Shown here one piece after another: positions 1 through 64,000 of a stretch of 64,000 nucleotides of DNA (the stretch's first letter is position 1; each line of letters starts with the position of its first letter). The position numbers and the translations under genes were made by a program. Origin of the DNA: Peptococcaceae bacterium CEB3 (GTDB taxonomy: Bacteria > Bacillota > Desulfitobacteriia > Desulfitobacteriales > Desulfitobacteriaceae); assembly GCA_001029295.1 (NCBI GenBank), contig LDXJ01000063.1:1-64000 (forward strand), given 5' to 3'. The notes under the pieces were generated by a model, which was not told the DNA's origin, made no database searches, and saw nothing but the letters and a program-made list of their open reading frames with translations.

Positions 1-1
1 A

Positions 2-607
2 AGAGAAGACATCTTTGACAAGGAGACCGGCGAGGTTCTGGAGAATACGAAAAAGCTGCGCAGCGTGGATTGGGAAAAGGCGGAGAAAGACGCAATGTAT
101 GACGGCTATTTTTGTATCATCACTAGCGAACTTGACTATGATGAGCGGAAAATGCGCCAAGTGTACGGCGGCCTTTGGCGGATAGAGGAGTCCTTTAGGA
201 TTATGAAAACAGACTTTTATGCCAGACCCGTGTTCGTGCGCAAGAATGAGCATATCCGTGCGCATTTCCAGATCTGCTTCGTCGCGCTCCTCATCATTCG
301 AATCATTCAGCACCGTATGGGCGAAAAGGCACTGTCAGCCGAGCGTATAGCCAGAGCGTTGGGTGTCGCGACATGTCAGGTTTTGAAGGGCGGCATCATT
401 CACCTCGACGATGTCGGCGGTGCGATCGCGTTCCAAAAGGTCCGTGACAAGAAAGGCAAACTTGTGGATACGCTGGCATTTTCGGACGAAGATGAAATCG
501 CGCTGGACTACAAGTTAATTCAGGATACGTACGACACAGATTGCTACAACATCTATTTTCGGCAGGAGGTGTTTAATAAGTTCCTGAAGAATATCTCCTT
601 AGCATAA
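2..607 (+). CDS. IS1634-type DDE transposase, C-terminal part (runs off the left edge)
   Basis: The reading frame is open from base 2, so the gene starts outside the window; a GTG at 65 is only an internal codon. The 201 visible residues look like the C-terminal end of an IS1634/IS4-superfamily transposase. The region around bases 158-202 (YGGLWRIEESFRIMK) has the Tyr-x6-Glu-x6-Lys spacing of the IS4 'YREK' box that carries the third catalytic acid. Downstream is the usual insert-flanking C-terminal segment ending FLKNISLA. Full-length relatives are about 500-600 residues, so roughly the last third is seen. Whether the element is intact cannot be judged here. It marks the left edge of the sulfate-reduction region and is on the opposite strand from most of it. 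Confidence 0.8.
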   Translation, partial: REDIFDKETGEVLENTKKLRSVDWEKAEKDAMYDGYFCIITSELDYDERKMRQVYGGLWRIEESFRIMKTDFYARPVFVRKNEHIRAHFQICFVALLIIRIIQHRMGEKALSAERIARALGVATCQVLKGGIIHLDDVGGAIAFQKVRDKKGKLVDTLAFSDEDEIALDYKLIQDTYDTDCYNIYFRQEVFNKFLKNISLA

Positions 608-633
608 CAAAATTCAAATACGGTCATATCAGA

Positions 634-668
634 GAAAAGCCCGTAGTTTCAACACCTATGGGCTTTTC
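634..668 (+). terminator. Inverted repeat after the transposase, terminator-like or IS end
   Basis: GAAAAGCCC (634-642) pairs with GGGCTTTTC (660-668); pairing extends inward by four more bases with one mismatch. The right arm ends in a short T tract. It lies 27 bp after the transposase stop codon, so it may be an intrinsic terminator; it could alternatively belong to the terminal repeat of the insertion sequence. Confidence 0.55.
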
Positions 669-731
669 GCATTTTTCAAACTGTAAAAGTCAGGAGGAGT
701 TGAAAATGCAACCGGAATACCCGACAAATTG

Positions 732-740
732 TGTTATAAT
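732..740 (+). promoter_or_regulatory. Extended -10 promoter of the first uspA gene
   Basis: TGTTATAAT is a perfect extended -10 element (TGnTATAAT), 37 bp before the start codon. No convincing -35 hexamer lies 17 bp upstream, as is usual when the TG extension is present. The same nine bases precede the second uspA gene at 4504-4512 on the other strand. Confidence 0.65.
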
Positions 741-777
741 ATGAGCGAGGATACATGCGGGAGGAGGGTATTTCTAT

Positions 778-1311
778 ATGACAGGCTCTCTTGAGACCAA
801 GGTTCTTCTCTATTCGGACGGCTCGGACCAGTCTTTTTCCGCGGCTGTCTATACGGCCACACTGCTCAAGAACATGCCCAGTATGAGTTTGACCGTCGTC
901 CAGACCGAGGAGGCTGCCCAACACGCGCCGGACTTGGAATACAGTTGGCTCAATACTTGGCCCACGACGCCCAGTCGCGACTTAAGGGAACGCGTCATTG
1001 ATGAATCCGATGCCGCAACCAAGAAGGTCTATGACGAGATACGCACCAAAACAGTCCGCATATTTACCGAACGCGGACTCAAAGTCACCCACGAGGTAAT
1101 CCCCGCGGGTGTAAATATCAGCGACACTGTTGAGGCAATTCTTGAATTTGCCAAGAGAAACAAATGTGAATTGATTGTCATGGGTACCCGGGGCCTCACC
1201 TCTTTAAAAGGCCTGCTCTTCGGCAGCCTGGCCCACGAAATGCTGACAAAGTCTACGATACCGGTGTTATTGATTAAGAAGCTTCCCCAAGAGTTTATTG
1301 ACGATCTCTGA
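778..1311 (+). CDS. Universal stress protein, UspA family
   Basis: A 177-residue single Usp domain. The N-terminus has the beta-strand start KVLLYSDGS, and the C-terminus has the ATP-binding signature Gly-x2-Gly-x9-Gly-Ser (GTRGLTSLKGLLFGS, about residues 146-160), followed by IPVLLIKK. This predicts the ATP-binding subgroup of UspA proteins, which bind nucleotide as dimers and act in stress survival; a precise role cannot be read from sequence. A GGGAGGAGG ribosome site lies about 10 bases upstream of the ATG. It is clearly paralogous to the protein at 3837-4469 (shared YSDGS, AAVYTATLLKN, LLIKKLPQEFID segments) and the pair brackets the hdrBC and ylbF genes. Confidence 0.9.
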   Translation: MTGSLETKVLLYSDGSDQSFSAAVYTATLLKNMPSMSLTVVQTEEAAQHAPDLEYSWLNTWPTTPSRDLRERVIDESDAATKKVYDEIRTKTVRIFTERGLKVTHEVIPAGVNISDTVEAILEFAKRNKCELIVMGTRGLTSLKGLLFGSLAHEMLTKSTIPVLLIKKLPQEFIDDL

Positions 1312-1323
1312 GCCCGCTGAATC

Positions 1324-2196
1324 CTAGGCTGACGCAGGTGCCGGCATCTTCGGCGATATGAGCATATGCTCGAAGCCCCAAGTGTTTGAGGGCAACCCGA
1401 AGGCATAAGCCATCAACTGGGTGAAGAAAAGGACCGGAATCTCATAGTCTGTGCCGAATATCTCATTGACTTTCTCTTGGTGAGTTTCTAAGTTTAGTTG
1501 ACACAGAGGACAGAGCGTGACAATAATGTCCGCTCCGCCTTCCACGGCGGACGCCAGGATTTCTTTGACTTGCCTCGTTACAACCTCTGAGGCGGGAACG
1601 ACATGAGAGCTCCCGCAACAGGTGGTTTGCCGCGTAAAATTTACGCTTTCGGCACCGAGCGCCTTGATGAGCCTATCCAACCCTTTCGGACTTTCGGCTT
1701 GATCGAATTCTCCCGGATGGGCCCGCATCGTTTGGCAGCCGAGGTACCCAGCGACTTTCAGTCCCTTTAAAGGCACTTGCACCCGACTTTCAATTCTCTC
1801 CGGGCCGATCTCCCCGAGCATGACGTCGATTGCCCGCCTGACCCGAACGCTCCCTGAATAATGCAAACCTCCGACTGCCAAGGCCTTATTCACCCGCCCG
1901 GCATAAAGGCTGTCCTGCTGCAGGCGCGAATTTGTCGTCGCAAGATTCAAATAGCAGGAGCTACAAGCTACCAGTACGTCCTGTTTCATCTCTTCCGCCA
2001 AGGCCAGATTCCTGGCTACTAACACTTGCTGAACAAAACCCCCGGCGACGCCGGATGCGATAGAAGCGCCGCAGCAATTCCAGTCCGGGATTTCCTCCAA
2101 TCTCAGTCCAAGCGCTTCGGCCACAGCAAGAAGCGACTTGGCATAAGAAACGGCAATACTCCCCATTGAACAACCGGGGTAATAGCTCATGCGCAT
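1324..2196 (-). CDS. hdrB: Heterodisulfide reductase subunit B-like protein (HdrB, paired CCG domains)
   Basis: 290 residues with two complete cysteine-rich CCG motifs: C9, C41-C42-G, C78xxC81 and C154, C193-C194-G, C229xxC232. In HdrB these ligate two non-cubane [4Fe-4S] clusters that reduce disulfides or pass electron pairs. Gram-positive sulfate reducers lack the membrane subunit QmoC, and hdrBC genes are found with qmoAB there, so this protein plausibly serves APS reductase electron supply. Its start overlaps the hdrC stop by one base, which indicates translational coupling. Unlike many relatives it is not next to qmoAB (about 18 kb away) but is on the same strand and shares an upstream motif with that operon. 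Confidence 0.88.
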   Translation of the reverse strand: MRMSYYPGCSMGSIAVSYAKSLLAVAEALGLRLEEIPDWNCCGASIASGVAGGFVQQVLVARNLALAEEMKQDVLVACSSCYLNLATTNSRLQQDSLYAGRVNKALAVGGLHYSGSVRVRRAIDVMLGEIGPERIESRVQVPLKGLKVAGYLGCQTMRAHPGEFDQAESPKGLDRLIKALGAESVNFTRQTTCCGSSHVVPASEVVTRQVKEILASAVEGGADIIVTLCPLCQLNLETHQEKVNEIFGTDYEIPVLFFTQLMAYAFGLPSNTWGFEHMLISPKMPAPASA

Positions 2197-2792
2197 TACA
2201 CTTCGCCTCTGTTCTGCATTATTTTAGCCTTGGTAATTATTCTCTGCAGGGCTTCGGGATCTTTGACACTCCGCTGCGGAATCAGGCTGATCCTTTTGCG
2301 CGAAAGCATCTTAAGCGCCAATCGCCTCCGCCCCAAGGCCTCCTTAAGACCTTTTCTTCCCCGCCGGCGGTAAAAACCGAACAGCGCACCGGTTTCAAAG
2401 GATCTTCCCCGCAGATATACCTCCCGCCAGAAGCTCAGATAGAATTGGGCTTGTGCCGACTCGCACCTTCCCGCTCGAATGGCCAAGTATTTAAGGTCGT
2501 GCATCATGTCGGCAATAGCAATGCCGTATGGACAGATGACCTTACAGCTGTAACACGATGTACACATCCACATCGTGTTAACGGCTAGGACCTCATTCTC
2601 TGTGCCCTCCTTAATCACAGCGAACAACCTCTGAGGCGAGTAGTCCATAAGTTCACAGGTTGGGCATGACGTGGCACAAAGACCGCACTGCAGGCACTGC
2701 GTACTGAATTTTCCGTAAGGCAACGCCCCCATTCGGCCCGCTAGATCGTTAACGAATCCCACTTTTTTCGACCCACTTACTTCTGCCGCCAT
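2196..2792 (-). CDS. hdrC: Heterodisulfide reductase subunit C-like ferredoxin protein (HdrC)
   Basis: Contains two classical [4Fe-4S] motifs, CLQCGLCATSCP and CTSCYSCKVICP, in the arrangement of HdrC, followed by a basic C-terminal tail rich in arginine and lysine. HdrC passes single electrons to the catalytic HdrB encoded by the next gene. The chosen ATG at 2792 (198 residues) has an AAGGGGG ribosome site eight bases upstream; the frame is open to a GTG at 2822, which has no good ribosome site. The TGTGAAAGAA motif lies about 70 bases upstream of this start. Assigned role in electron transfer to APS reductase is inference from the family's occurrence in Gram-positive sulfate reducers. Confidence 0.85.
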   Translation of the reverse strand: MAAEVSGSKKVGFVNDLAGRMGALPYGKFSTQCLQCGLCATSCPTCELMDYSPQRLFAVIKEGTENEVLAVNTMWMCTSCYSCKVICPYGIAIADMMHDLKYLAIRAGRCESAQAQFYLSFWREVYLRGRSFETGALFGFYRRRGRKGLKEALGRRRLALKMLSRKRISLIPQRSVKDPEALQRIITKAKIMQNRGEV

Positions 2793-2862
2793 CTCCATTA
2801 CCCCCTTATCCCACCACTGCACAGCACCTTTTGCTCATTTTTTCTTCCTAAGCGCTTGGGAG

Positions 2863-2872
2863 TTCTTTCACA
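2863..2872 (-). promoter_or_regulatory. TGTGAAAGAA motif upstream of hdrC
   Basis: The plus strand reads TTCTTTCACA. This is one of five exact copies in the intergenic regions of the sulfate-reduction island, all in the same orientation relative to the downstream gene. See the matching entries at 3548, 8854, 10368 and 21819. Confidence 0.55.
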
Positions 2873-3030
2873 AGTCCTCTCCAGACTTGTATCCAGCCCG
2901 CTATTCTAAAGAGACCCCTGGTGAGACCACCGGCTACCCCAGAGTTCACGCACCCGCTGTTTATGGCTTTAGCGTAGCACTCGTAAGGTAGCCGGTCAAT
3001 ATTGCCGCAATGAAGTTCTCTTATGGCCAC

Positions 3031-3381
3031 CTATCCCTGATCCACTGCTTTTATCCCTTCTTTAATTTTTCCGGATATCTTCTCCATCAGTTCCTGAAAG
3101 CGCAAATTGGCATTGTTGGACTGTTGGACCTGAGGGTCCTTTAAACATTCAGCCTCCATTTGCTTCACTTTCTCTTGCTCTTCCGGGCTGTCAGGGCTGC
3201 CCGCGAGCTGGCGTCTGTAAGCCGCTTGACGCAACTTCTGCAACTCCTCCACAAGTTTCCGCGCTTCTGGATTATGCAAAAGGTCATACTCCGTCTTTTT
3301 GAAGTCTTTGTAGATAGCGGTACGCGCAATCGACTGCCCTAATTCTGTGCACTTCTCCATGATCTCGTCAAATTGATTCAT
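3031..3381 (-). CDS. YlbF/YmcA family protein
   Basis: 116 residues, predicted almost wholly alpha-helical, with the pattern of the YlbF/YmcA (DUF964) family: an N-terminal helix (residues 4-22), the KTEYDLLHNPEARKLVEELQ segment and a C-terminal helix ending in MEKISGKIKEGI. In Bacillus subtilis the related YlbF and YmcA form a complex with YaaT that affects RNase Y-dependent mRNA turnover, biofilm formation, competence and sporulation. Whether this paralogue does the same is unknown. A GGGAGGG ribosome site lies just before the ATG. It sits alone between hdrC and a uspA gene, and its upstream region also carries the TGTGAAAGAA motif. Confidence 0.8.
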   Translation of the reverse strand: MNQFDEIMEKCTELGQSIARTAIYKDFKKTEYDLLHNPEARKLVEELQKLRQAAYRRQLAGSPDSPEEQEKVKQMEAECLKDPQVQQSNNANLRFQELMEKISGKIKEGIKAVDQG

Positions 3382-3547
3382 CCTAAAGCCCTCCCAATCT
3401 GTCTCGTTTCGGGCGAGACTCCCTACGTCCGCAAATAATCGCCGCTATCCGGCCGACTCGATGAGACCTGCCCGTGTGAAACTCACTCGTTCGCAATGAC
3501 CTCCGACTCACGTCCGAACGGCTAGGAGGTTTCCAAAAGAAAGCGGG

Positions 3548-3557
3548 TTCTTTCACA
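3548..3557 (-). promoter_or_regulatory. TGTGAAAGAA motif upstream of ylbF-like gene
   Basis: Plus strand reads TTCTTTCACA, 167 bp upstream of the ylbF-like start. It lies in a 367-bp spacer (3382-3748 to the repeat block) with no other recognisable gene. Confidence 0.5.
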
Positions 3558-3727
3558 TTTCCACCCGCTCCCACCTTGTCCCCGGCCGCCGTCGCTCCCT
3601 CCTTCGGACATCTCAGGAGCCAACGCCCCCCTATGTCCTGAATTCTAGCATGCACTACCTGGGAAGTCAATCGCCGAGGCGCCTTCCTGGAGGCCCGGCG
3701 ACACGAGGGGACGTTTTTTGGGTGTCG

Positions 3728-3806
3728 CCGGTTTTTGGCCCCGGCCGTTATTTTAGGCCCGGCCGGTCTCTTGGACCGGCTGTCTTTTGCACCGGCTGTC
3801 TTTTGG
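3728..3806. repeat. Degenerate 16-18 bp GC-rich direct repeats
   Basis: The spacer between the ylbF-like gene and the second uspA (3382-3836, 455 bp) has no supportable gene. Its part next to uspA holds about five degenerate repeats built on CCGG followed by a T-rich stretch, beginning near 3728, 3741, 3759, 3776 and 3792. The last two (ACCGGCTGTCTTTTG) are identical over 15 bases. An open frame across it on the minus strand is low-complexity and is treated as spurious. Confidence 0.55.
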
Positions 3807-3836
3807 GCCCACCCGCCTTGGGGCCCCATCCGTTTT

Positions 3837-4469
3837 CTAAGCTCCGCCCTCCGCCAAGTAATTGTCTATGAATTCTTGCGGCAGCTTTTTGATCAACAGA
3901 ACAGGGATGCCTGACCTGTTGAGCATGGTATGTGCCAGACTCCCGTGAATCAACCCGTGAAAGGAAGAGAGCCCGCGCGTACCCATAATAATCAGTTCAA
4001 AAGCATTCTTTGTCGCATATTCCAGGATCATGTCTACCGTTTCCGAAATATCCGGTGCATCGGCAACACTGGTACTTGTGCAAAGTTCCTGGTGGCTTAC
4101 ATTCGCCGCCCGCAAGGCAAATATGTCATTCGTTTTCTGCAATATCTCGTCATACTGCCTGCGCGTCTCCCCATCAGCCTCACTGAGGACCCGTTTCATC
4201 CACTCTTCCGTCGGCCGGGCGGGCCAGGTATCAATCCAGCGGTAGTCCGAACCTTTGATACAGCCCCAATAGTACCTTTTGTACTTGGGCCTCAATTCTT
4301 TCCAACTGTACTCCGTACCGGCTCCGCCTTGCTCACATTCCTGCAGCTGTACGACAGTCAGATACATATTGGGCGTATTCTTCAGAAGGGTAGCGGTATA
4401 GACGGCAGCGGAAAAAGCCTGGTGGGATCCGTCAGAGTAGAGCAACACCTTAAACCTGGAATCATTCAT
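3837..4469 (-). CDS. Universal stress protein, UspA family (second copy)
   Basis: 210 residues from the ATG at 4469, chosen because an AAAGAGG ribosome site lies eight bases upstream and the N-terminus then aligns with the other UspA (MNDSRFKVLLYSDGS versus MTGSLETKVLLYSDGS). The open frame extends 23 codons further upstream, but this would include the promoter. The C-terminal nucleotide-binding signature GTRGLSSFHGLIHGS fits Gly-x2-Gly-x9-Gly-Ser. Compared with its paralogue at 778 it has an insert of roughly 30 residues after the first third (around KELRPKYKRYYWG). Function beyond ATP-binding stress protein is not resolvable. Confidence 0.88.
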   Translation of the reverse strand: MNDSRFKVLLYSDGSHQAFSAAVYTATLLKNTPNMYLTVVQLQECEQGGAGTEYSWKELRPKYKRYYWGCIKGSDYRWIDTWPARPTEEWMKRVLSEADGETRRQYDEILQKTNDIFALRAANVSHQELCTSTSVADAPDISETVDMILEYATKNAFELIIMGTRGLSSFHGLIHGSLAHTMLNRSGIPVLLIKKLPQEFIDNYLAEGGA

Positions 4470-4503
4470 CGGAAATACCTCTTTCGCGGCTATTTTCAGA
4501 ATG

Positions 4504-4512
4504 ATTATAACA
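4504..4512 (-). promoter_or_regulatory. Extended -10 promoter of the second uspA gene
   Basis: On the minus strand the sequence is TGTTATAAT, a perfect extended -10 element, 34 bp before the chosen start codon. TTTTCA lies 18 bp further upstream as a weak -35. It is identical to the element of the plus-strand uspA at 732-740. Confidence 0.65.
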
Positions 4513-4614
4513 CAACAGGCGTGTCCCTGAAAAGGCATCTATGCAGGCCCTAAACCCGCCGTTTAAAGATCTTGTGGCAATCCCCTGCCTTGCACACCAA
4601 GGTCCGCCTCCGGC

Positions 4615-5157
4615 TTAACCGAACATAACGATACCCGCGACGCCGGCCGCCAGAATCAGGTAGGCGGGGTGCAACTTCGTTTTGATCAAGATAACCATTG
4701 CAACCAGCAACAGTACCGCACTTTTCACGTCGATCAGATTGCTCCCGCCTATGATACCGTTGCTGAGGGCAAACTTCACTGCGGCAAACAGGATAATTCC
4801 CACTATCGTGGGCCGCAGGCCGTAGAAAGCCGCTTTCACCAGTGGATGGTTCTGGAACTTGATGAACAATTTGCCGATAATGAGTATTAGCAAAAGCGAT
4901 GGCAGGGTGACAGCCAGGCAGGCCACCACGGCACCCGGGAAACCTAAACACTTATCGCCGACAATCGTGGCAGTGTTGGTGGCAATAGGCCCCGGTGCCA
5001 TGGCCGAGATCGCTATCATGTCAGTGAATACGCTCATGCTCAGCCAGTGGTGGTTTTGGACCTCCGTCTGAATAAGCGGTATCATCGCGTACCCGCCCCC
5101 GAAGCTGACAAGGCCCAACTTAAAAAAGGTGATAAACAAATCGAAAAAAGCGCTCAT
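4615..5157 (-). CDS. Chromate transporter family protein, second half of a split ChrA pair
   Basis: 180 residues forming one CHR domain with about five to six hydrophobic segments. Family landmarks are LVSFGGGYAMIPLI near the N-terminus and APGPIATNTATIVG around residues 53-66. Short-chain CHR proteins are encoded as adjacent pairs, and this gene overlaps the preceding chr gene by four bases (ATGA). Such pairs are annotated as chromate efflux proteins, but the natural substrate of many is unproven; sulfate or another oxyanion is conceivable beside a sulfate-activation locus. That link is inference. Confidence 0.85.
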   Translation of the reverse strand: MSAFFDLFITFFKLGLVSFGGGYAMIPLIQTEVQNHHWLSMSVFTDMIAISAMAPGPIATNTATIVGDKCLGFPGAVVACLAVTLPSLLLILIIGKLFIKFQNHPLVKAAFYGLRPTIVGIILFAAVKFALSNGIIGGSNLIDVKSAVLLLVAMVILIKTKLHPAYLILAAGVAGIVMFG

Positions 5158-5759
5158 AATTTCTCACCGCGTACTTTCTTTTGCGCTGAGGCCTGCCTCT
5201 GGGCCTTTTGCACTTGTACCAGGACTATACCCAAAAGAGCTCCCGAGATGATTACCAGTATCAAGTTGAGACTTTTGAACAATAACAGCGCTACGACGCA
5301 CACTGCACACAAAGCGACACACGTCTTGTCAACCAAGGACACCTTGCTCATCTTCCAGGCGGCAGATGCGATTAGAGCCACCACCACCGGGCGGATGCCG
5401 CGCAGGGCCGCTTGGACGTGGACATTGTGCTGGAAAGAGGCAAAAAGCACCCCTAAGGCGATAATAATCACGAAGGTCGGCGTCACGATCCCCAAGAGTG
5501 CGATCAGCGCCCCCGGAATCCCAGCGATCTGATACCCGACAAAGATCGCGGAGTTGACGGCTATCGCCCCGGGCACAGACTGTGAGACCGCAAAGACATC
5601 TACGAGTTCCTCTTTGCCAATCCACTTCTTCTTATGTACCATGACGTCTTCCATAATCGGGATCATGGCAAAGCCACCGCCGAAGGTAATCGGCGAAATC
5701 TTAAAAAACACCAGAAAAATCTCAAGCAACAATTTATAATTAAGTTTCTTTTTTTCCAT
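5154..5759 (-). CDS. Chromate transporter family protein, first half of a split ChrA pair
   Basis: 201 residues from the ATG at 5759, chosen for the GGGGGGAG ribosome site six bases upstream; the frame stays open to an ATG at 5792 and an internal ATG at 5780. Contains the CHR landmarks ISPITFGGGFAMIPIM and SVPGAIAVNSAIFVG and a hydrophobic C-terminal half, then a basic lysine-rich cytoplasmic tail (QRQASAQKKVRG). It overlaps the partner gene by four bases, so the two are translationally coupled and probably form an antiparallel heterodimer in the membrane. The transported ion is not determined by sequence. Confidence 0.85.
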   Translation of the reverse strand: MEKKKLNYKLLLEIFLVFFKISPITFGGGFAMIPIMEDVMVHKKKWIGKEELVDVFAVSQSVPGAIAVNSAIFVGYQIAGIPGALIALLGIVTPTFVIIIALGVLFASFQHNVHVQAALRGIRPVVVALIASAAWKMSKVSLVDKTCVALCAVCVVALLLFKSLNLILVIISGALLGIVLVQVQKAQRQASAQKKVRGEKL

Positions 5760-6014
5760 TTTGAACTCCCCCCATTTCATGAAGAACTCCATAACTTGTC
5801 GTACGAGCGGTGATTCGCCCAGTTCAACAGTTGGGTTCGCAGACGGCAGGGAGTGACCTGGCGCCGGGTTTAGGGGTACCGCGCACTTTCACCCAAAGAC
5901 CACGCTGACTGACTTCGCGCCCGGTTCCGCTTGTACACTCTCTACTCACTCTTCGGGCTGTCCCTATTTTCCCATCCGGACTTCGTCCGTCTTTTTCTTC
6001 TTATCCAGGCCTGT

Positions 6015-6125
6015 CTTATCCGTACTCTCCATCGGTTCTATCCGTGTTCTCAATCGGTTCTATGCGTATCTTTCATCAGTTCTATCCGTATTTTCAATCC
6101 GTTCTATCTGTGCTCTACTCGCTTT
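6015..6125. repeat. Five tandem copies of a 22-bp degenerate repeat
   Basis: Within the 665-bp spacer between chr and aprA (5760-6424), which holds no supportable gene, units of consensus CTATCCGTNTTTTCAATCGGTT start at 6015 (23 bp), 6038, 6060, 6082 and 6104. Period is exactly 22 bp for the last four. Copies differ at several positions, so the array is old or under relaxed constraint. Twenty-two base pairs is close to two helical turns, which would place each copy on the same DNA face. Confidence 0.75.
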
Positions 6126-6364
6126 TTTCGGCCATAACTTCCGGGTCTGCTACCCACACTCTTCCGTTTTCAATCCTTTGGTCTTATTCTCGCGCGCTCA
6201 CCGCGCCTTTCCTCCGGGCCGGGTCTCGTCTCTCCCTTGCCCCGCCTTCAGGCTGCTCCTTATACTGTATTCATTCAACCGTAAGCCTCCCACTTCTGCA
6301 AGCGGGAGTGGGTCCCACGTACTGTTCACCCATATTCTCCCGGTTCCGTGTGCGATAGGCAGGT

Positions 6365-6393
6365 CGAGGGCCCCGGCCTCAGCCGGGCCCTCG
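6365..6393 (-). terminator. GC-rich stem-loop downstream of aprA
   Basis: CGAGGGCCC-GGC and GCCGGGCCCTCG form a 12-bp stem with one bulged base and a very short loop, starting 32 bp after the aprA stop. There is no clear T tract after it on the minus strand, so it may be a transcript-end stabiliser rather than a classical intrinsic terminator. Confidence 0.5.
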
Positions 6394-6400
6394 CTCCTCT

Positions 6401-6428
6401 CGGCCTTAACTTATCGGCCTTAACTTAC
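6401..6428. repeat. 14-bp tandem duplication spanning the aprA stop codon
   Basis: CGGCCTTAACTTA occurs at 6401 and again at 6415, with one base between. The second copy contains the aprA stop codon (TTA at 6425-6427 on the plus strand), so the first copy looks like a duplicated gene end. Confidence 0.7.
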
Positions 6429-8314
6429 TCGACGCCGAACATATCGATGATCGGGCGTTTGAAAACTGACCATTCACCGGTCTCCCGATCCCACTTCATG
6501 TTCACGAAGCAGTGCCAATTTTCCTCGTCCATTTCCGGGAAGTCCGTGCGGAAGTAGTAGCCCGGCCAACGAGTTTCCTCACGGAAGGCAACCGCGCGAA
6601 CGTGCGACTCAGCCTGCCAGATTCTGTGTTTGTTCTCCCAAACCCGCATCAGTTCGTTGAGATCCCTTGCCACCAGCTTGGCGGAATCCTCTTTCAGGAA
6701 GCCGATAAGTTCCGTCGCCTTGTCGAGCGAAGTTTGGTTGAACGAGAAGCTGGCGCTCACGCCGCCGACATATTCGTCCATGATTTTTTGCAACCGGAAC
6801 ATAAACATCTTCGGGAAGATGTAGTTCGGATTGACGTTTTCGTCGGTCGTCAAGCCTTTGTTGTCTTCGAAAAGGGCAAACGGCTTGTAGATTTCTTCCT
6901 TCAGGTCGGCCACAGCTTTGTCGTCGACATTGGGTTGGGTATTGTGTTCCAGGATGAACTTAACGGCCGACTTGCCGGCAATCCGGCCTTCAGTCAGAGA
7001 CCCTGAAGAGAATTTGTGCGGCGAAGCTCCCGAAGCATCACCGGCGGCAAACAAGCCGGGAACGGTCGTCATGTTGGCGTAACCCCAGAAATAGTCCGTA
7101 CCGGCTGACAGGTCTTCAGGCCCTGAGACCCAAGCGCCGGACGCGCCGGAGTGCGAACCGATGAAGTAAGGTTCAGTCGGTCCGATTTCGGAGGGCTTCT
7201 CTTCAGGCTGCACGTTGGTAGCCGCCCAGAGTAAGGCCTGTGAAATCGTCATATCGAGGAAGTCTTCCCAGGCTTCCGCCTCCAGACTCTTCATTTTCTT
7301 CTTGAACGCTTTGTCGTCGCCTTCGTACTGTTTAGCCAGGTTGGCAATGGCCTCTTCTGTCCTCATGTAGACAGGTCCTTTGCCCGCGTTGAGGTCCAAC
7401 ATCGTCTGGTAGTTGCGCAGGTTGGCCGGCGTGGGTTTAGCCATGCCGTACTTGCCGTACTTCGCCAGAACATCGTTGTGTGTTTCCATATAGTTTTCGC
7501 CGAAAGCGTTCGTCGCCCTGGACTTAAAGAGCAGGAACCAAGCGCCTACAGGTCCGTAAGCATCCTTGAAGCGAATCGGAACAAAGCGGACTTCCTGGGA
7601 GGTCATTTCCGCACCCGCCTTGATCGTGAAATAAGTGGATGAACCTGTCGAGAAAGGAGGATACCAGGAACGACCCATTCCTTCACCGGTGGAACGCGGT
7701 TTGAAGACGCCGACCGTGCCGCCCATGGCAGCCAGGACAGCTTTGGCTTTGAACACATAGTATTTATTCTCGCGGACGCTGAAGCCGACGGCTCCGGCCA
7801 CCCGGCCATTGTCCAGCAAAGGTTCGGTGATGAAGATCCTCTCGTAAACATTCTCGGCACCCAAAGCGTTCTTGGCCGCTTCAGCGACGAGGATCTTATA
7901 GGATTCGCCATTGATCATCAGCTGCCAACGGCCTTCGTGCACATACTTGCCGTCTTCTCCGCGCCAAATGGGAAGTCCCCACTTTTCGAACAGGTGCACT
8001 GAGCTGTCGACGTGGCGGGCGATACTGGCCACCAAGTCATCCCTGGCAACCCCCATCAGGTCGTACTTCACATATTTGACGTAGTCTTCGACCGTGTTGT
8101 CCCCTTCGGTCAGCCCGATATATTCGTTGATGGCCGATAGGCCCATCCCGACGGCACCGGAACGTGTCATGGCAGCTTTATCGACCAGGGTTACTTTAAT
8201 TCCGTGTTTTTTGGCCCAGTGGGACGCTTCAACCGCAGCACCGCAGGCCGCCATTCCTCCACCCACGATGAGAAGATCTGTAGTCACTTCGACGGTTTCA
8301 AAATTCATCGGCAT
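6425..8314 (-). CDS. aprA: Adenylylsulfate (APS) reductase alpha subunit
   Basis: 629 residues, a full-length member of the fumarate reductase/succinate dehydrogenase flavoprotein group. The N-terminal FAD-binding motif IVGGGMAACGAAVEA (residues 16-30) and RSGAVGMGLSAINEY are typical of dissimilatory AprA, as are GSHSGASGAW in the middle and the C-terminal aromatic-rich region YYFRTDFPEMDEENWHCF. AprA binds FAD and reduces APS to sulfite and AMP in the cytoplasm, receiving electrons through AprB. A GGGAGG ribosome site precedes the ATG. It is the last gene of a sat-aprB-aprA unit and lies 53 bp after aprB. Presence with qmoAB and hdrBC supports the reductive direction. Confidence 0.97.
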   Translation of the reverse strand: MPMNFETVEVTTDLLIVGGGMAACGAAVEASHWAKKHGIKVTLVDKAAMTRSGAVGMGLSAINEYIGLTEGDNTVEDYVKYVKYDLMGVARDDLVASIARHVDSSVHLFEKWGLPIWRGEDGKYVHEGRWQLMINGESYKILVAEAAKNALGAENVYERIFITEPLLDNGRVAGAVGFSVRENKYYVFKAKAVLAAMGGTVGVFKPRSTGEGMGRSWYPPFSTGSSTYFTIKAGAEMTSQEVRFVPIRFKDAYGPVGAWFLLFKSRATNAFGENYMETHNDVLAKYGKYGMAKPTPANLRNYQTMLDLNAGKGPVYMRTEEAIANLAKQYEGDDKAFKKKMKSLEAEAWEDFLDMTISQALLWAATNVQPEEKPSEIGPTEPYFIGSHSGASGAWVSGPEDLSAGTDYFWGYANMTTVPGLFAAGDASGASPHKFSSGSLTEGRIAGKSAVKFILEHNTQPNVDDKAVADLKEEIYKPFALFEDNKGLTTDENVNPNYIFPKMFMFRLQKIMDEYVGGVSASFSFNQTSLDKATELIGFLKEDSAKLVARDLNELMRVWENKHRIWQAESHVRAVAFREETRWPGYYFRTDFPEMDEENWHCFVNMKWDRETGEWSVFKRPIIDMFGVE

Positions 8315-8367
8315 GAAAATTAACCTCCCTATTCATTTCGTTCCTAGTAATCGGCCTTCCCGTTCTC

Positions 8368-8808
8368 TCAGACTCCTTTTTTGCTCCACACGGGGGAACC
8401 CAGGGAATCCGGCTCTGTAAAGAGCTCGATACCGTTGATGTCGCCGCCCTGGGCGTAACCGCCATCAGGAACCGCAGTACCTTCTTCGGTAGTACGGATC
8501 GGGAACTTGAAGCGTTTGAGCGTACCATTACGGAATTTCAGCGTCCACATGATGCTGTCAGAGCCGCGAAGAGGAGTACACGACGCGCCCATCGGCACAA
8601 AGTCAGCATAGCCACGCATATCCATTGCTTGTTGCGGGCAGGCTTTTACGCAGCAGAGACATTCCCAGCAAGCCCAGGGATCCCGATTGTAGGCTTTCAT
8701 TTTTTCCTTGTCCAGGGTCATCAAGTCATTTGGGCAAACATACATGCAAGCGGTCTTGTCCTGCCCTTTGCATCCGTCACACTTGTCCGCATAAACAAAA
8801 CTTGGCAT
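8368..8808 (-). CDS. aprB: Adenylylsulfate (APS) reductase beta subunit, ferredoxin-like
   Basis: 146 residues from the ATG at 8808, which has GGAGG eight bases upstream; the open frame extends 18 codons further but lacks family similarity. Two [4Fe-4S] motifs are visible: the atypical CDGCKGQDKTACMYVCP near the N-terminus and CWECLCCVKACP. The rest wraps around AprA in known structures; FRNGTLKRFKFPIRTT and PVWSKK belong to this part. AprB relays electrons from the Qmo-type complex to the FAD of AprA. The gene lies 87 bp downstream of sat, and the intervening spacer carries a TGTGAAAGAA motif. Confidence 0.96.
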   Translation of the reverse strand: MPSFVYADKCDGCKGQDKTACMYVCPNDLMTLDKEKMKAYNRDPWACWECLCCVKACPQQAMDMRGYADFVPMGASCTPLRGSDSIMWTLKFRNGTLKRFKFPIRTTEEGTAVPDGGYAQGGDINGIELFTEPDSLGSPVWSKKGV

Positions 8809-8853
8809 AGCTTTAACCTCCATCATTTGTATTTTTAATAAAGAACTTGAGGG

Positions 8854-8863
8854 TTCTTTCACA
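8854..8863 (-). promoter_or_regulatory. TGTGAAAGAA motif between sat and aprB
   Basis: Plus strand TTCTTTCACA, 46 bp upstream of the aprB start. It merges with a small perfect palindrome CACAATTGTG (8861-8870). Reading the minus strand as a weak promoter, TTGTGA is followed 17 bp later by TTATTA, so an internal aprBA promoter is possible but not convincing. Confidence 0.5.
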
Positions 8864-8895
8864 ATTGTGAGCCCGTAACCTATTTCCCTCTCACC

Positions 8896-10065
8896 CTACT
8901 GCAGGCTCTTATAGTAGCGGACCAGTATTTGCAAGACTTCAGCCCGGCTGAATTCGCTCGGAGGAAGTTCTCCGCTGCCCAGCATAGCCCGCAGCTTGGT
9001 GCCGCTGATGTTCAAGTGATCTTCCGAGCCGTGAGGACAGGTTTTCTCCGTCGTCATACCCTGGCATTTACTGCAATAGAAGGCCGAAGTCACTTTAATA
9101 GGCTGACAAAGGAGTTCTCCGGGCTTGAATTGGTCGAAGAGCTCTTGCGCCTGATAGGAGGTATAATATGACCCGACGCCGGCATGGTCGCGGCCCACGA
9201 GCAGGTGGCTGCAGCCGAAGTTCTGCCGGAAAATAGAGTGAAGGATGGCTTCGCTCGGTCCGGCATAACGCATTTCCATCGGATAGACCCTCATGACAGA
9301 GGTCCGGGCGTTAAAGTAATTCTTCAGCAGCACCTCGTAGCATTCCAGACGCACTTCGGCGGGGATGTCACCCTCTTTTAGTTTACCGACAATCGGGTGG
9401 ATAAGAAGTCCGTCACAAACCTCATTCCCGATTTTACACAGGAACTCGTGCGAGCGGTGCAAGGGATTCCGCGTTTGAAAGGCCGCTACGGTCGCCCACC
9501 CCTTCTCGTCAAACAGGGCGCGCGTTTGCGCGGGAGTGGCATAGTAAGCGCCGTATTTTACGTCATAGTCCAGCTGGCTGAATGTCACCACTTGGCCGCC
9601 GACGTTCACATCCCCCTGAGCCATAACTTTCTGCACGCCGGGGTGCTTCATCTCGTCCGTGAAGAAGACCTCGCGGCACTCCTTGCCTTTGTCATAATCA
9701 TACTTTTCGCTGATCGTGATGATCCCGACATACGTGTCGGATTCGTCATCCACCAAAGCCGCTTCCGTCCCGTCCTTCAGGCTGGCGGCCTGCTCTTTCG
9801 AGACCGAGAGGGTAATCGGAATCGGCCAAGCAAGTCCGTTGCTCAGATGTTTGGTGGTAACAACACTTTCGTAATCCTGTTTGCCCATGAACCCTGTCAG
9901 CGGGCTGAAAGCCCCCATTCCAATCATCAGAAGGTCAGAAGTTTCTCTGGAAGTCATGCGAATCGCCGGCAACGTTTTCGCTTTGGCCAAATAATTGGCG
10001 CGTTCTGATTCCGGGAGCAAAACCGGTGTCAACTTTCCGCCATGCGGAGATACGAGTTTCGACAT
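8896..10065 (-). CDS. sat: ATP sulfurylase (sulfate adenylyltransferase)
   Basis: 389 residues of the monofunctional homo-oligomeric Sat family; no fused APS kinase domain. Catalytic motifs are visible: QTRNPLHRSHE (HxxH, about residues 195-205), HPIVG, and GRDHAGVG, and a Zn-type cysteine patch CSKCQGMTTEKTCPHG near the C-terminus found in dissimilatory forms. The enzyme activates sulfate with ATP to APS and pyrophosphate in the cytoplasm. Two ATGs lie in tandem (10068 and 10065); the second was chosen because GGAGG is eight bases upstream of it. A sigma-A promoter lies about 400 bp upstream, so a long leader is predicted. First gene of the sat-aprB-aprA unit. Confidence 0.97.
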   Translation of the reverse strand: MSKLVSPHGGKLTPVLLPESERANYLAKAKTLPAIRMTSRETSDLLMIGMGAFSPLTGFMGKQDYESVVTTKHLSNGLAWPIPITLSVSKEQAASLKDGTEAALVDDESDTYVGIITISEKYDYDKGKECREVFFTDEMKHPGVQKVMAQGDVNVGGQVVTFSQLDYDVKYGAYYATPAQTRALFDEKGWATVAAFQTRNPLHRSHEFLCKIGNEVCDGLLIHPIVGKLKEGDIPAEVRLECYEVLLKNYFNARTSVMRVYPMEMRYAGPSEAILHSIFRQNFGCSHLLVGRDHAGVGSYYTSYQAQELFDQFKPGELLCQPIKVTSAFYCSKCQGMTTEKTCPHGSEDHLNISGTKLRAMLGSGELPPSEFSRAEVLQILVRYYKSLQ

Positions 10066-10367
10066 CATCCAAGCCTCCTTATTCTTACCGTTGGGTCTCC
10101 TCTTCCTTAACCCCCCTTCTTAGAAAAATTCGCATGACCCATTCGCAATGCTGCATCGGCGCTTAACCAGGGAAACATATTAAACCCCCGCCATGGCACG
10201 ATTCCTCTTTGTCCGTCTTCTCTCAATCTCTCCGCAGTTTACGGCCCGCAAATCCACGGACAACATCTCTAGCCATTGCGATTTTAGGGGTTATGCAGCA
10301 CAGTCAGCCTCTCTGAAGGCGAGCCGGCAACTATCCGGCCGACATTCCTCGCGCAAAGGATTATGAT

Positions 10368-10377
10368 TTCTTTCACA
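10368..10377 (-). promoter_or_regulatory. TGTGAAAGAA motif in the sat leader
   Basis: Plus strand TTCTTTCACA. The match to the qmoA leader is longer here: TATGATTTCTTTCACAT (10362-10378) is identical to 21813-21829. On the minus strand it reads TGTGA-AAGAAA-TCATA, which resembles a CRP/FNR-type half-site pair. It lies about 85 nt downstream of the predicted start of transcription. No gene is seen elsewhere in the 511-bp spacer 10066-10576. Confidence 0.6.
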
Positions 10378-10465
10378 TGTGCGGCAATATTCCGGGCTCG
10401 TCTCCTTGCCGGCAGAAGTTACCATTTGCACAAATCTATCCAAATCATAACCCCTTCCCCAGCAA

Positions 10466-10494
10466 AGACTATCACTGAGGATATATTAAGTCAA
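10466..10494 (-). promoter_or_regulatory. Sigma-A-type promoter of sat-aprBA
   Basis: On the minus strand TTGACT (10494-10489), a 17-bp spacer and TAGTCT (10471-10466). The spacer ends in CTCAGTGA. The qmoA promoter at 21967-21995 has the same two hexamers, the same spacing and nearly the same spacer end. Predicted transcript start is near 10459, giving a leader of about 390 nt. Confidence 0.7.
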
Positions 10495-10576
10495 TATTCC
10501 TATAATGAATTTATACAATGGTGAGGAGGTGGTGGGGAAGTCGGAACATTCCCCACCCTGTCCTCAGTGCCGCATC

Positions 10577-12589
10577 TTAGTGCAAGAACGGTGCGATAAT
10601 CAGAGAGATGGTCCCCATAACTTTGATTAAGGCGTTCAGGGAAGGTCCGGAAGTATCTTTGAACGGGTCACCCACGGTATCACCGATAACCGCGGCCGCA
10701 TGGGTGGGAGTTCCTTTCCCGCCCAGATTGCCGGCTTCAATGTACTTCTTGGCGTTATCCCAGGCGCCCCCCGCGTTAGCCATGAAAATGGCCAGCAACA
10801 GCCCTGAAACTGTACCTCCGGCGAGGTATCCGCCCATGGCGTCTTTGCCGAGCAGGAATCCCACCAGGATCGGCGTGACAACGGCAAGCAATCCGGGCAC
10901 GATCATCTCGCGCAGGGCTGCTTTCGTGGAGATGTCAACACAGGCGCGGTAATCCGGTTTCCCGGTTCCTTCCATGATCCCCGGGATCTCCTTGAACTGC
11001 CGTCTGACTTCTCCGATCATCTCGAACGCAGCCTTACCAACGGCCTGCATAGCGAAGGACGAGAACAAGAACGGAACCGCTGCCCCGATAAACACACCGA
11101 TGATGGTCTTCGGCACCAGAATGTTGATCGTGTGCAAGTTGGCTAAATCCGCAAAAGCGTTGAACAGTGCCAAAGCCGTTAAGGCCGCGGAGCCGATGGC
11201 AAATCCCTTGGCCACCGCCGCTGTGGTATTTCCAACCGAATCGAGCTTGTCGGTCGTTTTACGCACGCTCGGATCCAGTTCCGCCATCTCGGCAATGCCG
11301 CCCGCGTTGTCAGCAACCGGTCCGAAGGAATCGATAGCGACCACCATGCCGGCCGTTGACAACATCGCCATGGCTGCCATTGCGATTCCGAAAATGCCGG
11401 CTGAAGCGAAGGAAACATAAATCGCCGCGCAAATGACCAGAACCGGAAGGGCCGTACTCTTCAACCCAATGGCCAGTCCGGCGATAATGTTGGTGGCGGC
11501 CCCGGTCTCCGAAGCCTTAGCGATGCTCTGGGCCGGCTTCTTCTGGTTCGAAGTGTAGTATTCCGTCAACAGCCCGATGAGGACGTTGACCACCAAGCCG
11601 CAGAGAATAGCAATAAATACGCCATTCGGAGTGACCGTCGCTCCGCGCACTGTTATCGACGCCGGCAAGAGCCAGTGGACAATTCCGTAGGCCGCGATCG
11701 CCGTCAGAATGTTGGTGCCCCACAACCCTCTGTTCAGAGCCCCTTGGGGATTGGCATTTTCTCCGGTCCTAACGAAGAAACTGGCGATGATGGTAGCCAC
11801 CAGACCGGCCGCTCCCAAGATCAAAGGCAGCATCACACCGGGCAGACCCTGACTGACACTCTGGTAAGTCGTAAAGCCGACCAGCATGGCGGCTATGGTT
11901 GAAGCGGCATAGGATTCAAACAGGTCCGCTCCCATCCCAGCTGTATCACCGACATTATCCCCGACGTTATCCGCAATGGTTGCCGGGTTGCGCGGGTCAT
12001 CTTCCGGAATTCCCGCCTCAACTTTACCCACCAGGTCAGCGCCCACATCCGCGGCCTTGGTGTAGATGCCCCCACCGACACGGGCGAAGAGAGCTACGGC
12101 ACTGGCTCCAAAGGCAAAGGAATTAATGATTTCAGGATTTCTAAAGATTAAATAGAGGCCGGAAACACCCAATAATCCCAGACCGGCTACGGACAAACCC
12201 ATAACCGCCCCCCCGCGGAAGGATACGCCCAAAGCCTTGTTCAAACTGCTGCGGGCTGCCTCCGTAGTGCGAGTATTGGCGCGAGTGGTGATACTCATGC
12301 CAATATATCCAGCGACTGCCGACAGAAGTGAACCAATCAAAAACGAAACCGCCGTCGGCCACTGCTTGCCCCACCAGAGAACAAAGAAAATGATGACCAC
12401 GATGGGGATCAAAGTACGATACTCACGATTTAGAAAAGCCATGGCCCCCTCTTGAATGGCCTTCGAAATCTCCTGCATTTTGGCATTACCGGGATTATTC
12501 TTCAAAACGGAACTCGCAAAATAAACGGCGAATATGAGGGCGAGTATGCCCGCCCCTACACCCCAGAACGGAAATGAACTAAAATCCAT
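10577..12589 (-). CDS. hppA: Membrane-bound ion-translocating pyrophosphatase, K+-dependent type
   Basis: 670 residues with about 16 hydrophobic segments, full length for the family. Pyrophosphate/Mg-binding motifs are intact: [42 protein letters not shown], the region [16 protein letters not shown], and [14 protein letters not shown] near the C-terminus. The [10 protein letters not shown] segment has Ala at the two positions that separate K+-dependent from K+-independent enzymes (the latter have Lys in GNTTK). Whether H+ or Na+ is pumped cannot be decided safely. Location between the Etf/EMO module and sat fits use of pyrophosphate released by ATP sulfurylase to conserve energy. Start ATG is at 12589, in a short spacer from the upstream membrane oxidoreductase gene. 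Confidence 0.96.
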
Positions 12590-12778
12590 CGCTTGGACAC
12601 CTGCGCTTTCTCAATGTAATAAACGTAATCAATTAAGCCACACTGAGCCTCAAGCTGCCCGGTTGGACCGTCAGCTCGGGGAGGATTTTCCGTAGCACCA
12701 TCTCCTTTCCGTCTCCCGTGTTCATTAATTACTTAGGCATCTCTCCTTTCGGTCAAAAATCCTCGGGAAGAGGGCACT

Positions 12779-12813
12779 GGGTCCGCCACAACCCGGAGGG
12801 GCGTTGCGGACCC
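12779..12813 (-). terminator. Stem-loop between the Etf:quinone oxidoreductase gene and hppA
   Basis: GGGTCCGC (12779-12786) pairs with GCGGACCC (12806-12813); ACAAC/GTTG near the loop may add pairs. On the minus strand it lies about 60 bp after the upstream gene's stop, and a T-rich run follows about 25 bases later. It may end or attenuate the qmoAB-etf transcript before hppA. Confidence 0.5.
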
Positions 12814-12874
12814 GGATCCTTATCTTCCTAACACCGAGTATAACTCTTCCGCAGGAGAAGAAAAGAATAAGAAC

Positions 12875-14941
12875 TTAAACCCTCGCCTGCTCCAGAATTT
12901 CCGCAATGTCGAGAGCCTTGACCTTCTCTTCGGCGCCTCTGGCGTTAATACCGTCCCCGATCATGGTCAGACAGAAAGGACACGCCGTGCCGACCAAATC
13001 GATTCCGGCCGCCAAGGCTTCGTCGGTACGCATGACATTGATACGTTCTCCTTCTTTTTCCTCCAGCCACATGCGTCCGCCGCCGGCACCGCAACAGAAG
13101 CTTTTTTCGTGGTGATGGGCCATTTCCTTAATCTGAAAACCGACAGCGCTGAGCAAAGCGCGCGGTTCTTCATAGATCTTGTTGTAACGTCCGAGATAAC
13201 AGGAGTCGTGATAGGTAACCGTTTTGCCCGGGGTCGGGTTGAGTTTGAGTCTGCCCGACTTCACCAAATCCGCCAAGAATTCCGTGTGGTGGATCACTTC
13301 AAATTCTCCGCCGAACTGAGGATACTCGTTCTTCAAGATGTTGAAACAGTGCGGGCATTGGGTCAGAATTTTCTTGACCCCATAGCCTTTCATCACTTCA
13401 ATATTCTCCGTCGCCAACGAATAGAACAAGTATTCATTTCCGAGTTTGCGGGCGGAGTCGCCGCAGCACTTCTCAGCATTACCGAGAATGGCAAAGTTTA
13501 CTCCCGCCGCCTGCAGCAGCTTGACCAAAGCCGCGGAAACTTTTTGGTTGCGCGAGTCGAAAGCCCCTGAACAACCGGGCCAGTAAAGAATTTCCGCCTC
13601 CGGGTTCTCCTCATAAGTCGGAACACCGAGACCGGTCAAAAAGTCCGCTCTGCTGGTCCAGCCGATGCCCCAGGGGTTGCCGTTGTTTTCCATATTGCGG
13701 AAGGCAAGCTGAGCCTCGGAGGGGAAACGGCTCTCCATGAGTACCAGATTTCGGCGCATATCAATGGTCTTATCCACATGTTCGACGAAAATGGGGCACT
13801 GTTCCTCACAAGAGCGGCAAGTGGTACAAGCCCAGAGGTCTTCTTCCGGAATGACTTCCCCAATGAGGGCCCGCAAACCCAGGGCCTCTTCAGTGAAGGC
13901 TTCCGCACCCGCGTCTTCACCGGCGGCCGCGCTTTCCTCGCTGGCCTGGGCCGGGGCAGCAAGTTTCTTCTTGGCCTCCTCAAGGGCCTTCCCTGTTTCC
14001 TCCATATAGAGGCGCATATCCTGAATAACGCGTTTCGGATTCAGATGCTTCCCGCTTAAATAGGCGGGACAGTTATCTTGGCAGCGCCCGCAACGCAAAC
14101 AAGCATCCGTGTTAAAAAGGGCCTTCCAGGAGAATTCCCGCAGTTTGCTTTTCCCGTAGGTCTCCAGACTCTCATCTTCAAAGTCGATTAACTCCGGAAT
14201 TCCAATGGGACCGCGCTTGCGGAAAAACTGATTGAGTGGACCGAGGACGACGTGAAAAAGCTTCGAGTACGGAAAGTAGCCGATAAACACCATAGCCAAG
14301 AGAAGATGAAACCACCAGAGAAAGCGGTGCAGCCCCAGCAAGGCTCCGTAGCTCAAATTTCCCCTGAGCAGATGGGCGATACCGTCGCCAACAAATCCAT
14401 AAGATGCCCAAGGATCGTGTACAGCGGCCATCCGCACTCCCTCAATACAGAAACCCGTAAGCAGGATGAGGAAGATGAGCCCCAACATGAACCCGTCGTC
14501 CGGTTTGTTGTCGAGCCGGTCCGGGCGTGTGATGTAACGCCGCCAGGCCGCCATGAGAATCCCGAGAAGCGCCAGGAGACCGAAGAGATTAGCGGTGACC
14601 TTGATAAAAATATAGAGGGCGCCGTGGAAAATGTTTAACCCCCCGTCCGCCTGCAAGGCAACCACCATTGTCGCGAAAGCAAGCAGGACGAATCCCCAGA
14701 AAATGAAGAAATGCATCCACCCGGGATATTTTTCCTTCAGAATCCGTTTGTGCCCGAAGCCGTAGACGAGGACATCCTTGATGCCCGCTCCGATGTCCTG
14801 CCAACGGTTTTCAGGCTGCCCTAATTTCCAAAGCCGGTAACGCCGGTAAAAACCGTAGACGAAAAAGACCATCGCGATTAAGAAGAGCGGGTAAAGGAGC
14901 CAATGTCCGTGTATATTCCAGTACAGTTGCCGCGTAGCCAA
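12875..14941 (-). CDS. Membrane HdrDE-like oxidoreductase, probable Etf:menaquinone oxidoreductase
   Basis: 688 residues, TTG start with GGAGGG six bases upstream. The first 230 residues hold about six hydrophobic helices with histidines, like nitrate reductase gamma/HdrE b-type cytochrome domains. Then come two [4Fe-4S] motifs, CLRCGRCQDNCP (about 280) and CTTCRSCEEQCP (about 375), with an alanine/glutamate-rich insert between them, and two CCG domains (PGCSG near 454, CCGDS near 490, CPHC; then CYLGRY near 578, CCGAGG near 615, CPFC). This architecture matches the DUF224-type EMO proteins shown in Syntrophus/Geobacter-type anaerobes to connect EtfAB with menaquinone. It lies directly after etfBA, which supports that role. 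Confidence 0.9.
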   Translation of the reverse strand: MATRQLYWNIHGHWLLYPLFLIAMVFFVYGFYRRYRLWKLGQPENRWQDIGAGIKDVLVYGFGHKRILKEKYPGWMHFFIFWGFVLLAFATMVVALQADGGLNIFHGALYIFIKVTANLFGLLALLGILMAAWRRYITRPDRLDNKPDDGFMLGLIFLILLTGFCIEGVRMAAVHDPWASYGFVGDGIAHLLRGNLSYGALLGLHRFLWWFHLLLAMVFIGYFPYSKLFHVVLGPLNQFFRKRGPIGIPELIDFEDESLETYGKSKLREFSWKALFNTDACLRCGRCQDNCPAYLSGKHLNPKRVIQDMRLYMEETGKALEEAKKKLAAPAQASEESAAAGEDAGAEAFTEEALGLRALIGEVIPEEDLWACTTCRSCEEQCPIFVEHVDKTIDMRRNLVLMESRFPSEAQLAFRNMENNGNPWGIGWTSRADFLTGLGVPTYEENPEAEILYWPGCSGAFDSRNQKVSAALVKLLQAAGVNFAILGNAEKCCGDSARKLGNEYLFYSLATENIEVMKGYGVKKILTQCPHCFNILKNEYPQFGGEFEVIHHTEFLADLVKSGRLKLNPTPGKTVTYHDSCYLGRYNKIYEEPRALLSAVGFQIKEMAHHHEKSFCCGAGGGRMWLEEKEGERINVMRTDEALAAGIDLVGTACPFCLTMIGDGINARGAEEKVKALDIAEILEQARV

Positions 14942-14998
14942 TGCTTTCCCTCCTTCCGCCTAAATTAGCCCAGACCGCGTCTTGCCTTACTAAAATTC

Positions 14999-15988
14999 TT
15001 AGGCGCTGACCAGTTTCTTGAACTCTTCCGTGAGCAGGGGCACAACCTCAAACAGATCTCCCACGATACCGTAGCTGGCGACATTAAAAATATTGGCTTC
15101 CGGGTCTTTGTTGATCGCCACGATGAATTTTGACGAGCCCATGCCTGCCAGATGTTGAATAGCCCCCGAGATCCCGCAGGCTATATAAAGGGTTGGGGAA
15201 ACTGTTTTTCCCGTCTGCCCGACTTGGAATTTTTGCTCGCGCCAGCCGGAATCCACGGCCGCTCTCGAAGCGCCAACTGCCGCGCCGATAACGTCAGCCA
15301 GTTGTTCCAGGATGGCAAAGTTCTCGGGTCCTTTCATTCCTCTGCCGCCTGAGACGATGATGTCAGCCTCGACAAGCTCCGGCCGCTTTGAGGTGGCAAG
15401 GGCCATCTCTTTGACAATGGCCTTCAGGTCCGCCGGATCCACGGTGACAGTTTCCCTTTCCACTTCAACCTGGCGAGACTCGTCTGGAGAACTGATAGCA
15501 AAGGTATTGGGGCGAATAGTGGCAACAACGGGCCGAACGGTTGTCCCGGTGTAAGCGAAAGCTTTGCCCGCGTAGATGGGACGCTTGAAGACGAGGAATT
15601 TCTCCGGATCATGTTCGATGCCCGTGCAGTCCGAAGCGAGTCCGACTCCCAGCCTTTGTGCCAAGCGCGGCGCCAAATCTCTGCCCGCGGCGGAATTTCC
15701 CATAAGAAAGGCCTGCGGCTCCCCTTTACGGATAACTTGGTTCAGGGCTGAAGTATAGGCTCCGGTCGAGTAATTCTTCAGTTTTTCATCTTCCACAAGA
15801 ATAACTTTATCGGCGCCTTGGGCCGCAACCACCTTCACCAGGCTTTCAACGCCTTCTCCCAGGATAACACCCACCAACGGTTCCCCGGTCTGGTCCGCCA
15901 ATTTACGGCCCTCACTCAGTAATTCGAAAGAACTTTTTCTAATCTGACCGTCTCTTTGCTCAACAAATATCCAAATCCCTTTCGGCAT
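14999..15988 (-). CDS. etfA: Electron transfer flavoprotein alpha subunit
   Basis: 329 residues. The N-terminal half is the alpha/beta Etf domain; the C-terminal half is the conserved FAD-binding domain with SGGRGMKGPENF, the region VGASRAAVDSGW, VGQTGKTVSP, ACGISGAIQHLAGM and the final INKDPEANIF...YGIVGDLFEVVP. EtfA with EtfB makes a soluble heterodimer that carries electrons from flavoenzymes to a quinone oxidoreductase or bifurcates them. It follows etfB by 20 bp and precedes the EMO-type gene by 57 bp. Whether this Etf is bifurcating is not settled by the sequence alone. Electron partners in this cluster are likely QmoAB, HdrD or EMO. Confidence 0.96.
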   Translation of the reverse strand: MPKGIWIFVEQRDGQIRKSSFELLSEGRKLADQTGEPLVGVILGEGVESLVKVVAAQGADKVILVEDEKLKNYSTGAYTSALNQVIRKGEPQAFLMGNSAAGRDLAPRLAQRLGVGLASDCTGIEHDPEKFLVFKRPIYAGKAFAYTGTTVRPVVATIRPNTFAISSPDESRQVEVERETVTVDPADLKAIVKEMALATSKRPELVEADIIVSGGRGMKGPENFAILEQLADVIGAAVGASRAAVDSGWREQKFQVGQTGKTVSPTLYIACGISGAIQHLAGMGSSKFIVAINKDPEANIFNVASYGIVGDLFEVVPLLTEEFKKLVSA

Positions 15989-16008
15989 TGTCTATCCTCC
16001 CCTTTCTC

Positions 16009-16782
16009 TTACAGTACTTTAGCTTCTTCATGCAGCAGCTTGACCAGTTCTTGAGCGGCCGCGGCCGGTTCACCGGGGACTTTCTTCCCGGCCTGACGGG
16101 GTGTGGGTAAGTCATATTTCGAGATCTTCATCTTCGGCTCTAACGCCGCAAGACCGAGGTCGGCCAAAGTCATGGTCTTAAGCTCTTTCTTTTTGGCCTT
16201 CATAATTCCGGCCACGGAAGGATAACGGGGTTCATTGCCATTAATTCCTTTCTGAGCGGTAAGCACGACCGGCAATTCAATCTCAAGGGTCTCGGTACCT
16301 CCGTCGATTTCGCGTACCGCCGTCGCCTTGTTTCCTTCAACGGAGAACTTGACAACCGTGCTGACCGAGGGCAGGTGAAGCTCTTCCGCCAAGCGCACGC
16401 AAACTTGGCTGGAACCGTCGTCGATGGCGACCCTGCCGGCCAGGATGATATCGTACGGAATCTTGGAAATGGCCTGAGCCAAGGCCTGGGTGGATACCCA
16501 CTCGTCGGCATCGTTAAGGGCCGGGTCACTGACCAGGAGCGCTTTGTCCGCCCCCATAGCTAAAGCCGTGCGCAGGGCTTCCTGAGCCCTGGCTCCGCCC
16601 ATGCTGACCGCGGTAACTGTCCCGCCGAACTTTTCTTTCAGACGGATCCCTTCTTCAAGGGCAAATTCGTCATAGGGATTGACGATGAGATTGACCCCAT
16701 TGGGATCAATCCGGCCTTGACTGTCGAACACAATCTTGGCCTCGGTGTCGAATGTTTGCTTGACACACACGACGATGTTCAT
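16009..16782 (-). CDS. etfB: Electron transfer flavoprotein beta subunit
   Basis: 257 residues with the usual EtfB features: NIVVCVKQTFDTEAKI at the N-terminus, VNPYDEFALEEGIRLKE (about 36-52), AMGADKALLVSDP, and a loop DGSSQVCVRLAEEL. The C-terminal lysine-rich segment IMKAKKKELKT is the recognition-loop region that docks partner dehydrogenases. EtfB binds AMP or a second FAD. First gene of the etfBA-EMO subset, 135 bp downstream of hdrD and on the same strand, so probably still part of the qmoA-led operon. Confidence 0.96.
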   Translation of the reverse strand: MNIVVCVKQTFDTEAKIVFDSQGRIDPNGVNLIVNPYDEFALEEGIRLKEKFGGTVTAVSMGGARAQEALRTALAMGADKALLVSDPALNDADEWVSTQALAQAISKIPYDIILAGRVAIDDGSSQVCVRLAEELHLPSVSTVVKFSVEGNKATAVREIDGGTETLEIELPVVLTAQKGINGNEPRYPSVAGIMKAKKKELKTMTLADLGLAALEPKMKISKYDLPTPRQAGKKVPGEPAAAAQELVKLLHEEAKVL

Positions 16783-16917
16783 GCTTTATCCTCCTTAATT
16801 TTCCTTTTCTGCCCGGGGAGGGACAGCGGCTGATTATCGCCCGCTGTCAGCTCTCCACAGACGGGAAATGGCAAATTCGGTCCCTTGTCTATGAGCGGAA
16901 CGTTACCCGGCTCTGAG

Positions 16918-18090
16918 CTATTTCGTATCCAAAGCCGTGCAGAGCAGTTCCGACATTTCCATGACTTGCAGGACATCTCCCTTTTCCAAACCCGCGCAGG
17001 CATCGTCTAACATAATTATACAATAAGGGCAAGCCGTTACCAAGGTATCAGCTTGTTTTTCGACAGCACCGGTTATGCGCAATTCCCCAAATCGCTCACC
17101 CATCGGCACTTCGGCCCAAATCCTGCCTCCGCCTCCGGCGCAGCAGAGACTCTTATTCCTGCTGCGGTCGAGTTCTACGAATTCCACACCGGGTATTGAC
17201 TGAATAAGTTCACGCGGGGGGTCAAAAACCTGATTGTGCCTGCCCAAGTAACAAGGGTCATGAAAGGTCACTTTTCTGGCAAGCTCTTGAGGGAAGGAAA
17301 GTTTGCCCTCCTTGACAAGCTGAGCCAAGACCTCCGAATAATGCATAACTTCGAATTCCCCGCCCAGTTCAGGATAATCTTTCTTAAAAGCATAGAGACA
17401 ATGGGGTGAGGTCGTAATGATTTTTTTTACGCCCTTTCTCTTAAATAAGTCGATGTTCCCTTGCGCCAGCTTCTGGAAGAGTTCCTCGTCCCCCAGCTTG
17501 CGTATGGACTCGCCGCAGCAATTTTCTTCCGCCGTTAAGACACCAAAGTTCACCCCGGCTGCTTTCAAGAGCCTAACAATACTTGTGGCAATTTTTTTGC
17601 TGCGCGTATCATAACAGGAAGTACAGCAAACGAAGAGCAGATATTCCGTGTCCTCCGTAAAAGCCGGAATGTCCAGGCCGTTTTGCCAAGCGGCCCGCTT
17701 TTCCCGCTCCCCGGACCAAGGATTGCCGTTAGCATGCAAACTGCCCGCAATGGGCCGCAAATGTGGCGGCAAGAAACCGGCCCCAACTGTAGTATTCCGC
17801 ATAGAGCGGACATTGTCAATAATTTCGACTTTTCGCGGACAATTAATTTGACACATTCCGCAGGTAACACAGGCGAAGAGAATATTTTCCTCTTCAAAGC
17901 CCTCTAAACCGAGTTGCCCCAGGCGTTGCATCTTACGAATGTTAAAATTCTCGCTGACCTCACCGGGAACCAAGCGCCAAGGACAAAGGTTGGTGCAAAG
18001 ACCGCACTGCATACACCAACTGAGGGTTTCCGCTCCGGAGGAAGCGATGTAGTCTTTCATCTCCAAAGAGACATTCTTTATTTCATCCAT
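16918..18090 (-). CDS. Soluble HdrD-like iron-sulfur oxidoreductase
   Basis: About 390 residues, no membrane helices. Two [4Fe-4S] motifs (CMQCGLCTNLCP, CVTCGMCQINCP) are followed by two CCG domains, as in HdrD. The start ATG at 18090 has GGAG seven bases upstream; another ATG sits two codons earlier. The C-terminal CCG set is complete (CYLGRH, CCAGG, CPYC). In the N-terminal set the last CxxC reads SPHC, so one ligand cysteine is serine; the homologous position in the EMO-type protein downstream is cysteine (CPHC). It is 21 bp after qmoB, so it probably works with QmoAB, perhaps taking the place of the HdrD/B function or of a QmoC-like subunit. That role is inference. Confidence 0.88.
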   Translation of the reverse strand: MDEIKNVSLEMKDYIASSGAETLSWCMQCGLCTNLCPWRLVPGEVSENFNIRKMQRLGQLGLEGFEEENILFACVTCGMCQINCPRKVEIIDNVRSMRNTTVGAGFLPPHLRPIAGSLHANGNPWSGEREKRAAWQNGLDIPAFTEDTEYLLFVCCTSCYDTRSKKIATSIVRLLKAAGVNFGVLTAEENCCGESIRKLGDEELFQKLAQGNIDLFKRKGVKKIITTSPHCLYAFKKDYPELGGEFEVMHYSEVLAQLVKEGKLSFPQELARKVTFHDPCYLGRHNQVFDPPRELIQSIPGVEFVELDRSRNKSLCCAGGGGRIWAEVPMGERFGELRITGAVEKQADTLVTACPYCIIMLDDACAGLEKGDVLQVMEMSELLCTALDTK

Positions 18091-18117
18091 AACCATGCTC
18101 CTTTGCTGTTCAAGGAC

Positions 18118-20334
18118 TTAGAACCCTTTGTAGGGGTTTGGACCCAGTTCTTCCAGCCTCTCGGCAAAACTGTCCAGGATAGCGGGAATCTTATCATAAT
18201 CCACAATGGAGACTTCTTCCATGCGTACCCGGTCAGACTCGAGGGACAGTCTGTCTAGGGTTTCCGATACTTTCGACAGCCTGTATTCCGCAAGCTCACT
18301 GCCTTTGACAAAATGGCACTGATAATCGTCACCGTGTTTACAACCGAGGAGGAGAATCCCGTCAATTCCATTGGAAAGCGTATCCGCTATCCAGACCAGG
18401 TTGATTGAACCAAGGCACCTGACCGGGATGATCCGGACCCAAGAATTATAGCGAAGCCCGTTGATACCGGCCATATCAACAGCCGGGTAAGCGTCATTCT
18501 CACAGGCAAAGACCAGGATCCTCGGCTTCTCCTCATCTTCGTCGGGGACTTCGATGGCCTTGATCATACTGCCAATCATCGGCACGGAATAATTTTTGAA
18601 GGAAATGATCCGCTCGGGGCAAGCTCCCATACAGACCCCGCACCTGCGGCAACGGGTCGGATTTGGCAAAGGATTGGCTTTCTCATCTTCATTGATGGCA
18701 CCAAACGGGCATTCCACCGTACAACGTTTGCATTGCGTACATCTTTGCATGGCAAACTCCGGAAAGGAAAGATCCCATACGCGTGGGTGGACGGCCGATC
18801 CCTGGTCACTCAATTCCATGCACTGAATAGCTTTCATGGCCGCGCCTGCCGCGTCTTCCGCGGAGGAAGCCTCGTCCATGGGAGCCCTGACACTGCCGGC
18901 GGCATAAATCCCTGTCCTGCGAGTCTCGTAGGGAAAACAGATGAAATTGGAATCAGAAAAACCATACTTCAGGGTCGGCAGCTCGGGTCCTTGACGATAA
19001 GCCAGATTGAGCAGGTTGGATTTTAGGATGACTTCGCCCGCGGGAGCCTTGTCACCGCTCTCAGTTTCGGTTTGAGCCTCGGGATTTTCGCCGAAGGCCG
19101 TCGTCGGCACCATTCCCGTCGCCAGCACCACCATGTCTACACTCTCCGTACTGATCTCCGAGAGGGTGAGAACATCTTGGGCTCTGACGATAAGGTTCTT
19201 CTCGTCATCCTCATCAATTCCTGTGATATCCCCCCTGACAAAAATAGCTCCGTCCTGCTGGACCTTTTTGTAAAGGCGTTCATACTCACCGGGTGCTCGC
19301 AGGTCTTTATAAAAAATGTAAACCGACGCTTCGGGATTTTGCTCTTTGAGGTAAGTCGCCTGCTTGAGAGACTCCACACAGCAAACCGCCGAGCAGTAAG
19401 GCAGATGTTCCGGATCGCGGGAACCGGCACACTGGATGAAGGCGATGCTTTGAACCTCCTTGCCGTCTCCGGGACGTACGATTTTTCCTTGACCGGCCAG
19501 TTCCTCCAGCTTCTGAGCCGTGATCACGTTGGCAAATTTGCCGTACCCAAGATGCTGTAACTTTGTCGCATCATAAGGAACGGCACCGGTGGCGAGAATG
19601 ACGGAACCGACTCTTTCCGTCGAGATGCCGCTGTCTTGGCGAATGCTGACGTCGAACATTCCCGGAGCGCCCGCGATTTCCTCTATTTCCGCGCCGGTAT
19701 ACACTTTTAGATCCGGATAAAGGGAGAGTTCCTTAATTTTGTCCGCAATATCCACTTCTTCCGGCATCGTGTAGGGTGCTTTGCGAGGAGCCAGCCGGTG
19801 CAACCCGTTCAGCCAGCCGCCCAGAGCCTGATTCTTTTCCACCAGAACCGTTTTGTATCCGGTCTTAGCCGCTTCCAAGGCCGCCGTGATACCGGTCAAA
19901 CCGCCTCCGACCACCAGGACGGTTTTTACCATGTTTTCCCCTTGAAAAGGCTCCAGCGGTTCGACGTGTTTTATTTTGGCCAGACTCATACGCAAATTGT
20001 CTTCCGCCATCATTTGCGTGTCTTCGTCATTGGCCTTATGAGTCCAGGTAACCTGTTCCCTGATGTTGGCCCTTTCCGTAAGGACGGCAGGACCAAAATC
20101 AAAGACATCGTAGTTGACGCGGGATGAACAGGCTGCGATGACTACGGAATTGACACCTTCGTTCTCAATGTCGTTTTTGATTTGCGCCAAACCTTCGGGC
20201 CCGCAGAAAAACCCGTGTGTCTTACACACAGGAACCTTTCCTTCCTTGGTGGCAACCTTAACGAGGGCTTCTGTATCGAGAGATTCCCCGATTCCACAGC
20301 CGGTACAAATATAAACAGCGGTTTTTTTATCCAT
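18118..20334 (-). CDS. qmoB: Quinone-interacting membrane-bound oxidoreductase subunit B (QmoB; HdrA-MvhD fusion)
   Basis: 738 residues. Order of parts: N-terminal cysteine region (CTGCG near residue 10, CKTHGFFCG, ACSSR), FAD motif VLVVGGGLTGITAALEAA (about 138-155), nucleotide-binding segment with FIQCAGSRD and PYCSAVCC, two [4Fe-4S] motifs CTQCKRCTVECP (about 530) and CRRCGVCMGACP (about 565), and a C-terminal MvhD-type domain (about 605-738; CENDAYP, VRCLGSIN, GCKHGDDYQC). This is the layout of QmoB, which with QmoA moves electrons from quinol or soluble carriers to APS reductase. It begins four bases after the qmoA stop. No qmoC follows; HdrD and Etf genes do. Confidence 0.93.
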   Translation of the reverse strand: MDKKTAVYICTGCGIGESLDTEALVKVATKEGKVPVCKTHGFFCGPEGLAQIKNDIENEGVNSVVIAACSSRVNYDVFDFGPAVLTERANIREQVTWTHKANDEDTQMMAEDNLRMSLAKIKHVEPLEPFQGENMVKTVLVVGGGLTGITAALEAAKTGYKTVLVEKNQALGGWLNGLHRLAPRKAPYTMPEEVDIADKIKELSLYPDLKVYTGAEIEEIAGAPGMFDVSIRQDSGISTERVGSVILATGAVPYDATKLQHLGYGKFANVITAQKLEELAGQGKIVRPGDGKEVQSIAFIQCAGSRDPEHLPYCSAVCCVESLKQATYLKEQNPEASVYIFYKDLRAPGEYERLYKKVQQDGAIFVRGDITGIDEDDEKNLIVRAQDVLTLSEISTESVDMVVLATGMVPTTAFGENPEAQTETESGDKAPAGEVILKSNLLNLAYRQGPELPTLKYGFSDSNFICFPYETRRTGIYAAGSVRAPMDEASSAEDAAGAAMKAIQCMELSDQGSAVHPRVWDLSFPEFAMQRCTQCKRCTVECPFGAINEDEKANPLPNPTRCRRCGVCMGACPERIISFKNYSVPMIGSMIKAIEVPDEDEEKPRILVFACENDAYPAVDMAGINGLRYNSWVRIIPVRCLGSINLVWIADTLSNGIDGILLLGCKHGDDYQCHFVKGSELAEYRLSKVSETLDRLSLESDRVRMEEVSIVDYDKIPAILDSFAERLEELGPNPYKGF

Positions 20335-20338
20335 TGAG

Positions 20339-21586
20339 CTACCTCCTCACCGTAGATTGAATGGCCTTGAGCGCGGCCGCCGTGGCATCTTTAACCGAAG
20401 ATGCGACATCCATGGGTTTCTTGACGCAGCCGGCACCATAAATCCCGGGTTGCTGTGAATCGGAAGCAATAAAACCATCTTCATCGTAACTTACTGAAAG
20501 CGGAATTTTAGCGTCGAATGTAGCGGGTACCATCCCGGTAGCCAGAACGACCAGGTCGACTTTTTGCCTCATGATGTTCCCTGTTAACTGGTCTTCTACC
20601 TGGAGGGTGAGATCTTTGGTTGCCGGATCTTCGGAAACCTCACCGACTTTGCCTTTCACCAATGTTATATCATCCGCGACTTTGGTGTAGAAATCTTCGT
20701 GTTTCCCCATGGCCCTAACGTCTATATAAAACATATAGACTTTTGCCGCCGGATTAAGGGCTTTCACATAGGTCGCTTGTTTCAAAGAAGCCATGCAGCA
20801 AACCGCGGAACAGTAGGGCAGATGGTTTTCGTCCCGGGAGCCGGCGCATTGTATAAACGCTATGCTTTCCGGTTCTTTGCCGTCGGACGGCCGGAGAAGT
20901 TTGCCGCCGGTGGGTCCGTTGGCAGACGCGAGTCTCTCAAAAATCACATTTGTAACGACGTTTTCATAACGTCCGTAACCATAATAGTCAATTTTCGCGG
21001 CGTCATAAGGTCCCCAGCCGGTAGCCCAAACAATGGCTCCGACATTGAGTTTAAAACTCTTTGCCTGCATGTCCAGCTCAATAGCTTGGTACTGACAGGC
21101 TTCGAGGCATTTCCCGCATTCGGCACCCAAGCAGGCCTGATCATCTATCACGTATTTCAAGGGAAAGGCAAACTCGTGAGCCTTGTAGATGGCCGGTGTT
21201 TTTCCTAAGCCGTAGTTAAATTCGTTTTCCCTTTGCACCGGACATACTTGCGCACATTTCCCGCAAGCCGTGCAGTTTTCATTGACATAGCGAGGATTGG
21301 CTTTCACCGTCACGGTAAAATTTCCTTCCACACCCTCAATCTTTTCCACCTCGGACAACGTAAAGATTCGAATGCGCGGGTTCTGCTTTATTCTCCTGAA
21401 ATTAATTTCCAGGCCACAGTTTGGAGGACACAATTTCGGAAAGTACTGGTTCATCTGGGCGACTCTTCCCCCGAGATAGGGTCTTTTCTCAACCAGGTAC
21501 ACTTCACTCCCTGCCTCTGAAGCCTCCACAGCCGCGGTAAGTCCGCTGATGCCTCCCCCAACCACTAAAATACTTCTCAATGCCAT
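20339..21586 (-). CDS. qmoA: Quinone-interacting membrane-bound oxidoreductase subunit A (QmoA; HdrA-like flavoprotein)
   Basis: 415 residues, close to Desulfovibrio QmoA. The FAD motif VVGGGISGLTAAVEA is at residues 6-20; LGGRVAQMNQYFPKLCPPNCG carries the conserved HdrA cysteines; [4Fe-4S] motifs CTACGKCAQVCP (about 107) and CGKCLEACQY (about 155) follow, then FIQCAGSRDENHLPYCSAVCC. The protein is a shortened HdrA. It is the first gene after a long leader (promoter near 21967-21995), and a good GGAGG ribosome site lies before the ATG. It starts the qmoA-qmoB-hdrD-etfB-etfA-EMO series. Confidence 0.93.
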   Translation of the reverse strand: MALRSILVVGGGISGLTAAVEASEAGSEVYLVEKRPYLGGRVAQMNQYFPKLCPPNCGLEINFRRIKQNPRIRIFTLSEVEKIEGVEGNFTVTVKANPRYVNENCTACGKCAQVCPVQRENEFNYGLGKTPAIYKAHEFAFPLKYVIDDQACLGAECGKCLEACQYQAIELDMQAKSFKLNVGAIVWATGWGPYDAAKIDYYGYGRYENVVTNVIFERLASANGPTGGKLLRPSDGKEPESIAFIQCAGSRDENHLPYCSAVCCMASLKQATYVKALNPAAKVYMFYIDVRAMGKHEDFYTKVADDITLVKGKVGEVSEDPATKDLTLQVEDQLTGNIMRQKVDLVVLATGMVPATFDAKIPLSVSYDEDGFIASDSQQPGIYGAGCVKKPMDVASSVKDATAAALKAIQSTVRR

Positions 21587-21700
21587 CCTTTTACCTCCTA
21601 AATGCCCGTAGACTCCCGGCTAAGATTGAGCGTCCGCCTCAGGCATGCCGCGGTACCCCCCGACAACGCGGGACAAGAATACCGCAACAACCCTAAATTG

Positions 21701-21721
21701 ATATACCCCTTATGAGGTATC
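21701..21721. promoter_or_regulatory. Small inverted repeat in the qmoA leader
   Basis: ATACC (21702-21706) and GGTAT (21716-21720) frame CCTTATGA, part of GATATACCCCTTATGAGGTATC. It could be an operator or a leader hairpin about 120 nt before the qmoA start. The whole spacer 21587-22045 (459 bp) has no gene. Confidence 0.35.
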
Positions 21722-21818
21722 CAGCCTGGGAAAGACAGATTGTGCTTTTACGCCGGGGTAAAATTTTTTTATTCGACACATCACGACTCGCCCCCGCCTG
21801 CCAGTAAGGGAATATGAT

Positions 21819-21828
21819 TTCTTTCACA
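21819..21828 (-). promoter_or_regulatory. TGTGAAAGAA motif in the qmoA leader
   Basis: Plus strand TTCTTTCACA, embedded in TATGATTTCTTTCACAT (21813-21829), which is identical to the sat leader copy at 10362-10378. It lies about 230 bp upstream of the qmoA start and about 135 nt downstream of the predicted transcript start. Confidence 0.6.
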
Positions 21829-21966
21829 TATACCGGTAATCTACATCTTTTTTTCTGAAAAATTATTGCGTTCCCGAGCCAATGCCAACAGTATAAGACG
21901 TAGAAACAGAGAAACCACGTAACAAAAAGCACAAAGCTATTCAGATTATAATCCAATCTAAAGAGA

Positions 21967-21995
21967 AGACTAGCACTGAGCCTAGGGTAAGTCAA
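21967..21995 (-). promoter_or_regulatory. Sigma-A-type promoter of the qmoA operon
   Basis: Minus strand TTGACT (21995-21990), 17-bp spacer, TAGTCT (21972-21967); the spacer ends GCTCAGTGC. Both hexamers, spacing and the CTCAGTG just before the -10 match the sat promoter. Similarity continues upstream of the -35 on the minus strand. Predicted leader is about 370 nt. Confidence 0.7.
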
Positions 21996-22045
21996 CGTTC
22001 GTACTATCAATTTATCATATGGCAGTCAAATATGACGGGTCCCGG

Positions 22046-23038
22046 CTAGCTCATGATTTGCATGATTTTGGAACCGGCCGCGGTCATGTCGGCTTCGGAA
22101 TAGCTGCTGGTGAGTACTTTGGCCAGCAATTCCTCATTATGGAGAAAATCGATAAAATGACGTTCGTCTTGGCTTTGCATAAACTGGGGGTTTTTTTCCA
22201 AAGTAAGAATATTCAAAGGCCGCCAAAGCGGAAAGTCCTCGATGCGCAGAGCCTTAAAAATTCGTTGCTCACATTCTTTGCGCACTGTCAAATAAGAAAT
22301 GACCGTTATTCCCAAACCGGCTGAGACGACCTGTTTGATAGCCTGGGTGCTGCCGAGTTCCATAGAAATATTGAGAACAGCGGGATCCAGTCCCAATTCT
22401 TTCAGGTAGTTTTCCGTAACCTTACGCGTCCCTGAGCCTACTTCCCTCGTAATGAAGCGTTCCTTAGACAGTTCAGCCAGACTTACAGAGTCCCTTTCTG
22501 CCCAGGGATGATGAAAAGGAACGACCACCACCAGTTCGTCACGCCAAAAACTTTCGATCTTGAGCAGGCGATTCGGAGAAACAGGACCTTCAATCAAGCC
22601 GACGTGGATTTTGCGGTCCAATATACCCTGACTGATGGTCTCGGTGTTGGCAATCACTGTCTTAAAATTGATATCTGGCCACTGCTTATAGAGATAAACC
22701 AAGATTTGGGGCATGATATATTCGCCGATCGTGAGAGTTGCACCAAGATTGACATAGCGCCTTTTATCTTCGGAAAGCAAGGTCACTTTCTGCTGGATTT
22801 CTTGCATAACCTCCAGGATACTGCACACATACTGATAAAAGACATGACCGGCACGGGTTAAGGAAACCCCTCTGTTCGTTCGGTCCAGAAAGCGGGCCCC
22901 AAACTGCTCCTCAAGGCTCTGAATCTGCAAACTGATACTCGATTGGCTCATATGCATCTTTTTCGCCGCTAGAGTAATGTTTTTGCAGTCGGCAACTGTC
23001 TTGAAAACCTCAAGTTTCTGTTCAAACACATGTGCCAA
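22046..23038 (-). CDS. LysR-family transcriptional regulator
   Basis: 330 residues. The N-terminal winged helix-turn-helix is typical: LEVFKTVADCKNITLAAKKMHMSQSSISLQIQSLE (residues 9-43), then the linker helix, and a periplasmic-binding-like effector domain (QILVYLYKQWPDINF, HPWAERDSVSLAEL, GSGTRKVTENYL). Best family resemblance is to CysL/CysB-like regulators, but the effector is not deducible. The annotated TTG start lacks a well-spaced ribosome site; a GTG three codons in (23029) is better placed after GGGGG. It sits immediately upstream of, and on the same strand as, the qmoA promoter, so control of the sulfate-reduction genes is a reasonable inference. Confidence 0.88.
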   Translation of the reverse strand: MAHVFEQKLEVFKTVADCKNITLAAKKMHMSQSSISLQIQSLEEQFGARFLDRTNRGVSLTRAGHVFYQYVCSILEVMQEIQQKVTLLSEDKRRYVNLGATLTIGEYIMPQILVYLYKQWPDINFKTVIANTETISQGILDRKIHVGLIEGPVSPNRLLKIESFWRDELVVVVPFHHPWAERDSVSLAELSKERFITREVGSGTRKVTENYLKELGLDPAVLNISMELGSTQAIKQVVSAGLGITVISYLTVRKECEQRIFKALRIEDFPLWRPLNILTLEKNPQFMQSQDERHFIDFLHNEELLAKVLTSSYSEADMTAAGSKIMQIMS

Positions 23039-23246
23039 CCCCCTTTAAGGCAAAAATAGCAGCCACTGCGTTCAGCGTCTACTACACCCCCCTTCTGCTC
23101 CTTGTTTTCCCGTTTCGGAAGCGGCACGCGCCAACGCGGAAAATTCAATCGGAGCCATTTAAAATTCTAATGTCCTCCCTAAAAACCTAAAGTGGAACAA
23201 TTTGGAATAATTAATTTGCTAAATATTTCTCAATTACTTTGTTTCC

Positions 23247-23275
23247 AGTATATATTTAGACCCGGCATAAGTCAA
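23247..23275 (-). promoter_or_regulatory. Promoter of the lysR-type gene
   Basis: Minus strand TTGACT (23275-23270), 17-bp spacer, TATACT (23252-23247). About 210 nt leader to the regulator. It lies in the 317-bp spacer 23039-23355, where nothing else is recognised. Confidence 0.6.
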
Positions 23276-23355
23276 CCCGTATTATGGATCCGGGTTTTAC
23301 CTTTATTTCCCGCCTATTTAAGGCTATCGACATGCTCACATCCGGACGGACTTCA

Positions 23356-23688
23356 TCAATTTTCTCTGACTTCATTGATTTCCTCGCTTTCTTCGAAAAA
23401 GGATGAACGTTTCAAAAGGGTTCTAGTGGAAATCGGTGAAAAATAATATCCGTCAGTGGTAATTATCAGGGACTTTTGCTTACCGCTCTCACTTATGTCT
23501 TTTACGGAAGCCGTAAATTCATCTTTTAGGGAATCCATGTCTTCATCTTCTCTTTCTACGGAATCCGCGGCTTGAATTTTTTTGGAAAAACGTCCCGCTT
23601 CATCTTCTCCCTTGGCCGTAGCCAGATCAAGGATAGCGACGATTTTTTTCTGATCAATAACCGTATCTCCGCCCAAGTGCAAATACAT
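23356..23688 (-). CDS. remB: RemB/YaaB-like extracellular matrix regulator (DUF370)
   Basis: 110 residues. The N-terminal MYLHLGGDTVIDQKKIVAILDLATA and the C-terminal KSLIITTDGYYFSPISTRTLLKR match the DUF370 (RemA/RemB) family; a charged linker of about 35 residues separates them. RemA-type proteins are DNA-binding activators of matrix genes in Bacillus; RemB is its small paralogue encoded between recF and gyrB, which fits this location directly after recF. It overlaps the recF stop by one base. Confidence 0.85.
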   Translation of the reverse strand: MYLHLGGDTVIDQKKIVAILDLATAKGEDEAGRFSKKIQAADSVEREDEDMDSLKDEFTASVKDISESGKQKSLIITTDGYYFSPISTRTLLKRSSFFEESEEINEVREN

Positions 23689-24773
23689 TATACTTTCCTC
23701 CTAATTTTTCCTTCTTCGACATAAAAAACTGCTGAATTACCCGGCAAATTCTCCCCGTTTGTCATCGTTAAAAGGGTTTGAATGCTGGCGGTGCGGATAA
23801 ACGAAAGCAAGAATTCCCGCCTCTCTTTATCCAGTTCGGAGAGAACATCATCAAGCAGGAGCAAAGGATATTCCGATTTAAGATCCTTAATCAGCCGGAG
23901 TTGGGCCAGCTTGAGGCTGAGAACTATTGAACGCTGCTGTCCCTGAGAAGCATAGAGCCTGGCCGGTTTGTCTCCGAGGCGGAAATACAAGTCATCTCTA
24001 TGGGGTCCCAGGAAGGAAATACGACGCTCTATTTCTTCGGACTGTTTTTCTTGCAAAAAGGACGGAAAGAGCGCAATTGCTTCTCTCGCATCATTTTTAC
24101 CCAGACTTACGTAAATCATTCCGAATTTTTCGCGCCGCCCCGATATTTCCGAGTAAATCTCCGCTGTGCGTTCAGCCAGGGGTTCCGCGAGTTCCACACG
24201 GTTGGCAATGATTTTACAGCCGAAATTGACTAATTGTTCGTTCCACAGCGGAATCTGCTGTTGTTTGTCTCGCAGGGTAAGGTTTGTTTTCAGGAGTGCG
24301 TTTTTTTGTTGCAGCGCTTTGTTATAAGAATTTAGAATGGCAATGTGCCGCGGCTGAATTTGCGCTATATGCTGGTCTAGAAATTTTCTGCGTTCCGACG
24401 GTCCTCCTTTGACTAAAGTTAAATCGTCGGGTGCAAAAGAAACGGCGTTGACGGTACCAAGATACTCTGAGAGTTTACGGACAGGAGAACCGTTCACTTT
24501 GATAACTTTGCGCCGGCCCTGGGAGTAAGCTTCGATACGGATGTTTCTTTCTCCCAGAGCAAATTCGCCTTCTAAATGAAAATAACGTTCACCCCAGCGA
24601 ATGAGTTCGCCCTCCCGATAGGAACGCCCGTGCAGGAGATAATAAATTCCCTCCAGCAAATTGGTTTTGCCTTGGCCGTTAAAACCGACAAAAACACTGG
24701 TTCCGGGCGGAAACTCAAGATCGACGGATATGTAGTTGCGGAAATTTCTTAAGCCTAAATATTTTATGCGCAT
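23688..24773 (-). CDS. recF: DNA replication and repair protein RecF
   Basis: 361 residues, normal length. Walker A GFNGQGKTNLLEGI (about residues 29-42), the conserved LRNFRNY at the N-terminus, the signature SQGQQRSIVLSLKLAQ and Walker B LLLLDDVLSELD. RecF is an SMC-like ATPase that loads RecA on gapped DNA with RecO and RecR. Stop of dnaN and start of recF are seven bases apart, so the two are cotranscribed with remB. The usual small RNA-binding gene yaaA between dnaN and recF is absent. Confidence 0.96.
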   Translation of the reverse strand: MRIKYLGLRNFRNYISVDLEFPPGTSVFVGFNGQGKTNLLEGIYYLLHGRSYREGELIRWGERYFHLEGEFALGERNIRIEAYSQGRRKVIKVNGSPVRKLSEYLGTVNAVSFAPDDLTLVKGGPSERRKFLDQHIAQIQPRHIAILNSYNKALQQKNALLKTNLTLRDKQQQIPLWNEQLVNFGCKIIANRVELAEPLAERTAEIYSEISGRREKFGMIYVSLGKNDAREAIALFPSFLQEKQSEEIERRISFLGPHRDDLYFRLGDKPARLYASQGQQRSIVLSLKLAQLRLIKDLKSEYPLLLLDDVLSELDKERREFLLSFIRTASIQTLLTMTNGENLPGNSAVFYVEEGKIRRKV

Positions 24774-24779
24774 AGGTTG

Positions 24780-25886
24780 TCAGTTAGTACGCACGGGCAA
24801 AAGAAGGTAGAGATAATTCTCGCCTGCCGGAGTACGGATAATGGCGGCGCTCTGGGGACCGGAAAGTTCAAAACGCATTTGTTCGGACGGAAGTACCCGC
24901 AGAACATCCAGGATAAACCTTGAATTGAAAGAAATGGTAAGATCCGCGCCTTCTTTTTCAATAGAAAGTTGCTCGGAAATCTTGCCTATATCTGTGGTAT
25001 GTTCTATTTTGAGCAGATCGCCGCTTATTTCTAAGCGAACAAGACTTACCCCTGCCGAACTGTCCCTGGCCAAAAGTGAAGCTCTCTCCACTGATTCCAT
25101 AAAGTCCTTGACAAAAAGACGGATCTTTGTTCGGCAAGAACTGGGAATAACTTGTTTATAATTGGGAAATTGTCCCTCTATTAAGCGTGTGAGCAGGTGA
25201 ACGGCTCCGAATTGGAACGAGACGTGGGAACCCGTAAAGCGTACTGTTATGAAGTCATCATCATCTTTCAGCAGGCGATAGATCTCGGACATCGTCTTCG
25301 CCGGAACAATGCCGGAAAAATTGAGCCCGTTGGGGTTGTCGATCCCGGACTGGCTGTAAGCCAAGCGATGGGTATCTGTGGCGATTAAGCGCAGGACAGA
25401 GCCTTCCATTTCCAGGAGCAAGCCTTTGAAAATTGGCCGGCTTTCTTCCTGTGCGGCCGCAATGAGGGTTTCACGGATCATAGTTTTGAAGGATTCGGAA
25501 GGCAGGGAGAAAGAGACGGGGTCCAACAGATCGGGAAGAAGCGGAAATTGCTCAGGATCGTAACCCTTAAGGAAGATTTCAGATTGGTAGTATTGGAGAT
25601 TGGCAGACTGTGATTCACTCTCAATCGTAATCTGAGTATCGGGCAATTTACGGACGATGTCCGAGAAAAGCTTAGCGGGAAGAAGAAGGGTGCCCTCTGT
25701 TTCCGTTTGAGCAGGCACTTCACAGCGGATTCCGATTTCCATGTCGGTGGCCAAGAATATCAATTTATCGGGTTCGGCCTGGAGAAAGATACTTTGAAGG
25801 TCAGGTTCGACATTTTTGCCGGACACGGCTTTTTGGACGGTATTGACTCCGGTGAGGAGTGCGTCCTTGGAGCAGTGAGTTTTCAT
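24780..25886 (-). CDS. dnaN: DNA polymerase III beta subunit (sliding clamp)
   Basis: 368 residues from the ATG at 25886, with GGAGG six bases upstream; the frame is open six more codons. Three repeated clamp domains are recognisable, ending with the typical C-terminal YLLLPVRTN where Leu-Leu-Pro-Val-Arg contributes to the partner-binding pocket. The protein forms the ring that tethers DNA polymerase. It lies 170 bp downstream of dnaA in the standard order, and the spacer holds DnaA boxes. Confidence 0.96.
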   Translation of the reverse strand: MKTHCSKDALLTGVNTVQKAVSGKNVEPDLQSIFLQAEPDKLIFLATDMEIGIRCEVPAQTETEGTLLLPAKLFSDIVRKLPDTQITIESESQSANLQYYQSEIFLKGYDPEQFPLLPDLLDPVSFSLPSESFKTMIRETLIAAAQEESRPIFKGLLLEMEGSVLRLIATDTHRLAYSQSGIDNPNGLNFSGIVPAKTMSEIYRLLKDDDDFITVRFTGSHVSFQFGAVHLLTRLIEGQFPNYKQVIPSSCRTKIRLFVKDFMESVERASLLARDSSAGVSLVRLEISGDLLKIEHTTDIGKISEQLSIEKEGADLTISFNSRFILDVLRVLPSEQMRFELSGPQSAAIIRTPAGENYLYLLLPVRTN

Positions 25887-26055
25887 GGGAATCCTCCCTC
25901 GCAAGATTTAGGGGATAAACATTAATAATAAGATCATAGTTAGTCGCAGAAGTCGTCTGCGGTGTCAGTTTGTGGATAGATGGTTAAAAGGAGCTTGGCG
26001 GAGGAATGTGGGCTGTTGAAAAGCCTGTGGATAGCGGCGGGTGAACTTGGGACTT
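25887..26055. other. dnaA-dnaN spacer with DnaA boxes (probable unwinding part of a bipartite oriC)
   Basis: Two DnaA-box-like sequences TGTGGATAG lie at 25971-25979 and 26026-26034. Next to them, 25905-25945 is AT-rich (ATTAATAATAAGATCATAG), as expected of a DNA-unwinding element. In Bacillus the unwinding element also lies between dnaA and dnaN. Confidence 0.6.
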
Positions 26056-27405
26056 TTAACAGAGAGCTTGAATGCGGCTGATAATTTCCGAGATTTTCCT
26101 TTCGAACTGGGGGTCGTTATCAAGTATTTCCTGGATTTTGTCGTGAGCGTGAATTACGGTCGTGTGATCGCGGCCGCCGAATTCCTCGCCGATTTTGGGC
26201 AGGGAGCAATCAGTCATTTTGCGGGACAAATACATTGCGATTTGACGGGGAAAAGCTACGGAGCGGGTCCGTTTTTTGGCCTTAAAGTCACTCAAAGGGA
26301 GATGATAATATTCGGCGACGGCTTGTTGGATGGTGCATATTTCGACCTGTTTGGGGTCTGCTGCCGGGAGGATATCCTTGAGGGTCTCGGCGGCAAGTTC
26401 CGGTGTGATTGGAGTGGAGTTGAGGGACGCGACGGCCATGACCCGAATGAGCGCCCCTTCGAGTTCGCGGATGTTGGATTGGACTTTGTCCGCTATGTAG
26501 ACGGTTACTTCGTTGGGCACTTGGAGGTTTTCAATCTTCGCCTTCTTACGCAAAATGGCGATCCGGGTTTCCAGGTCCGGAGGCTGTATATCTGTGATGA
26601 GGCCCCATTCAAAACGGGAACGCAGGCGGTCTTCCAAGGTGGGAATTTCTTTGGGCGGGCGATCTGAAGAAATAATGATTTGTTTGTTGGCATCGTAAAG
26701 GGCATTGAAAGTGTGAAAGAACTCCTCCTGAGTGCCTTCTTTCCCGGCCAAAAATTGGATGTCGTCGATCAAAAGGATATCGACATTCCTGTAATGGTTG
26801 CGGAACTCTATTTGTTTTTTCTCGCGAATGGCATCGATCATTTCATTGGTAAATTTTTCGCTCGAAACATAGAGAACCCTGGTTTGCGGTAAGCGGTCGA
26901 CGACATAGTTTCCTATGGCGTGCATCAGGTGTGTTTTGCCAAGTCCCACTCCCCCATAAATGAAAAGGGGATTATAGGATTTGGACGGGGATTCGGCGAC
27001 TGCGAGTGAGGCGGCGTGGGCAAAACGGTTGCTATTGCCGATGACAAAGGTGTCGAAGGAGTATTTTGGGTTCAGGTGTGAGCGGAAAGGGTGGGGTTGC
27101 CCGGGGGGAACGGGATCGGCCGGATGGGCTTCTGTGAAGCCGTTGGGAACGGGGATAATAAAGCGAAGTCCGACAGGGCGGCCGATTAAGGGTTGAATGG
27201 CGGAGCGGATTAAGGGAGCGTAACGGGTTTCCAGCCAATCTTTTGTAAACTCGTTGGGTACGCTGATGATCAGCTGATCATCTTGGACATCCAGTAGACG
27301 GGTGGAACTGAGCCAGGTTTCAAAACTGGGTTTAGATAATTCGGCCTGAAGTTTCGTGAGGGTCTCAAGCCAAATTGTATCGAGCGAGGCGGCAATGGGC
27401 GGCAT
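26056..27405 (-). CDS. dnaA: Chromosomal replication initiator DnaA
   Basis: 449 residues, full length. Domain I is at the N-terminus ([13 protein letters not shown]), domain II is a short proline-rich linker (near 95-110), domain III has Walker [17 protein letters not shown] and Walker [11 protein letters not shown], and domain IV has the DNA-binding signature [14 protein letters not shown]. DnaA binds boxes at oriC and opens the DNA. GGGAGG lies before the ATG. Its promoter region contains DnaA boxes, indicating autoregulation. Confidence 0.98.
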
Positions 27406-27450
27406 GAAGGAAAACCTCCCTTAAAATTTGAAGGATTCGACAAAAAAAAG

Positions 27451-27611
27451 TTATACACAAATTATACACATTTGTGGATAACTGAATAAAAATCTGCCTG
27501 TGGATAACTACGGGTCAGGAAGGCGGTCGCGACGAGGAGTATGTTGATATCATATCAAGTTTTGCCGGAGTTATCAACATGAAGCGGGACGAGCGGGAAA
27601 AATTATTCACA
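27451..27611. other. oriC: Replication origin region with DnaA-box cluster
   Basis: The 388-bp spacer between dnaA and rpmH (27406-27793) carries DnaA boxes: TTATACACA at 27451-27459 and 27462-27470 (plus), TGTGGATAA at 27473-27481 and 27499-27507 (minus), and TTATTCACA at 27603-27611; TTATCAACA at 27571 is a one-mismatch form. Gene strands diverge around this point (minus to the left, plus to the right), which fits the start of bidirectional replication. Confidence 0.85.
27461..27489 (-). promoter_or_regulatory. Probable dnaA promoter overlapping DnaA boxes
   Basis: On the minus strand TATAAT (27466-27461) is preceded 17 bp upstream by a weak -35 TTATTC (27489-27484). The spacer contains a DnaA box, so DnaA binding should block this promoter. 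Confidence 0.5.
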
Positions 27612-27716
27612 GTTTGGCCGGGATTGCGCCCGAGCCCCGCGGGGGCTCGGCTTCCTCTGCGCCTGAATAATTGACCTCGGGCAAGGGATGACCGTCGCTG
27701 GCGGATGGGTGCTCCC

Positions 27717-27746
27717 TTGACACTGAAAAAGGCCTTAGAGTATAAT
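27717..27746 (+). promoter_or_regulatory. Promoter of rpmH-rnpA operon
   Basis: TTGACA (27717-27722), 18-bp spacer, TATAAT (27741-27746): both hexamers are perfect consensus. 48 bp before the rpmH start. Confidence 0.85.
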
Positions 27747-27793
27747 CGGTAAAGAGTGTCCAGTTGCCTGGCTTGAAGGAGGTGTCACGGTAT

Positions 27794-27928
27794 ATGAAAA
27801 GAACTTACCAACCGAAAAATCGGCGCCATAAGAGAGTGCATGGTTTTCTCAGCAGAATGAGCACGCCTAACGGGAGAAATGTGATTAAGCGGAGGCGGTT
27901 GAAAGGGCGAAAGAAACTGGCAGTTTAA
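27794..27928 (+). CDS. rpmH: 50S ribosomal protein L34
   Basis: 44 residues beginning [11 protein letters not shown] and ending GRKKLAV, the invariant pattern and length of bacterial L34. It is a small basic protein of the large ribosomal subunit. A GAAGGAGG ribosome site lies upstream. Gene order rpmH-rnpA-yidD-yidC is standard next to the origin. Confidence 0.97.
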
Positions 27929-27952
27929 GGCCGCGTTGCGTGGCCTTTTTTG
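27927..27952 (+). terminator. Intrinsic terminator after rpmH
   Basis: AAGGCC (27927-27932) pairs with GGCCTT (27942-27947), followed by TTTTTT. The weak short stem suggests partial termination, setting higher rpmH than rnpA output. Confidence 0.6.
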
Positions 27953-28052
27953 GCTGAAAGGAATTGAGCCCAAGAGCCGATTTTCGCGTGCGGTTTAAAA
28001 GCCGTCGGCTCGAGTTAGAATAGGGGATACGGACGGTTACACTGGAGGCCTT

Positions 28053-28394
28053 ATGCTGCGGAGAAAATGGCGTTTACGTAAGAAGTCTGAGTACAAGGCT
28101 GTATTCGGGGCCAAGAAGAGTGTTGCGTCTAAATATGTTGTCTTGTATTGTGGCCGGGGAAAGCAGAAATACGGATTCATCGCTTCCAAGAAAGTAGGCA
28201 ATGCTGTTCAGAGAAACAGGGCGAAACGTCTGATGAGGGAAGTCGTCAGGCGTCATTGGCGCGATCTGGCTGAAGATCGGCAGGTTATTTTTATTGCTCG
28301 CCCCTTCTTAAAAGGGATCTCTTACTTTGAGGTCGAAAGGTCAATGATGCATGCGATGAGGAAAAGCGGGGCTTTAAAGAGGGAAAGGTTATGA
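28053..28394 (+). CDS. rnpA: Ribonuclease P protein component
   Basis: 113 residues, basic. The RNP signature is seen as [21 protein letters not shown] (about 49-69). It binds the RNase P RNA and helps mature tRNA 5' ends. The last bases overlap the yidD start (ATGA), indicating coupling. Confidence 0.95.
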
Positions 28395-28597
28395 AAAGAG
28401 TCTTGATCGCCTTAATTCGGTTTTACCAAAAAGTTATTTCGCCGTTGAAGCCTCCGTCCTGTCGTTTCTATCCGAGTTGTTCGGAATATTCGGTTCAGGC
28501 CCTGCAGAAGTATGGGCTGGTTAAAGGTGGCTGGAAGGCGCTTGTGCGCGTTTCAAAGTGCCACCCCTTTCACCCGGGGGGATATGATCCAGTTTAA
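28391..28597 (+). CDS. yidD: Membrane protein insertion efficiency factor YidD
   Basis: 68 residues with the family core [23 protein letters not shown] and [13 protein letters not shown]; three conserved cysteines. It is an amphipathic membrane-associated protein that assists YidC-dependent insertion. Overlaps rnpA by four bases and precedes yidC by 11 bp. Confidence 0.95.
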
Positions 28598-28608
28598 GGA
28601 GGGGTCTT

Positions 28609-29262
28609 GTGGGTATCGTTGTGCAATGGATGACAAGCTTTTTGGAAGTGTTGTACAAGCTGGCGTCTGCGGTCGGTCTGCCATATTACGGTGTCGCCAT
28701 TATTTTACTGACGATCATTATTAAGACTATCATTTACCCGTTGACGTGGAAACAGATGACTTCGATGCGGAAGATGGCGGACTTGCAGCCGAAGGTAAAA
28801 GAGATTCAGAAAAAGTATAAAGACGATGCCCAAAAGGCTCAGGCAGCAGTCATGGAATTGTACAAGGAACAGAACGTCAATCCGATGAGCGGCTGCTTGC
28901 CTCTTATTATTCAACTGCCTATTTTTTGGTCGCTTTACAGCGCGTTGTTGCATTTTCCGTATGGCAATTCCGGCAGTGCGCACTTTATCTGGTTTAATTT
29001 GACCCAGAAAGACCCTTATTTCATCTTACCTGTGTTGGCAGCCGCAACGACCTTTTTGCAGACGAGGATTTCGAGTCCCACCGCTGCGACGGATCCGACT
29101 CAGAAAGTAATGCTCTATTTTATGCCTTTGATGTTTGGTTACATTAGTGCTACGGTGCCGTCCGGTTTGGCCTTGTATTGGGTGACGATGAATTTCGTTT
29201 CGGTCCTTCAACAACTTTACATTAACCGGAGATTAGCCCGGGGCAAGGCGAATGAGGCTTGA
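28609..29262 (+). CDS. yidC: Membrane protein insertase YidC/Oxa1 family
   Basis: 217 residues, GTG start after AAGGAGGGG. About five membrane segments; the conserved YidC core includes YGVAIILLTIIIKTIIYPLTWKQ (with the groove Lys/Arg region), a cytoplasmic hairpin (QPKVKEIQKKYKDD), NPMSGCLPLIIQLPIF and SATVPSGLALYWVTMN. It lacks a lipoprotein signal and the large periplasmic domain of Gram-negative YidC, and is shorter than Bacillus SpoIIIJ. Inserts membrane proteins, alone or with Sec. Confidence 0.95.
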   Translation: MGIVVQWMTSFLEVLYKLASAVGLPYYGVAIILLTIIIKTIIYPLTWKQMTSMRKMADLQPKVKEIQKKYKDDAQKAQAAVMELYKEQNVNPMSGCLPLIIQLPIFWSLYSALLHFPYGNSGSAHFIWFNLTQKDPYFILPVLAAATTFLQTRISSPTAATDPTQKVMLYFMPLMFGYISATVPSGLALYWVTMNFVSVLQQLYINRRLARGKANEA

Positions 29263-29295
29263 CGGTTGGATAGGAAACGGGGAGGACTGTGTGGC

Positions 29296-29931
29296 ATGAA
29301 GGTTACGGAGAAGACGGGGAAGACTGTGGAAGATGCAGTGACTGCCGGCCTTATCGAACTAGGCGTCGAGAAGGAAAAGGCACTCATTGAAGTTTTGGAA
29401 GAGCCGGTAAAGAAGGGTTTGTTTGGTTTGTTGGGAACGACGGCTGCCCGGGTGCGGATATCGTACGAGGACGACCCCGGGGAAATGGCGCTCGATTTTA
29501 TTCGCGGCGTCTGTAAAGTGATGGATGTTGGGGCCGTTTGCGATGTGGAGAGACGAGGGGAATTTTGGTCAGTGAATGTCTCGGGGTCGGAGTTAGGAAT
29601 ACTCATCGGGCGTCGGGGGGAAACTTTAGAAGCGCTTCAGTACTTAACGAATCTGGCAGTGGCCAAGCGAGTCGGTGAAAGGATACGGATCGTTGTGGAT
29701 GTGGAGGGCTATCGGTTGCGGCGGGAAGAGACCTTGATTCGCTTAGCGAAGAGACTTTCGGATAAGGTGAAGCGAACCGGTGCGCGGGTTGTATTGGAGC
29801 CTATGAATCCGCATGAAAGACGAATTATTCATACGGCCTTGCAGGATGAAAGCAGGGTAGCCACTTTTAGCGAAGGAGATGAGCCGAACAGGCGGGTGGT
29901 AATATCTTTGAGACGTGGTCGGGAGTTTTGA
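29296..29931 (+). CDS. jag: RNA-binding protein Jag/KhpB
   Basis: 211 residues from ATG 29296 (GGAGG ten bases upstream; the open frame extends ten codons further). Three parts: the N-terminal Jag domain (VTEKTGKTVEDAVTAGLIELG), a KH domain with the loop LIGRRGETLEALQYL, and an R3H domain ending NPHERRIIHTALQ. KhpB/Jag binds RNA with KhpA and influences cell elongation and division. Follows yidC closely as usual. Confidence 0.93.
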   Translation: MKVTEKTGKTVEDAVTAGLIELGVEKEKALIEVLEEPVKKGLFGLLGTTAARVRISYEDDPGEMALDFIRGVCKVMDVGAVCDVERRGEFWSVNVSGSELGILIGRRGETLEALQYLTNLAVAKRVGERIRIVVDVEGYRLRREETLIRLAKRLSDKVKRTGARVVLEPMNPHERRIIHTALQDESRVATFSEGDEPNRRVVISLRRGREF

Positions 29932-29995
29932 CTGAGAGGAGTGAAAGAACATGGCGCTGCGCGCAAAAAGAGCTTTGCGTCGCCGCCTTAAGTGG

Positions 29996-30021
29996 AAAAC
30001 CCGGCGCTGCCGGGTTTTTTG
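29996..30021 (+). terminator. Intrinsic terminator after jag
   Basis: AACCCGG and CCGGGTT form a stem around GCGCTG-type loop sequence and are followed by TTTTTT (30015-30020). It separates rpmH-jag from mnmE. Confidence 0.8.
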
Positions 30022-30055
30022 GTAGATAGCTTTTTGACAAACGGAGATGGGTCGA

Positions 30056-31504
30056 TTGAGCATTGAAACGGGATTAGAGGATACGATTGTCGCCTTAGCC
30101 ACGCCCTTGGGAGTAGGCGGGGTTCATATTGTTCGTTTGAGCGGCAGCGGGGCAGGCGAAATCATAGAGAGGTGTTTTGAGCCGGTCAACCCTGAGCGTT
30201 GGCGGGTTGGGGCTAATTATACCCTGCATTTGGGATGGTTCAAGGAAGGCGGGGTGGTCATTGATCAGGTTTTGGTCGGGAAAATGCTGAGCCCGGCCTC
30301 GTACACGGGAGAAGATGTCTACGAGGTCAATTGTCACGGAGGAGTGTACGTGGCGCTGCGGATTCTCAGGGCGTGTTTGCGTTTAGGGGCAAGGCAGGCG
30401 GAAGCTGGGGAGTTTACGAAGCGGGCTTTTTTGAGGGGAAAACTTGATTTGGCGCAAGCAGAGGCTGTCGTCGATGTCATCGCTGCCCGGACGGATAGTG
30501 CGGGCGAATTGGCGACGAGTCAGTTGGCTGGGGTACTTTCGCAAGATGTGCAAAGTTTGCGTGAATTTGTTTTGGAAACGCTTGCTTTTCTGGAGGCGGG
30601 AATTGATTTTCCGGAGGATGAAGTGGAAACCCTTGACCGTGCTGAACTGCAAAGGCGTTTGTGGAAGGCTAAGGAGAAAGCGGAAGCGATTCTCAAAGGG
30701 AGCGGCACAGGGAAGATTTTGCGCGAGGGTCTAATAACCGTAATTTGCGGCCGGCCTAACGCCGGAAAGTCGAGCTTGATGAACGCTTTACTTAAGGAAG
30801 AGAGGGCGATAGTTACAGATTTGCCGGGCACGACGAGAGACGAAATTCGAGAGTCCGCGAGTTTGGGTGGGGTGCTTTTGCATCTGGTGGATACGGCCGG
30901 TTTGAGGCAGGGTGCGGGTCGGGTGGAAAACCTTGGAATTGAACGGGCTTGGCAAGCTTTGGCGAGAGCTGATCTTATCCTGCTGGTGACGATAGCGGGT
31001 GAGGCTCCGGCAGAAGAAGAGCGGAAGGTAGTGTCACTGTACGGGGATCGTGTCGTCGTGCTGCGGAATAAGATAGATCTCTTGCCTGACTGGGAAAGTC
31101 GGGGTGTTTGCGCCCGGGCCGAAGGAGAAAACGGGGATCTCGCCCGGCCTTTACAGTGGACGGGGGTTGACGGGGATGGGAGCGACGAAAGTGTCTGGTT
31201 GAACTTCTCTGTTCGCGAAGGGTATGGGTTTGCTGATTTGGAGCGCGAAATAAGGCGGCGGGTCTACCGCGGGGAGTTGGAGGAGCGGCGGCCTGTCCTG
31301 TCGAATGTCCGCCATATTATTGCCCTTGAGAGGTGCCGTGATGGCTTGGTAAAAGCATTGGCAGCGGTTGATGCCGGGTATCCTTGGGACATTGTGACGG
31401 TCGACCTGAGGGAGAGCTTGCGAGAGGTATCATTGGTTACGGGGGATTCTGTCGATGAAACTCTTATCAATGATATCTTTGGCCGATTTTGTATTGGAAA
31501 GTAG
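30056..31504 (+). CDS. mnmE: tRNA uridine-5-carboxymethylaminomethyl modification GTPase MnmE
   Basis: 482 residues from a TTG at 30056, which has GGAG about nine bases upstream; an ATG at 30047 is in frame but touches that ribosome site. N-terminal folate-binding domain (DTIVALATPLGVGGVHIVRLSG), helical domain, and inserted G domain with GRPNAGKSSLMNAL, DLPGTTRD, DTAGLR and NKID. The C-terminus ends FCIGK, with the catalytic cysteine of the CxGK motif. There is an unusual acidic/serine-rich stretch in the G domain after NKID (about residues 350-390). Works with MnmG on wobble U34. Confidence 0.95.
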   Translation: MSIETGLEDTIVALATPLGVGGVHIVRLSGSGAGEIIERCFEPVNPERWRVGANYTLHLGWFKEGGVVIDQVLVGKMLSPASYTGEDVYEVNCHGGVYVALRILRACLRLGARQAEAGEFTKRAFLRGKLDLAQAEAVVDVIAARTDSAGELATSQLAGVLSQDVQSLREFVLETLAFLEAGIDFPEDEVETLDRAELQRRLWKAKEKAEAILKGSGTGKILREGLITVICGRPNAGKSSLMNALLKEERAIVTDLPGTTRDEIRESASLGGVLLHLVDTAGLRQGAGRVENLGIERAWQALARADLILLVTIAGEAPAEEERKVVSLYGDRVVVLRNKIDLLPDWESRGVCARAEGENGDLARPLQWTGVDGDGSDESVWLNFSVREGYGFADLEREIRRRVYRGELEERRPVLSNVRHIIALERCRDGLVKALAAVDAGYPWDIVTVDLRESLREVSLVTGDSVDETLINDIFGRFCIGK

Positions 31505-31513
31505 GTTACGGGA

Positions 31514-33427
31514 GTGGAGTATCTGGCGGGAAAATACGGGGTCATCGTGGTGGGGGCCGGGCATGCCGGCTGCGAGGCGGCGTTGGCCGCTGCGCGTATG
31601 GGCTGCCCGACCGTGCTAATCACTTTGAATTTGGATTCAATCGCTCATATGCCTTGCAATCCGTCGGTAGGAGGGCCCGGTAAAGGGCATCTGGTCAGGG
31701 AGATCGACGCCTTGGGGGGACAGATGGGGATCACGGCGGACGAAACTTCATTGCAAGTGCGTATGCTCAATACCGGAAAGGGACCGGCGGTGCAAGCCTT
31801 GAGGATTCAGTCGGATAAGAAGGCTTACCAAAGGAATATGCTCAACGTTTTAATGCGTCAGGAGAACCTGAGCCTAGTCCAAGGTGTGGTGGAAAAAGTC
31901 GTTGTGCGCGGAGAGAGGGTCGTTGGGGTCGTGACGCGAACGGGGGCGCGGTTTGAAGGGGTCAGCGTCGTTCTGACGAGCGGAACCTATCTGAGGGGTC
32001 GGATCATCATCGGGCCCGCGATGTATGCGGGCGGACCCAATGGACAGATGCCGTCGCTGGGATTGTCGGAGTCGCTGAAAGAACTGGGAGTGGACTTGGG
32101 ACGGTTTAAGACCGGTACTCCGCCTAGGATTCAACGCGCCAGTGTGGATTTTGATAAGTTTTTGAGGCAAGACGGGGATGATAAAGCGTGGCGCTTTTCG
32201 TTTATGCCCATGGTGAGCGAGTTTTGGCGGGGGGATCCGGCAAAACAGGAAGCGTGTTGGTTGGGGTACACTACAGAGAGGACTCATGAGATCATCCGGG
32301 CAAATCTGGACCGGGCACCTTTATTCAGTGGGGAAATTGAGGGAATAGGTCCCCGCTATTGTCCTTCCATTGAGGACAAGGTGGTTCGTTTTGCCCAGCG
32401 GAAGGCTCATCAGATCTTTCTTGAACCGGAAGGGTGGCAGGCGGAGGAGTATTATCTTGCCGGGTTGTCCACGAGTATGCCCGAGGATGTGCAGGTGGAA
32501 ATTCTGCACAGCATTCCGGGTCTGGAAAGGGCGAAGATGCTGCGTCCCGGGTACGCGATTGAATATGATTATGTGAGGCCGCATCAGCTTTCTTTAGCTT
32601 TGGAGGTACGGAGTATCGGGGGGCTGTTTACGGCGGGTCAGCTGAACGGGACGTCTGGGTATGAGGAGGCGGCGGGCCAGGGACTATTGGCCGGGATTAA
32701 CGCGGCCCTGAAGGTTTTGGGCGGGGAAGAATTTGTAGTGAAGCGCTCTGAGGGATACATGGGAGTTTTGGTGGACGATCTTGTAACGAAGGGTGTGGTG
32801 GAGCCATATCGGCTCCTGACTTCGCGGGCCGAATATCGTTTGGTTCTCAGGCAGGATAATGCGGACTTGCGCCTGACGGAACGGGGGCGTTGCGTCGGTC
32901 TTGTTGGGGAGGAGAGGTGGAGAAGGTTTCAGGAAAAGCTTGAGGCGCTGGAGCGGGTCAGAGATATTTGGCGTGAGACGACTTTTGGTCCGGGAAGCGA
33001 TCGGGCGGCCGCTGTGTTAGAGAGGAGCGGGTCGTCGGCTTTGAAGTCGGGGATTAAGGCGGAAGATTTGATTAAGAGGCCTGAAATTGGGGTAAGGGAA
33101 ATCCTAGAGTTGATGCCGGACCTGGAGACGGCGGAAGCGGAGGTTTTGGCGGAAGCAGAGGTTGAGACCAAGTATGCGGGCTATATCGAAAAACAGATGC
33201 TGGAGATTAGAAGATTTTTAAGGATGGAGGAACGGGTACTCCCGACTAATTTGGACTTTGCAGAGATCAGGGGACTCTCAGTCGAAGGGAGAGAACGGTT
33301 GACGGAGACAAAGCCGCGCAATCTTGGGCAGGCGTCGCGGATAACAGGCGTCACACCGGCCGATGTTTCGGTTCTTATGGTGTATCTTGAACAAGTTCGG
33401 CGAGGGGGCGGAAAATTTGCCGAGTGA
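31514..33427 (+). CDS. mnmG: tRNA uridine-5-carboxymethylaminomethyl modification enzyme MnmG (GidA)
   Basis: 637 residues, GTG start. FAD-binding motif VVGAGHAGCEAALAAARMG near the N-terminus, then CNPSVGGPGKGHLVREIDALGG, GTFLRG-like GTYLRGRI, the FAD motif FTAGQLNGTSGYEEAAGQG, and the C-terminal helical domain for MnmE binding. Follows mnmE by nine bases and overlaps the rsmG start. FAD-dependent partner of MnmE. Confidence 0.97.
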   Translation: MEYLAGKYGVIVVGAGHAGCEAALAAARMGCPTVLITLNLDSIAHMPCNPSVGGPGKGHLVREIDALGGQMGITADETSLQVRMLNTGKGPAVQALRIQSDKKAYQRNMLNVLMRQENLSLVQGVVEKVVVRGERVVGVVTRTGARFEGVSVVLTSGTYLRGRIIIGPAMYAGGPNGQMPSLGLSESLKELGVDLGRFKTGTPPRIQRASVDFDKFLRQDGDDKAWRFSFMPMVSEFWRGDPAKQEACWLGYTTERTHEIIRANLDRAPLFSGEIEGIGPRYCPSIEDKVVRFAQRKAHQIFLEPEGWQAEEYYLAGLSTSMPEDVQVEILHSIPGLERAKMLRPGYAIEYDYVRPHQLSLALEVRSIGGLFTAGQLNGTSGYEEAAGQGLLAGINAALKVLGGEEFVVKRSEGYMGVLVDDLVTKGVVEPYRLLTSRAEYRLVLRQDNADLRLTERGRCVGLVGEERWRRFQEKLEALERVRDIWRETTFGPGSDRAAAVLERSGSSALKSGIKAEDLIKRPEIGVREILELMPDLETAEAEVLAEAEVETKYAGYIEKQMLEIRRFLRMEERVLPTNLDFAEIRGLSVEGRERLTETKPRNLGQASRITGVTPADVSVLMVYLEQVRRGGGKFAE

Positions 33428-34136
33428 GGAGATAGCTAGACTTGCTGAGATGGCGGAGAGAAAACTGGGATTATTTCTGAGTGAGGAGCAAATTGCACGG
33501 TTTTCCGTTTACGCCGACATGTTGCTGGAGTGGAACACTCGCGTAAATTTGACCCGGATTACGGCCCCGGAGGATATGGTAGTGAAGCATTTTCTGGATT
33601 CTCTGGTTTTGGCGGGATACGAGTTGGGAGGTACCTTTTGTGACGTGGGGACGGGTGCCGGTTTTCCGGGCATCCCGCTGAAGATTGCTATACCGGATCT
33701 AAAAATGACATTGGTGGATTCCGCGGCAAAGAAGGTCGTTTTTTTGCGGGCGGTTTGCGCAAAGCTGAGTTTAAAAGGGGCGGAATGTTTACAGATGCGG
33801 GTGGAAGATCTTGGCCATTTGGGCGGGGCCCGGGCTGGGTTTGATAGTGCCGCTGCCAGGGGTGTGGCCGTTCTGCCGGTGGTTCTGGAGTATGTCCTTC
33901 CGCTGCTGAAACGCGGTGGTCTTTTTTTTGCCTTAAAAGGAACTCGGGCGGCGGAAGAGATAGCAATGAGCGGGAGAGCTTTAGGGCTGTTGGGAGGGGA
34001 GATTGAAGAAGTAAGGGATTTTGGCTTGGGGCCGCAGGCCGAACATCGGGCGTTGATTCTTGTGCGAAAGGTTAAGGAGACGCCGGCGGGTTATCCGCGC
34101 CGAGCGGGAATCCCCGGGAAAAAGCCGCTGCTGTAA
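33417..34136 (+). CDS. rsmG: 16S rRNA (guanine-N7) methyltransferase RsmG (GidB)
   Basis: 239 residues from TTG 33417, exactly the length of the Bacillus protein; the open frame extends 18 codons upstream inside mnmG. SAM-binding motif DVGTGAGFPGIPLKI (about 73-87) and the conserved VNLTRITAPEDMVVKHFLDSL. Methylates G527 of 16S rRNA. Overlaps mnmG by 11 bases. Confidence 0.95.
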   Translation: MPSEEIARLAEMAERKLGLFLSEEQIARFSVYADMLLEWNTRVNLTRITAPEDMVVKHFLDSLVLAGYELGGTFCDVGTGAGFPGIPLKIAIPDLKMTLVDSAAKKVVFLRAVCAKLSLKGAECLQMRVEDLGHLGGARAGFDSAAARGVAVLPVVLEYVLPLLKRGGLFFALKGTRAAEEIAMSGRALGLLGGEIEEVRDFGLGPQAEHRALILVRKVKETPAGYPRRAGIPGKKPLL

Positions 34137-34175
34137 AAGTCGGGCCGCTTCTGCCGAAGGAGTTCACTCGACCGG

Positions 34176-34191
34176 TCGCTCACTTGAGCGA
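34176..34191. promoter_or_regulatory. Inverted repeat upstream of parA
   Basis: TCGCTCA (34176-34182), CT, TGAGCGA (34185-34191). It lies in the 181-bp rsmG-parA spacer about 130 bp before parA; a TATAAT at 34233-34238 with no clear -35 may be the promoter. The repeat is not a parS match. Confidence 0.4.
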
Positions 34192-34317
34192 TCGCGGCGC
34201 TTGTTGAGCTTTCTTTATGTGGCGGGAGAGTATATAATTTAGGAGGGTTGAGGTCGACGATGGAGTGGGGCGTCGGACGCGGGTGTTCGCTCAACTCCAT
34301 GGGGGAGGGTGCGCAGT

Positions 34318-35079
34318 TTGGCAAAGGTGATAGCAATTGCGAATCAGAAAGGAGGAGTCGCCAAGACGACCACCGCCATTAATTTGGGGGCGAGTTTGGC
34401 GGAGGTCGGGGAAAGGGTTCTGTTGGTCGATTTGGATCCCCAGGGGAACGCAACCAGCGGGTTGGGTGTGTCCAAGGGAAAGTTGACGCATTGTGTATAT
34501 GATGTTTTGATCAACGAGGTGGCGCTGGAACGGGTGATTTTGAAGACGGACGTCAAGAACTTGAGGCTGGTTCCGGCCAGGATTGAGTTGGCGGGGGCGG
34601 AGATTGAACTGGTTTCCTTGATGTCCAGAGAGTCGCGTTTGCGGGCGGCGCTGCTGAAGGCCCGAAAGGAGTACGATTTCATACTAATTGATTGTCCTCC
34701 TTCCTTGGGTTTGTTGACGTTGAACGCTTTAACGGCCGCTGACTACGTTTTGATTCCGGTCCAATGTGAGTATTATGCTCTGGAGGGTTTATCACTTTTG
34801 ATGAATACGTTGAACCGGGTCACGAAGCACCTGAATCCCCATCTGACAGTTCTGGGGGCGCTTTTAACAATGTTTGACGGGCGTACTAACTTGGCGATTC
34901 AAGTGGTGGAGGAAGTGAAGCGGTTTTTTGGGAATAAGGTTTTTCAGACAATCGTTCCTCGAAATGTCCGTCTCGGCGAGGCTCCGAGTCATGGCAAGCC
35001 CATTGTGACTTACGATTCGCGCTCACGTGGAGCAGAAGTGTATCGGGATTTGGCCAAGGAGGTTTTGGAGCGTGTCTAA
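34318..35079 (+). CDS. parA: Chromosome partitioning ATPase ParA/Soj
   Basis: 253 residues from TTG 34318 (GGAGG nine bases upstream), giving the family N-terminus MAKVIAIANQKGGVAKTTTAINLGA with the deviant Walker A KGGVAKTT (many relatives have KGGVGKTT). DLDPQGNATSGLG and IDCPPSLGLLTLNAL are typical. Soj acts with Spo0J in origin segregation and regulates DnaA. Overlaps parB by eight bases. Confidence 0.96.
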   Translation: MAKVIAIANQKGGVAKTTTAINLGASLAEVGERVLLVDLDPQGNATSGLGVSKGKLTHCVYDVLINEVALERVILKTDVKNLRLVPARIELAGAEIELVSLMSRESRLRAALLKARKEYDFILIDCPPSLGLLTLNALTAADYVLIPVQCEYYALEGLSLLMNTLNRVTKHLNPHLTVLGALLTMFDGRTNLAIQVVEEVKRFFGNKVFQTIVPRNVRLGEAPSHGKPIVTYDSRSRGAEVYRDLAKEVLERV

Positions 35080-35923
35080 GAAAGGATTGGGGCGTGGGTT
35101 AGAGGCGTTGTTGGCGAGCAATGCGACGGATGTCGCGGGGTTAGAGGTTCGGGAGATTGCGCTGGGCGATATAAAGTCAAATCCGGACCAGCCTCGGAAG
35201 GATTTCGATCAAGATTCACTGATGGCCCTGGCTGAGTCGTTGCGGTTGCATGGTCTCTTGCAGCCTATTTTGGTACGGCCTTTGGGCGATGGCTACGGAA
35301 TCGTCGCTGGGGAGCGCAGGTTCAGGGCTGCGCAGTTGGCTGGAATGGAACGAATTAATTGCTTAGTGCTTGAGTGCAATGAGCGGGAGATGGCGGAGAA
35401 AGCTCTGGTTGAAAACTTGCAGAGAACGGACTTGTCTCCTGTAGAGGAGGGCCGTGCCTATGCTGTTTTGATGAAAGAGTACGGGTTAACTCAGGAACAG
35501 GTGGCCCAAGCCGTTGGCAAAGGAAGGGCCACTGTTGCTAACCTATTGCGCGTGATCGAGCTGCCTCCTCCGCTTGTGGGGTTGCTGCGTGAAGGGAAGT
35601 TGACTCTCGGTCATGCTAAATTGCTGTCCGGGCTGGGAGATAGTTCCATTCAGGTTTTAGTGGGCAGAAAAGCGGCTGAGGGTGGGCTGTCCGTGCGCGA
35701 GACGGAAGAGTTGATTAAGAAGGTGACGGAGGGGCGGGAGGCGAAACCTGGGAAGGGGCGCCCTTCCGAAGACTTGCTTAGGTTGGAGGAGCGGCTGCGT
35801 GCCTGCTTGCAAACAAAGGTGAAGGTTAAAGGGTCTTCGGAACGGGGCAAGATCGAAGTTGAGTTTTTTTCCGCGGACGAGTTAAACCGGCTCTTAGATC
35901 TATGGCAGGTCAATGTAGATTAG
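35072..35923 (+). CDS. parB: Chromosome partitioning protein ParB/Spo0J
   Basis: 283 residues from GTG 35072 (GGAGG nine bases upstream), starting MSKKGLGRGLEALL as in relatives. The CTP-binding ParB motif region includes NPDQPRKDF, GERRFRAAQLAG and ENLQRTDLSPVEEG; the helix-turn-helix is LTQEQVAQAVGKGRATVANLLR. It loads at parS and spreads. Four parS sites follow immediately downstream. Confidence 0.96.
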   Translation: MSKKGLGRGLEALLASNATDVAGLEVREIALGDIKSNPDQPRKDFDQDSLMALAESLRLHGLLQPILVRPLGDGYGIVAGERRFRAAQLAGMERINCLVLECNEREMAEKALVENLQRTDLSPVEEGRAYAVLMKEYGLTQEQVAQAVGKGRATVANLLRVIELPPPLVGLLREGKLTLGHAKLLSGLGDSSIQVLVGRKAAEGGLSVRETEELIKKVTEGREAKPGKGRPSEDLLRLEERLRACLQTKVKVKGSSERGKIEVEFFSADELNRLLDLWQVNVD

Positions 35924-35982
35924 GGTGTGATAGGGTTAAGGAATGTGACGCGCGGAGTCGTGCTTGTGATGGTCGGGGAAAA

Positions 35983-36106
35983 TGTTCCACGTGGAACAAT
36001 GAGACGGTCGGGGAAAAGAGTGTTCCACATGGAACAGAGAGATGATTGGAAAAAGAATGTTCCACGTGGAACAATAGATGATGACAGCACTGTTCCGCGT
36101 AGAATA
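35983..36106. promoter_or_regulatory. parS: Cluster of four parS sites
   Basis: TGTTCCACGTGGAACA at 35983-35998 and 36058-36073 are perfect palindromes; TGTTCCACATGGAACA at 36021-36036 has one central change; TGTTCCGCGTAGAATA at 36091-36106 is a degenerate fourth copy. Centre spacing is 38, 37 and 33 bp. The sites lie just after parB. Confidence 0.93.
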
Positions 36107-36122
36107 ACGAAGGAGTGGCCTC

Positions 36123-36839
36123 ATGTCCATCACAGGTATGTTTGGACCAGTAGTCAATACGCTAGCGATACTGCTGGGGGGTCTATTCGGTTTGGTTTTT
36201 GGCAGGATTTTCCCTGCACGAATGAAAAAAACAGTTATTCAGGGAATTGGTCTGTCAGTTTTACTCATTGGAGTAAACATGGCCCTGGAAACCAAAAATT
36301 CCTTGGTCGTTATCGCCAGTCTCGTACTCGGCGGTCTCGCGGGAGAATGGATAAACATTGAGCTGAGGCTGGAGCAGTTGGGGACCTGGTTCGAGCGTAA
36401 ACTTTCACATGTTCGCGGGAGCGGCAATTTTAGTAAGGCTTTTGTCAGCACCAGCTTGATCTATTGCGTGGGTGCCATGGCTATCATGGGATCTTTGGAA
36501 AGTGGACTCAAGGGCAACAACAGCATACTCTACGCAAAATCGCTGTTGGACGGAATTTCGGCGCTAGTGTTTGCTTCTTCTATGGGAATCGGAGTTCTGG
36601 CGGCTGCCCTGCCGGTACTTGTGTACGAGGGAGGATTAACTTTGCTAGCCGGGCTCTTGCAAAGCATCCTGTCCCCAGATGTGATCGCCGAAATGAGTGC
36701 GACCGGAGGGTTGCTCATTCTGGGCATCGGCTTCAATATTCTCGAAATCAAAGCGATAAAAGTGGGCAACCTATTGCCGGGGATTTTCTTCAGCATACCT
36801 TTGACAATATGGTTTACTCACTTACACCTGGGCGCGTAA
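36123..36839 (+). CDS. DUF554 family membrane protein
   Basis: 238 residues with about six to seven hydrophobic segments, glycine-rich (VNTLAILLGGLFGLVFG, SLVLGGLAGEWINIE, GGLLILGIGFNILEIK). Matches the YqgA-like DUF554 family of unknown function, frequently found directly after parB in Clostridia. ATG with AGGAG upstream; the parS cluster lies in its leader. Confidence 0.85.
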   Translation: MSITGMFGPVVNTLAILLGGLFGLVFGRIFPARMKKTVIQGIGLSVLLIGVNMALETKNSLVVIASLVLGGLAGEWINIELRLEQLGTWFERKLSHVRGSGNFSKAFVSTSLIYCVGAMAIMGSLESGLKGNNSILYAKSLLDGISALVFASSMGIGVLAAALPVLVYEGGLTLLAGLLQSILSPDVIAEMSATGGLLILGIGFNILEIKAIKVGNLLPGIFFSIPLTIWFTHLHLGA

Positions 36840-36864
36840 TGAGCCCTTGTGGAAGGAGAAGAAC

Positions 36865-37368
36865 GTGACTACCTTAACCAGCGTAACCATTCCGGCGTGG
36901 TGGGCTCTGGCCGCTCTCGCCATCATGATTCTTATTATGTGGATTCCAACCGCAAGACTGGCAAATAAACTGAAAAAATTCCAGGCCGCGCACAAAGCTC
37001 TCCTGATTTCCTTATCCGGGGTTAATCTGGACGAGCTCCTCAACGAATACTCAACCAAGGCGGAAACACTGGAAAGCAACATGAAAGATACGCGCTTGCG
37101 TCTTGCAAGGGCCGAGGAAAGACAGAGAAGCGGGATGGATAAAGCGGCACTGGTCCGCTTCAATGCCTTCCCCAATATGGGAAGCGATTTAAGCTTCTCC
37201 CTGGCCTTACTCAATGAGGAAGGATCGGGGCTCGTTCTCTCCTCTATAAACAGCAGGGACGAGTCAAGAGTCTACGCGAAGCCGTTAGTGCAGGGTGAAT
37301 CGCGCTACCCTCTGATCGGAGAAGAAAGAGAAGCGATCGCAAAGGCCCTTGGCACTACAGCGCGCTAG
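36865..37368 (+). CDS. DUF4446 family protein
   Basis: 167 residues from a GTG at 36865 (AAGGAG six bases upstream); the frame starts six codons earlier at a TTG. One N-terminal membrane helix (WWALAALAIMILIMWIP), a coiled-coil-prone region (residues 60-95), and a globular C-terminal domain LVRFNAFPNMGSDLSFSLALLNEEGSG typical of DUF4446. This gene commonly follows parB in Clostridia; its function is unknown. Confidence 0.85.
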   Translation: MTTLTSVTIPAWWALAALAIMILIMWIPTARLANKLKKFQAAHKALLISLSGVNLDELLNEYSTKAETLESNMKDTRLRLARAEERQRSGMDKAALVRFNAFPNMGSDLSFSLALLNEEGSGLVLSSINSRDESRVYAKPLVQGESRYPLIGEEREAIAKALGTTAR

Positions 37369-37438
37369 CCGATCGCGCCAAAGCTTGGCACTTGCAAGAT
37401 AACCTTGCCAAACCTCGTTTTACTGTTTTCCGCAGAAA

Positions 37439-38047
37439 TTAACCGTCCGAGACAAATGCCGCCGCGGACACAGCAGCCGCACTCACCTCCGCCTGCAGGT
37501 AGGCGTTAACAATCAATTCACTGATGCGTTCGGACATATGCCAAACAAGGTTGAGCCGGGTGTTCTGCAGGACCATATACTCCATAAAACCCCCGACATT
37601 GACAATTCCCGTTATATTTACGTCGCCCACGGCGGGTAAATCTTTATGAACTCCGGCTCCCGGCCGCAGGGGACCGTCGGCTAGAGTGACGCATCCGACA
37701 GAATCGAGCCGGCCCAACGAAGCGTCAATGGCGACTATATAGGGGTTGAGAAGGGAACTCCTGATGGACGCGATCTTCTCGGTCAGATTCGTGGCATGAA
37801 CAGGCTCATCCAGGGTCCCCCAGACATGTAACCGCGGCAGACCTGCTCGCAGCAGTTGGGTACCTATCAGGGGCCCAAGCGCGTCGCCGGTTGAACGGTC
37901 TGTCCCGATACAAAGAACCAGAAAGGGACGGCGTCCGGCCTTTTGAAAGAACTCAACTAAACGCAGTTTCAGTCTCTGCCTTCCCTCAAGGTCATCAATA
38001 TGTGCTTTAACTTTTTCTGTTTCGGCAAAGATGGAAAGTATGCTCAA
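37439..38047 (-). CDS. yyaC: Sporulation protein YyaC family (DUF1256)
   Basis: 202 residues, TTG start. The family motif LVLCIGTDRSTGDALGPLIGTQL (about residues 43-65) with the acidic/serine pattern shared with germination protease and hydrogenase maturation peptidase folds, then VHATNLTEKI, AIDASLGR and GDVNITGIVNVGGFMEY. YyaC is conserved in endospore formers beside parB; its precise role is not established. Confidence 0.88.
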   Translation of the reverse strand: MSILSIFAETEKVKAHIDDLEGRQRLKLRLVEFFQKAGRRPFLVLCIGTDRSTGDALGPLIGTQLLRAGLPRLHVWGTLDEPVHATNLTEKIASIRSSLLNPYIVAIDASLGRLDSVGCVTLADGPLRPGAGVHKDLPAVGDVNITGIVNVGGFMEYMVLQNTRLNLVWHMSERISELIVNAYLQAEVSAAAVSAAAFVSDG

Positions 38048-38161
38048 ACTTGGCGCAACTCCCTGTTAAAAAATCCAGTCTCTTAGAATATTTCCAATCT
38101 GCGGTTTCTTTATGCATGAGCTGCTTTAACCCGCCATAAGGATGGGTGAAGGGGGTGGCAC

Positions 38162-39193
38162 ATGCATAAGCGCACGACTTTCCAGGTGGCTGCGACTTAC
38201 GTGGGTGCGGTCATGGGGGCAGGATTTGCTTCCGGACAAGAGATCCAGCAGTTTTTTGTCAGGTTTGGACGTTGGGGATTAGTTGGAATTGCCATCAGCG
38301 CCCTGCTGTTTGCCCTTCTCGGTTGGGTAATGATCGACCTGCAAGAGCGTTGGCGGGTGGCGGATTATACCGTCTTCTTTCAAGGTCTCTTCGGGCAGAG
38401 ACTGGGCCGAGTTTTGGATTGGCTGGTCAGTGCTCTGCTCCTGGTCGGCATGGTTGCCATGGTCTCCGCGGGGGGAGCCCTCTTTTACGAATTCTTTGGG
38501 CAGCCCCGCTGGCTCGGGGTGGTTTTGACCGCGGGATTAATGGTCCTCGCGCTTTGGTTCAGGGGAGAAGGAGTCCTCTGGATTAACAGCGCCTTGATCC
38601 CCTTGAAGTTCCTCTTCTGCTTGGGCATTGGACTTGCGGCCGCCTTCTTTGCCCACCCCGGGGAAGGAGAGGGATTGCCGGTTCATCAATCCCACCTCGT
38701 TAACCACTGGCTTCTCTCGGGGGTACTCTATGTCTCTTTCAACCTAACTTTGGCCATGGTCGTCTTTGCTTCATTGGGTAAAGAGGTGCGGCAGAGGGGA
38801 GCCCGCACTGGGGCTGCCGTGGGAGGGATCGCGCTGGGCGCCTTTGCCTGGGTTATCGGAGCTGCCCTTTTGCGCTTTCCGGAAGTCAACGGTTTAGAAA
38901 TACCCATGGTCGCCGTCGCCGGCAAACTGGGAGACTGGCCAGCCTTTTTCTATGCCGGGGTTTTATGGCTGGCTCTGACGACAGCCGCTATCGGCAACGC
39001 TTTCAGTCTGACCAGCAGAATGGTCGCCACGGGCCGGGTCAGCTACGCCGCGGCGCTGACTCTTCTGGTAGCCGTAAGTGCGGCCTTTGCCGGAGTGAAG
39101 TTTTCCCACTTTGTCGGATTTGTCTATCCCCTCTTCGGCTATATCGGCTTGGCCGTTCTTCCTGCGCTGATCTATCGTTGGCTTAAATCGTGA
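38162..39193 (+). CDS. YkvI family membrane protein
   Basis: 343 residues with about ten hydrophobic segments. The N-terminus TYVGAVMGAGFASGQEIQQFF carries the glycine-rich unwound-helix motif of APC/LeuT-fold transporters and matches YkvI-type proteins, whose substrate is unknown. No partner gene. Confidence 0.82.
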   Translation: MHKRTTFQVAATYVGAVMGAGFASGQEIQQFFVRFGRWGLVGIAISALLFALLGWVMIDLQERWRVADYTVFFQGLFGQRLGRVLDWLVSALLLVGMVAMVSAGGALFYEFFGQPRWLGVVLTAGLMVLALWFRGEGVLWINSALIPLKFLFCLGIGLAAAFFAHPGEGEGLPVHQSHLVNHWLLSGVLYVSFNLTLAMVVFASLGKEVRQRGARTGAAVGGIALGAFAWVIGAALLRFPEVNGLEIPMVAVAGKLGDWPAFFYAGVLWLALTTAAIGNAFSLTSRMVATGRVSYAAALTLLVAVSAAFAGVKFSHFVGFVYPLFGYIGLAVLPALIYRWLKS

Positions 39194-39245
39194 AAATCAG
39201 TTACACTTAAACATAAGAGACGACGTAAGGACTCAGGGGGTAGTT

Positions 39246-41141
39246 ATGGAGAAGAGACATTATCTGATCGGTACAGCCGGCCATGTTGACCACGGGAAGA
39301 CCGAACTGATTCGGGCCCTTTCCGGTATGAACACGGACCGCCTTAAAGAAGAACAACAACGGGGCATTTCCATTGAACTGGGCTTTGCCCATGCGGTTCT
39401 GCCGAGCGGCAGGGAAATTGGGATTGTCGATGTACCCGGACATGAACGTTTCGTCCGGCAAATGCTGGCCGGTGCGGCCGGCATGGACATCGTTCTTCTC
39501 GTCATCGCCGCGGATGAAGGAACAATGCCCCAAACTAGAGAGCATTTGGATATTCTCACACTGCTGGGGATAGAGTGCGGAATTGTGGTGCTCAACAAGA
39601 TAGACCTGGTCGACGAAGAATGGCTTGAACTTATGAAGGAAGAAGTTCGCGAGGATTTGAAAGACAGCGTGTTTGCCGGTTCCCCGCTGTGCTGCGTTTC
39701 GGCCCAGACAGGTGAAGGGATTGCCGACCTAAAAGAGGAAATCGATCGAATACTGGACGAAGCGGTAAGCAAAAACTCGAACGGACCCGTGCGGCTGCCT
39801 CTGGATCGAGTCTTCAGCATTCAGGGGTTTGGTACGGTGGCAACGGGCACACTCTACAGCGGAACCCTCAAGCTCGGACAAGACGTGGTGATTGAACCGG
39901 TTCACCGTACCAGCAAAGTGCGCTCCCTGCAAGTGCACGGCCTGAAGGTGGAGCAAGCGGTGGCGGGGCAAAGGGTAGCCGTGAACCTGGCGGGGCTGGA
40001 AGTGGCGGAGGTGGCCAAAGGGGCGGTCTTGGCCACACCCGGCTCCTTCTCCGCGGGAACGATCCTCGATACTAAGGTCCAGGCCCTGGCTTCGACCGGG
40101 AAATCGATCGTGCAAAGGCAACGCCTCCGCTTTCATTTGGGGACGGCGGAGGTCCTGGGTAGAATTCACCTTTTGGACCGTGACGAACTTAACCCCGGCG
40201 ACGAAGGGTATGCCCAGATTCTCCTCGAATCTCCGGTTCTGGCCGCCGCGGGAGACCGCTTTGTCCTGCGCTTCTATTCTCCGGCCCGTACCATTGCGGG
40301 CGGCAAAGTGCTGGCAGTTTCCCAATACAAGCACAAACGCTACAAAGACGCCGAGCTCTCCCGCCTGCGCCTTATGGACCAAGGGAACCCTCTCGATCTA
40401 TTGGAGCGAGAGCTCAACGAGCCGAGAACCTCCGCCGATTTGAGCGTGCGTTTCCATCTGGCGCCCGCAGAGATTGGCGATCTGCTTGAGAGCCTGAGAG
40501 AGCAAGAACGCTTGGAGGAATCGGAAGTGAACGGCCAAGCCCTATACTGGTCCAAGGCCGCCGCCTCTGCTTGGCATACGCTGCTGACGGAAACAGTGGA
40601 CCGTTATGTCAGTTCCTTTCCCCTGCGCCGGGGTATGGGCCGGGAGGAGTTAAAAACCCGACTGGGGGTGACCTGGAACCATCTCATCTGGCAGTCAATC
40701 CTGGAAGAAGGGGCTGCGCAAGGGCTCTACCGCTTCTCCGGTGGGAAAGTATTACCGCGGGAAGACACGCCCCTGCCAGTCGAGCTGGAAAGGCGGCTTG
40801 CCTGTCTCAGTGGGCGCTGGCTCAAAGCGGGCCTCGCGCCGCCGGACTTGGAGTCAGCGGCGGAGGCATGTGAAATTCGCCCTCAAGACGCGGCGGAATA
40901 TGCCCAGTTTCTCTGTGAGTCCGGGAAGTGGACACTGGCAAACGGAGTGTATTTTGCCACAGCGGCTCTGGAAGAGGCGGAAACTACCTTGACCAAGCAC
41001 CTCAAAGAACACAGCGAGGTCAGCGTGGGGGAGGTTCGGGAACTCTGGCAAATCTCACGCAAGTATGCGGTTCCTCTCCTGGAATACTTTGACCAGAAAC
41101 ACGTGACCCGTCGTCAGGGAGACAAACGCACGGCCTACTGA
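39246..41141 (+). CDS. selB: Selenocysteine-specific translation elongation factor SelB
   Basis: 631 residues. The EF-Tu-like part has GHVDHGKTELIRAL, RGISIELGF, DVPGHERF and NKIDL; then beta-barrel domains, and a C-terminal run of winged helices (from about residue 390) ending FDQKHVTRRQGDKRTAY, which binds SECIS hairpins. SelB delivers Sec-tRNA to UGA codons. No selA neighbours it, but selC is in the window at 51187. GGGGG ribosome-site-like sequence lies near the ATG. Confidence 0.95.
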   Translation: MEKRHYLIGTAGHVDHGKTELIRALSGMNTDRLKEEQQRGISIELGFAHAVLPSGREIGIVDVPGHERFVRQMLAGAAGMDIVLLVIAADEGTMPQTREHLDILTLLGIECGIVVLNKIDLVDEEWLELMKEEVREDLKDSVFAGSPLCCVSAQTGEGIADLKEEIDRILDEAVSKNSNGPVRLPLDRVFSIQGFGTVATGTLYSGTLKLGQDVVIEPVHRTSKVRSLQVHGLKVEQAVAGQRVAVNLAGLEVAEVAKGAVLATPGSFSAGTILDTKVQALASTGKSIVQRQRLRFHLGTAEVLGRIHLLDRDELNPGDEGYAQILLESPVLAAAGDRFVLRFYSPARTIAGGKVLAVSQYKHKRYKDAELSRLRLMDQGNPLDLLERELNEPRTSADLSVRFHLAPAEIGDLLESLREQERLEESEVNGQALYWSKAAASAWHTLLTETVDRYVSSFPLRRGMGREELKTRLGVTWNHLIWQSILEEGAAQGLYRFSGGKVLPREDTPLPVELERRLACLSGRWLKAGLAPPDLESAAEACEIRPQDAAEYAQFLCESGKWTLANGVYFATAALEEAETTLTKHLKEHSEVSVGEVRELWQISRKYAVPLLEYFDQKHVTRRQGDKRTAY

Positions 41142-41197
41142 CCCGCGACAAAAGAACTCCGCCCGCGCACCACAGATTTTGTCTGTTTTAACCGGCA

Positions 41198-41236
41198 AGA
41201 AAAACCCGACGCCGAGACGGCGTCGGGTTTTTCTTA
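41198..41236. terminator. Bidirectional terminator between selB and the BAX-inhibitor-like gene
   Basis: AAGAAAAACCCGACGCC and GGCGTCGGGTTTTTCTT are perfectly complementary around GAGAC. A-rich and T-rich flanks on both sides make it an intrinsic terminator for both converging genes. Confidence 0.92.
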
Positions 41237-41323
41237 GCGATCCGAGGGTACACGGAACGACAGCCAAGTGATGGCCTTGGATCAAGCCGGATTAAGCCAA
41301 GGCCGATGTTCCTCTTCCTGTGT

Positions 41324-42049
41324 CTAACGCCTCCTCAAGCCGCCTCCACCGCCTAAGAGCAAGAAAATATTGAGGATGAAGGAAAAGAGGTTGACGAAGT
41401 CCAAAAAGATGCTAAGAGTAATCAAAACAGCATTGTCGGCCGAGCTGTACTTAACCCGCTGAAAATCAAGGGCCGTAAGCAAACTGAAAAGAATGGCTCC
41501 CCCAATCCCGATTAACAAGCCGAACGGGCTCATGAAACTGCTGAAGAATACGGAGAGGATCATCACCCCGAGAAGCGCTATTAAGCCGATGAAAAGCGCT
41601 TTGGCCATGACGCTCAAATTGCGCCTGGTCACGAGCCCGTAAAGGCCAAAAGCTCCGAAGACTACGAACGTGACCAAAGCGGCCTGAATCAGGACCAAAC
41701 GCCCGGCGGAACTTGCTGTTAACATCTGCACCAAGGGGCTCAGCACGGCTCCCGCGCAAGCGGCAAAGAGCAAAGACAAGGCACCCGTCAAACCGGCCGC
41801 GGGATCCTGCTGGCGTACAAGATCGCGCCGATTCGTCAAGGGAATGACAAAGAGCAGGACGAATTCCAAAATGACAGCCGGCATGAAATACTGAGGGGGA
41901 ACGAGGAAAGCCCCGGCGGCCATGGCCAGGAACATAAAGGATAAAAGCCCCATTACCTGAGTGAGAGACACCGGCCTCTCTCGCTTGACATCCACAATAT
42001 TGTCAGGCGGGTAATAGTTGGAACGAGAAGAAAAATCGTTATATGGCAT
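41324..42049 (-). CDS. BAX inhibitor-1/YccA-like membrane protein
   Basis: 241 residues with seven hydrophobic segments after a soluble, asparagine/tyrosine-rich N-terminus (YNDFSSRSNYYPPDN). The last segments LDFVNLFSFILNIFLLLGGG and an aspartate-bearing helix ALDFQRVKYSS match the BI-1 (TMBIM) family, whose bacterial members are pH-sensitive calcium-leak channels. Physiological role here is unknown. A string of glycines and arginines ends the protein. Confidence 0.85.
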   Translation of the reverse strand: MPYNDFSSRSNYYPPDNIVDVKRERPVSLTQVMGLLSFMFLAMAAGAFLVPPQYFMPAVILEFVLLFVIPLTNRRDLVRQQDPAAGLTGALSLLFAACAGAVLSPLVQMLTASSAGRLVLIQAALVTFVVFGAFGLYGLVTRRNLSVMAKALFIGLIALLGVMILSVFFSSFMSPFGLLIGIGGAILFSLLTALDFQRVKYSSADNAVLITLSIFLDFVNLFSFILNIFLLLGGGGGLRRR

Positions 42050-42293
42050 CTTTTTTCACCCTTTCTAACTAAATGCGTCTTGACATATTATAACACACTG
42101 GTCCTGCCGGTACACTATGTTGCTTTTGGCCTTATTATATACGTCAGATGTGAAAATTCATTGAAGTTTAAGCGAGTTTTCTGTTAAACGGCGGGAAGGT
42201 TCGATATCCGGAAGAGGAAATGACGCGGCTGGATTGACTGGACGGCCGAAAATGTTCAGCTTACGAAAGACAGTCCTAAGACAGAATACTGCG

Positions 42294-42322
42294 TTGACAC
42301 CCTGCTATAGAAAATATAAAAT
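42294..42322 (+). promoter_or_regulatory. Promoter of the liv operon
   Basis: TTGACA (42294-42299), 17-bp spacer, TAAAAT (42317-42322). In the 444-bp spacer 42050-42493; no gene is seen there. Confidence 0.65.
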
Positions 42323-42329
42323 GTGGTTA

Positions 42330-42353
42330 AAATTAGAAGACTCATTCTAATTT
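42330..42353. promoter_or_regulatory. Inverted repeat at the liv transcript start
   Basis: AAATTAGAA (42330-42338), GACTCA, TTCTAATTT (42345-42353): a perfect 9-bp inverted repeat starting at the predicted +1. It could be a repressor operator or a 5' hairpin. A second palindrome CAAAGGGGCCTTTG follows at 42361-42374. Confidence 0.5.
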
Positions 42354-42493
42354 GGAAGTCAAAGGGGCCTTTGTCAAATGTAGCAGTTTTTGGCGGAGAC
42401 CCCACTATTATGTAAGAGAGGGGGAATCAGGGGAGAAAATACGGCGCTGGGATTTGTTCGGGTGAGAGTTACAAAGGAGGGGAAAGAAAAGAC

Positions 42494-43666
42494 ATGAAGA
42501 AGATTTTTGGTTTTTTGACGGTGGGGATTCTCTGTCTATCATTAGCTGGCGGTTGCGGCACAACGGGTGCGGCGGCCGGAAACGCTGCCGGCGGAACAAT
42601 TAAGGTGGGTGGCGACCTCGAACTTTCGGGCGGGCAGGCCATGTTCGGCCAGGAAGCCCAAAACGGGATCAAGATGGCCTTTGACCAAATTAACGCCAAA
42701 GGCGGAGTACTGGGCGGCAAGAAGCTCACACTAGATGTAGCTGACAACAAGTCCGATCCGGGAGAAGCGACGATCGCGGCGACCAAGTTGGTCGGAGACA
42801 ATGTTGTGGCCGTCATCGGGCCTATGACCAGTTCCCTCGTAGCCGCGGCTACCCCGGTCGTCACAGACAGCAAAGTACCCTTGATTACCCCCAGCGGCAC
42901 GAATGCCAAACTTACCATGGCAGCCGGGGGCAAAGTACAGCCTTATATCTTCAGGCCCTGCTTCATCGATCCTTTCCAGGGACAGGTGGGCGCCAAGTTT
43001 GCCTTCGACACCTTGCACGCCAAAACCGCGGCGGTCATCATCGACCAGAAAAGCGACTACGCCAAAGGGTTGGCCGATACTTTTATCGCCAACTTCACGG
43101 CCGCTGGGGGCAAAATTGTCGATCAGGAGAAATACGCGTCAGGCGACAAGGACTTTACGACTATTCTTACCCGGATTAAGGGCACGAACCCGGATCTGAT
43201 CTGGCTGCCGGGCTACTACAATGATGACGGCCTGATCGTTAAGCAAGCCCGTGACTTGGGGATGAAGATGCCCTTCGCCGGCGGGGACGGCTGGGACGAT
43301 CCTTCATTGTTCAAGATCGGCACTCCCGAGGCTTTGAACGATACCTACTATGTCGACCATGTCGCCAACGATTCACCGGACATGGTTCAGTTTGTCAAAG
43401 ATTACAAGGAAAAATACGGCCATGAGCCCAACGCCATGTCGGCACTCTCCTATGATTCGGCCAACATGATTATTAACGCGATTCAGACGGCCAACAGTGG
43501 GGATCCGGCGAAGATCACGGCGGAACTGGACAAGTTGACCGGATTCAAAGGCGTAACCGGAGAAATAACTATTGATCCCAAGACACACAATCCCCAAAAG
43601 AAAGCCGTCATCAAAGAGAACAAGAACGGCAAAGGCATCTACCTAACCAGTGTTTCACCATCTTGA
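42494..43666 (+). CDS. livJ: Branched-chain amino acid ABC transporter substrate-binding lipoprotein
   Basis: 390 residues. The N-terminus MKKIFGFLTVGILCLSLAGGC is a lipoprotein signal; Cys21 would be lipidated. Then a Gly/Ala linker and a two-lobed LivJ/LivK-type domain (IKVGGDLELSGGQAMFGQEAQNGIKMAF; VIGPMTSS; TPSGTNAKLT). It binds a branched-chain amino acid or related ligand outside the membrane and delivers it to LivHM. AAAGGAGGGG ribosome site upstream. First gene of a five-gene transporter operon. Confidence 0.92.
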   Translation: MKKIFGFLTVGILCLSLAGGCGTTGAAAGNAAGGTIKVGGDLELSGGQAMFGQEAQNGIKMAFDQINAKGGVLGGKKLTLDVADNKSDPGEATIAATKLVGDNVVAVIGPMTSSLVAAATPVVTDSKVPLITPSGTNAKLTMAAGGKVQPYIFRPCFIDPFQGQVGAKFAFDTLHAKTAAVIIDQKSDYAKGLADTFIANFTAAGGKIVDQEKYASGDKDFTTILTRIKGTNPDLIWLPGYYNDDGLIVKQARDLGMKMPFAGGDGWDDPSLFKIGTPEALNDTYYVDHVANDSPDMVQFVKDYKEKYGHEPNAMSALSYDSANMIINAIQTANSGDPAKITAELDKLTGFKGVTGEITIDPKTHNPQKKAVIKENKNGKGIYLTSVSPS

Positions 43667-43712
43667 GGCGAGCGGGATGTCAGGCAGACCGGCGCAGGTT
43701 CTGCCGAGTGTC

Positions 43713-43733
43713 AGGAGGGGCATGTCCCCTCCT
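43713..43733 (+). terminator. Stem-loop between livJ and livH
   Basis: AGGAGGGG (43713-43720), CATGT, CCCCTCCT (43726-43733), then TCTT. An intercistronic hairpin that may stabilise livJ mRNA or partly end transcription so that binding protein exceeds permease. Confidence 0.65.
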
Positions 43734-43777
43734 TCTTGCCCATATGGCTAAAAATCTGACTCACAGGAGGATGAAGC

Positions 43778-44668
43778 ATGGGACATGTGTTGCGGGAAGG
43801 GTTGCAGCAAGTAGTCAACGGTTTGTCCATGGGTAGTGTCTATGCCTTGATCGCTTTAGGGTACACCATGGTGTACGGGATCGTGAAATTGATCAATTTC
43901 GCCCACGGGGATGTTATGATGATCGGGGCTTATGTAGGCTGGCTGGCCACGTCCAGGCTGCATATGTCCTTTGTGCCGGCCTTGTTGCTGGCGATGGCGA
44001 GCTGTGCTCTTCTGGGCGTGATCATCGAGCGCATCGCCTATAAGCCTTTACGTAACGCGACTCGGGTTGCCGCGTTGATTACCGCGATTGGCGTATCCTT
44101 GTTTCTGGAGTACGGAAATATGCTGGTTGCCTCGGCCCAGGTCCGCTCTTATCCGCCGGTGCTCCCGAGCGTCTCTTACAAAGTCGGTGGCGTGTATCTG
44201 CAATACGGGGCTATTGTTATCTTTGGCACAACGATTATCCTGATGATCTTGCTTACACTTACCGTTCAGTATACGAAGATAGGCAAAGCCATGAGGGCGG
44301 CCTCGTTTGACAAAGACGCGGCCCTCATGATGGGTGTCAACGTAAACTCAACCATCTCGGCGACGTTTGCCATAGGCTCCGCTTTGGCGGCCGCCGCCGG
44401 CGTTCTCTACGGTGCTTACTACAATACGATTGACCCGTTGATGGGCATCATTCCGGGACTGAAGGCCTTCATAGCGGCGGTCCTGGGCGGCATCGGGATT
44501 ATACCGGGGGCGGTGGTCGGCGGCCTGGTGCTGGGGCTGACAGAGGCGGCGGTCAGCGCGCTGGGTGCTTCCACCTGGCGCGACGCGGTGGCTTTCCTGA
44601 TCCTGATCCTAGTCCTGATCCTGAAGCCGAGCGGCCTCTTTGGCAAGAATGTCCGTGAGAAAGTGTAG
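43778..44668 (+). CDS. livH: Branched-chain amino acid ABC transporter permease LivH
   Basis: 296 residues, about eight hydrophobic segments. LivH landmarks: NGLSMGSVYALIALGYTMVYGIVKLINFAHGD at the N-terminus, ALRAASFDKDAALMMGVNVN-type coupling region, GLKAFIAAVLGGIGIIPGAVVGG. Forms the membrane channel with LivM. AGGAGG ribosome site upstream. Confidence 0.95.
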   Translation: MGHVLREGLQQVVNGLSMGSVYALIALGYTMVYGIVKLINFAHGDVMMIGAYVGWLATSRLHMSFVPALLLAMASCALLGVIIERIAYKPLRNATRVAALITAIGVSLFLEYGNMLVASAQVRSYPPVLPSVSYKVGGVYLQYGAIVIFGTTIILMILLTLTVQYTKIGKAMRAASFDKDAALMMGVNVNSTISATFAIGSALAAAAGVLYGAYYNTIDPLMGIIPGLKAFIAAVLGGIGIIPGAVVGGLVLGLTEAAVSALGASTWRDAVAFLILILVLILKPSGLFGKNVREKV

Positions 44669-44678
44669 GTGTCACAAG

Positions 44679-45620
44679 ATGAAGGTGCTAAATCGGAAAA
44701 ATTTGGCGATTCTGCTTGCTGTGCTGGTCGCTTACGGCGGCATCCAGGCCGCCATTGCCGCCCGTCTCGTTCCGCCTTTCTACAGCGTAAATCTGATGCT
44801 GATTTGTGTCTATGTCATTCTGGCCACCAGTCTGAATTTGATCAACGGGGTTACGGGCCAGTTTTCAATCGGCCACGCCGGTTTCATGGCCATTGGGGCT
44901 TACTTATCCGCTATCGTCAGCGTCAAACTGCACGGACCGCTGGGAGCGGCTATCCTGGCGGGTGCTATCGTCTCGGCTGGGGTTGGCTTTTTGGTGGGCC
45001 TGCCAACGCTCAGGCTCAAAGGAGATTATTTGGCGATCACCACTCTGGGTGTCGGTCAGATCGTCCAGGTTGTCTTTTTTAATACCAATTATGTAGGCGG
45101 AGCGGCCGGCTTCACTGTCCCTAGAACGGTCAATTGGACCTGGGCTTTTTGGCTCACCGTCATCTCGATCGTTATTATTCACAATTTCACTAACTCTACC
45201 CATGGGCGGGCCTGTATTTCAGTGCGGGAGAACGAAATCGCAGCGGAGGCCATGGGCATCAACAGCACCAAGTACAAGGTCATGGCGTTTTCTTTGGGTT
45301 CCTTCTTTGGCGGAATCGCCGGGGGGTTGTACGCGAATTATATGTACCTCATTCAACCGACAACGTTCAGTTTTCTCACCTCATTCAACATCCTGGTCAT
45401 GGTGGTTTTGGGAGGGCTGGGAAGTATGACGGGAAGTATTGTCGGCGCTGTGGTTATGACCGTTTTGTCTGCTTACCTGTCTAATTTCCCCGAATGGCGC
45501 ATGGTCGTGACCGCTTTACTTCTGATAGTGATGATGTTGTTCCGCCCTTCGGGGCTGCTGGGCACCAAAGAGTTCAACCTCGGTTTTCTGGGAAAGAAGG
45601 GTGAAAGCCGTGCTGCTTAA
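44679..45620 (+). CDS. livM: Branched-chain amino acid ABC transporter permease LivM
   Basis: 313 residues from ATG 44679 (weak AGGTG ribosome site); the open frame extends 13 codons upstream into livH. Landmarks SLNLINGVTGQFSIGHAGFMAIGAY, LRLKGDYLAITTLG, NEIAAEAMGINSTKYK and VLGGLGSMTGSIVGA. About nine hydrophobic segments. Overlaps livG by a few bases. Confidence 0.94.
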   Translation: MKVLNRKNLAILLAVLVAYGGIQAAIAARLVPPFYSVNLMLICVYVILATSLNLINGVTGQFSIGHAGFMAIGAYLSAIVSVKLHGPLGAAILAGAIVSAGVGFLVGLPTLRLKGDYLAITTLGVGQIVQVVFFNTNYVGGAAGFTVPRTVNWTWAFWLTVISIVIIHNFTNSTHGRACISVRENEIAAEAMGINSTKYKVMAFSLGSFFGGIAGGLYANYMYLIQPTTFSFLTSFNILVMVVLGGLGSMTGSIVGAVVMTVLSAYLSNFPEWRMVVTALLLIVMMLFRPSGLLGTKEFNLGFLGKKGESRAA

Positions 45621-46374
45621 GCTAGAGAATCTTTCCAAGTCCTTTGGCGGTCTCAAAGCTGTGGCCAATCTTAATATCGAGATCGGTCAGAGTGAGCTGG
45701 TTGGTTTGATTGGACCCAACGGGGCGGGAAAAACGACGGTTTTTAATCTCTTAACCGGGGTTTATGAGGCCAGTGAAGGGAAAATGATCTTCGCGGGAAA
45801 AGATGTGGGCGGGCTTAGGCCCTATCAAGTAACCCACCGCGGTATCGCCCGCACCTTCCAAAATATCCGGCTTTTCGGAGACCTGAGTGTAATTGACAAT
45901 GTAAAAATAGCTTTTCACCAACACGACAAATATTCGGCTCTCAGTGCCGTCTTGCGCCTGCCGAGTTTTTTCCGCGGTGAAGAGGAGATGGAGAGTAAAG
46001 CCTTGGCTTTGCTCGAGGTATTTCATTTAAGGGGCAGAGCCGCGGAGGTGGCCAAGAATCTGCCTTACGGTGAACAGAGGCGTTTGGAGATCGCGCGGGC
46101 GATGGCTACCGAGCCCCGGCTCTTGCTTCTCGATGAGCCGGCGGCAGGTATGAATCCGCAAGAAACTCGGGCCTTGATGGAACTGATCCGCTGGCTCAGG
46201 GATAATTTTCAACTGACCATTTTGTTGATTGAGCACGATATGTCCTTGGTCATGGGGGTATGCGAGCGTATCTATGTCTTGGATTACGGCATGATCATCG
46301 CCTCCGGAACGCCGGAACAGATTAGGATTGACCCGAAAGTGATAGAGGCTTACTTGGGAGAGGAGGCAATATAG
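45610..46374 (+). CDS. livG: Branched-chain amino acid ABC transporter ATPase LivG
   Basis: 254 residues from GTG 45610 (AAGAAGG nine bases upstream); GTG 45601 is an alternative. Walker A GPNGAGKTTVFNLLTG, signature LPYGEQRRLEIARAMA, Walker B LLLLDEPAAGMN, and the LivG-specific segment RTFQNIRLFGDLSV. Powers transport with LivF. Confidence 0.95.
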   Translation: MLLKLENLSKSFGGLKAVANLNIEIGQSELVGLIGPNGAGKTTVFNLLTGVYEASEGKMIFAGKDVGGLRPYQVTHRGIARTFQNIRLFGDLSVIDNVKIAFHQHDKYSALSAVLRLPSFFRGEEEMESKALALLEVFHLRGRAAEVAKNLPYGEQRRLEIARAMATEPRLLLLDEPAAGMNPQETRALMELIRWLRDNFQLTILLIEHDMSLVMGVCERIYVLDYGMIIASGTPEQIRIDPKVIEAYLGEEAI

Positions 46375-47079
46375 TTGCTGGCAATTGAAGATGTGCACGT
46401 CTATTACGGGGCTATTCACGCGCTGCAAGGAATCTCCTTCCAAGTAAACCAAGGGGAAATCGTGACTCTGATTGGCTCCAACGGGGCCGGAAAAAGCACA
46501 GCCCTGAAAACAATTTCCGGATTATTGCGGCCCAAACAAGGAAAAATTCGCTTCAACGGCGAAGACTTAAAGGGTCTGCCTGCCCAGAAAATTGTTGCCA
46601 GGGGAATATCGCAGGTTCCGGAGGGCAGGCGTATTTTCGCCAATATGACAGTGATGGAAAATCTTGACATGGGAGCCTATTTGCGCAGGGACAAGCCGGA
46701 AATCAAAAAAGACCTCGAACGGGTCTTCGCCATTTTTCCTCGCTTGCGGGAACGCAAAGGGCAGGAGGCCGGCACCCTATCGGGCGGAGAACAGCAAATG
46801 CTCGCTATGGGGCGGGCGCTCATGTCAAAACCCCAGCTCATGCTGTTGGACGAACCGTCGATGGGATTGTCTCCCCTTTTAGTAAAACAGATCTTTGACA
46901 TTATTAAAGAAATCAACGCTCAGGGAACGACCATTCTTCTGGTGGAACAAAATGCCCGCATGGCTTTGTCCGTTGCCACCAGGGCTTATGTTCTGGAGAC
47001 CGGCAAAATTACGCTTGGCGGTATGGCTCGGGAACTGGCGGCGAGTGAGGATGTGCGCAAGGCTTATTTGGGTGGCTAG
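46375..47079 (+). CDS. livF: Branched-chain amino acid ABC transporter ATPase LivF
   Basis: 234 residues, TTG start immediately after the livG stop with GAGGAGG upstream. Walker A GSNGAGKSTALKTISG, signature LSGGEQQMLAMGRALM, Walker B LMLLDEPSMGLSP. Second ATPase of the Liv transporter. Confidence 0.95.
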   Translation: MLAIEDVHVYYGAIHALQGISFQVNQGEIVTLIGSNGAGKSTALKTISGLLRPKQGKIRFNGEDLKGLPAQKIVARGISQVPEGRRIFANMTVMENLDMGAYLRRDKPEIKKDLERVFAIFPRLRERKGQEAGTLSGGEQQMLAMGRALMSKPQLMLLDEPSMGLSPLLVKQIFDIIKEINAQGTTILLVEQNARMALSVATRAYVLETGKITLGGMARELAASEDVRKAYLGG

Positions 47080-47168
47080 CGCCAGGTGGAACTTAAGGAG
47101 GGAATCCTTCTCCCCCGTCGGTCCGGCAGCTCGGTCCGGCCGGGGAGATGAAGAAAGGGGCGGTTTGC

Positions 47169-47792
47169 ATGTATGTCAGGCAATTCATGTCCACTCCGGT
47201 CATAACGGTTCACCCCAATGACACCATCGCGGATACTATTGCTCTAATGAGAGAGAAGAAGATCAACCGCTGCCCGGTCGTGGAGAAGGGCAGGGTGGTC
47301 GGGTTGGTCACCGACGGGGACCTGAGAGAGATTTCCCCTTCTCCCGCGACTACCTTGAGTATTTTCGAGCTGAATTACTTGGTCGCCAAGACCGCAATTA
47401 GGGAAGTTGCCGTCAAGAAAGTCGTTACTTGCACTCCGGACACCCTGCTTGAGGATGCGGCTCTGTTGATGAGGGAGCACAAAATAGGCGGCCTGCCGGT
47501 GACAGAAAACGGACAGCTGGCCGGAATCATAACTCAGACCGACGTTTTTGACGCTTTTCTGGATGCCCTTGGTTTCCGCAGTCCGGGTCAGCGTATTGTC
47601 GTGGAAACCAAAGATGAGGTGGGAGTGATTTCCGACATGTCGGAGACGATCAAGAACTATAATGTCAATATTGCCAGCCTGACGATGTTTCACCGCTCAG
47701 GCGATATTGTTCAGATCTTGGCTCGACTGAACGGGACCAGAGCTGACGAGGCAATACAGGCCCTGATTGCAAAAGGATATCGGATCGAATAA
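47169..47792 (+). CDS. CBS-pair and ACT domain protein (AcuB-like)
   Basis: 207 residues from ATG 47169 (AAAGGGG eight bases upstream); an in-frame ATG lies seven codons earlier. Two CBS motifs occupy residues 1-135 (FMSTPVITVHPNDTIADTIALM; KVVTCTPDTLLEDAALLMREHKIGGLPV), and an ACT-type domain follows (VVETKDEVGVISDMSETIKNYNVNIASL). Such proteins sense adenine nucleotides and amino acids; AcuB of Bacillus has this layout. Location after liv suggests a regulatory link to branched-chain amino acid uptake or use. Confidence 0.88.
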   Translation: MYVRQFMSTPVITVHPNDTIADTIALMREKKINRCPVVEKGRVVGLVTDGDLREISPSPATTLSIFELNYLVAKTAIREVAVKKVVTCTPDTLLEDAALLMREHKIGGLPVTENGQLAGIITQTDVFDAFLDALGFRSPGQRIVVETKDEVGVISDMSETIKNYNVNIASLTMFHRSGDIVQILARLNGTRADEAIQALIAKGYRIE

Positions 47793-47857
47793 CCCGCTCA
47801 AGGAAACTCGGCCGGCGCCTAGCCTTCGGCGAAGGCGGCAGACGCAAGTTTTCTTAC

Positions 47858-47879
47858 GAAAATGTCCTTACGCATTTTC
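47858..47879 (+). terminator. Stem-loop after the liv/CBS operon
   Basis: GAAAATG (47858-47864), eight-base loop, CATTTTC (47873-47879), then a T-rich stretch ATTCTACTTTTTG. Likely a weak terminator; a second GC-rich hairpin GCCTTCGGCGAAGGC precedes it at 47822-47836. Confidence 0.55.
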
Positions 47880-47959
47880 ATTCTACTTTTTGAACGGATA
47901 GTTCATCACTGTTTCTTAATATGCTTTCCTTATAGGGGAGTTATACTTATACTTTGAGA

Positions 47960-47995
47960 AAGGAGCACAGCAAGGAGCACAGCAAGGAGCACACG
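47960..47995 (+). repeat. Three tandem 12-bp repeats, each with a Shine-Dalgarno core
   Basis: AAGGAGCACAGC at 47960-47971 and 47972-47983, then AAGGAGCACACG at 47984-47995. Each copy contains AAGGAG. The array lies in the leader of the DUF2889 gene, 75-110 bp before its start. Confidence 0.8.
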
Positions 47996-48011
47996 AACAA
48001 GAACACGCGAA

Positions 48012-48036
48012 CAGGAGGGCGAATGTCGCCCTCCTG
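48012..48036 (+). terminator. Perfect 11-bp stem-loop in the DUF2889 leader
   Basis: CAGGAGGGCGA (48012-48022), ATG, TCGCCCTCCTG (48026-48036), then CTTT. Strong hairpin just after the AAGGAG repeats and 34 bp before the gene; attenuator-like, with another Shine-Dalgarno-like AGGAGG in the left arm. Confidence 0.65.
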
Positions 48037-48069
48037 CTTTAATCAATGGGGAAAAGGATGGAGTAAAGA

Positions 48070-48576
48070 ATGCATCTGTTTAATCGGTCCATTACAGTCA
48101 ACGTACAAAGCGAAGACTACAAATCGGCTCAGGTAAGAGGAGTATTTTTGGACAGTCATCATGAACTTTGCTTGGACTTCAGTGTTGATCTCGCCACCTT
48201 TGCCATAACGGCCGCTGCGGCCGAGTGGCGCAGGGCCCCTCATGCCGACTGCGGTCAAGTGGAGAAAAAGGCCGGGAGACTGGTGGGGCTTAAGCTGACC
48301 CACGGAGTGCGCAAAGAAATACAGAAAACCGTGGGACAAGAAGCAGGCTGTACTCATCTTATGGATCTTACTTTGGAGTGTGTGAAGAGTTTTGTTCAGG
48401 CACGATTCAGCCTTTTGCGCCTGACCAAATCGGAGCCGGAACTCAGCGCCTATGTCGAAGATTACCTCAAAGGTTCCTGCTATCACTTCCGCCGGAATAA
48501 GGACGTATCAGTTACTGAGGGGCCCGGGCCCAAATCCGGCAGGTCGGTTCCGGAACAGACAGGCTCCGGAACATGA
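48070..48576 (+). CDS. DUF2889 family protein
   Basis: 168 residues. The pattern MHLFNRSITVNV...GVFLDSHHELCLDFSVDL and the C-terminal half with CTHLMDLTLECVKSFVQARFSLL are typical of DUF2889, a family of unknown function. The region after residue 145 is a low-complexity tail. It has a GGATGGAG upstream sequence. No neighbour helps with function. Confidence 0.78.
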   Translation: MHLFNRSITVNVQSEDYKSAQVRGVFLDSHHELCLDFSVDLATFAITAAAAEWRRAPHADCGQVEKKAGRLVGLKLTHGVRKEIQKTVGQEAGCTHLMDLTLECVKSFVQARFSLLRLTKSEPELSAYVEDYLKGSCYHFRRNKDVSVTEGPGPKSGRSVPEQTGSGT

Positions 48577-48617
48577 ATGAGCGCCAGTCAGTCTTTTTGG
48601 CCCTGTTTGGGATCGGC

Positions 48618-48749
48618 TCAAGCTCTGCTGTAAGCGACTAAGATTTTTTCGCTGCCGGGTTTGGTTCGATTCAGCGCCTTCTCAAGCGATTTAATTTCCG
48701 CTACTTCCTGTTCCGTCAGATTGGCGACGGGGTACGTGGTGGTTGCCAT
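48618..48749 (-). CDS. Small hypothetical protein, 43 residues
   Basis: Starts MATTTYPVANLTEQEV and ends KILVAYSRA; predicted helical. Chosen ATG (48749) follows a GGAAGGGGG ribosome-site-like run; the frame extends 18 codons further. Codon use is coding-like, with acidic/basic helix EVAEIKSLEKALNRTKPG. I do not recognise the family. Confidence 0.6.
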   Translation of the reverse strand: MATTTYPVANLTEQEVAEIKSLEKALNRTKPGSEKILVAYSRA

Positions 48750-48929
48750 CGGTTTTTCCCCCTTCCTAAAACATTCACTTTTATTCTGACCCGAAAGGGG
48801 CAAAGATATACACTAAGAACTTGAAGAACTTGCTCGGGCGAGGGCAAGCGGAGCAAGCAAGAATTTGTCCGGGCAAGAGTAAGCGGCGAACTTCGAGTGA
48901 ATTAGCCTGCGGGGAAGAGGAGATTTTTT

Positions 48930-49976
48930 ATGTTTTCTAAGCTCGTTTCAATCTGCAAGTTCGTGCGCACGGTTTTTCCGCTGGTTGACCGGGAGCTGGA
49001 AGGTTGGAAAAAACGTGCTGGGGAAATTCCCGACAGAGAACTGAGGGACCAGGCCCTGGCAAGTTTGGCGGCAAAACGTTTCCATGCCCAAGGCGGAGCG
49101 GTTTATGCGCTTTACCCGGGACTCAACGCCGCTCAGCGGCGGGAGTTGGTCGGGTTCATCGTCGCGTATCAAACGATCAGCGACTACTTGGATAATCTAT
49201 GCGACCGCGCGGGAGTGGAAGAAGCCCGGGCCTTCAGACAACTTCACCTGGCGATGGATGAGGCGCTCCATCCCGATGTCCCGCTCTCCGACTATTATGC
49301 CAACTATCCTCATCATAGCGACGGGGGGTATCTGAAGACTCTGGTTCAGACTTGTCGAGACCGCCTGGGCGATTCCGTCCCCTCCCCCTTGTTGTCTCAG
49401 ATGAGGCATTGGGCTGCTCTCTATTCCGAACTGCAAACGTATAAGCATATTTCCCCGGCCGAGCGGGAGCAGGCCCTCTCTCGCTGGATTGCTTCGCTTG
49501 CCCGGAACTGGCCCGAACTGTATCCTTGGGAAATCGAAGTCGCCACAGGCTCCACCCTGGGGATATTTTATTTCGCGGCGTTGGCGAAAAAAGGCGTTGG
49601 GGCCGCTCAAGCGGGGGAGGAGGCTTACTTTCCCTGGGTGCAGGGATTCCATATTCTACTGGACTACTTCATCGACAGGCAGGAGGATTCGGAGCATGGC
49701 GATCTGAATTTCGTGCGAAATTATACGGATGATAGTGAGATAGGTCAAAGACTCTGCCTGTTTTACCAAAAGTCCGGGGACCACGTCCGTCTCCTCGCTT
49801 ACCCAAGGTTTCACAGCCTTGTTCTTGAGGGGCTCGTGGCCATGTATTTGTCGGATCCCAAAGCCTCTCAAGGGAAGAACAGGCCGGTCACTTTCAGCGT
49901 ACTGGCACAAGCGGGTGGCTTTGCGCGTTTGATCTTCGCAATGAGCCGGCTCCTGCGACGGAAGCGAATTATTTGA
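48930..49976 (+). CDS. ytpB: Tetraprenyl-beta-curcumene synthase family protein (YtpB, DUF2600)
   Basis: 348 residues, all-helical. The DUF2600 motif YQTISDYLDNLCDR (about residues 75-88) supplies an Asp-rich metal-binding site, and DYFIDRQEDSEHGDLNF is the second conserved acidic region. In Bacillus YtpB makes the C35 terpene tetraprenyl-beta-curcumene from heptaprenyl diphosphate and was the founding member of a terpene-synthase class unlike classical ones. It stands convergent to the prenyl diphosphate synthase gene that could supply its substrate. Product identity is inference. Confidence 0.88.
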   Translation: MFSKLVSICKFVRTVFPLVDRELEGWKKRAGEIPDRELRDQALASLAAKRFHAQGGAVYALYPGLNAAQRRELVGFIVAYQTISDYLDNLCDRAGVEEARAFRQLHLAMDEALHPDVPLSDYYANYPHHSDGGYLKTLVQTCRDRLGDSVPSPLLSQMRHWAALYSELQTYKHISPAEREQALSRWIASLARNWPELYPWEIEVATGSTLGIFYFAALAKKGVGAAQAGEEAYFPWVQGFHILLDYFIDRQEDSEHGDLNFVRNYTDDSEIGQRLCLFYQKSGDHVRLLAYPRFHSLVLEGLVAMYLSDPKASQGKNRPVTFSVLAQAGGFARLIFAMSRLLRRKRII

Positions 49977-50018
49977 TTTAAATGTCAGTTTAAGGAATAA
50001 TTGCTAATTTTAGGGGGA

Positions 50019-51038
50019 TTACAATCGGGTCAGGGTTCGCCCGGCGATTTCGGAAAGCAGGTCTAAGGCCGCTGAAGGCGGGAAGGGGGAGAGGGTTTTT
50101 TTCGCCTTAGCAATATAGGCTTCCGCGGTGTCGCGGCTTCGCTTGAGAGCGCCGCTCTGTTCCAAGGCCTTAGAAATCTGTAAAGCCAGGGTCGGTGGCC
50201 AAGGTTTTTTCTCTAGGGCCTCTTTGAACCAGACGCCGTAAGTCGGGTCTTGAAGCAGATAGATGACAGGCAAGGTGAGGTTGCCCTGGCCGAAATCGTT
50301 CCCGGTAGGTTTGCCCAGTTCTTCCTCTTGTCCGACGAAGTCCAGGACGTCATCAATCACCTGAAATCCAATCCCCAAGCAACGGCCGAATTTGCCCAGC
50401 CGATTGATATTGACTGTCTCAGCCCCGGCAGTAGCCGCACCGGCGCGGCAGCAGGCTTCGATCAGGGAGCCGGTTTTTTGGGCGTTGCGGCGCAGATAAT
50501 CATGGAGAGAACGGTCGAGGGCAAATTGGCTTTGCCCTTGTCGCACTTCGCCGGCGCACATGGCTTGAATAGCCTCGATGAAGTAGGGCATAACCGGGAT
50601 GAGCCCGGGCGCGGACAGCACCCGGAACGCTTCGGCAAACAAAGCGTCACCGGCCAGGACGGCGGTTTGATTGCCGTGGGCGGCATTGACACTGGCTTGT
50701 CCCCGCCGCAGGGGGGCCTGGTCAATAATATCGTCATGGACCAGGGAAGCCAAGTGGATCAGTTCGGCGGCAACCGCGGTTTGAACGGTCTTCTCCCCCG
50801 GGGGAGAGATAAGAGCGGCGGCGGAAAAAACCAAAAGGGGCCGCAACTGTTTTCCGTTCGACGTTTGGAGCAGGGAAACGGAGGGGCCGAGCAAAGATTC
50901 CAACTGAATCAAAATTTCTTTAAGGCGATTGCGGAAGAGCTCCCATTCGGGAGTTGAGAGAAGAGGGGGGGGAGTTAAGAAGGCCGGATCAACCGTCGCC
51001 GGAAAATCCGTGTTGGCAGTGGACGTTTCAAGTAGCAC
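50019..51038 (-). CDS. Long-chain polyprenyl diphosphate synthase
   Basis: About 339 residues from a GTG at 51038 (AAAGGCGG eight bases upstream); the frame is open to a TTG at 51065 without a ribosome site. First aspartate-rich motif LVHDDIID and second DDVLDFVGQEEE are present, as are GKQLRPLLVF near the N-terminus. It belongs to the trans-prenyltransferase catalytic subunits (HepT/IspB-like); chain length cannot be fixed safely from sequence. It could supply menaquinone side chains and the adjacent YtpB-like synthase. Confidence 0.9.
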   Translation of the reverse strand: MLLETSTANTDFPATVDPAFLTPPPLLSTPEWELFRNRLKEILIQLESLLGPSVSLLQTSNGKQLRPLLVFSAAALISPPGEKTVQTAVAAELIHLASLVHDDIIDQAPLRRGQASVNAAHGNQTAVLAGDALFAEAFRVLSAPGLIPVMPYFIEAIQAMCAGEVRQGQSQFALDRSLHDYLRRNAQKTGSLIEACCRAGAATAGAETVNINRLGKFGRCLGIGFQVIDDVLDFVGQEEELGKPTGNDFGQGNLTLPVIYLLQDPTYGVWFKEALEKKPWPPTLALQISKALEQSGALKRSRDTAEAYIAKAKKTLSPFPPSAALDLLSEIAGRTLTRL

Positions 51039-51186
51039 TGGAAATACCGCCTTTCTGATGAGCAATCAAGTCGTTTTGGTATCTTTCCCCACAGGAGGCA
51101 GAGGTATACTCCCCCCATACGACTTTAAAAGTTGAAAAAAGTATGCTACACTACTGAAGTGCAGTCTGCGTGGCTTTTTACTTTTT

Positions 51187-51284
51187 GGGGATGGATGGTG
51201 GCTGGTGCTGCCCCCGGACTTCAAATCCGCGTGTCGGGACGCAGAACGTTCCGAGGTGTGTTCGATTCGCACGCATCCCCGCCA
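51187..51284 (+). tRNA. selC: tRNA-Sec (anticodon UCA)
   Basis: A 98-nt gene with encoded CCA. 5' GGGGATG pairs with CATCCCC; the T arm is GTGTG-TTCGATT-CGCAC; the anticodon TCA sits at 51221-51223 in the loop CTTCAAA; and a long variable arm (CGTGTCGGGACGCAGAACGTTCCGAGG) is present, as expected of tRNA-Sec. It decodes UGA with SelB. The acceptor/T helix is longer than in normal tRNAs. Confidence 0.93.
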
Positions 51285-51384
51285 ATTTCCTCGCTTACGC
51301 CGGTCGTGTTTGATCCATACCTCTTGATGATTTTTCGAAATATCCATGGAGACAGTTGCCTGAATTATTACCGTCTCCGGCGAA

Positions 51385-51413
51385 AAAGCCTCCTCGGGTC
51401 TTTGGGGAGGCTT
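51385..51413 (+). terminator. Intrinsic terminator downstream of selC
   Basis: AAAGCCTCC (51385-51393) and GGAGGCTTT (51405-51413) form a stem, followed by GGTTTTG. About 100 bp after the tRNA. Confidence 0.75.
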
Positions 51414-51526
51414 TGGTTTTGTGGCTGCCGAGAGGCGTTGAAGACAAATTTGGAGTCTTGGACGTGAGAAGCAGGATTTCGGGTCTTTGGGAACGAATCA
51501 GAACGGAAAGGAGGGTAAATCTGAAG

Positions 51527-52264
51527 ATGAACATTATCGATGTACTGATCATCGGGCTCATTCTGCTGGGTGCCCTCAAAGGCTACCGGCAGGGGCTTCT
51601 GGGCGGGGCTGTCAATCTCATCGGTACTTTGCTTGGTTTCCTGATTGCATCGTTCCGGTATCAAGCGGTCTTAGCCTGGATAGAACGTCATTTTCCTGTG
51701 CATAATTGGTTAGAGCCTTTTGTATATAGGATTGTCTGGTCCCAGATCCAAAGTCAGGCCCAAACTCCGGACGGGGGAGTGCTGCCGAAAATCCTGGGGG
51801 GCTTTTCCGCCCTGTTCAAGTCTTTTCCGGGGACCAACGGTCTGTCATCCCTGCAGTCTGTGAGTCAGGGAGTTTTAGTACAGGCCGCTCAGAATTTGTC
51901 CACGGTCATTACCGACAATCTGTTGCGGATTATAACCTTCGGGCTCGTTTTTTACGGGGTGGTGCTTCTCGTTCACCTGGGTGCCGGTTTGCTCCTTCCC
52001 CTCCTTCCTTTGGGGGGAACCCTGAATCACGGGGCAGGCCTGATTCTGGGCGGTCTGACGGCCGCTATCGTCCTGGCGGTGCTTGCGGGCTTGCTGTCTC
52101 CGTTTCTCACGCTCGGCGCGGGTCCAGAGGCGGCGGTCCTTAAAAACTCATATTTTTACCCCTTGTTGGTGAGGATTTTTCAGGGATTGGATAGGATGTT
52201 TTCTTTGCAGCTGCTTTCCAAAGCGCCGGGGCTCGCCCAGTGGACGAATATTCTGGGTCGGTGA
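51527..52264 (+). CDS. CvpA family membrane protein
   Basis: 245 residues from ATG 51527 (AAAGGAGGG about 12 bases upstream); the open frame extends 57 codons further through the terminator region. N-terminal CvpA pattern MNIIDVLIIGLILLGALKGYRQGLLGG, four hydrophobic segments and long linkers between segments 1 and 2. The family is named after colicin V production; its general role is unclear. Confidence 0.85.
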   Translation: MNIIDVLIIGLILLGALKGYRQGLLGGAVNLIGTLLGFLIASFRYQAVLAWIERHFPVHNWLEPFVYRIVWSQIQSQAQTPDGGVLPKILGGFSALFKSFPGTNGLSSLQSVSQGVLVQAAQNLSTVITDNLLRIITFGLVFYGVVLLVHLGAGLLLPLLPLGGTLNHGAGLILGGLTAAIVLAVLAGLLSPFLTLGAGPEAAVLKNSYFYPLLVRIFQGLDRMFSLQLLSKAPGLAQWTNILGR

Positions 52265-52355
52265 TGAGGAAAAACCCAGTGGGAAAAAATCCAGTGGGAA
52301 AGGCTGCAGAGGATAATTCATCGTAATAGCGGAAACGGCGGGGGAGGAGAAGCTT

Positions 52356-53213
52356 TTGGGGTGGGCGCAATGGCTGGGTTTTGATTGGCGTCAAGTGGCG
52401 GCAGCGTGTATTGACGGGGTCGTCTATATTGTGGCAGTTCTGCTGGCGGCCAGAGTCCTCTACGTTCTCATTGTCTATTTTCTGAGAAGAGTGCTGGTTC
52501 GGAGGAAAAGGAAAGTGCTGCTGGATGAGAGAAAAGCCAATACGCTTTTTCCGCTCTTGCGCAGCGTTGTTTTTTATGTTATTACATTTAGCGTGCTCGT
52601 CAATATTCTACAGTGGGTTTTTCACTTCAACACCGGGACACTGCTGGCCTCGGCCGGCGTTTTGGGAGTGGCCTTGGGTTTCGGCTCTCAGAGCCTGGTC
52701 AAAGATATTATCGCCGGCTTTTTCATCCTTTTTGAGGACCAGTTTGCCGTCGGTGAATATATTACAACCGGAACCTTTTCCGGGGTTGTGGAAGAGATTG
52801 GCCTGAGGACGACCAGGCTGCGCGATTGGGGTGGGGAACTCCATATCCTGCCCAACGGAAGCATCAGCGGTGTGACGAATTTTAACCGCGGCAAAATGCG
52901 GGCTATGGTGGATATTCATGTCCCCTATGACCAGGATCTGGATCACGCCTTGGAAGTCATGCATTCGGTCTGTACAGAGGTTGGCCGGGAATATGCCGCC
53001 AACATTGTCGAGGCTCCCACCGTTCAGGGTGTGATTCAATTTGGTGAACACAATGCGGTTTTGCGCGTGGTGGCTTACACGAAGGCCAATGCCCAATGGG
53101 AACTGGAACGGGAATTAAGGCGAAGAATCCACAGGGCGTTTCTCCGCGAAGGAGTTCGTGTCCCGGTGCCCCAGGATTTCAGCGTATCCGGAGACCCTCA
53201 GGGCGGGCCATAA
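52356..53213 (+). CDS. Small-conductance mechanosensitive channel, MscS family
   Basis: 285 residues, TTG start after GGAGG. Two to three N-terminal helices, the pore-lining TM3 region TGTLLASAGVLGVALGFGSQSLVKDIIAGFFILFED with the glycine/alanine packing pattern, then the cytoplasmic beta domain (DQFAVGEYITTGTFSGVVEEIGLRTTRLRDWGGELHILPNG). Releases solutes on hypo-osmotic shock. Similar to the YkuT-type small MscS. Confidence 0.92.
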   Translation: MGWAQWLGFDWRQVAAACIDGVVYIVAVLLAARVLYVLIVYFLRRVLVRRKRKVLLDERKANTLFPLLRSVVFYVITFSVLVNILQWVFHFNTGTLLASAGVLGVALGFGSQSLVKDIIAGFFILFEDQFAVGEYITTGTFSGVVEEIGLRTTRLRDWGGELHILPNGSISGVTNFNRGKMRAMVDIHVPYDQDLDHALEVMHSVCTEVGREYAANIVEAPTVQGVIQFGEHNAVLRVVAYTKANAQWELERELRRRIHRAFLREGVRVPVPQDFSVSGDPQGGP

Positions 53214-53234
53214 GGCGGTAGTGAGGAGGGTGGT

Positions 53235-53450
53235 TTGGTGGTTGAGCTGAATCTCGGCGATATTGTGCGGCTGCGTAAGCCCCATCCCTGTGGAAGCACG
53301 GATTGGAAGATCATGCGCACGGGTATGGATTTTCGCATTGAATGTCTCGGCTGCGGACACCAAGCCTGGATCACAAGAGTGAAGTTGGAAAGGCAGCTGA
53401 AAACTATTTTAAAAAGGGCCGATGTTCCTGAGCCGGAGGGCAAGACCTGA
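53235..53450 (+). CDS. DUF951 family protein
   Basis: 71 residues starting MVVELNLGDIVRLRKPHPCG and containing ECLGCGHQAWITRVKLERQL. Two cysteine pairs (CG at residue 19, CLGCG near 48) suggest zinc or cluster binding but this is unproven. TTG start with AGGAGGG upstream (GTG next codon is an alternative). Usually located between mscS and ychF, as here; function unknown. Confidence 0.85.
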   Translation: MVVELNLGDIVRLRKPHPCGSTDWKIMRTGMDFRIECLGCGHQAWITRVKLERQLKTILKRADVPEPEGKT

Positions 53451-53480
53451 AGGGAGGGTATCGGCAGGGGGAGGTAGGAC

Positions 53481-54581
53481 ATGACCCTGCGCGCGGGAAT
53501 CGTCGGTCTGCCTAATGTGGGAAAATCGACGTTGTTTAATGCTATTACCCAGGCGGGAGCGGAAGCGGCAAATTACCCTTTTTGTACGATTGATCCGAAT
53601 ATCGGCATTGTTCAGGTGCCGGACGAGCGTCTGCGGGTCTTGGCCGATATGGTGCATCCGGGGCGGATCGTGCCCGCGGCGGTCGAGTTCGTCGACATTG
53701 CCGGGTTAGTGAAAGGCGCCAGCCAAGGGGAAGGATTGGGCAACAAGTTTCTGTCCCACATTCGTGAGGTCGACGCCATCGTCCATGTGGTCCGCTGCTT
53801 TGAAGACAACAATGTCGTGCATGTTGAGGGCGGTATTGACCCGGGGCGAGATATCGAAATTATTGACTTGGAACTGATCCTGGCGGATTTAGAAAGTGTG
53901 GAGAAACGCGGGGACAGGGTTGCCAAGATGTTGAAGGCCGGGGACAAGCAGGCGAAGGTTGAAATCAATCTGCTTGACCGTTTGAAAGAGGCCTTTGACC
54001 AAGGAAAGGCCGCGCGTACCCTTTCTTACGACCCCGAGGAAAAGGAGATTTTGAAATCTTTTCCTTTACTGACGCTGAAGCCGGTTTTATATGCTGCCAA
54101 TATCAGTGAGGCGGATTTGGCCGCGGCGGAGGAAAACCCCTACGTACCGAAGGTGCGGGAGGTGGCCGCCGAAGAGGGGGCCGGGGTCGTCGTCATCTGC
54201 GCCCAGATCGAAGCGGAGATTGCCGAGCTGGATGAGGAAGAGAAGGCCCTTTTTCTGCGGGATCTAGGATTACAGGAGTCTGGTTTGGACCGCCTGATCA
54301 GAACCGCCTTTCATCTTTTAGGGCTTATGACATTTTTCACGGCCGGCCCCATGGAAGTGAAAGCATGGACCATCAGGCAGGGAACCAAAGCGCCTCAGGC
54401 GGCGGGGACCATCCACACGGATTTTGAACGGGGCTTCATTCGGGCCGAAGTGGTGAGTTATGAGGACTTTGTCCGTTACGGGGGGCTTAACGGTGCCAGG
54501 GACAAGGGATTGGTCCGCTTGGAAGGGAAAGAGTACGTAATGAATGACGGGGATATCGTGCACTTCCGTTTCAATGTGTAG
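53481..54581 (+). CDS. ychF: Redox-regulated ATPase YchF (Obg family)
   Basis: 366 residues. G1 GLPNVGKSTLFNAIT at the N-terminus, DIAGLVKGAS (G3), then the coiled region and a TGS-like C-terminal domain ending VMNDGDIVHFRFNV. YchF prefers ATP and associates with ribosomes. Confidence 0.96.
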   Translation: MTLRAGIVGLPNVGKSTLFNAITQAGAEAANYPFCTIDPNIGIVQVPDERLRVLADMVHPGRIVPAAVEFVDIAGLVKGASQGEGLGNKFLSHIREVDAIVHVVRCFEDNNVVHVEGGIDPGRDIEIIDLELILADLESVEKRGDRVAKMLKAGDKQAKVEINLLDRLKEAFDQGKAARTLSYDPEEKEILKSFPLLTLKPVLYAANISEADLAAAEENPYVPKVREVAAEEGAGVVVICAQIEAEIAELDEEEKALFLRDLGLQESGLDRLIRTAFHLLGLMTFFTAGPMEVKAWTIRQGTKAPQAAGTIHTDFERGFIRAEVVSYEDFVRYGGLNGARDKGLVRLEGKEYVMNDGDIVHFRFNV

Positions 54582-54588
54582 TTGTAAG

Positions 54589-54617
54589 TTGTTTTTTTTC
54601 AAGTAAAATGGTATAAT
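54589..54617 (+). promoter_or_regulatory. Promoter of the rpsF operon
   Basis: TTGTTT (54589-54594), 17-bp spacer, TATAAT (54612-54617) with extended -10 TG (TGGTATAAT). Confidence 0.75.
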
Positions 54618-54641
54618 TTTTTCCTGTAAGTCCTAAAACAA

Positions 54642-54664
54642 TCCCTGCTCCGTTTCTGCGGGGC
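54642..54664 (+). promoter_or_regulatory. Candidate S6:S18 autoregulatory leader hairpin
   Basis: CCCTGC (54643-54648) pairs with GCGGGG (54658-54663) around a loop containing CCG, about 25 nt upstream of rpsF. Leaders that bind the S6:S18 complex carry a hairpin with a conserved CCG; the match here is by shape and position only. Confidence 0.45.
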
Positions 54665-54687
54665 CGAAGTCCGGGGGGAGGTGCAAG

Positions 54688-54975
54688 ATGAAAGCGTACG
54701 AAAATCTGTACATCATCCGGCCAGATCTGGATGATGAGGCGCTTGCCGCGGCTGTGGACAAGTTTTCCGCCGTTGTAACCAACAATGGCGGGGAAAATGT
54801 CACGGCTGACAAATGGGGCAAACGCCGCTTGGCTTACGAAATTAAGGATTATCGGGAAGGTTTTTACGTCCTGATGAACTTTGACGGTGAAGCCCATACG
54901 GCGCAGGAACTGGAGCGGATGATGAAGATCTCCGATGATGTTCTTCGCTTTTTGACGACGAAAAAGGAAGATTAG
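54688..54975 (+). CDS. rpsF: 30S ribosomal protein S6
   Basis: 95 residues: [17 protein letters not shown] start and [24 protein letters not shown] typical of S6. First gene of the rpsF-ssb-rpsR operon. Confidence 0.97.
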
Positions 54976-54991
54976 GTCAGGAGGGGCTGAA

Positions 54992-55429
54992 GTGTTGAAC
55001 CGGGTCGTGTTGATTGGCCGTTTAACCAAAGACCCTGAACTCCGTTATACTCAGAGCGGTGTGGCTGTGGCAACTTTTTCGCTGGCGGTTGACCGCAGGT
55101 TTAAAAACGCTCAGGGTGAGCGGGAAACCGATTTTATTCCCGTGGTGACCTACCGTCAACTGGCTGAACTCTGTTCGAACTATCTGGCAAAAGGGAAACT
55201 GGCGGCCGTGGACGGACGTATTCAGGTGAGCTCTTACACAGGGCAGGATGGGCAAAGGCGCTGGTCCACTGAAGTCGTGGCTGAAGATGTGCGTTTTCTC
55301 AGCCCGAAAGAAGGAAGCTCGGCGGGCGGACCGGCCGCGAATGCGGGGCCTTCCGCCAGCGGCGGCTCTTTTGGGGAGGCAGGATCCTTCGGGCATGAGG
55401 TAAGTTTGGACGATGATATCCCATTCTAA
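54992..55429 (+). CDS. ssb: Single-stranded DNA-binding protein
   Basis: 145 residues, TTG start with GGAGG about ten bases upstream. OB-fold [34 protein letters not shown], Gly/Ser-rich linker, and the acidic C-terminal tip DDDIPF that binds partner proteins. Between rpsF and rpsR as usual. Confidence 0.97.
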
Positions 55430-55449
55430 AGGGAAGGGGAGATTGAAGC

Positions 55450-55680
55450 ATGAAACGCGAACGCGGACGGCGTCCCCGCAAGCGGGTGTGCAGTTTCTGT
55501 GTCGATAAAGTGGAGTCGATCGATTACAAGGAAACGCACAAACTGCGCAAATATGTGACAGAACGCGGCAAGATTTTGCCGCGCAGGATTTCCGGCAATT
55601 GCGCGAAACACCAGCGCCAAGTGACCGTGGCAATCAAAAGGGCTCGCAGCATAGCCTTATTGCCATACATGGTTGAGTAG
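55450..55680 (+). CDS. rpsR: 30S ribosomal protein S18
   Basis: 76 residues, highly basic, with [43 protein letters not shown] and the final [10 protein letters not shown]. Binds S6 in the small subunit. Confidence 0.97.
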
Positions 55681-55684
55681 GCCG

Positions 55685-55705
55685 AAGGGAGCAGGGTGCT
55701 CCCTT
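55685..55705 (+). terminator. Intrinsic terminator after rpsR
   Basis: AAGGGAGCA (55685-55693), GGG, TGCTCCCTT (55697-55705), then TTTTG. Perfect stem with a T run. Confidence 0.88.
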
Positions 55706-55733
55706 TTTGTATTTTAGGGGAGGACTGAGCCCG

Positions 55734-56051
55734 ATGGCAGTGGAATCGGTTGAAGTGGATGTTGTCAAAGGAATGAAGGCAATTGACGAACTCAAGGTTG
55801 AGTTGCTCAAGGCGCTGTGGCAGTTGCAGCAAGGCGCTTTGGCGGGCTCGGAGGCGGAGACGCTGGAGGCTCTCTCCGACCTGGTGGGCCTCAGCTACCT
55901 CTTGACCAGGAGGCTCGGTTATGACTTTGCGCGGCTCGACCGGGTTCTTCTGCAACGATTGGAAGCCTGGAGAAAGACAGATAAGGCGGAATTTGAGGAG
56001 CGCTGGGGGGATGTCAGTTTGCTTCTCGATTATTTGGCCCCGGAGGAGTGA
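55734..56051 (+). CDS. MazG-like family protein
   Basis: 105 residues from ATG 55734 (GGGGAGGAC upstream); the open frame extends nine codons before it. Helical; VDVVKGMKAIDELKVELLKALWQLQQGA resembles the MazG-like family often found near ribosomal gene rpsR in Clostridia. The catalytic EExxE pattern of true MazG is not evident. Function unknown. Confidence 0.72.
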   Translation: MAVESVEVDVVKGMKAIDELKVELLKALWQLQQGALAGSEAETLEALSDLVGLSYLLTRRLGYDFARLDRVLLQRLEAWRKTDKAEFEERWGDVSLLLDYLAPEE

Positions 56052-56125
56052 GGCGGCCGGGTCCCCGACTTACGGTGGCAAGGATATTTTTGACTTGACT
56101 GACGAGCGGATAGGAGAGCAAGGCA

Positions 56126-57067
56126 ATGTATTGGAGTGATCACAAAAGTCTGGACTTCTTAGCGGGCATAGCCCTGGTCGCTTTTCCGCTGGCCGGCGTG
56201 GCATGGGGACTCTGGGGCTGGATCTGGGAGATTCTCATTTTACTGGCGGTCTTTTGGCTGGGGTCGCGCCGGGGTTGGGGGATCACCGCGCTCTTTCTGG
56301 CGGTTGGCTACGGGTCGGTTGCCTTGGCATTTCGCTGGAGTGGGCTGGAACAGATGGGGTATATTCCGTTTGCCGGTCTGCTCACTGTGGTGGGCTGGAA
56401 GCGGCACTGGCCGCAGAGTGTGAATACCTTTTGGAGTTTGACAGTGACAGGGTTCCTGGCGGCTCTGCCCTTGATTGGGTTTGTGCGTCAGGGATTGGAT
56501 CCGGCGATGTTGAAAGAAATCGTGAGTGGCAGTCTGGCTTCTTACAAGTCTTCCGGCATGTTGGCTGCCGCCCAACAGCTGGGAGTCACGGAGAGCCAGT
56601 TAAAAGCGGGGCTGGAAAAAATGCTGCCTGTTTATTTTTCACTGATCCCAAGCTTCGCGGCTTTGTCCGGGTTGGTTAAATTTGGTTTGGCGTCTTACAT
56701 TGCGGCGCGTTTCGTGCCCGAAAGCGGTCGGACCAAAGTGCCTTTTTCCCGTTGGCGTCTGCCGTGGTATGCAGTCTGGGGTGCGATTCTGGGCATCGCC
56801 TCTTATTTGTTGGGAGACCAGTTCGGCTGGTTTCCCTGGAAAACGGTGGGCATGAATTTGATGGTGGTGTATGCCGTAGTGGCGCTCGTGCTTGGGGTGG
56901 CCGTATACGGTTATGTGCTCAAATCCGCCAAAGTACCGCGCTTTGTCAAATGGCTTTTGCTCATGGTGAATTTGTTCTTCTTCTTCTTCAGCCTCGTGGC
57001 GCTCATGATGTTTGGCTTGTTTGATGTGGTTTTTAATTTTCGGAAGTTGCCGGAAACAGAGAGCTAG
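56126..57067 (+). CDS. yybS: YybS-like membrane protein (DUF2232)
   Basis: 313 residues with about eight hydrophobic segments, the fifth following a soluble loop (residues 130-175). Matches DUF2232/YybS, located in Firmicutes between rpsR and the c-di-AMP phosphodiesterase gene gdpP. Here rplI follows directly. Function unknown. Confidence 0.82.
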   Translation: MYWSDHKSLDFLAGIALVAFPLAGVAWGLWGWIWEILILLAVFWLGSRRGWGITALFLAVGYGSVALAFRWSGLEQMGYIPFAGLLTVVGWKRHWPQSVNTFWSLTVTGFLAALPLIGFVRQGLDPAMLKEIVSGSLASYKSSGMLAAAQQLGVTESQLKAGLEKMLPVYFSLIPSFAALSGLVKFGLASYIAARFVPESGRTKVPFSRWRLPWYAVWGAILGIASYLLGDQFGWFPWKTVGMNLMVVYAVVALVLGVAVYGYVLKSAKVPRFVKWLLLMVNLFFFFFSLVALMMFGLFDVVFNFRKLPETES

Positions 57068-57124
57068 CGCAAGAAATAGCTCGCATTGCGGCTGGGGGTA
57101 CTCCCCGAAGGAGGTTTGAAGCGG

Positions 57125-57571
57125 ATGAAAATCATACTGAAATCCGACGTCAAGGGGACGGGCAAAAAAGGCCAGGTCTTGGAGGTGGCGGACGGATACG
57201 CGCGCAACTTTCTTTTTCCCAGGGGATTGGCGTTGGCGGCTACGGAGAACAACGTCCAAGATTTGGTCAACAAAAAGGCCTGGGAGGAAAAGCGCAAAGA
57301 AAAAGAAAAGCAACGGGCCCTCGATTTGGCAGATAAACTCCGGCCTCTTGTCGTCGAGGTCGGTGCCAAGACCGGCGAGGCCGGCCGTTTGTTTGGCTCA
57401 GTCACCAACAAGGAAATTGCCGATACCCTTAAGAAAAAATACGCGTTGGATATAGACAAGCGGAAGCTTGAGTTAAGGGAGCCCATCAAAGCTCTGGGGA
57501 CCTATTCCGTCCACGCCAGACTTCACCCCGACGTGAGTGCGGAATTTCGGGTCCGGGTGATCGGCGGTTGA
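57125..57571 (+). CDS. rplI: 50S ribosomal protein L9
   Basis: 148 residues from ATG 57125 (AAGGAGG about ten bases upstream); the track-length frame extends 13 codons. The L9 signature [28 protein letters not shown] is intact, followed by the connecting helix and the C-terminal domain. Confidence 0.96.
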
Positions 57572-57578
57572 GTTTGCG

Positions 57579-59471
57579 ATGAAAGAAGTATTGACGAAAT
57601 GGCTGCGGGATGGTGCGGGCGATCCGTCGGATGAAGCGGAGTTGAAGCAGGAAGTGGAAGCGCTCTATTCACTTCTGGCTGAGTTTTACGGTGCGGACCG
57701 GTTGGTTTTAAAAGCCAGCAAACTGGAAGCGTTGACCTTAATGCGTTCGCCGGACATTTCCGAGAGGGTTGCCGGCCTGGAAAAGATCGTCTCTAACGAC
57801 CCGGTGCCACACCCGCTTCCGCCCCGGGCGGAGATTCTGGAGCGGCTGACAAAAATTGAAGACGGGATAGCTGACTTGGTGGCCCGCCGTTCGGTGGAGG
57901 AGCGCCTGGACAGGCAAATCGAGGATCGCATGCAGGAACGGCACAAGGATTATGTGCAAGAAATCAAAATGCAGGTTCTGAAGGAAACTGCCGGACCGGA
58001 AAATGCTCAGACCTTGAAAAAACTCGGCTTGTTGGAAAAAATGAATCGCATCCGACTGGCCCGGTCGGCTGCGGAGGTTTTGCGGCCGGAGACTGTTGAG
58101 GAGATTATCGGTCAGGGACAAGCGGTTCAGTCTCTCCTGGCCAAGCTGGCTACCCCTTATCCCCAACATATCCTCATCTACGGGCCGCCCGGGGTTGGCA
58201 AGACTTCGGCGGTTCGGGCCGCGCTAGAAACAGTCAAAGGGCATGCGAATTCTCCGTTTGCGCCAAACGCGCCCTTTGTCGAAGTCGATGGCACAAGTTT
58301 GCGCTGGGATCCGCGCGATGTGACCAATCCTCTTTTGGGTTCTGTCCATGACCCCATTTATCAGGGGGCAAAACGCGACTTCGCCGAAACAGGGGTTCCT
58401 GAACCAAAACCCGGCTTGGTGACCCAAGCCCACGGGGGTATTCTCTTTATTGATGAAATAGGAGAAATGGATAGCCTTTTGCTCAACAAGCTGCTCAAAG
58501 TGCTTGAAGACAAGAGAGTGTTTTTCGATTCTTCGTATTATGACCCGGCTGACCCCAATGTGCCGCAGTTCATCAAGAACCTGTTTGAGCAAGGGGCGCC
58601 CGCGGATTTTGTTTTGGTAGGGGCGACGACGCGTGAGCCGGCTGCTCTGAGTCCCGCTTTGCGGTCCAGGTGCTCGGAGGTTTACTTCGTCCCCCTGGAA
58701 CCGGAACATGTGCAAAAGATCGTTCATCAGGCCGCGAAGAAGCTGGAGCTTGACTTAGAAGAGAATGTTCCCGAAGTCATCAGTGAGTACGTGATTGAAG
58801 GGCGCAAAGCGAACAGTATCCTGACAGATGCCTACGGCTTGGTTCGTTACCGCCTGCCGGAGGCGGAAAGGGCCAGAGTGGGGGTGCAAGACGTTCTTGA
58901 GGTTATGCGCTCTGCCCGTTTGGCCCCCTGTGTCTTGCGCAAGGCTGCGCCCAGGCGGGAAGTCGGCCGCATTCTGGGTCTGGGAGTGGCGGGTTTTCTC
59001 GGTTCCGTACTCGAGATTGAAGCCATTGCTTTCGGTGGTATGGCGGGGAAGGGAACGGTTCGTTTTAACGAAACCGCCGGAAGTATGGCCAGGGATTCGG
59101 TGTTCAACGCGACTGCCGTGATTCGGCGGGTCACGGGTGCGGACCTGCGGGACTATGATGTCCACGTTAACGTGGTTGGGGGCGGAAAAATTGACGGTCC
59201 GTCAGCCGGCTTGGCTATAACGCTGGTTCTTTTCAGTGCCATACAGGATGCTCCTTTGAAACAGGACCTGGCCGTCACCGGAGAGATCTCCATTCAAGGC
59301 AAGGTCAAACCGGTAGGCGGCATTTACGAGAAGATATTCGGGGCCAAGCAAGCGGGAGTTCGCACAATCCTTATTCCCGCGGACAACTTGGCCGACGTCC
59401 CGGGGGGTATCAAGGGGATAGAAATAATCCCTGTCGGCGATTACGAAGAGGCGGCCAAAATCGCGTTGTAG
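57579..59471 (+). CDS. lonC: Lon-family ATP-dependent protease, spore LonC type
   Basis: 630 residues. No N-terminal substrate-binding Lon domain; instead a helical N-terminus (EEIIGQGQAVQSLLAKLATP starts the AAA+ part about residue 175). Walker A GPPGVGKTS, Walker B ILFIDEIGEM, and the Lon protease domain with the catalytic Ser in DGPSAGLAI and Lys in GGIYEKIFGAKQAG. This is the LonC family (spore_lon_C) of Clostridia and related Firmicutes. Function in regulated proteolysis; sporulation link is from family knowledge. Confidence 0.9.
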   Translation: MKEVLTKWLRDGAGDPSDEAELKQEVEALYSLLAEFYGADRLVLKASKLEALTLMRSPDISERVAGLEKIVSNDPVPHPLPPRAEILERLTKIEDGIADLVARRSVEERLDRQIEDRMQERHKDYVQEIKMQVLKETAGPENAQTLKKLGLLEKMNRIRLARSAAEVLRPETVEEIIGQGQAVQSLLAKLATPYPQHILIYGPPGVGKTSAVRAALETVKGHANSPFAPNAPFVEVDGTSLRWDPRDVTNPLLGSVHDPIYQGAKRDFAETGVPEPKPGLVTQAHGGILFIDEIGEMDSLLLNKLLKVLEDKRVFFDSSYYDPADPNVPQFIKNLFEQGAPADFVLVGATTREPAALSPALRSRCSEVYFVPLEPEHVQKIVHQAAKKLELDLEENVPEVISEYVIEGRKANSILTDAYGLVRYRLPEAERARVGVQDVLEVMRSARLAPCVLRKAAPRREVGRILGLGVAGFLGSVLEIEAIAFGGMAGKGTVRFNETAGSMARDSVFNATAVIRRVTGADLRDYDVHVNVVGGGKIDGPSAGLAITLVLFSAIQDAPLKQDLAVTGEISIQGKVKPVGGIYEKIFGAKQAGVRTILIPADNLADVPGGIKGIEIIPVGDYEEAAKIAL

Positions 59472-59520
59472 TTTCCAGCCGGGTCTTGGCCGCTTGTGAT
59501 TTGGCCGGAGGAGAATAAAG

Positions 59521-60891
59521 ATGGAAGTCATAAAAGTTCCGCCCCACAACTTGGAGGCGGAGCAGTCGGTTTTGGGCGTATTGATGCTCGATCCCGGAGC
59601 TGCCGGCTCCGTTTTTGAAATACTTCAACCGGACGACTTTTATCGAGACAGTCACCGGTTCATTTTTGCGGCGATACGTGAACTTTTTGACAAAGGAGAC
59701 CCTATTGACCTGGTGACGGTGACCGAGACTCTGAGGGGGAACGAGCGTCTGAGCCAGGTCGGAGGGATGGCTGCGGTCGCGGAGATAGCCCGTTCGGTTC
59801 CATCCAGTGCCGGGGCGGAGTACTACAGCAGGGTTGTTTCGGAAAAATCTTTGCTGCGCCAGCTTATCAAGGTGTCCGGTCAAATCGCCGAGCGGGGGTA
59901 TCAACCGGGAGAAGAGGTTCAAACCCTTTTGGCCGAAGCGGAGAAGATGATCCTGGACCTCTCCATGAGAAGGGGTAAAGAAGGATTTGTTTCGATCCGC
60001 ACCGTTTTGCTCGAGACCTTCGAGAAGATTGAATATCTTTACAGCAACAAAGGAAATCTCACGGGGGTGCCTACTTTTTTCCACCAATTGGATCATCTCA
60101 CATCGGGTTGGCAGGCCTCCGATCTTGTTATCATAGCAGCCCGTCCATCCATGGGAAAGACGGCTTTGGTGTTAAACATGGCCCAAAACGCGGCGGTCCG
60201 GGCCAAAGTGCCGGTCGCTCTTTTTAGTCTGGAAATGTCAAAAGAACAGTTGGTACAAAGAATGCTGTGCTCGGAGGCCATGGTCGACCAGCAGAGGGTG
60301 CGCACAGGCGAGTTGGTCGATACGGATTGGCCGAAACTGACCAGGGCGGTCGGCCCTTTGTCCGAAGCCCCGATTTGGATTGACGATAGCGTGGGTATTT
60401 CCCTGACCGAGTTGCGCTCCAAAGCCAGACGCTTAAAGATGGAAAGCGGTTTGAGCATGCTGATTATCGATTACCTGCAACTGATGACCTTGGGACGCAA
60501 GGCCGAAAGCCGTCAGCAGGAAGTCGCTCAGATTTCGCGTGGGCTCAAGGGAATCGCGCGCGAACTGAAGGTCCCGGTTATTGCCCTCTCTCAGCTCAAC
60601 CGGGGGGTAGAGCAGCGCCAGGACAAACACCCGATCATGTCGGATTTGTTGGAGTCGGGAGCCATTGAGGCGGATGCGGATGTGATTTCTTTTATTTATC
60701 GTGACGAATATTATCACCCTGATTCGGAAAAGAAAGGAATTGCGGAGATTATCCTGGCCAAACACCGCAACGGTCCCGTGGGAACGGTGGAACTGGGTTA
60801 TCTCAAGGAATTTACCAAGTTTGTCAATCTTGACCGTCAGCACGCCACCAACCAACAAAGCATGGTTGACGCAGGGGCTCAGCATTTTTAG
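59521..60891 (+). CDS. dnaB: Replicative DNA helicase (DnaB/DnaC family)
   Basis: 456 residues. N-terminal domain VPPHNLEAEQSVLGVLMLDP, linker, and RecA-like motor with Walker A ARPSMGKTALVLNMA, LFSLEMSKEQLVQRML, DYLQLM and SQLNRGVEQR. No intein insertion. It unwinds DNA at the fork. Called DnaC in Bacillus nomenclature. Confidence 0.97.
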   Translation: MEVIKVPPHNLEAEQSVLGVLMLDPGAAGSVFEILQPDDFYRDSHRFIFAAIRELFDKGDPIDLVTVTETLRGNERLSQVGGMAAVAEIARSVPSSAGAEYYSRVVSEKSLLRQLIKVSGQIAERGYQPGEEVQTLLAEAEKMILDLSMRRGKEGFVSIRTVLLETFEKIEYLYSNKGNLTGVPTFFHQLDHLTSGWQASDLVIIAARPSMGKTALVLNMAQNAAVRAKVPVALFSLEMSKEQLVQRMLCSEAMVDQQRVRTGELVDTDWPKLTRAVGPLSEAPIWIDDSVGISLTELRSKARRLKMESGLSMLIIDYLQLMTLGRKAESRQQEVAQISRGLKGIARELKVPVIALSQLNRGVEQRQDKHPIMSDLLESGAIEADADVISFIYRDEYYHPDSEKKGIAEIILAKHRNGPVGTVELGYLKEFTKFVNLDRQHATNQQSMVDAGAQHF

Positions 60892-61060
60892 GACGTAATG
60901 GCGGTTTAGGCGGTGCGGGTGTGCCCGGATGTTCTGAGCAGGATTAAACCGGGGAAGACAGAAACGGAAAAAGGAACGGAGAAGAGAGGGGATTCGGGCA
61001 GGTGGGCGAAGAAATACGCGAATGATAGATGAAGATTTCCCATAAATGTTCGGATTGTAA

Positions 61061-61089
61061 TTGACATATGGGAAAGGGATTGCTAATAT
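61061..61089 (+). promoter_or_regulatory. Promoter of purA
   Basis: TTGACA (61061-61066), 17-bp spacer, TAATAT (61084-61089). The 62-nt leader includes a GC-rich hairpin GGGCCC...GGGCCC. Confidence 0.75.
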
Positions 61090-61157
61090 TAAAGCTGTTT
61101 GTGAGGCCATCCGGGCCCCCCTGTGGGCGGGCCCAGTGGAAGATGGGAGGAAACGAA

Positions 61158-62441
61158 ATGGCAGCAGTCGTTTTGATCGGAGTTCAGTGGGGTGACGAGG
61201 GAAAAGGGAAAATAACGGACTATTTGGCGGCGCAAGCGGACATGGTAGTTCGTTACCAGGGGGGAAATAACGCCGGCCACACCGTGGTCAAGGAAGGTGA
61301 AGAATTTAAACTGCACCTTATACCTTCGGGTATCCTTTATTCCGAGAAAACCTGTGTCGTTGGCAATGGGGTTGTGCTTGATCCGGCGGTTATTCTCGAT
61401 GAGCTGCGACAGTTGCGCGAACGCGGCGTCCGAAGCGGTAAGCTCTTGATCAGCGGAAAGGCCCAGGTCATCATGCCGTACCACAGAGTGTTGGACAGTT
61501 TAGAAGAACAGGCCCGCGCTGAGCGGAAGATTGGTACGACCAAACGAGGCATAGGCCCTTGCTATATGGATAAAGCGGCGCGAATCGGCATTCGAGTTGC
61601 GGATCTTCTGGACCCGGAAGAGTTTGCGCTTAAACTGCGTGGAAATGTGCAGGAAAAGAATGTGCTTCTGACCAAGGTCTATGGGGCGGAACCTCTTGAT
61701 TTTCAGCCTATTTACGATGAGTACTTGGCTTTCGGGGAAGCCCTGCGTCCGTATGTTGTGGATGCTTCCTTGGTGATTAACGAAACCATCCAAGCCGGAG
61801 AAAAGGTTCTATTTGAGGGCGCTCAAGGGACGCTTTTAGATTTGGATCACGGAACCTATCCGTATGTGACCTCGTCACACCCCATTGCCGGAGGAGCATG
61901 CACCGGGGCAGGGGTGGGCCCGACCCGGATTGACCGAGTGGTCGGAGTGGTGAAGGCTTATACGACCAGGGTTGGCGAAGGCCCGTTTCCAACGGAACTC
62001 CTGGAAGAAACGGGTGAAATGATCCGAGATAAAGGGCGTGAGTTTGGTACGACTACGGGCCGTGCCAGACGTTGCGGCTGGTTCGATGCGGTCATCGCCC
62101 GCTACGCCGTGAGGGTGAGCGGGATCTCCGATTTGGCCATGACCAAGCTCGATGTTTTAACAGGCTTGAAGAGCGTAAAGATTTGCGTCGGCTACCGGGT
62201 GGACGGAGAGGTTCTCTATGAGTTTCCTCAAAGTCTGAAAGTCTTCCAGCGCAGCCAACCCGTTTATGAGGAAGTTCCCGGCTGGCAGGAGGATATTTCG
62301 GAAGTGCGCAACTTTGAGGATTTGCCCGCAAATGCCCGCCTCTATATAGAGAAAATAGAGCAGCTCACCGGCGTGCCGGTTACCTTAGTGGCTGTGGGGC
62401 CGGGACGGGAGCAGACCATCGTGCGAGGCGCAATTTTCTGA
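61158..62441 (+). CDS. purA: Adenylosuccinate synthetase
   Basis: 427 residues from ATG 61158 (GGGAGG upstream); the open frame extends 30 codons through the promoter. GTP-binding [16 protein letters not shown] at the N-terminus, [41 protein letters not shown] and [12 protein letters not shown] are complete. Catalyses the first committed step from IMP to AMP. Confidence 0.98.
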
Positions 62442-62586
62442 GCCCCGCTGCCGGGTGCGGATGTTCCGAAAAGCATGGGTCCCCGCTGTCCCCGGCAGGG
62501 TCCCGCCAAAACTGGCGAGCGTTGCAAGTGCTTAGCGAACCTTTCAGGCAAAGGAGCGTCCGCGCACGCAGAAGGCGCAGCGTTAG

Positions 62587-62635
62587 AACGCGCCTAAGGG
62601 TTCACATGCAGGAATACCCAGAGGTTAGGCGCGTT
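62587..62635. repeat. Perfect 11-bp inverted repeat downstream of purA
   Basis: AACGCGCCTAA (62587-62597) and TTAGGCGCGTT (62625-62635) are exact complements; GGGT (62598-62601) and ACCC inside extend the stem. It lies in the 422-bp spacer 62442-62863 between purA and tRNA-Gly, which has no gene. A further imperfect pair, GAACC and GGGTTC, brackets the left part (about 62540-62602). Confidence 0.6.
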
Positions 62636-62772
62636 AGCGGAGCCTTCGAGTACGCAGCTCCGGCGCCAAGGTGAGCGTGCACTGCAGAGCCGCTCGTTGA
62701 CCCAAGAGTGCTGTAAAGTGCAAAGATAGCCACAGGATTTTGACGTATCCCTGCCTGCGTCCCTGCCGCCGC

Positions 62773-62801
62773 TTGACTAACTAACTGGCAAGGGGTATAA
62801 T
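62773..62801 (+). promoter_or_regulatory. Promoter of tRNA-Gly
   Basis: TTGACT (62773-62778), 17-bp spacer, TATAAT (62796-62801), 62 bp before the mature tRNA. Confidence 0.85.
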
Positions 62802-62863
62802 AAGTAATGTTCCGCTTGGTTTTGCTCGGCGGCAAGGCCGAGCTAATTTTACCGGTGGATTTT

Positions 62864-62939
62864 GCGGATGTGGCTCAGCTGGTAGAGCATTGGCTTCCCA
62901 AGCCGAGGGTCGCGAGTTCGAATCTCGTCATCCGCTCCA
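62864..62939 (+). tRNA. tRNA-Gly (anticodon CCC)
   Basis: 76 nt including encoded CCA. Acceptor GCGGATG/CATCCGC, D arm GCTCAGCTGGTAGAGC, anticodon loop TTCCCAA with CCC at 62897-62899, T arm GCGAG-TTCGAAT-CTCGT. Decodes GGG. A decayed integrase gene ends at its 3' side, a common integration target arrangement. Confidence 0.97.
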
Positions 62940-62949
62940 TATGAAATCT

Positions 62950-62979
62950 AGACGCTGCAAGGGTTTGCGGCGTCTTTTG
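62950..62979 (+). terminator. Terminator after tRNA-Gly
   Basis: AGACGCTGCAA pairs with TTGCGGCGTCT with one mismatch, followed by TTTT. Confidence 0.75.
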
Positions 62980-63180
62980 ATTTTGTGCGTGGGAGTTAAA
63001 AAACACATTTGACAGCAACTTCATACCCTGTGGAGTATCGTGATCATAAATGTTCACAGTGGTACTCTTCTTAGCATGGCCTAACAGGCCGCTTACGTTT
63101 GGGACATTTTCTCCGCTGTCCAAAATTAATGTCGTCACAGTATGCCGCAAAAAGGTAGACAGCTTTGGCTGCAGAGAAAG
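62960..63180 (-). pseudogene. Remnant of a tyrosine recombinase/phage integrase, C-terminal end
   Basis: The translated minus strand shows RHTVTTLILDSGENVPNVSGLLGHAKKSTT and VNIYDHDTPQGMKLLSNVF, the C-terminal catalytic part of an integrase (Arg-His, later His of LGHA, and Tyr of IYDH). Upstream a stop codon interrupts the frame after LSLQPKLST, so the catalytic Arg domain and DNA-binding part are missing. The frame runs on into the antisense of tRNA-Gly, where MTRFELATLGLGS is merely tRNA. This is a leftover of an integrative element targeted at the tRNA. Confidence 0.8.
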
Positions 63181-63182
63181 AG

Positions 63183-63587
63183 CTACTGCCTAAGCCCAAG
63201 ATGATCCTTGAGTGCGTTTTGCAGGGCGTTGGAGAAGTTTACCTGATTTTTTTCTGCTAAATCGTTAAGCCATTTGGGAATGGTTAGGGTTTTCTTAACG
63301 GCTTTATTTTCCATATGATCCCGGAATGCCGGCATCCAGGCTTCAACGAGGACGACAGCCTGATTTCTTTCGGTGTGAAGTTGGGCAACTGGGCGAGGTT
63401 CGGGAATTTCATCCCCGTCTTTCTCCATGCTATAAAGGTGTAATGCCATAGCTTCCCTAGCGTTTTTCATGGCCTCTTCAGTGGAATGAGCGCAAGGTAA
63501 GCAACCCGGTAAGTCGGGAAAATCGATAGAGATACCGTCATCCGCATAATCGAAAATGGCCGGGAAAATATAGCGGTCCTTTAACAT
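63183..63587 (-). CDS. hicB: HicB-type antitoxin
   Basis: 134 residues. N-terminal HicB fold YIFPAIFDYADDGISIDFPDLPGCLPCAHSTEEAMKNAREAM, middle linker and a C-terminal ribbon-helix-helix part (KTLTIPKWLNDLAEKNQVNFSNALQNAL) for DNA binding. It neutralises HicA and represses the operon. Encoded 55 bp after hicA. Here hicA is upstream. Confidence 0.92.
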   Translation of the reverse strand: MLKDRYIFPAIFDYADDGISIDFPDLPGCLPCAHSTEEAMKNAREAMALHLYSMEKDGDEIPEPRPVAQLHTERNQAVVLVEAWMPAFRDHMENKAVKKTLTIPKWLNDLAEKNQVNFSNALQNALKDHLGLRQ

Positions 63588-63642
63588 TTGTTTTTCGTCC
63601 TTTCATCTAAATCAAGTAAATCAAGGGGAGCTAAAGCAGGGA

Positions 63643-63840
63643 TTAGTGGATGTTAATCTCCGCTATCTTAAAGATGCTCAGTACAGTCTTAATTGGGATG
63701 TCCTTTTGTGGATGCGTCACTGTCACCTTACCTTTTTTGGTTGGGTGTTTTAAGTGCCAGTGATCACCTTCGGTCGAGACATGATACCAGCCATCTTTTT
63801 TTAGAATTTTTATGATTTCCGTTGAAGAATAAGCTTTCAT
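63643..63840 (-). CDS. hicA: HicA-type mRNA interferase toxin
   Basis: 65 residues with a dsRBD-like fold; conserved SSTEIIKILKKDGWYHVSTEGDHWHLKHPTKKG, in which the His of GDHW is the likely catalytic residue, and VTVTHPQKDIPIKTVLSIFKIAEI. HicA cleaves mRNA during translation. First gene of a type II toxin-antitoxin operon. Confidence 0.92.
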   Translation of the reverse strand: MKAYSSTEIIKILKKDGWYHVSTEGDHWHLKHPTKKGKVTVTHPQKDIPIKTVLSIFKIAEINIH

Positions 63841-63874
63841 GTACCTCTCCCTCTATCTTCCCCTCGCTGAGTTA

Positions 63875-63903
63875 AATATACCACGTATTATTATACGTGT
63901 CAA
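63875..63903 (-). promoter_or_regulatory. hicAB promoter with an internal operator palindrome
   Basis: On the minus strand TTGACA (63903-63898), 17-bp spacer, TATATT (63880-63875). CACGTAT/ATACGTG (63882-63899) fills the spacer, positioned so bound HicB would block RNA polymerase. No gene is seen in 63841-64000. Confidence 0.75.
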
Positions 63904-64000
63904 TTCATTATGACAATTATGACACCCCCCTTTTTCTTTGACCGGGCCTTTGTGCGTTCCCAGAGTTCACGTATAAAAACAAAAGAAAAGCCGAAAATAA

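Follow-up and report, generated by a model that had tools for sequence, protein, structure and literature searches.

Short tandem units in the gaps between genes are familiar in bacteria as intergenic minisatellites or VNTR arrays. Direct repeats that are likewise intergenic and lie upstream of start codons have been described in Beggiatoaceae, where reportedly 169 sets of one heptamer (TAACTGA) occur in one genome, mostly near a start codon and with little Shine-Dalgarno character, and a role in translation has been proposed for them (PMC4679880). A different kind of upstream element is the standby site of tisB, which is reported to have been shown experimentally and to serve a sequestered ribosome-binding site (PMC7708055). 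Here we show how a purine-rich tandem array and a neighboring hairpin, located in the gap between two genes, compare with these systems.

Genomic context

The window, that is, the whole stretch of 64,000 nucleotides that was analyzed, comes from Peptococcaceae bacterium CEB3, an acid-loving sulfate reducer. The gap is bounded upstream by a gene whose product contains two CBS domains and downstream by a DUF2889 gene (Table 1); the first-pass annotation had placed a DUF2889 gene 3′ of the hairpin, and the match to PF11136 bears this out. The genus was sampled by two genomes, this one and that of the sister species Acididesulfobacillus acetoxydans (NZ_LR746496.1). The CBS proteins of the two species are identical at 210 of 214 residues, and the DUF2889 proteins share 85% identity across residues 1–150.

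Two dispersed repeats are also present in the gap. On contig C21, repeat 1 occurs at three sites spaced about 90 bp from one another, and no counterpart of repeat 2 was seen at the same place in the alignment to A. acetoxydans. A literature query combining Desulfosporosinus with repetitive extragenic palindromic returned no match. Beyond the DUF2889 gene, a small ORF of 61 residues is found on the minus strand (48618–48803); a similar one is near DUF2889 in the sister species and, as judged by eye, in other relatives.

Table 1. Features in and around the CBS–DUF2889 gap (positions are those of the window)
Feature	Position	Strand	Basis
CBS-domain gene, upstream neighbor	47148–47792	+	ORF, 214 aa; PF00571, E 1e-33
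Dispersed repeat 1, copy	47800–47856		many copies in this genome; also in other genera of the family
Dispersed repeat 2, copy	47873–47917		sequence search and alignment to sister species
Tandem array, 12-bp unit × 2.8, AAGGAG in each copy	47960–47993	+	TRF (period 12) and sequence
Perfect 11-bp hairpin, 3-nt loop, terminator-like, weak tail CTTTAATC	48012–48036	+	fold and alignment to sister species
Extended −10-like motif TGCTTTAAT	48035–48043	+	5/6 match to TATAAT, TG one base before; putative promoter
Likely true Shine-Dalgarno of DUF2889, GGATGGAG	48056–48063	+	6 nt before ATG; same in sister species
DUF2889 gene, downstream neighbor	48070–48576	+	ORF, 168 aa; PF11136, E 3.7e-19

Two further observations concern other loci. 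Between 35983 and 36073 of the window are three separate copies of a 16-bp palindrome (TGTTCCACGTGGAACA type), the second of which is altered at its center; a fourth, degenerate copy starts at about 36091, and the group resembles a ParB/Noc parS cluster. In the sister genome, two overlapping small ORFs (L006:4961–5685) that appear to resemble a toxin-antitoxin pair of the HEPN/MNT type lie between the gene for a polyprenyl synthetase and the DUF2600 gene; in the window, these two genes are separated by only 42 nt.

The tandem array

TRF delineates the array with 100% matches; the first two copies are exact, and in the third 10 of 12 positions agree, with AAGGAG starting at 47960, 47972 and 47984. 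The original description of three 12-bp repeats with AAGGAG therefore holds for the motifs and is slightly generous for the third copy, and the 17 bases that it gave between array and hairpin correspond to 16–18 nt, according to the end point assigned to the third copy. The array contains no ATG, GTG or TTG, and its end is 62 nt from the true Shine-Dalgarno sequence of DUF2889. It is the sole exact tandem run of such size in the window (period 8–30, match run of at least 22), and when the window was simulated 20 times with a first-order Markov model, no such run arose at all. The pentamer AGGAG occurs 101 times on the plus strand of the window. The three AAGGAG motifs are copies of one unit, and hence represent one coincidence rather than three.

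An array is also present at the same place in A. acetoxydans, with a 16-bp unit repeated 5.3 times or, alternatively, a 32-bp unit repeated 2.7 times, such that the units of the two species differ in both length and sequence. The A. acetoxydans array carries AGGAG at just two sites; by eye, AGGAA, AGAAG or TGAG stands in the remaining units. At the DNA level, similarity between the two species starts at 47985, inside the third copy of the array, which suggests that the sequence separating array and hairpin is older and that the exact 12-bp copies are a later expansion in this lineage. Unit length and number thus change between close relatives (12 bp × 2.8 versus 16 bp × 5.3), as in bacterial minisatellites, whereas a Shine-Dalgarno-like sequence kept in orthologous leaders, the pattern of a standby or decoy site, was not found. 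Among 20 leaders from outside the genus, all have at most one AGGAG, mostly near the start codon. Short arrays were detected by TRF in three of these leaders (L045, L056 and L059), none with an AGGAG unit, and imperfect longer repeats were seen by eye in the L050 leader.

The array pattern was found at no other place in six genomes, the 12-bp-unit pattern also missing the sister's own array, and a dispersed regulatory element was rejected on the lack of a second place in that search. Elsewhere in the sister genome, another repeat-like stretch of comparable composition shows a loose resemblance (L071:1501–1566, E 0.007). A coding repeat was rejected as well: the 60-codon frame that opens at TTG 47954 is not expected to be kept, and the 16-bp unit of the sister species shifts the frame. 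Long plus-strand frames of 63 and 76 codons also cross the sister array; such frames can arise without coding because the array is nearly free of T.

The hairpin

The perfect 11-bp hairpin carrying AGGAGG that had been noted downstream of the array is confirmed, with AGGAGG at 48013–48018 and a predicted stability of −20.9 kcal/mol (z −7.1). It exceeds chance, though other such stems exist in the window: seven perfect stems of at least 9 bp (loop 3–8), three of them of at least 11 bp, compared to means of 1.25 and 0.1, respectively, in 20 simulated windows. A. acetoxydans shares all 18 stem bases in the outer 9 bp and also the tail CTTTAATC, while the inner seven bases match at three positions. 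Identity to the sister species at fourfold sites is 84/102 in the CBS gene, 38/55 in the DUF2889 gene and 88/110 in the upstream ABC gene; the chance of 18/18 identical stem bases is roughly 0.03 to 0.001, calculated by hand as powers of 0.82 and 0.69. The conservation of the stem, as aligned in one species pair, is modest evidence that suggests constraint.

With its stable, GC-rich stem-loop, the hairpin resembles a Rho-independent terminator. The T run falls short, with 4 T in the 8 bases of CTTTAATC, and a terminator scan that needs at least 5 T in 8 did not list the hairpin at 48012–48036. Because of this T run, we term the hairpin terminator-like and do not class it as a Rho-independent terminator. 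A terminator needs pairing and not particular bases, and the identity of 18/18 exceeds what a terminator demands; stem-base identity would suit a DNA operator equally.

Promoter-like motif and Shine-Dalgarno sequence of DUF2889

The motif TGCTTTAAT begins with the last two bases of the hairpin and is present in both genomes of the genus, with its hexamer at −32/−33. A TGN preceding a near-TATAAT hexamer, the arrangement of an extended −10 element, is thus seen in both species; the expected frequency of this motif class is 0.007 per 33 nt, for a motif that was noticed after the fact. The hexamers located 16, 17 and 18 nt before TTTAAT (AGGGCG, GAGGGC and GGAGGG) are all unlike the −35 consensus TTGACA, and a sigma-70 scan of 47100–49000 returned two sites, both on the minus strand, and no plus-strand site. 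The true Shine-Dalgarno sequence is predicted to be 0.23–0.25 unpaired in three transcript contexts.

The CBS–DUF2889 gap in relatives

Leaders were examined at 22 of 30 DUF2889 loci (L037–L066), with L054 (contig start) and L060–L066 (weak matches) omitted. A CBS-like gene, as recognized by a simple motif, is upstream of DUF2889 in 18 of the 22, this genus included, and a lenient scan found a hairpin of −16 kcal/mol or lower with a T-rich tail in the gap of all 18. Passing the cut-off of that scan (−8 kcal/mol) means little by itself because 90 of 360 resampled leaders also pass; the observed hairpin beats all 20 of its own resamples in 15 of the 18 leaders. In the other three (L039, L040 and L056), one of 20 resamples does as well as the observed hairpin, and their best hairpins may be dispersed repeats.

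In genus g6, the hairpin begins 100–120 nt and ends 62–83 nt before the start codon in 10 of 12 CBS-bearing leaders, the hairpins of L045 and L050 ending further off; in the present genus it ends 33–34 nt before ATG. Of the 22 leaders, 12 have an exact TATAAT 5′ of the start, at −66 to −45 in 11 of them, and ten lack it, including the two of this genus. The likeness of these hairpins across relatives is one of positional homology only.

Proposed explanation

From the layout of the gap in relatives together with TGCTTTAAT, we take the hairpin as the counterpart of a CBS terminator that the DUF2889 promoter directly adjoins and that lies beside a fast-changing minisatellite, an explanation that we hold with about even confidence. 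By position, the hairpin would correspond to the one resembling an intrinsic terminator that is found 3′ of the CBS gene in relatives, and it would end the CBS transcript, perhaps leakily. The motif at its 3′ edge would double as the extended −10 element of DUF2889, and the resulting leader would be about 20 nt long, with GGATGGAG as an ordinary Shine-Dalgarno sequence. The array would be a neutral, fast-turning minisatellite in a gap that also carries dispersed repeats, and its Shine-Dalgarno appearance a by-product of the G/A-rich unit. The weak T tract, the lack of a −35 element and the listing of neither terminator nor promoter by simple scans run counter to this explanation. On this best reading, the array and the hairpin are real but ordinary features, and are unrelated to each other.

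Alternative explanations

The hairpin could instead act on a longer transcript. The first-pass annotation had suggested that it attenuates the DUF2889 gene; its sense that the hairpin matters is in keeping with the conserved stem bases, whereas the layout in relatives fits a terminator abutting a promoter better than attenuation. In this alternative, which we consider rather unlikely, the DUF2889 transcript would start upstream of the array or result from CBS readthrough, and the hairpin would tune DUF2889 as an attenuator or an mRNA-stabilizing element. A stable stem that is conserved in the sister species is what such an element would have, and TATACT hexamers at 47942 and 47948 (−128 and −122) could provide an upstream start. 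These hexamers are not kept in the sister species, where the nearest sequence is TGTACT (read by eye, since this counterpart lies further up than the last 130 nt of the leader in which near −10 motifs were listed), and the sigma-70 scan gives them no plus-strand site. The whole leader also folds no better than its shuffles (z −1.2), and no Rfam family exceeds its gathering score in 47700–48200 (best E 0.26). A known RNA family was rejected from the same region, as Rfam 15 yielded only STnc390, on the minus strand, with 18.3 bits versus a gathering score of 50. Alternatively, the palindrome might be bound as DNA by a regulator, as an operator that overlaps the DUF2889 promoter at its −35 region; we regard this as distinctly improbable. 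Conservation of all 18 half-site bases with a spacer that is not conserved, and the adjoining −10-like motif, argue for it; a search of 11 genomes within two mismatches returned only this site and its sister counterpart, which argues against. With three mismatches, this genome has no further sites, compared to eight per strand for a control pattern, and the sister genome has five more per strand versus four for the control, a slight excess being possible there. An operator of a regulon was rejected, with a single copy in each of the two genus genomes and none in the nine others; a single copy is compatible with autoregulation of one gene, which would not need more. Finally, the AGGAGG of the stem could serve a small leader ORF that is coupled to DUF2889 and has its ATG (48023, in AGGAGG-GCGA-ATG) within the loop of the hairpin. 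The Shine-Dalgarno-like sequence and an ATG are at a usable spacing in both species by eye, but the ORF has 37 codons running into DUF2889 here (the end of ORF 47954–48136) and only five, MALLL, in the sister species (the end of ORF 2781–2972), differing in peptide and frame, and the Shine-Dalgarno-like bases are predicted to be buried in the stem (about 0.001 unpaired), such that we consider this ORF extremely unlikely.

For the array, the first-pass annotation had proposed a ribosome decoy or standby site through its AAGGAG copies. We consider this very unlikely, and the proposal finds no support in the comparison: the unit and most AGGAG motifs are not kept in the sister species, and none of 20 other leaders has more than one AGGAG. 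The array would be mostly unpaired if transcription began at 47955 (predicted mean 0.67), and the true Shine-Dalgarno sequence is partly paired, a situation that a standby site would help; a standby role is thus physically possible, without comparative support. With transcription from the CBS stop codon, the array is predicted to be less open (0.43), and a promoter at 48038 would leave it outside the mRNA. The proposal is further weakened by the lack of a start codon in the array and by the derivation of its three Shine-Dalgarno motifs from one unit. In a variant of this proposal, the purine-rich array would recruit ribosomes or an RNA-binding protein as a stretch whose length can be tuned, repeat number setting DUF2889 expression. 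Turnover of the unit would be tolerated, only G/A richness and openness upstream of the conserved hairpin mattering; we judge this variant to be highly improbable. CsrA is a protein that binds GGA motifs. Its regulation of the GGA repeats was rejected, as PF02599 is found in neither of the two genus genomes (98.5% and 97% complete, with draft or MAG-like gaps possible) and in 3 of 14 control genomes.

The preferred explanation, a terminator-like hairpin abutting a promoter beside a minisatellite, carries a caution for similar loci: when Shine-Dalgarno-like motifs recur within a single tandem array, they amount to one coincidence multiplied with the unit, and in this case one sister species is enough to show that the motif has not been retained. 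The conserved palindrome and abutting −10-like motif offer a small, testable case in which a terminator-like hairpin and the next promoter would share bases.

Comparison with known systems

Like the standby site of tisB (PMC7708055), the array would provide single-stranded RNA 5′ of a ribosome-binding site that is itself partly closed; the two differ in that the unit of the array lacks conservation and might be absent from the DUF2889 transcript. The array shares with the TAACTGA repeats of Beggiatoaceae its composition of direct repeats in an intergenic region upstream of a start codon, and differs in being a single array with Shine-Dalgarno-like units 62 nt before the true Shine-Dalgarno sequence (PMC4679880). 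The gap as a whole resembles the terminator-then-promoter arrangement of family relatives, with a stable stem after the CBS stop codon, a −10-like hexamer and the DUF2889 Shine-Dalgarno sequence, except that the T tract is weaker and the hairpin ends 33–34 nt from the start instead of the 62–83 nt of most g6 leaders. Compared with bacterial minisatellites or VNTR arrays, the array is likewise made of short intergenic units that differ in length and copy number between sister species, and the Shine-Dalgarno-like content of its unit is the sole difference.
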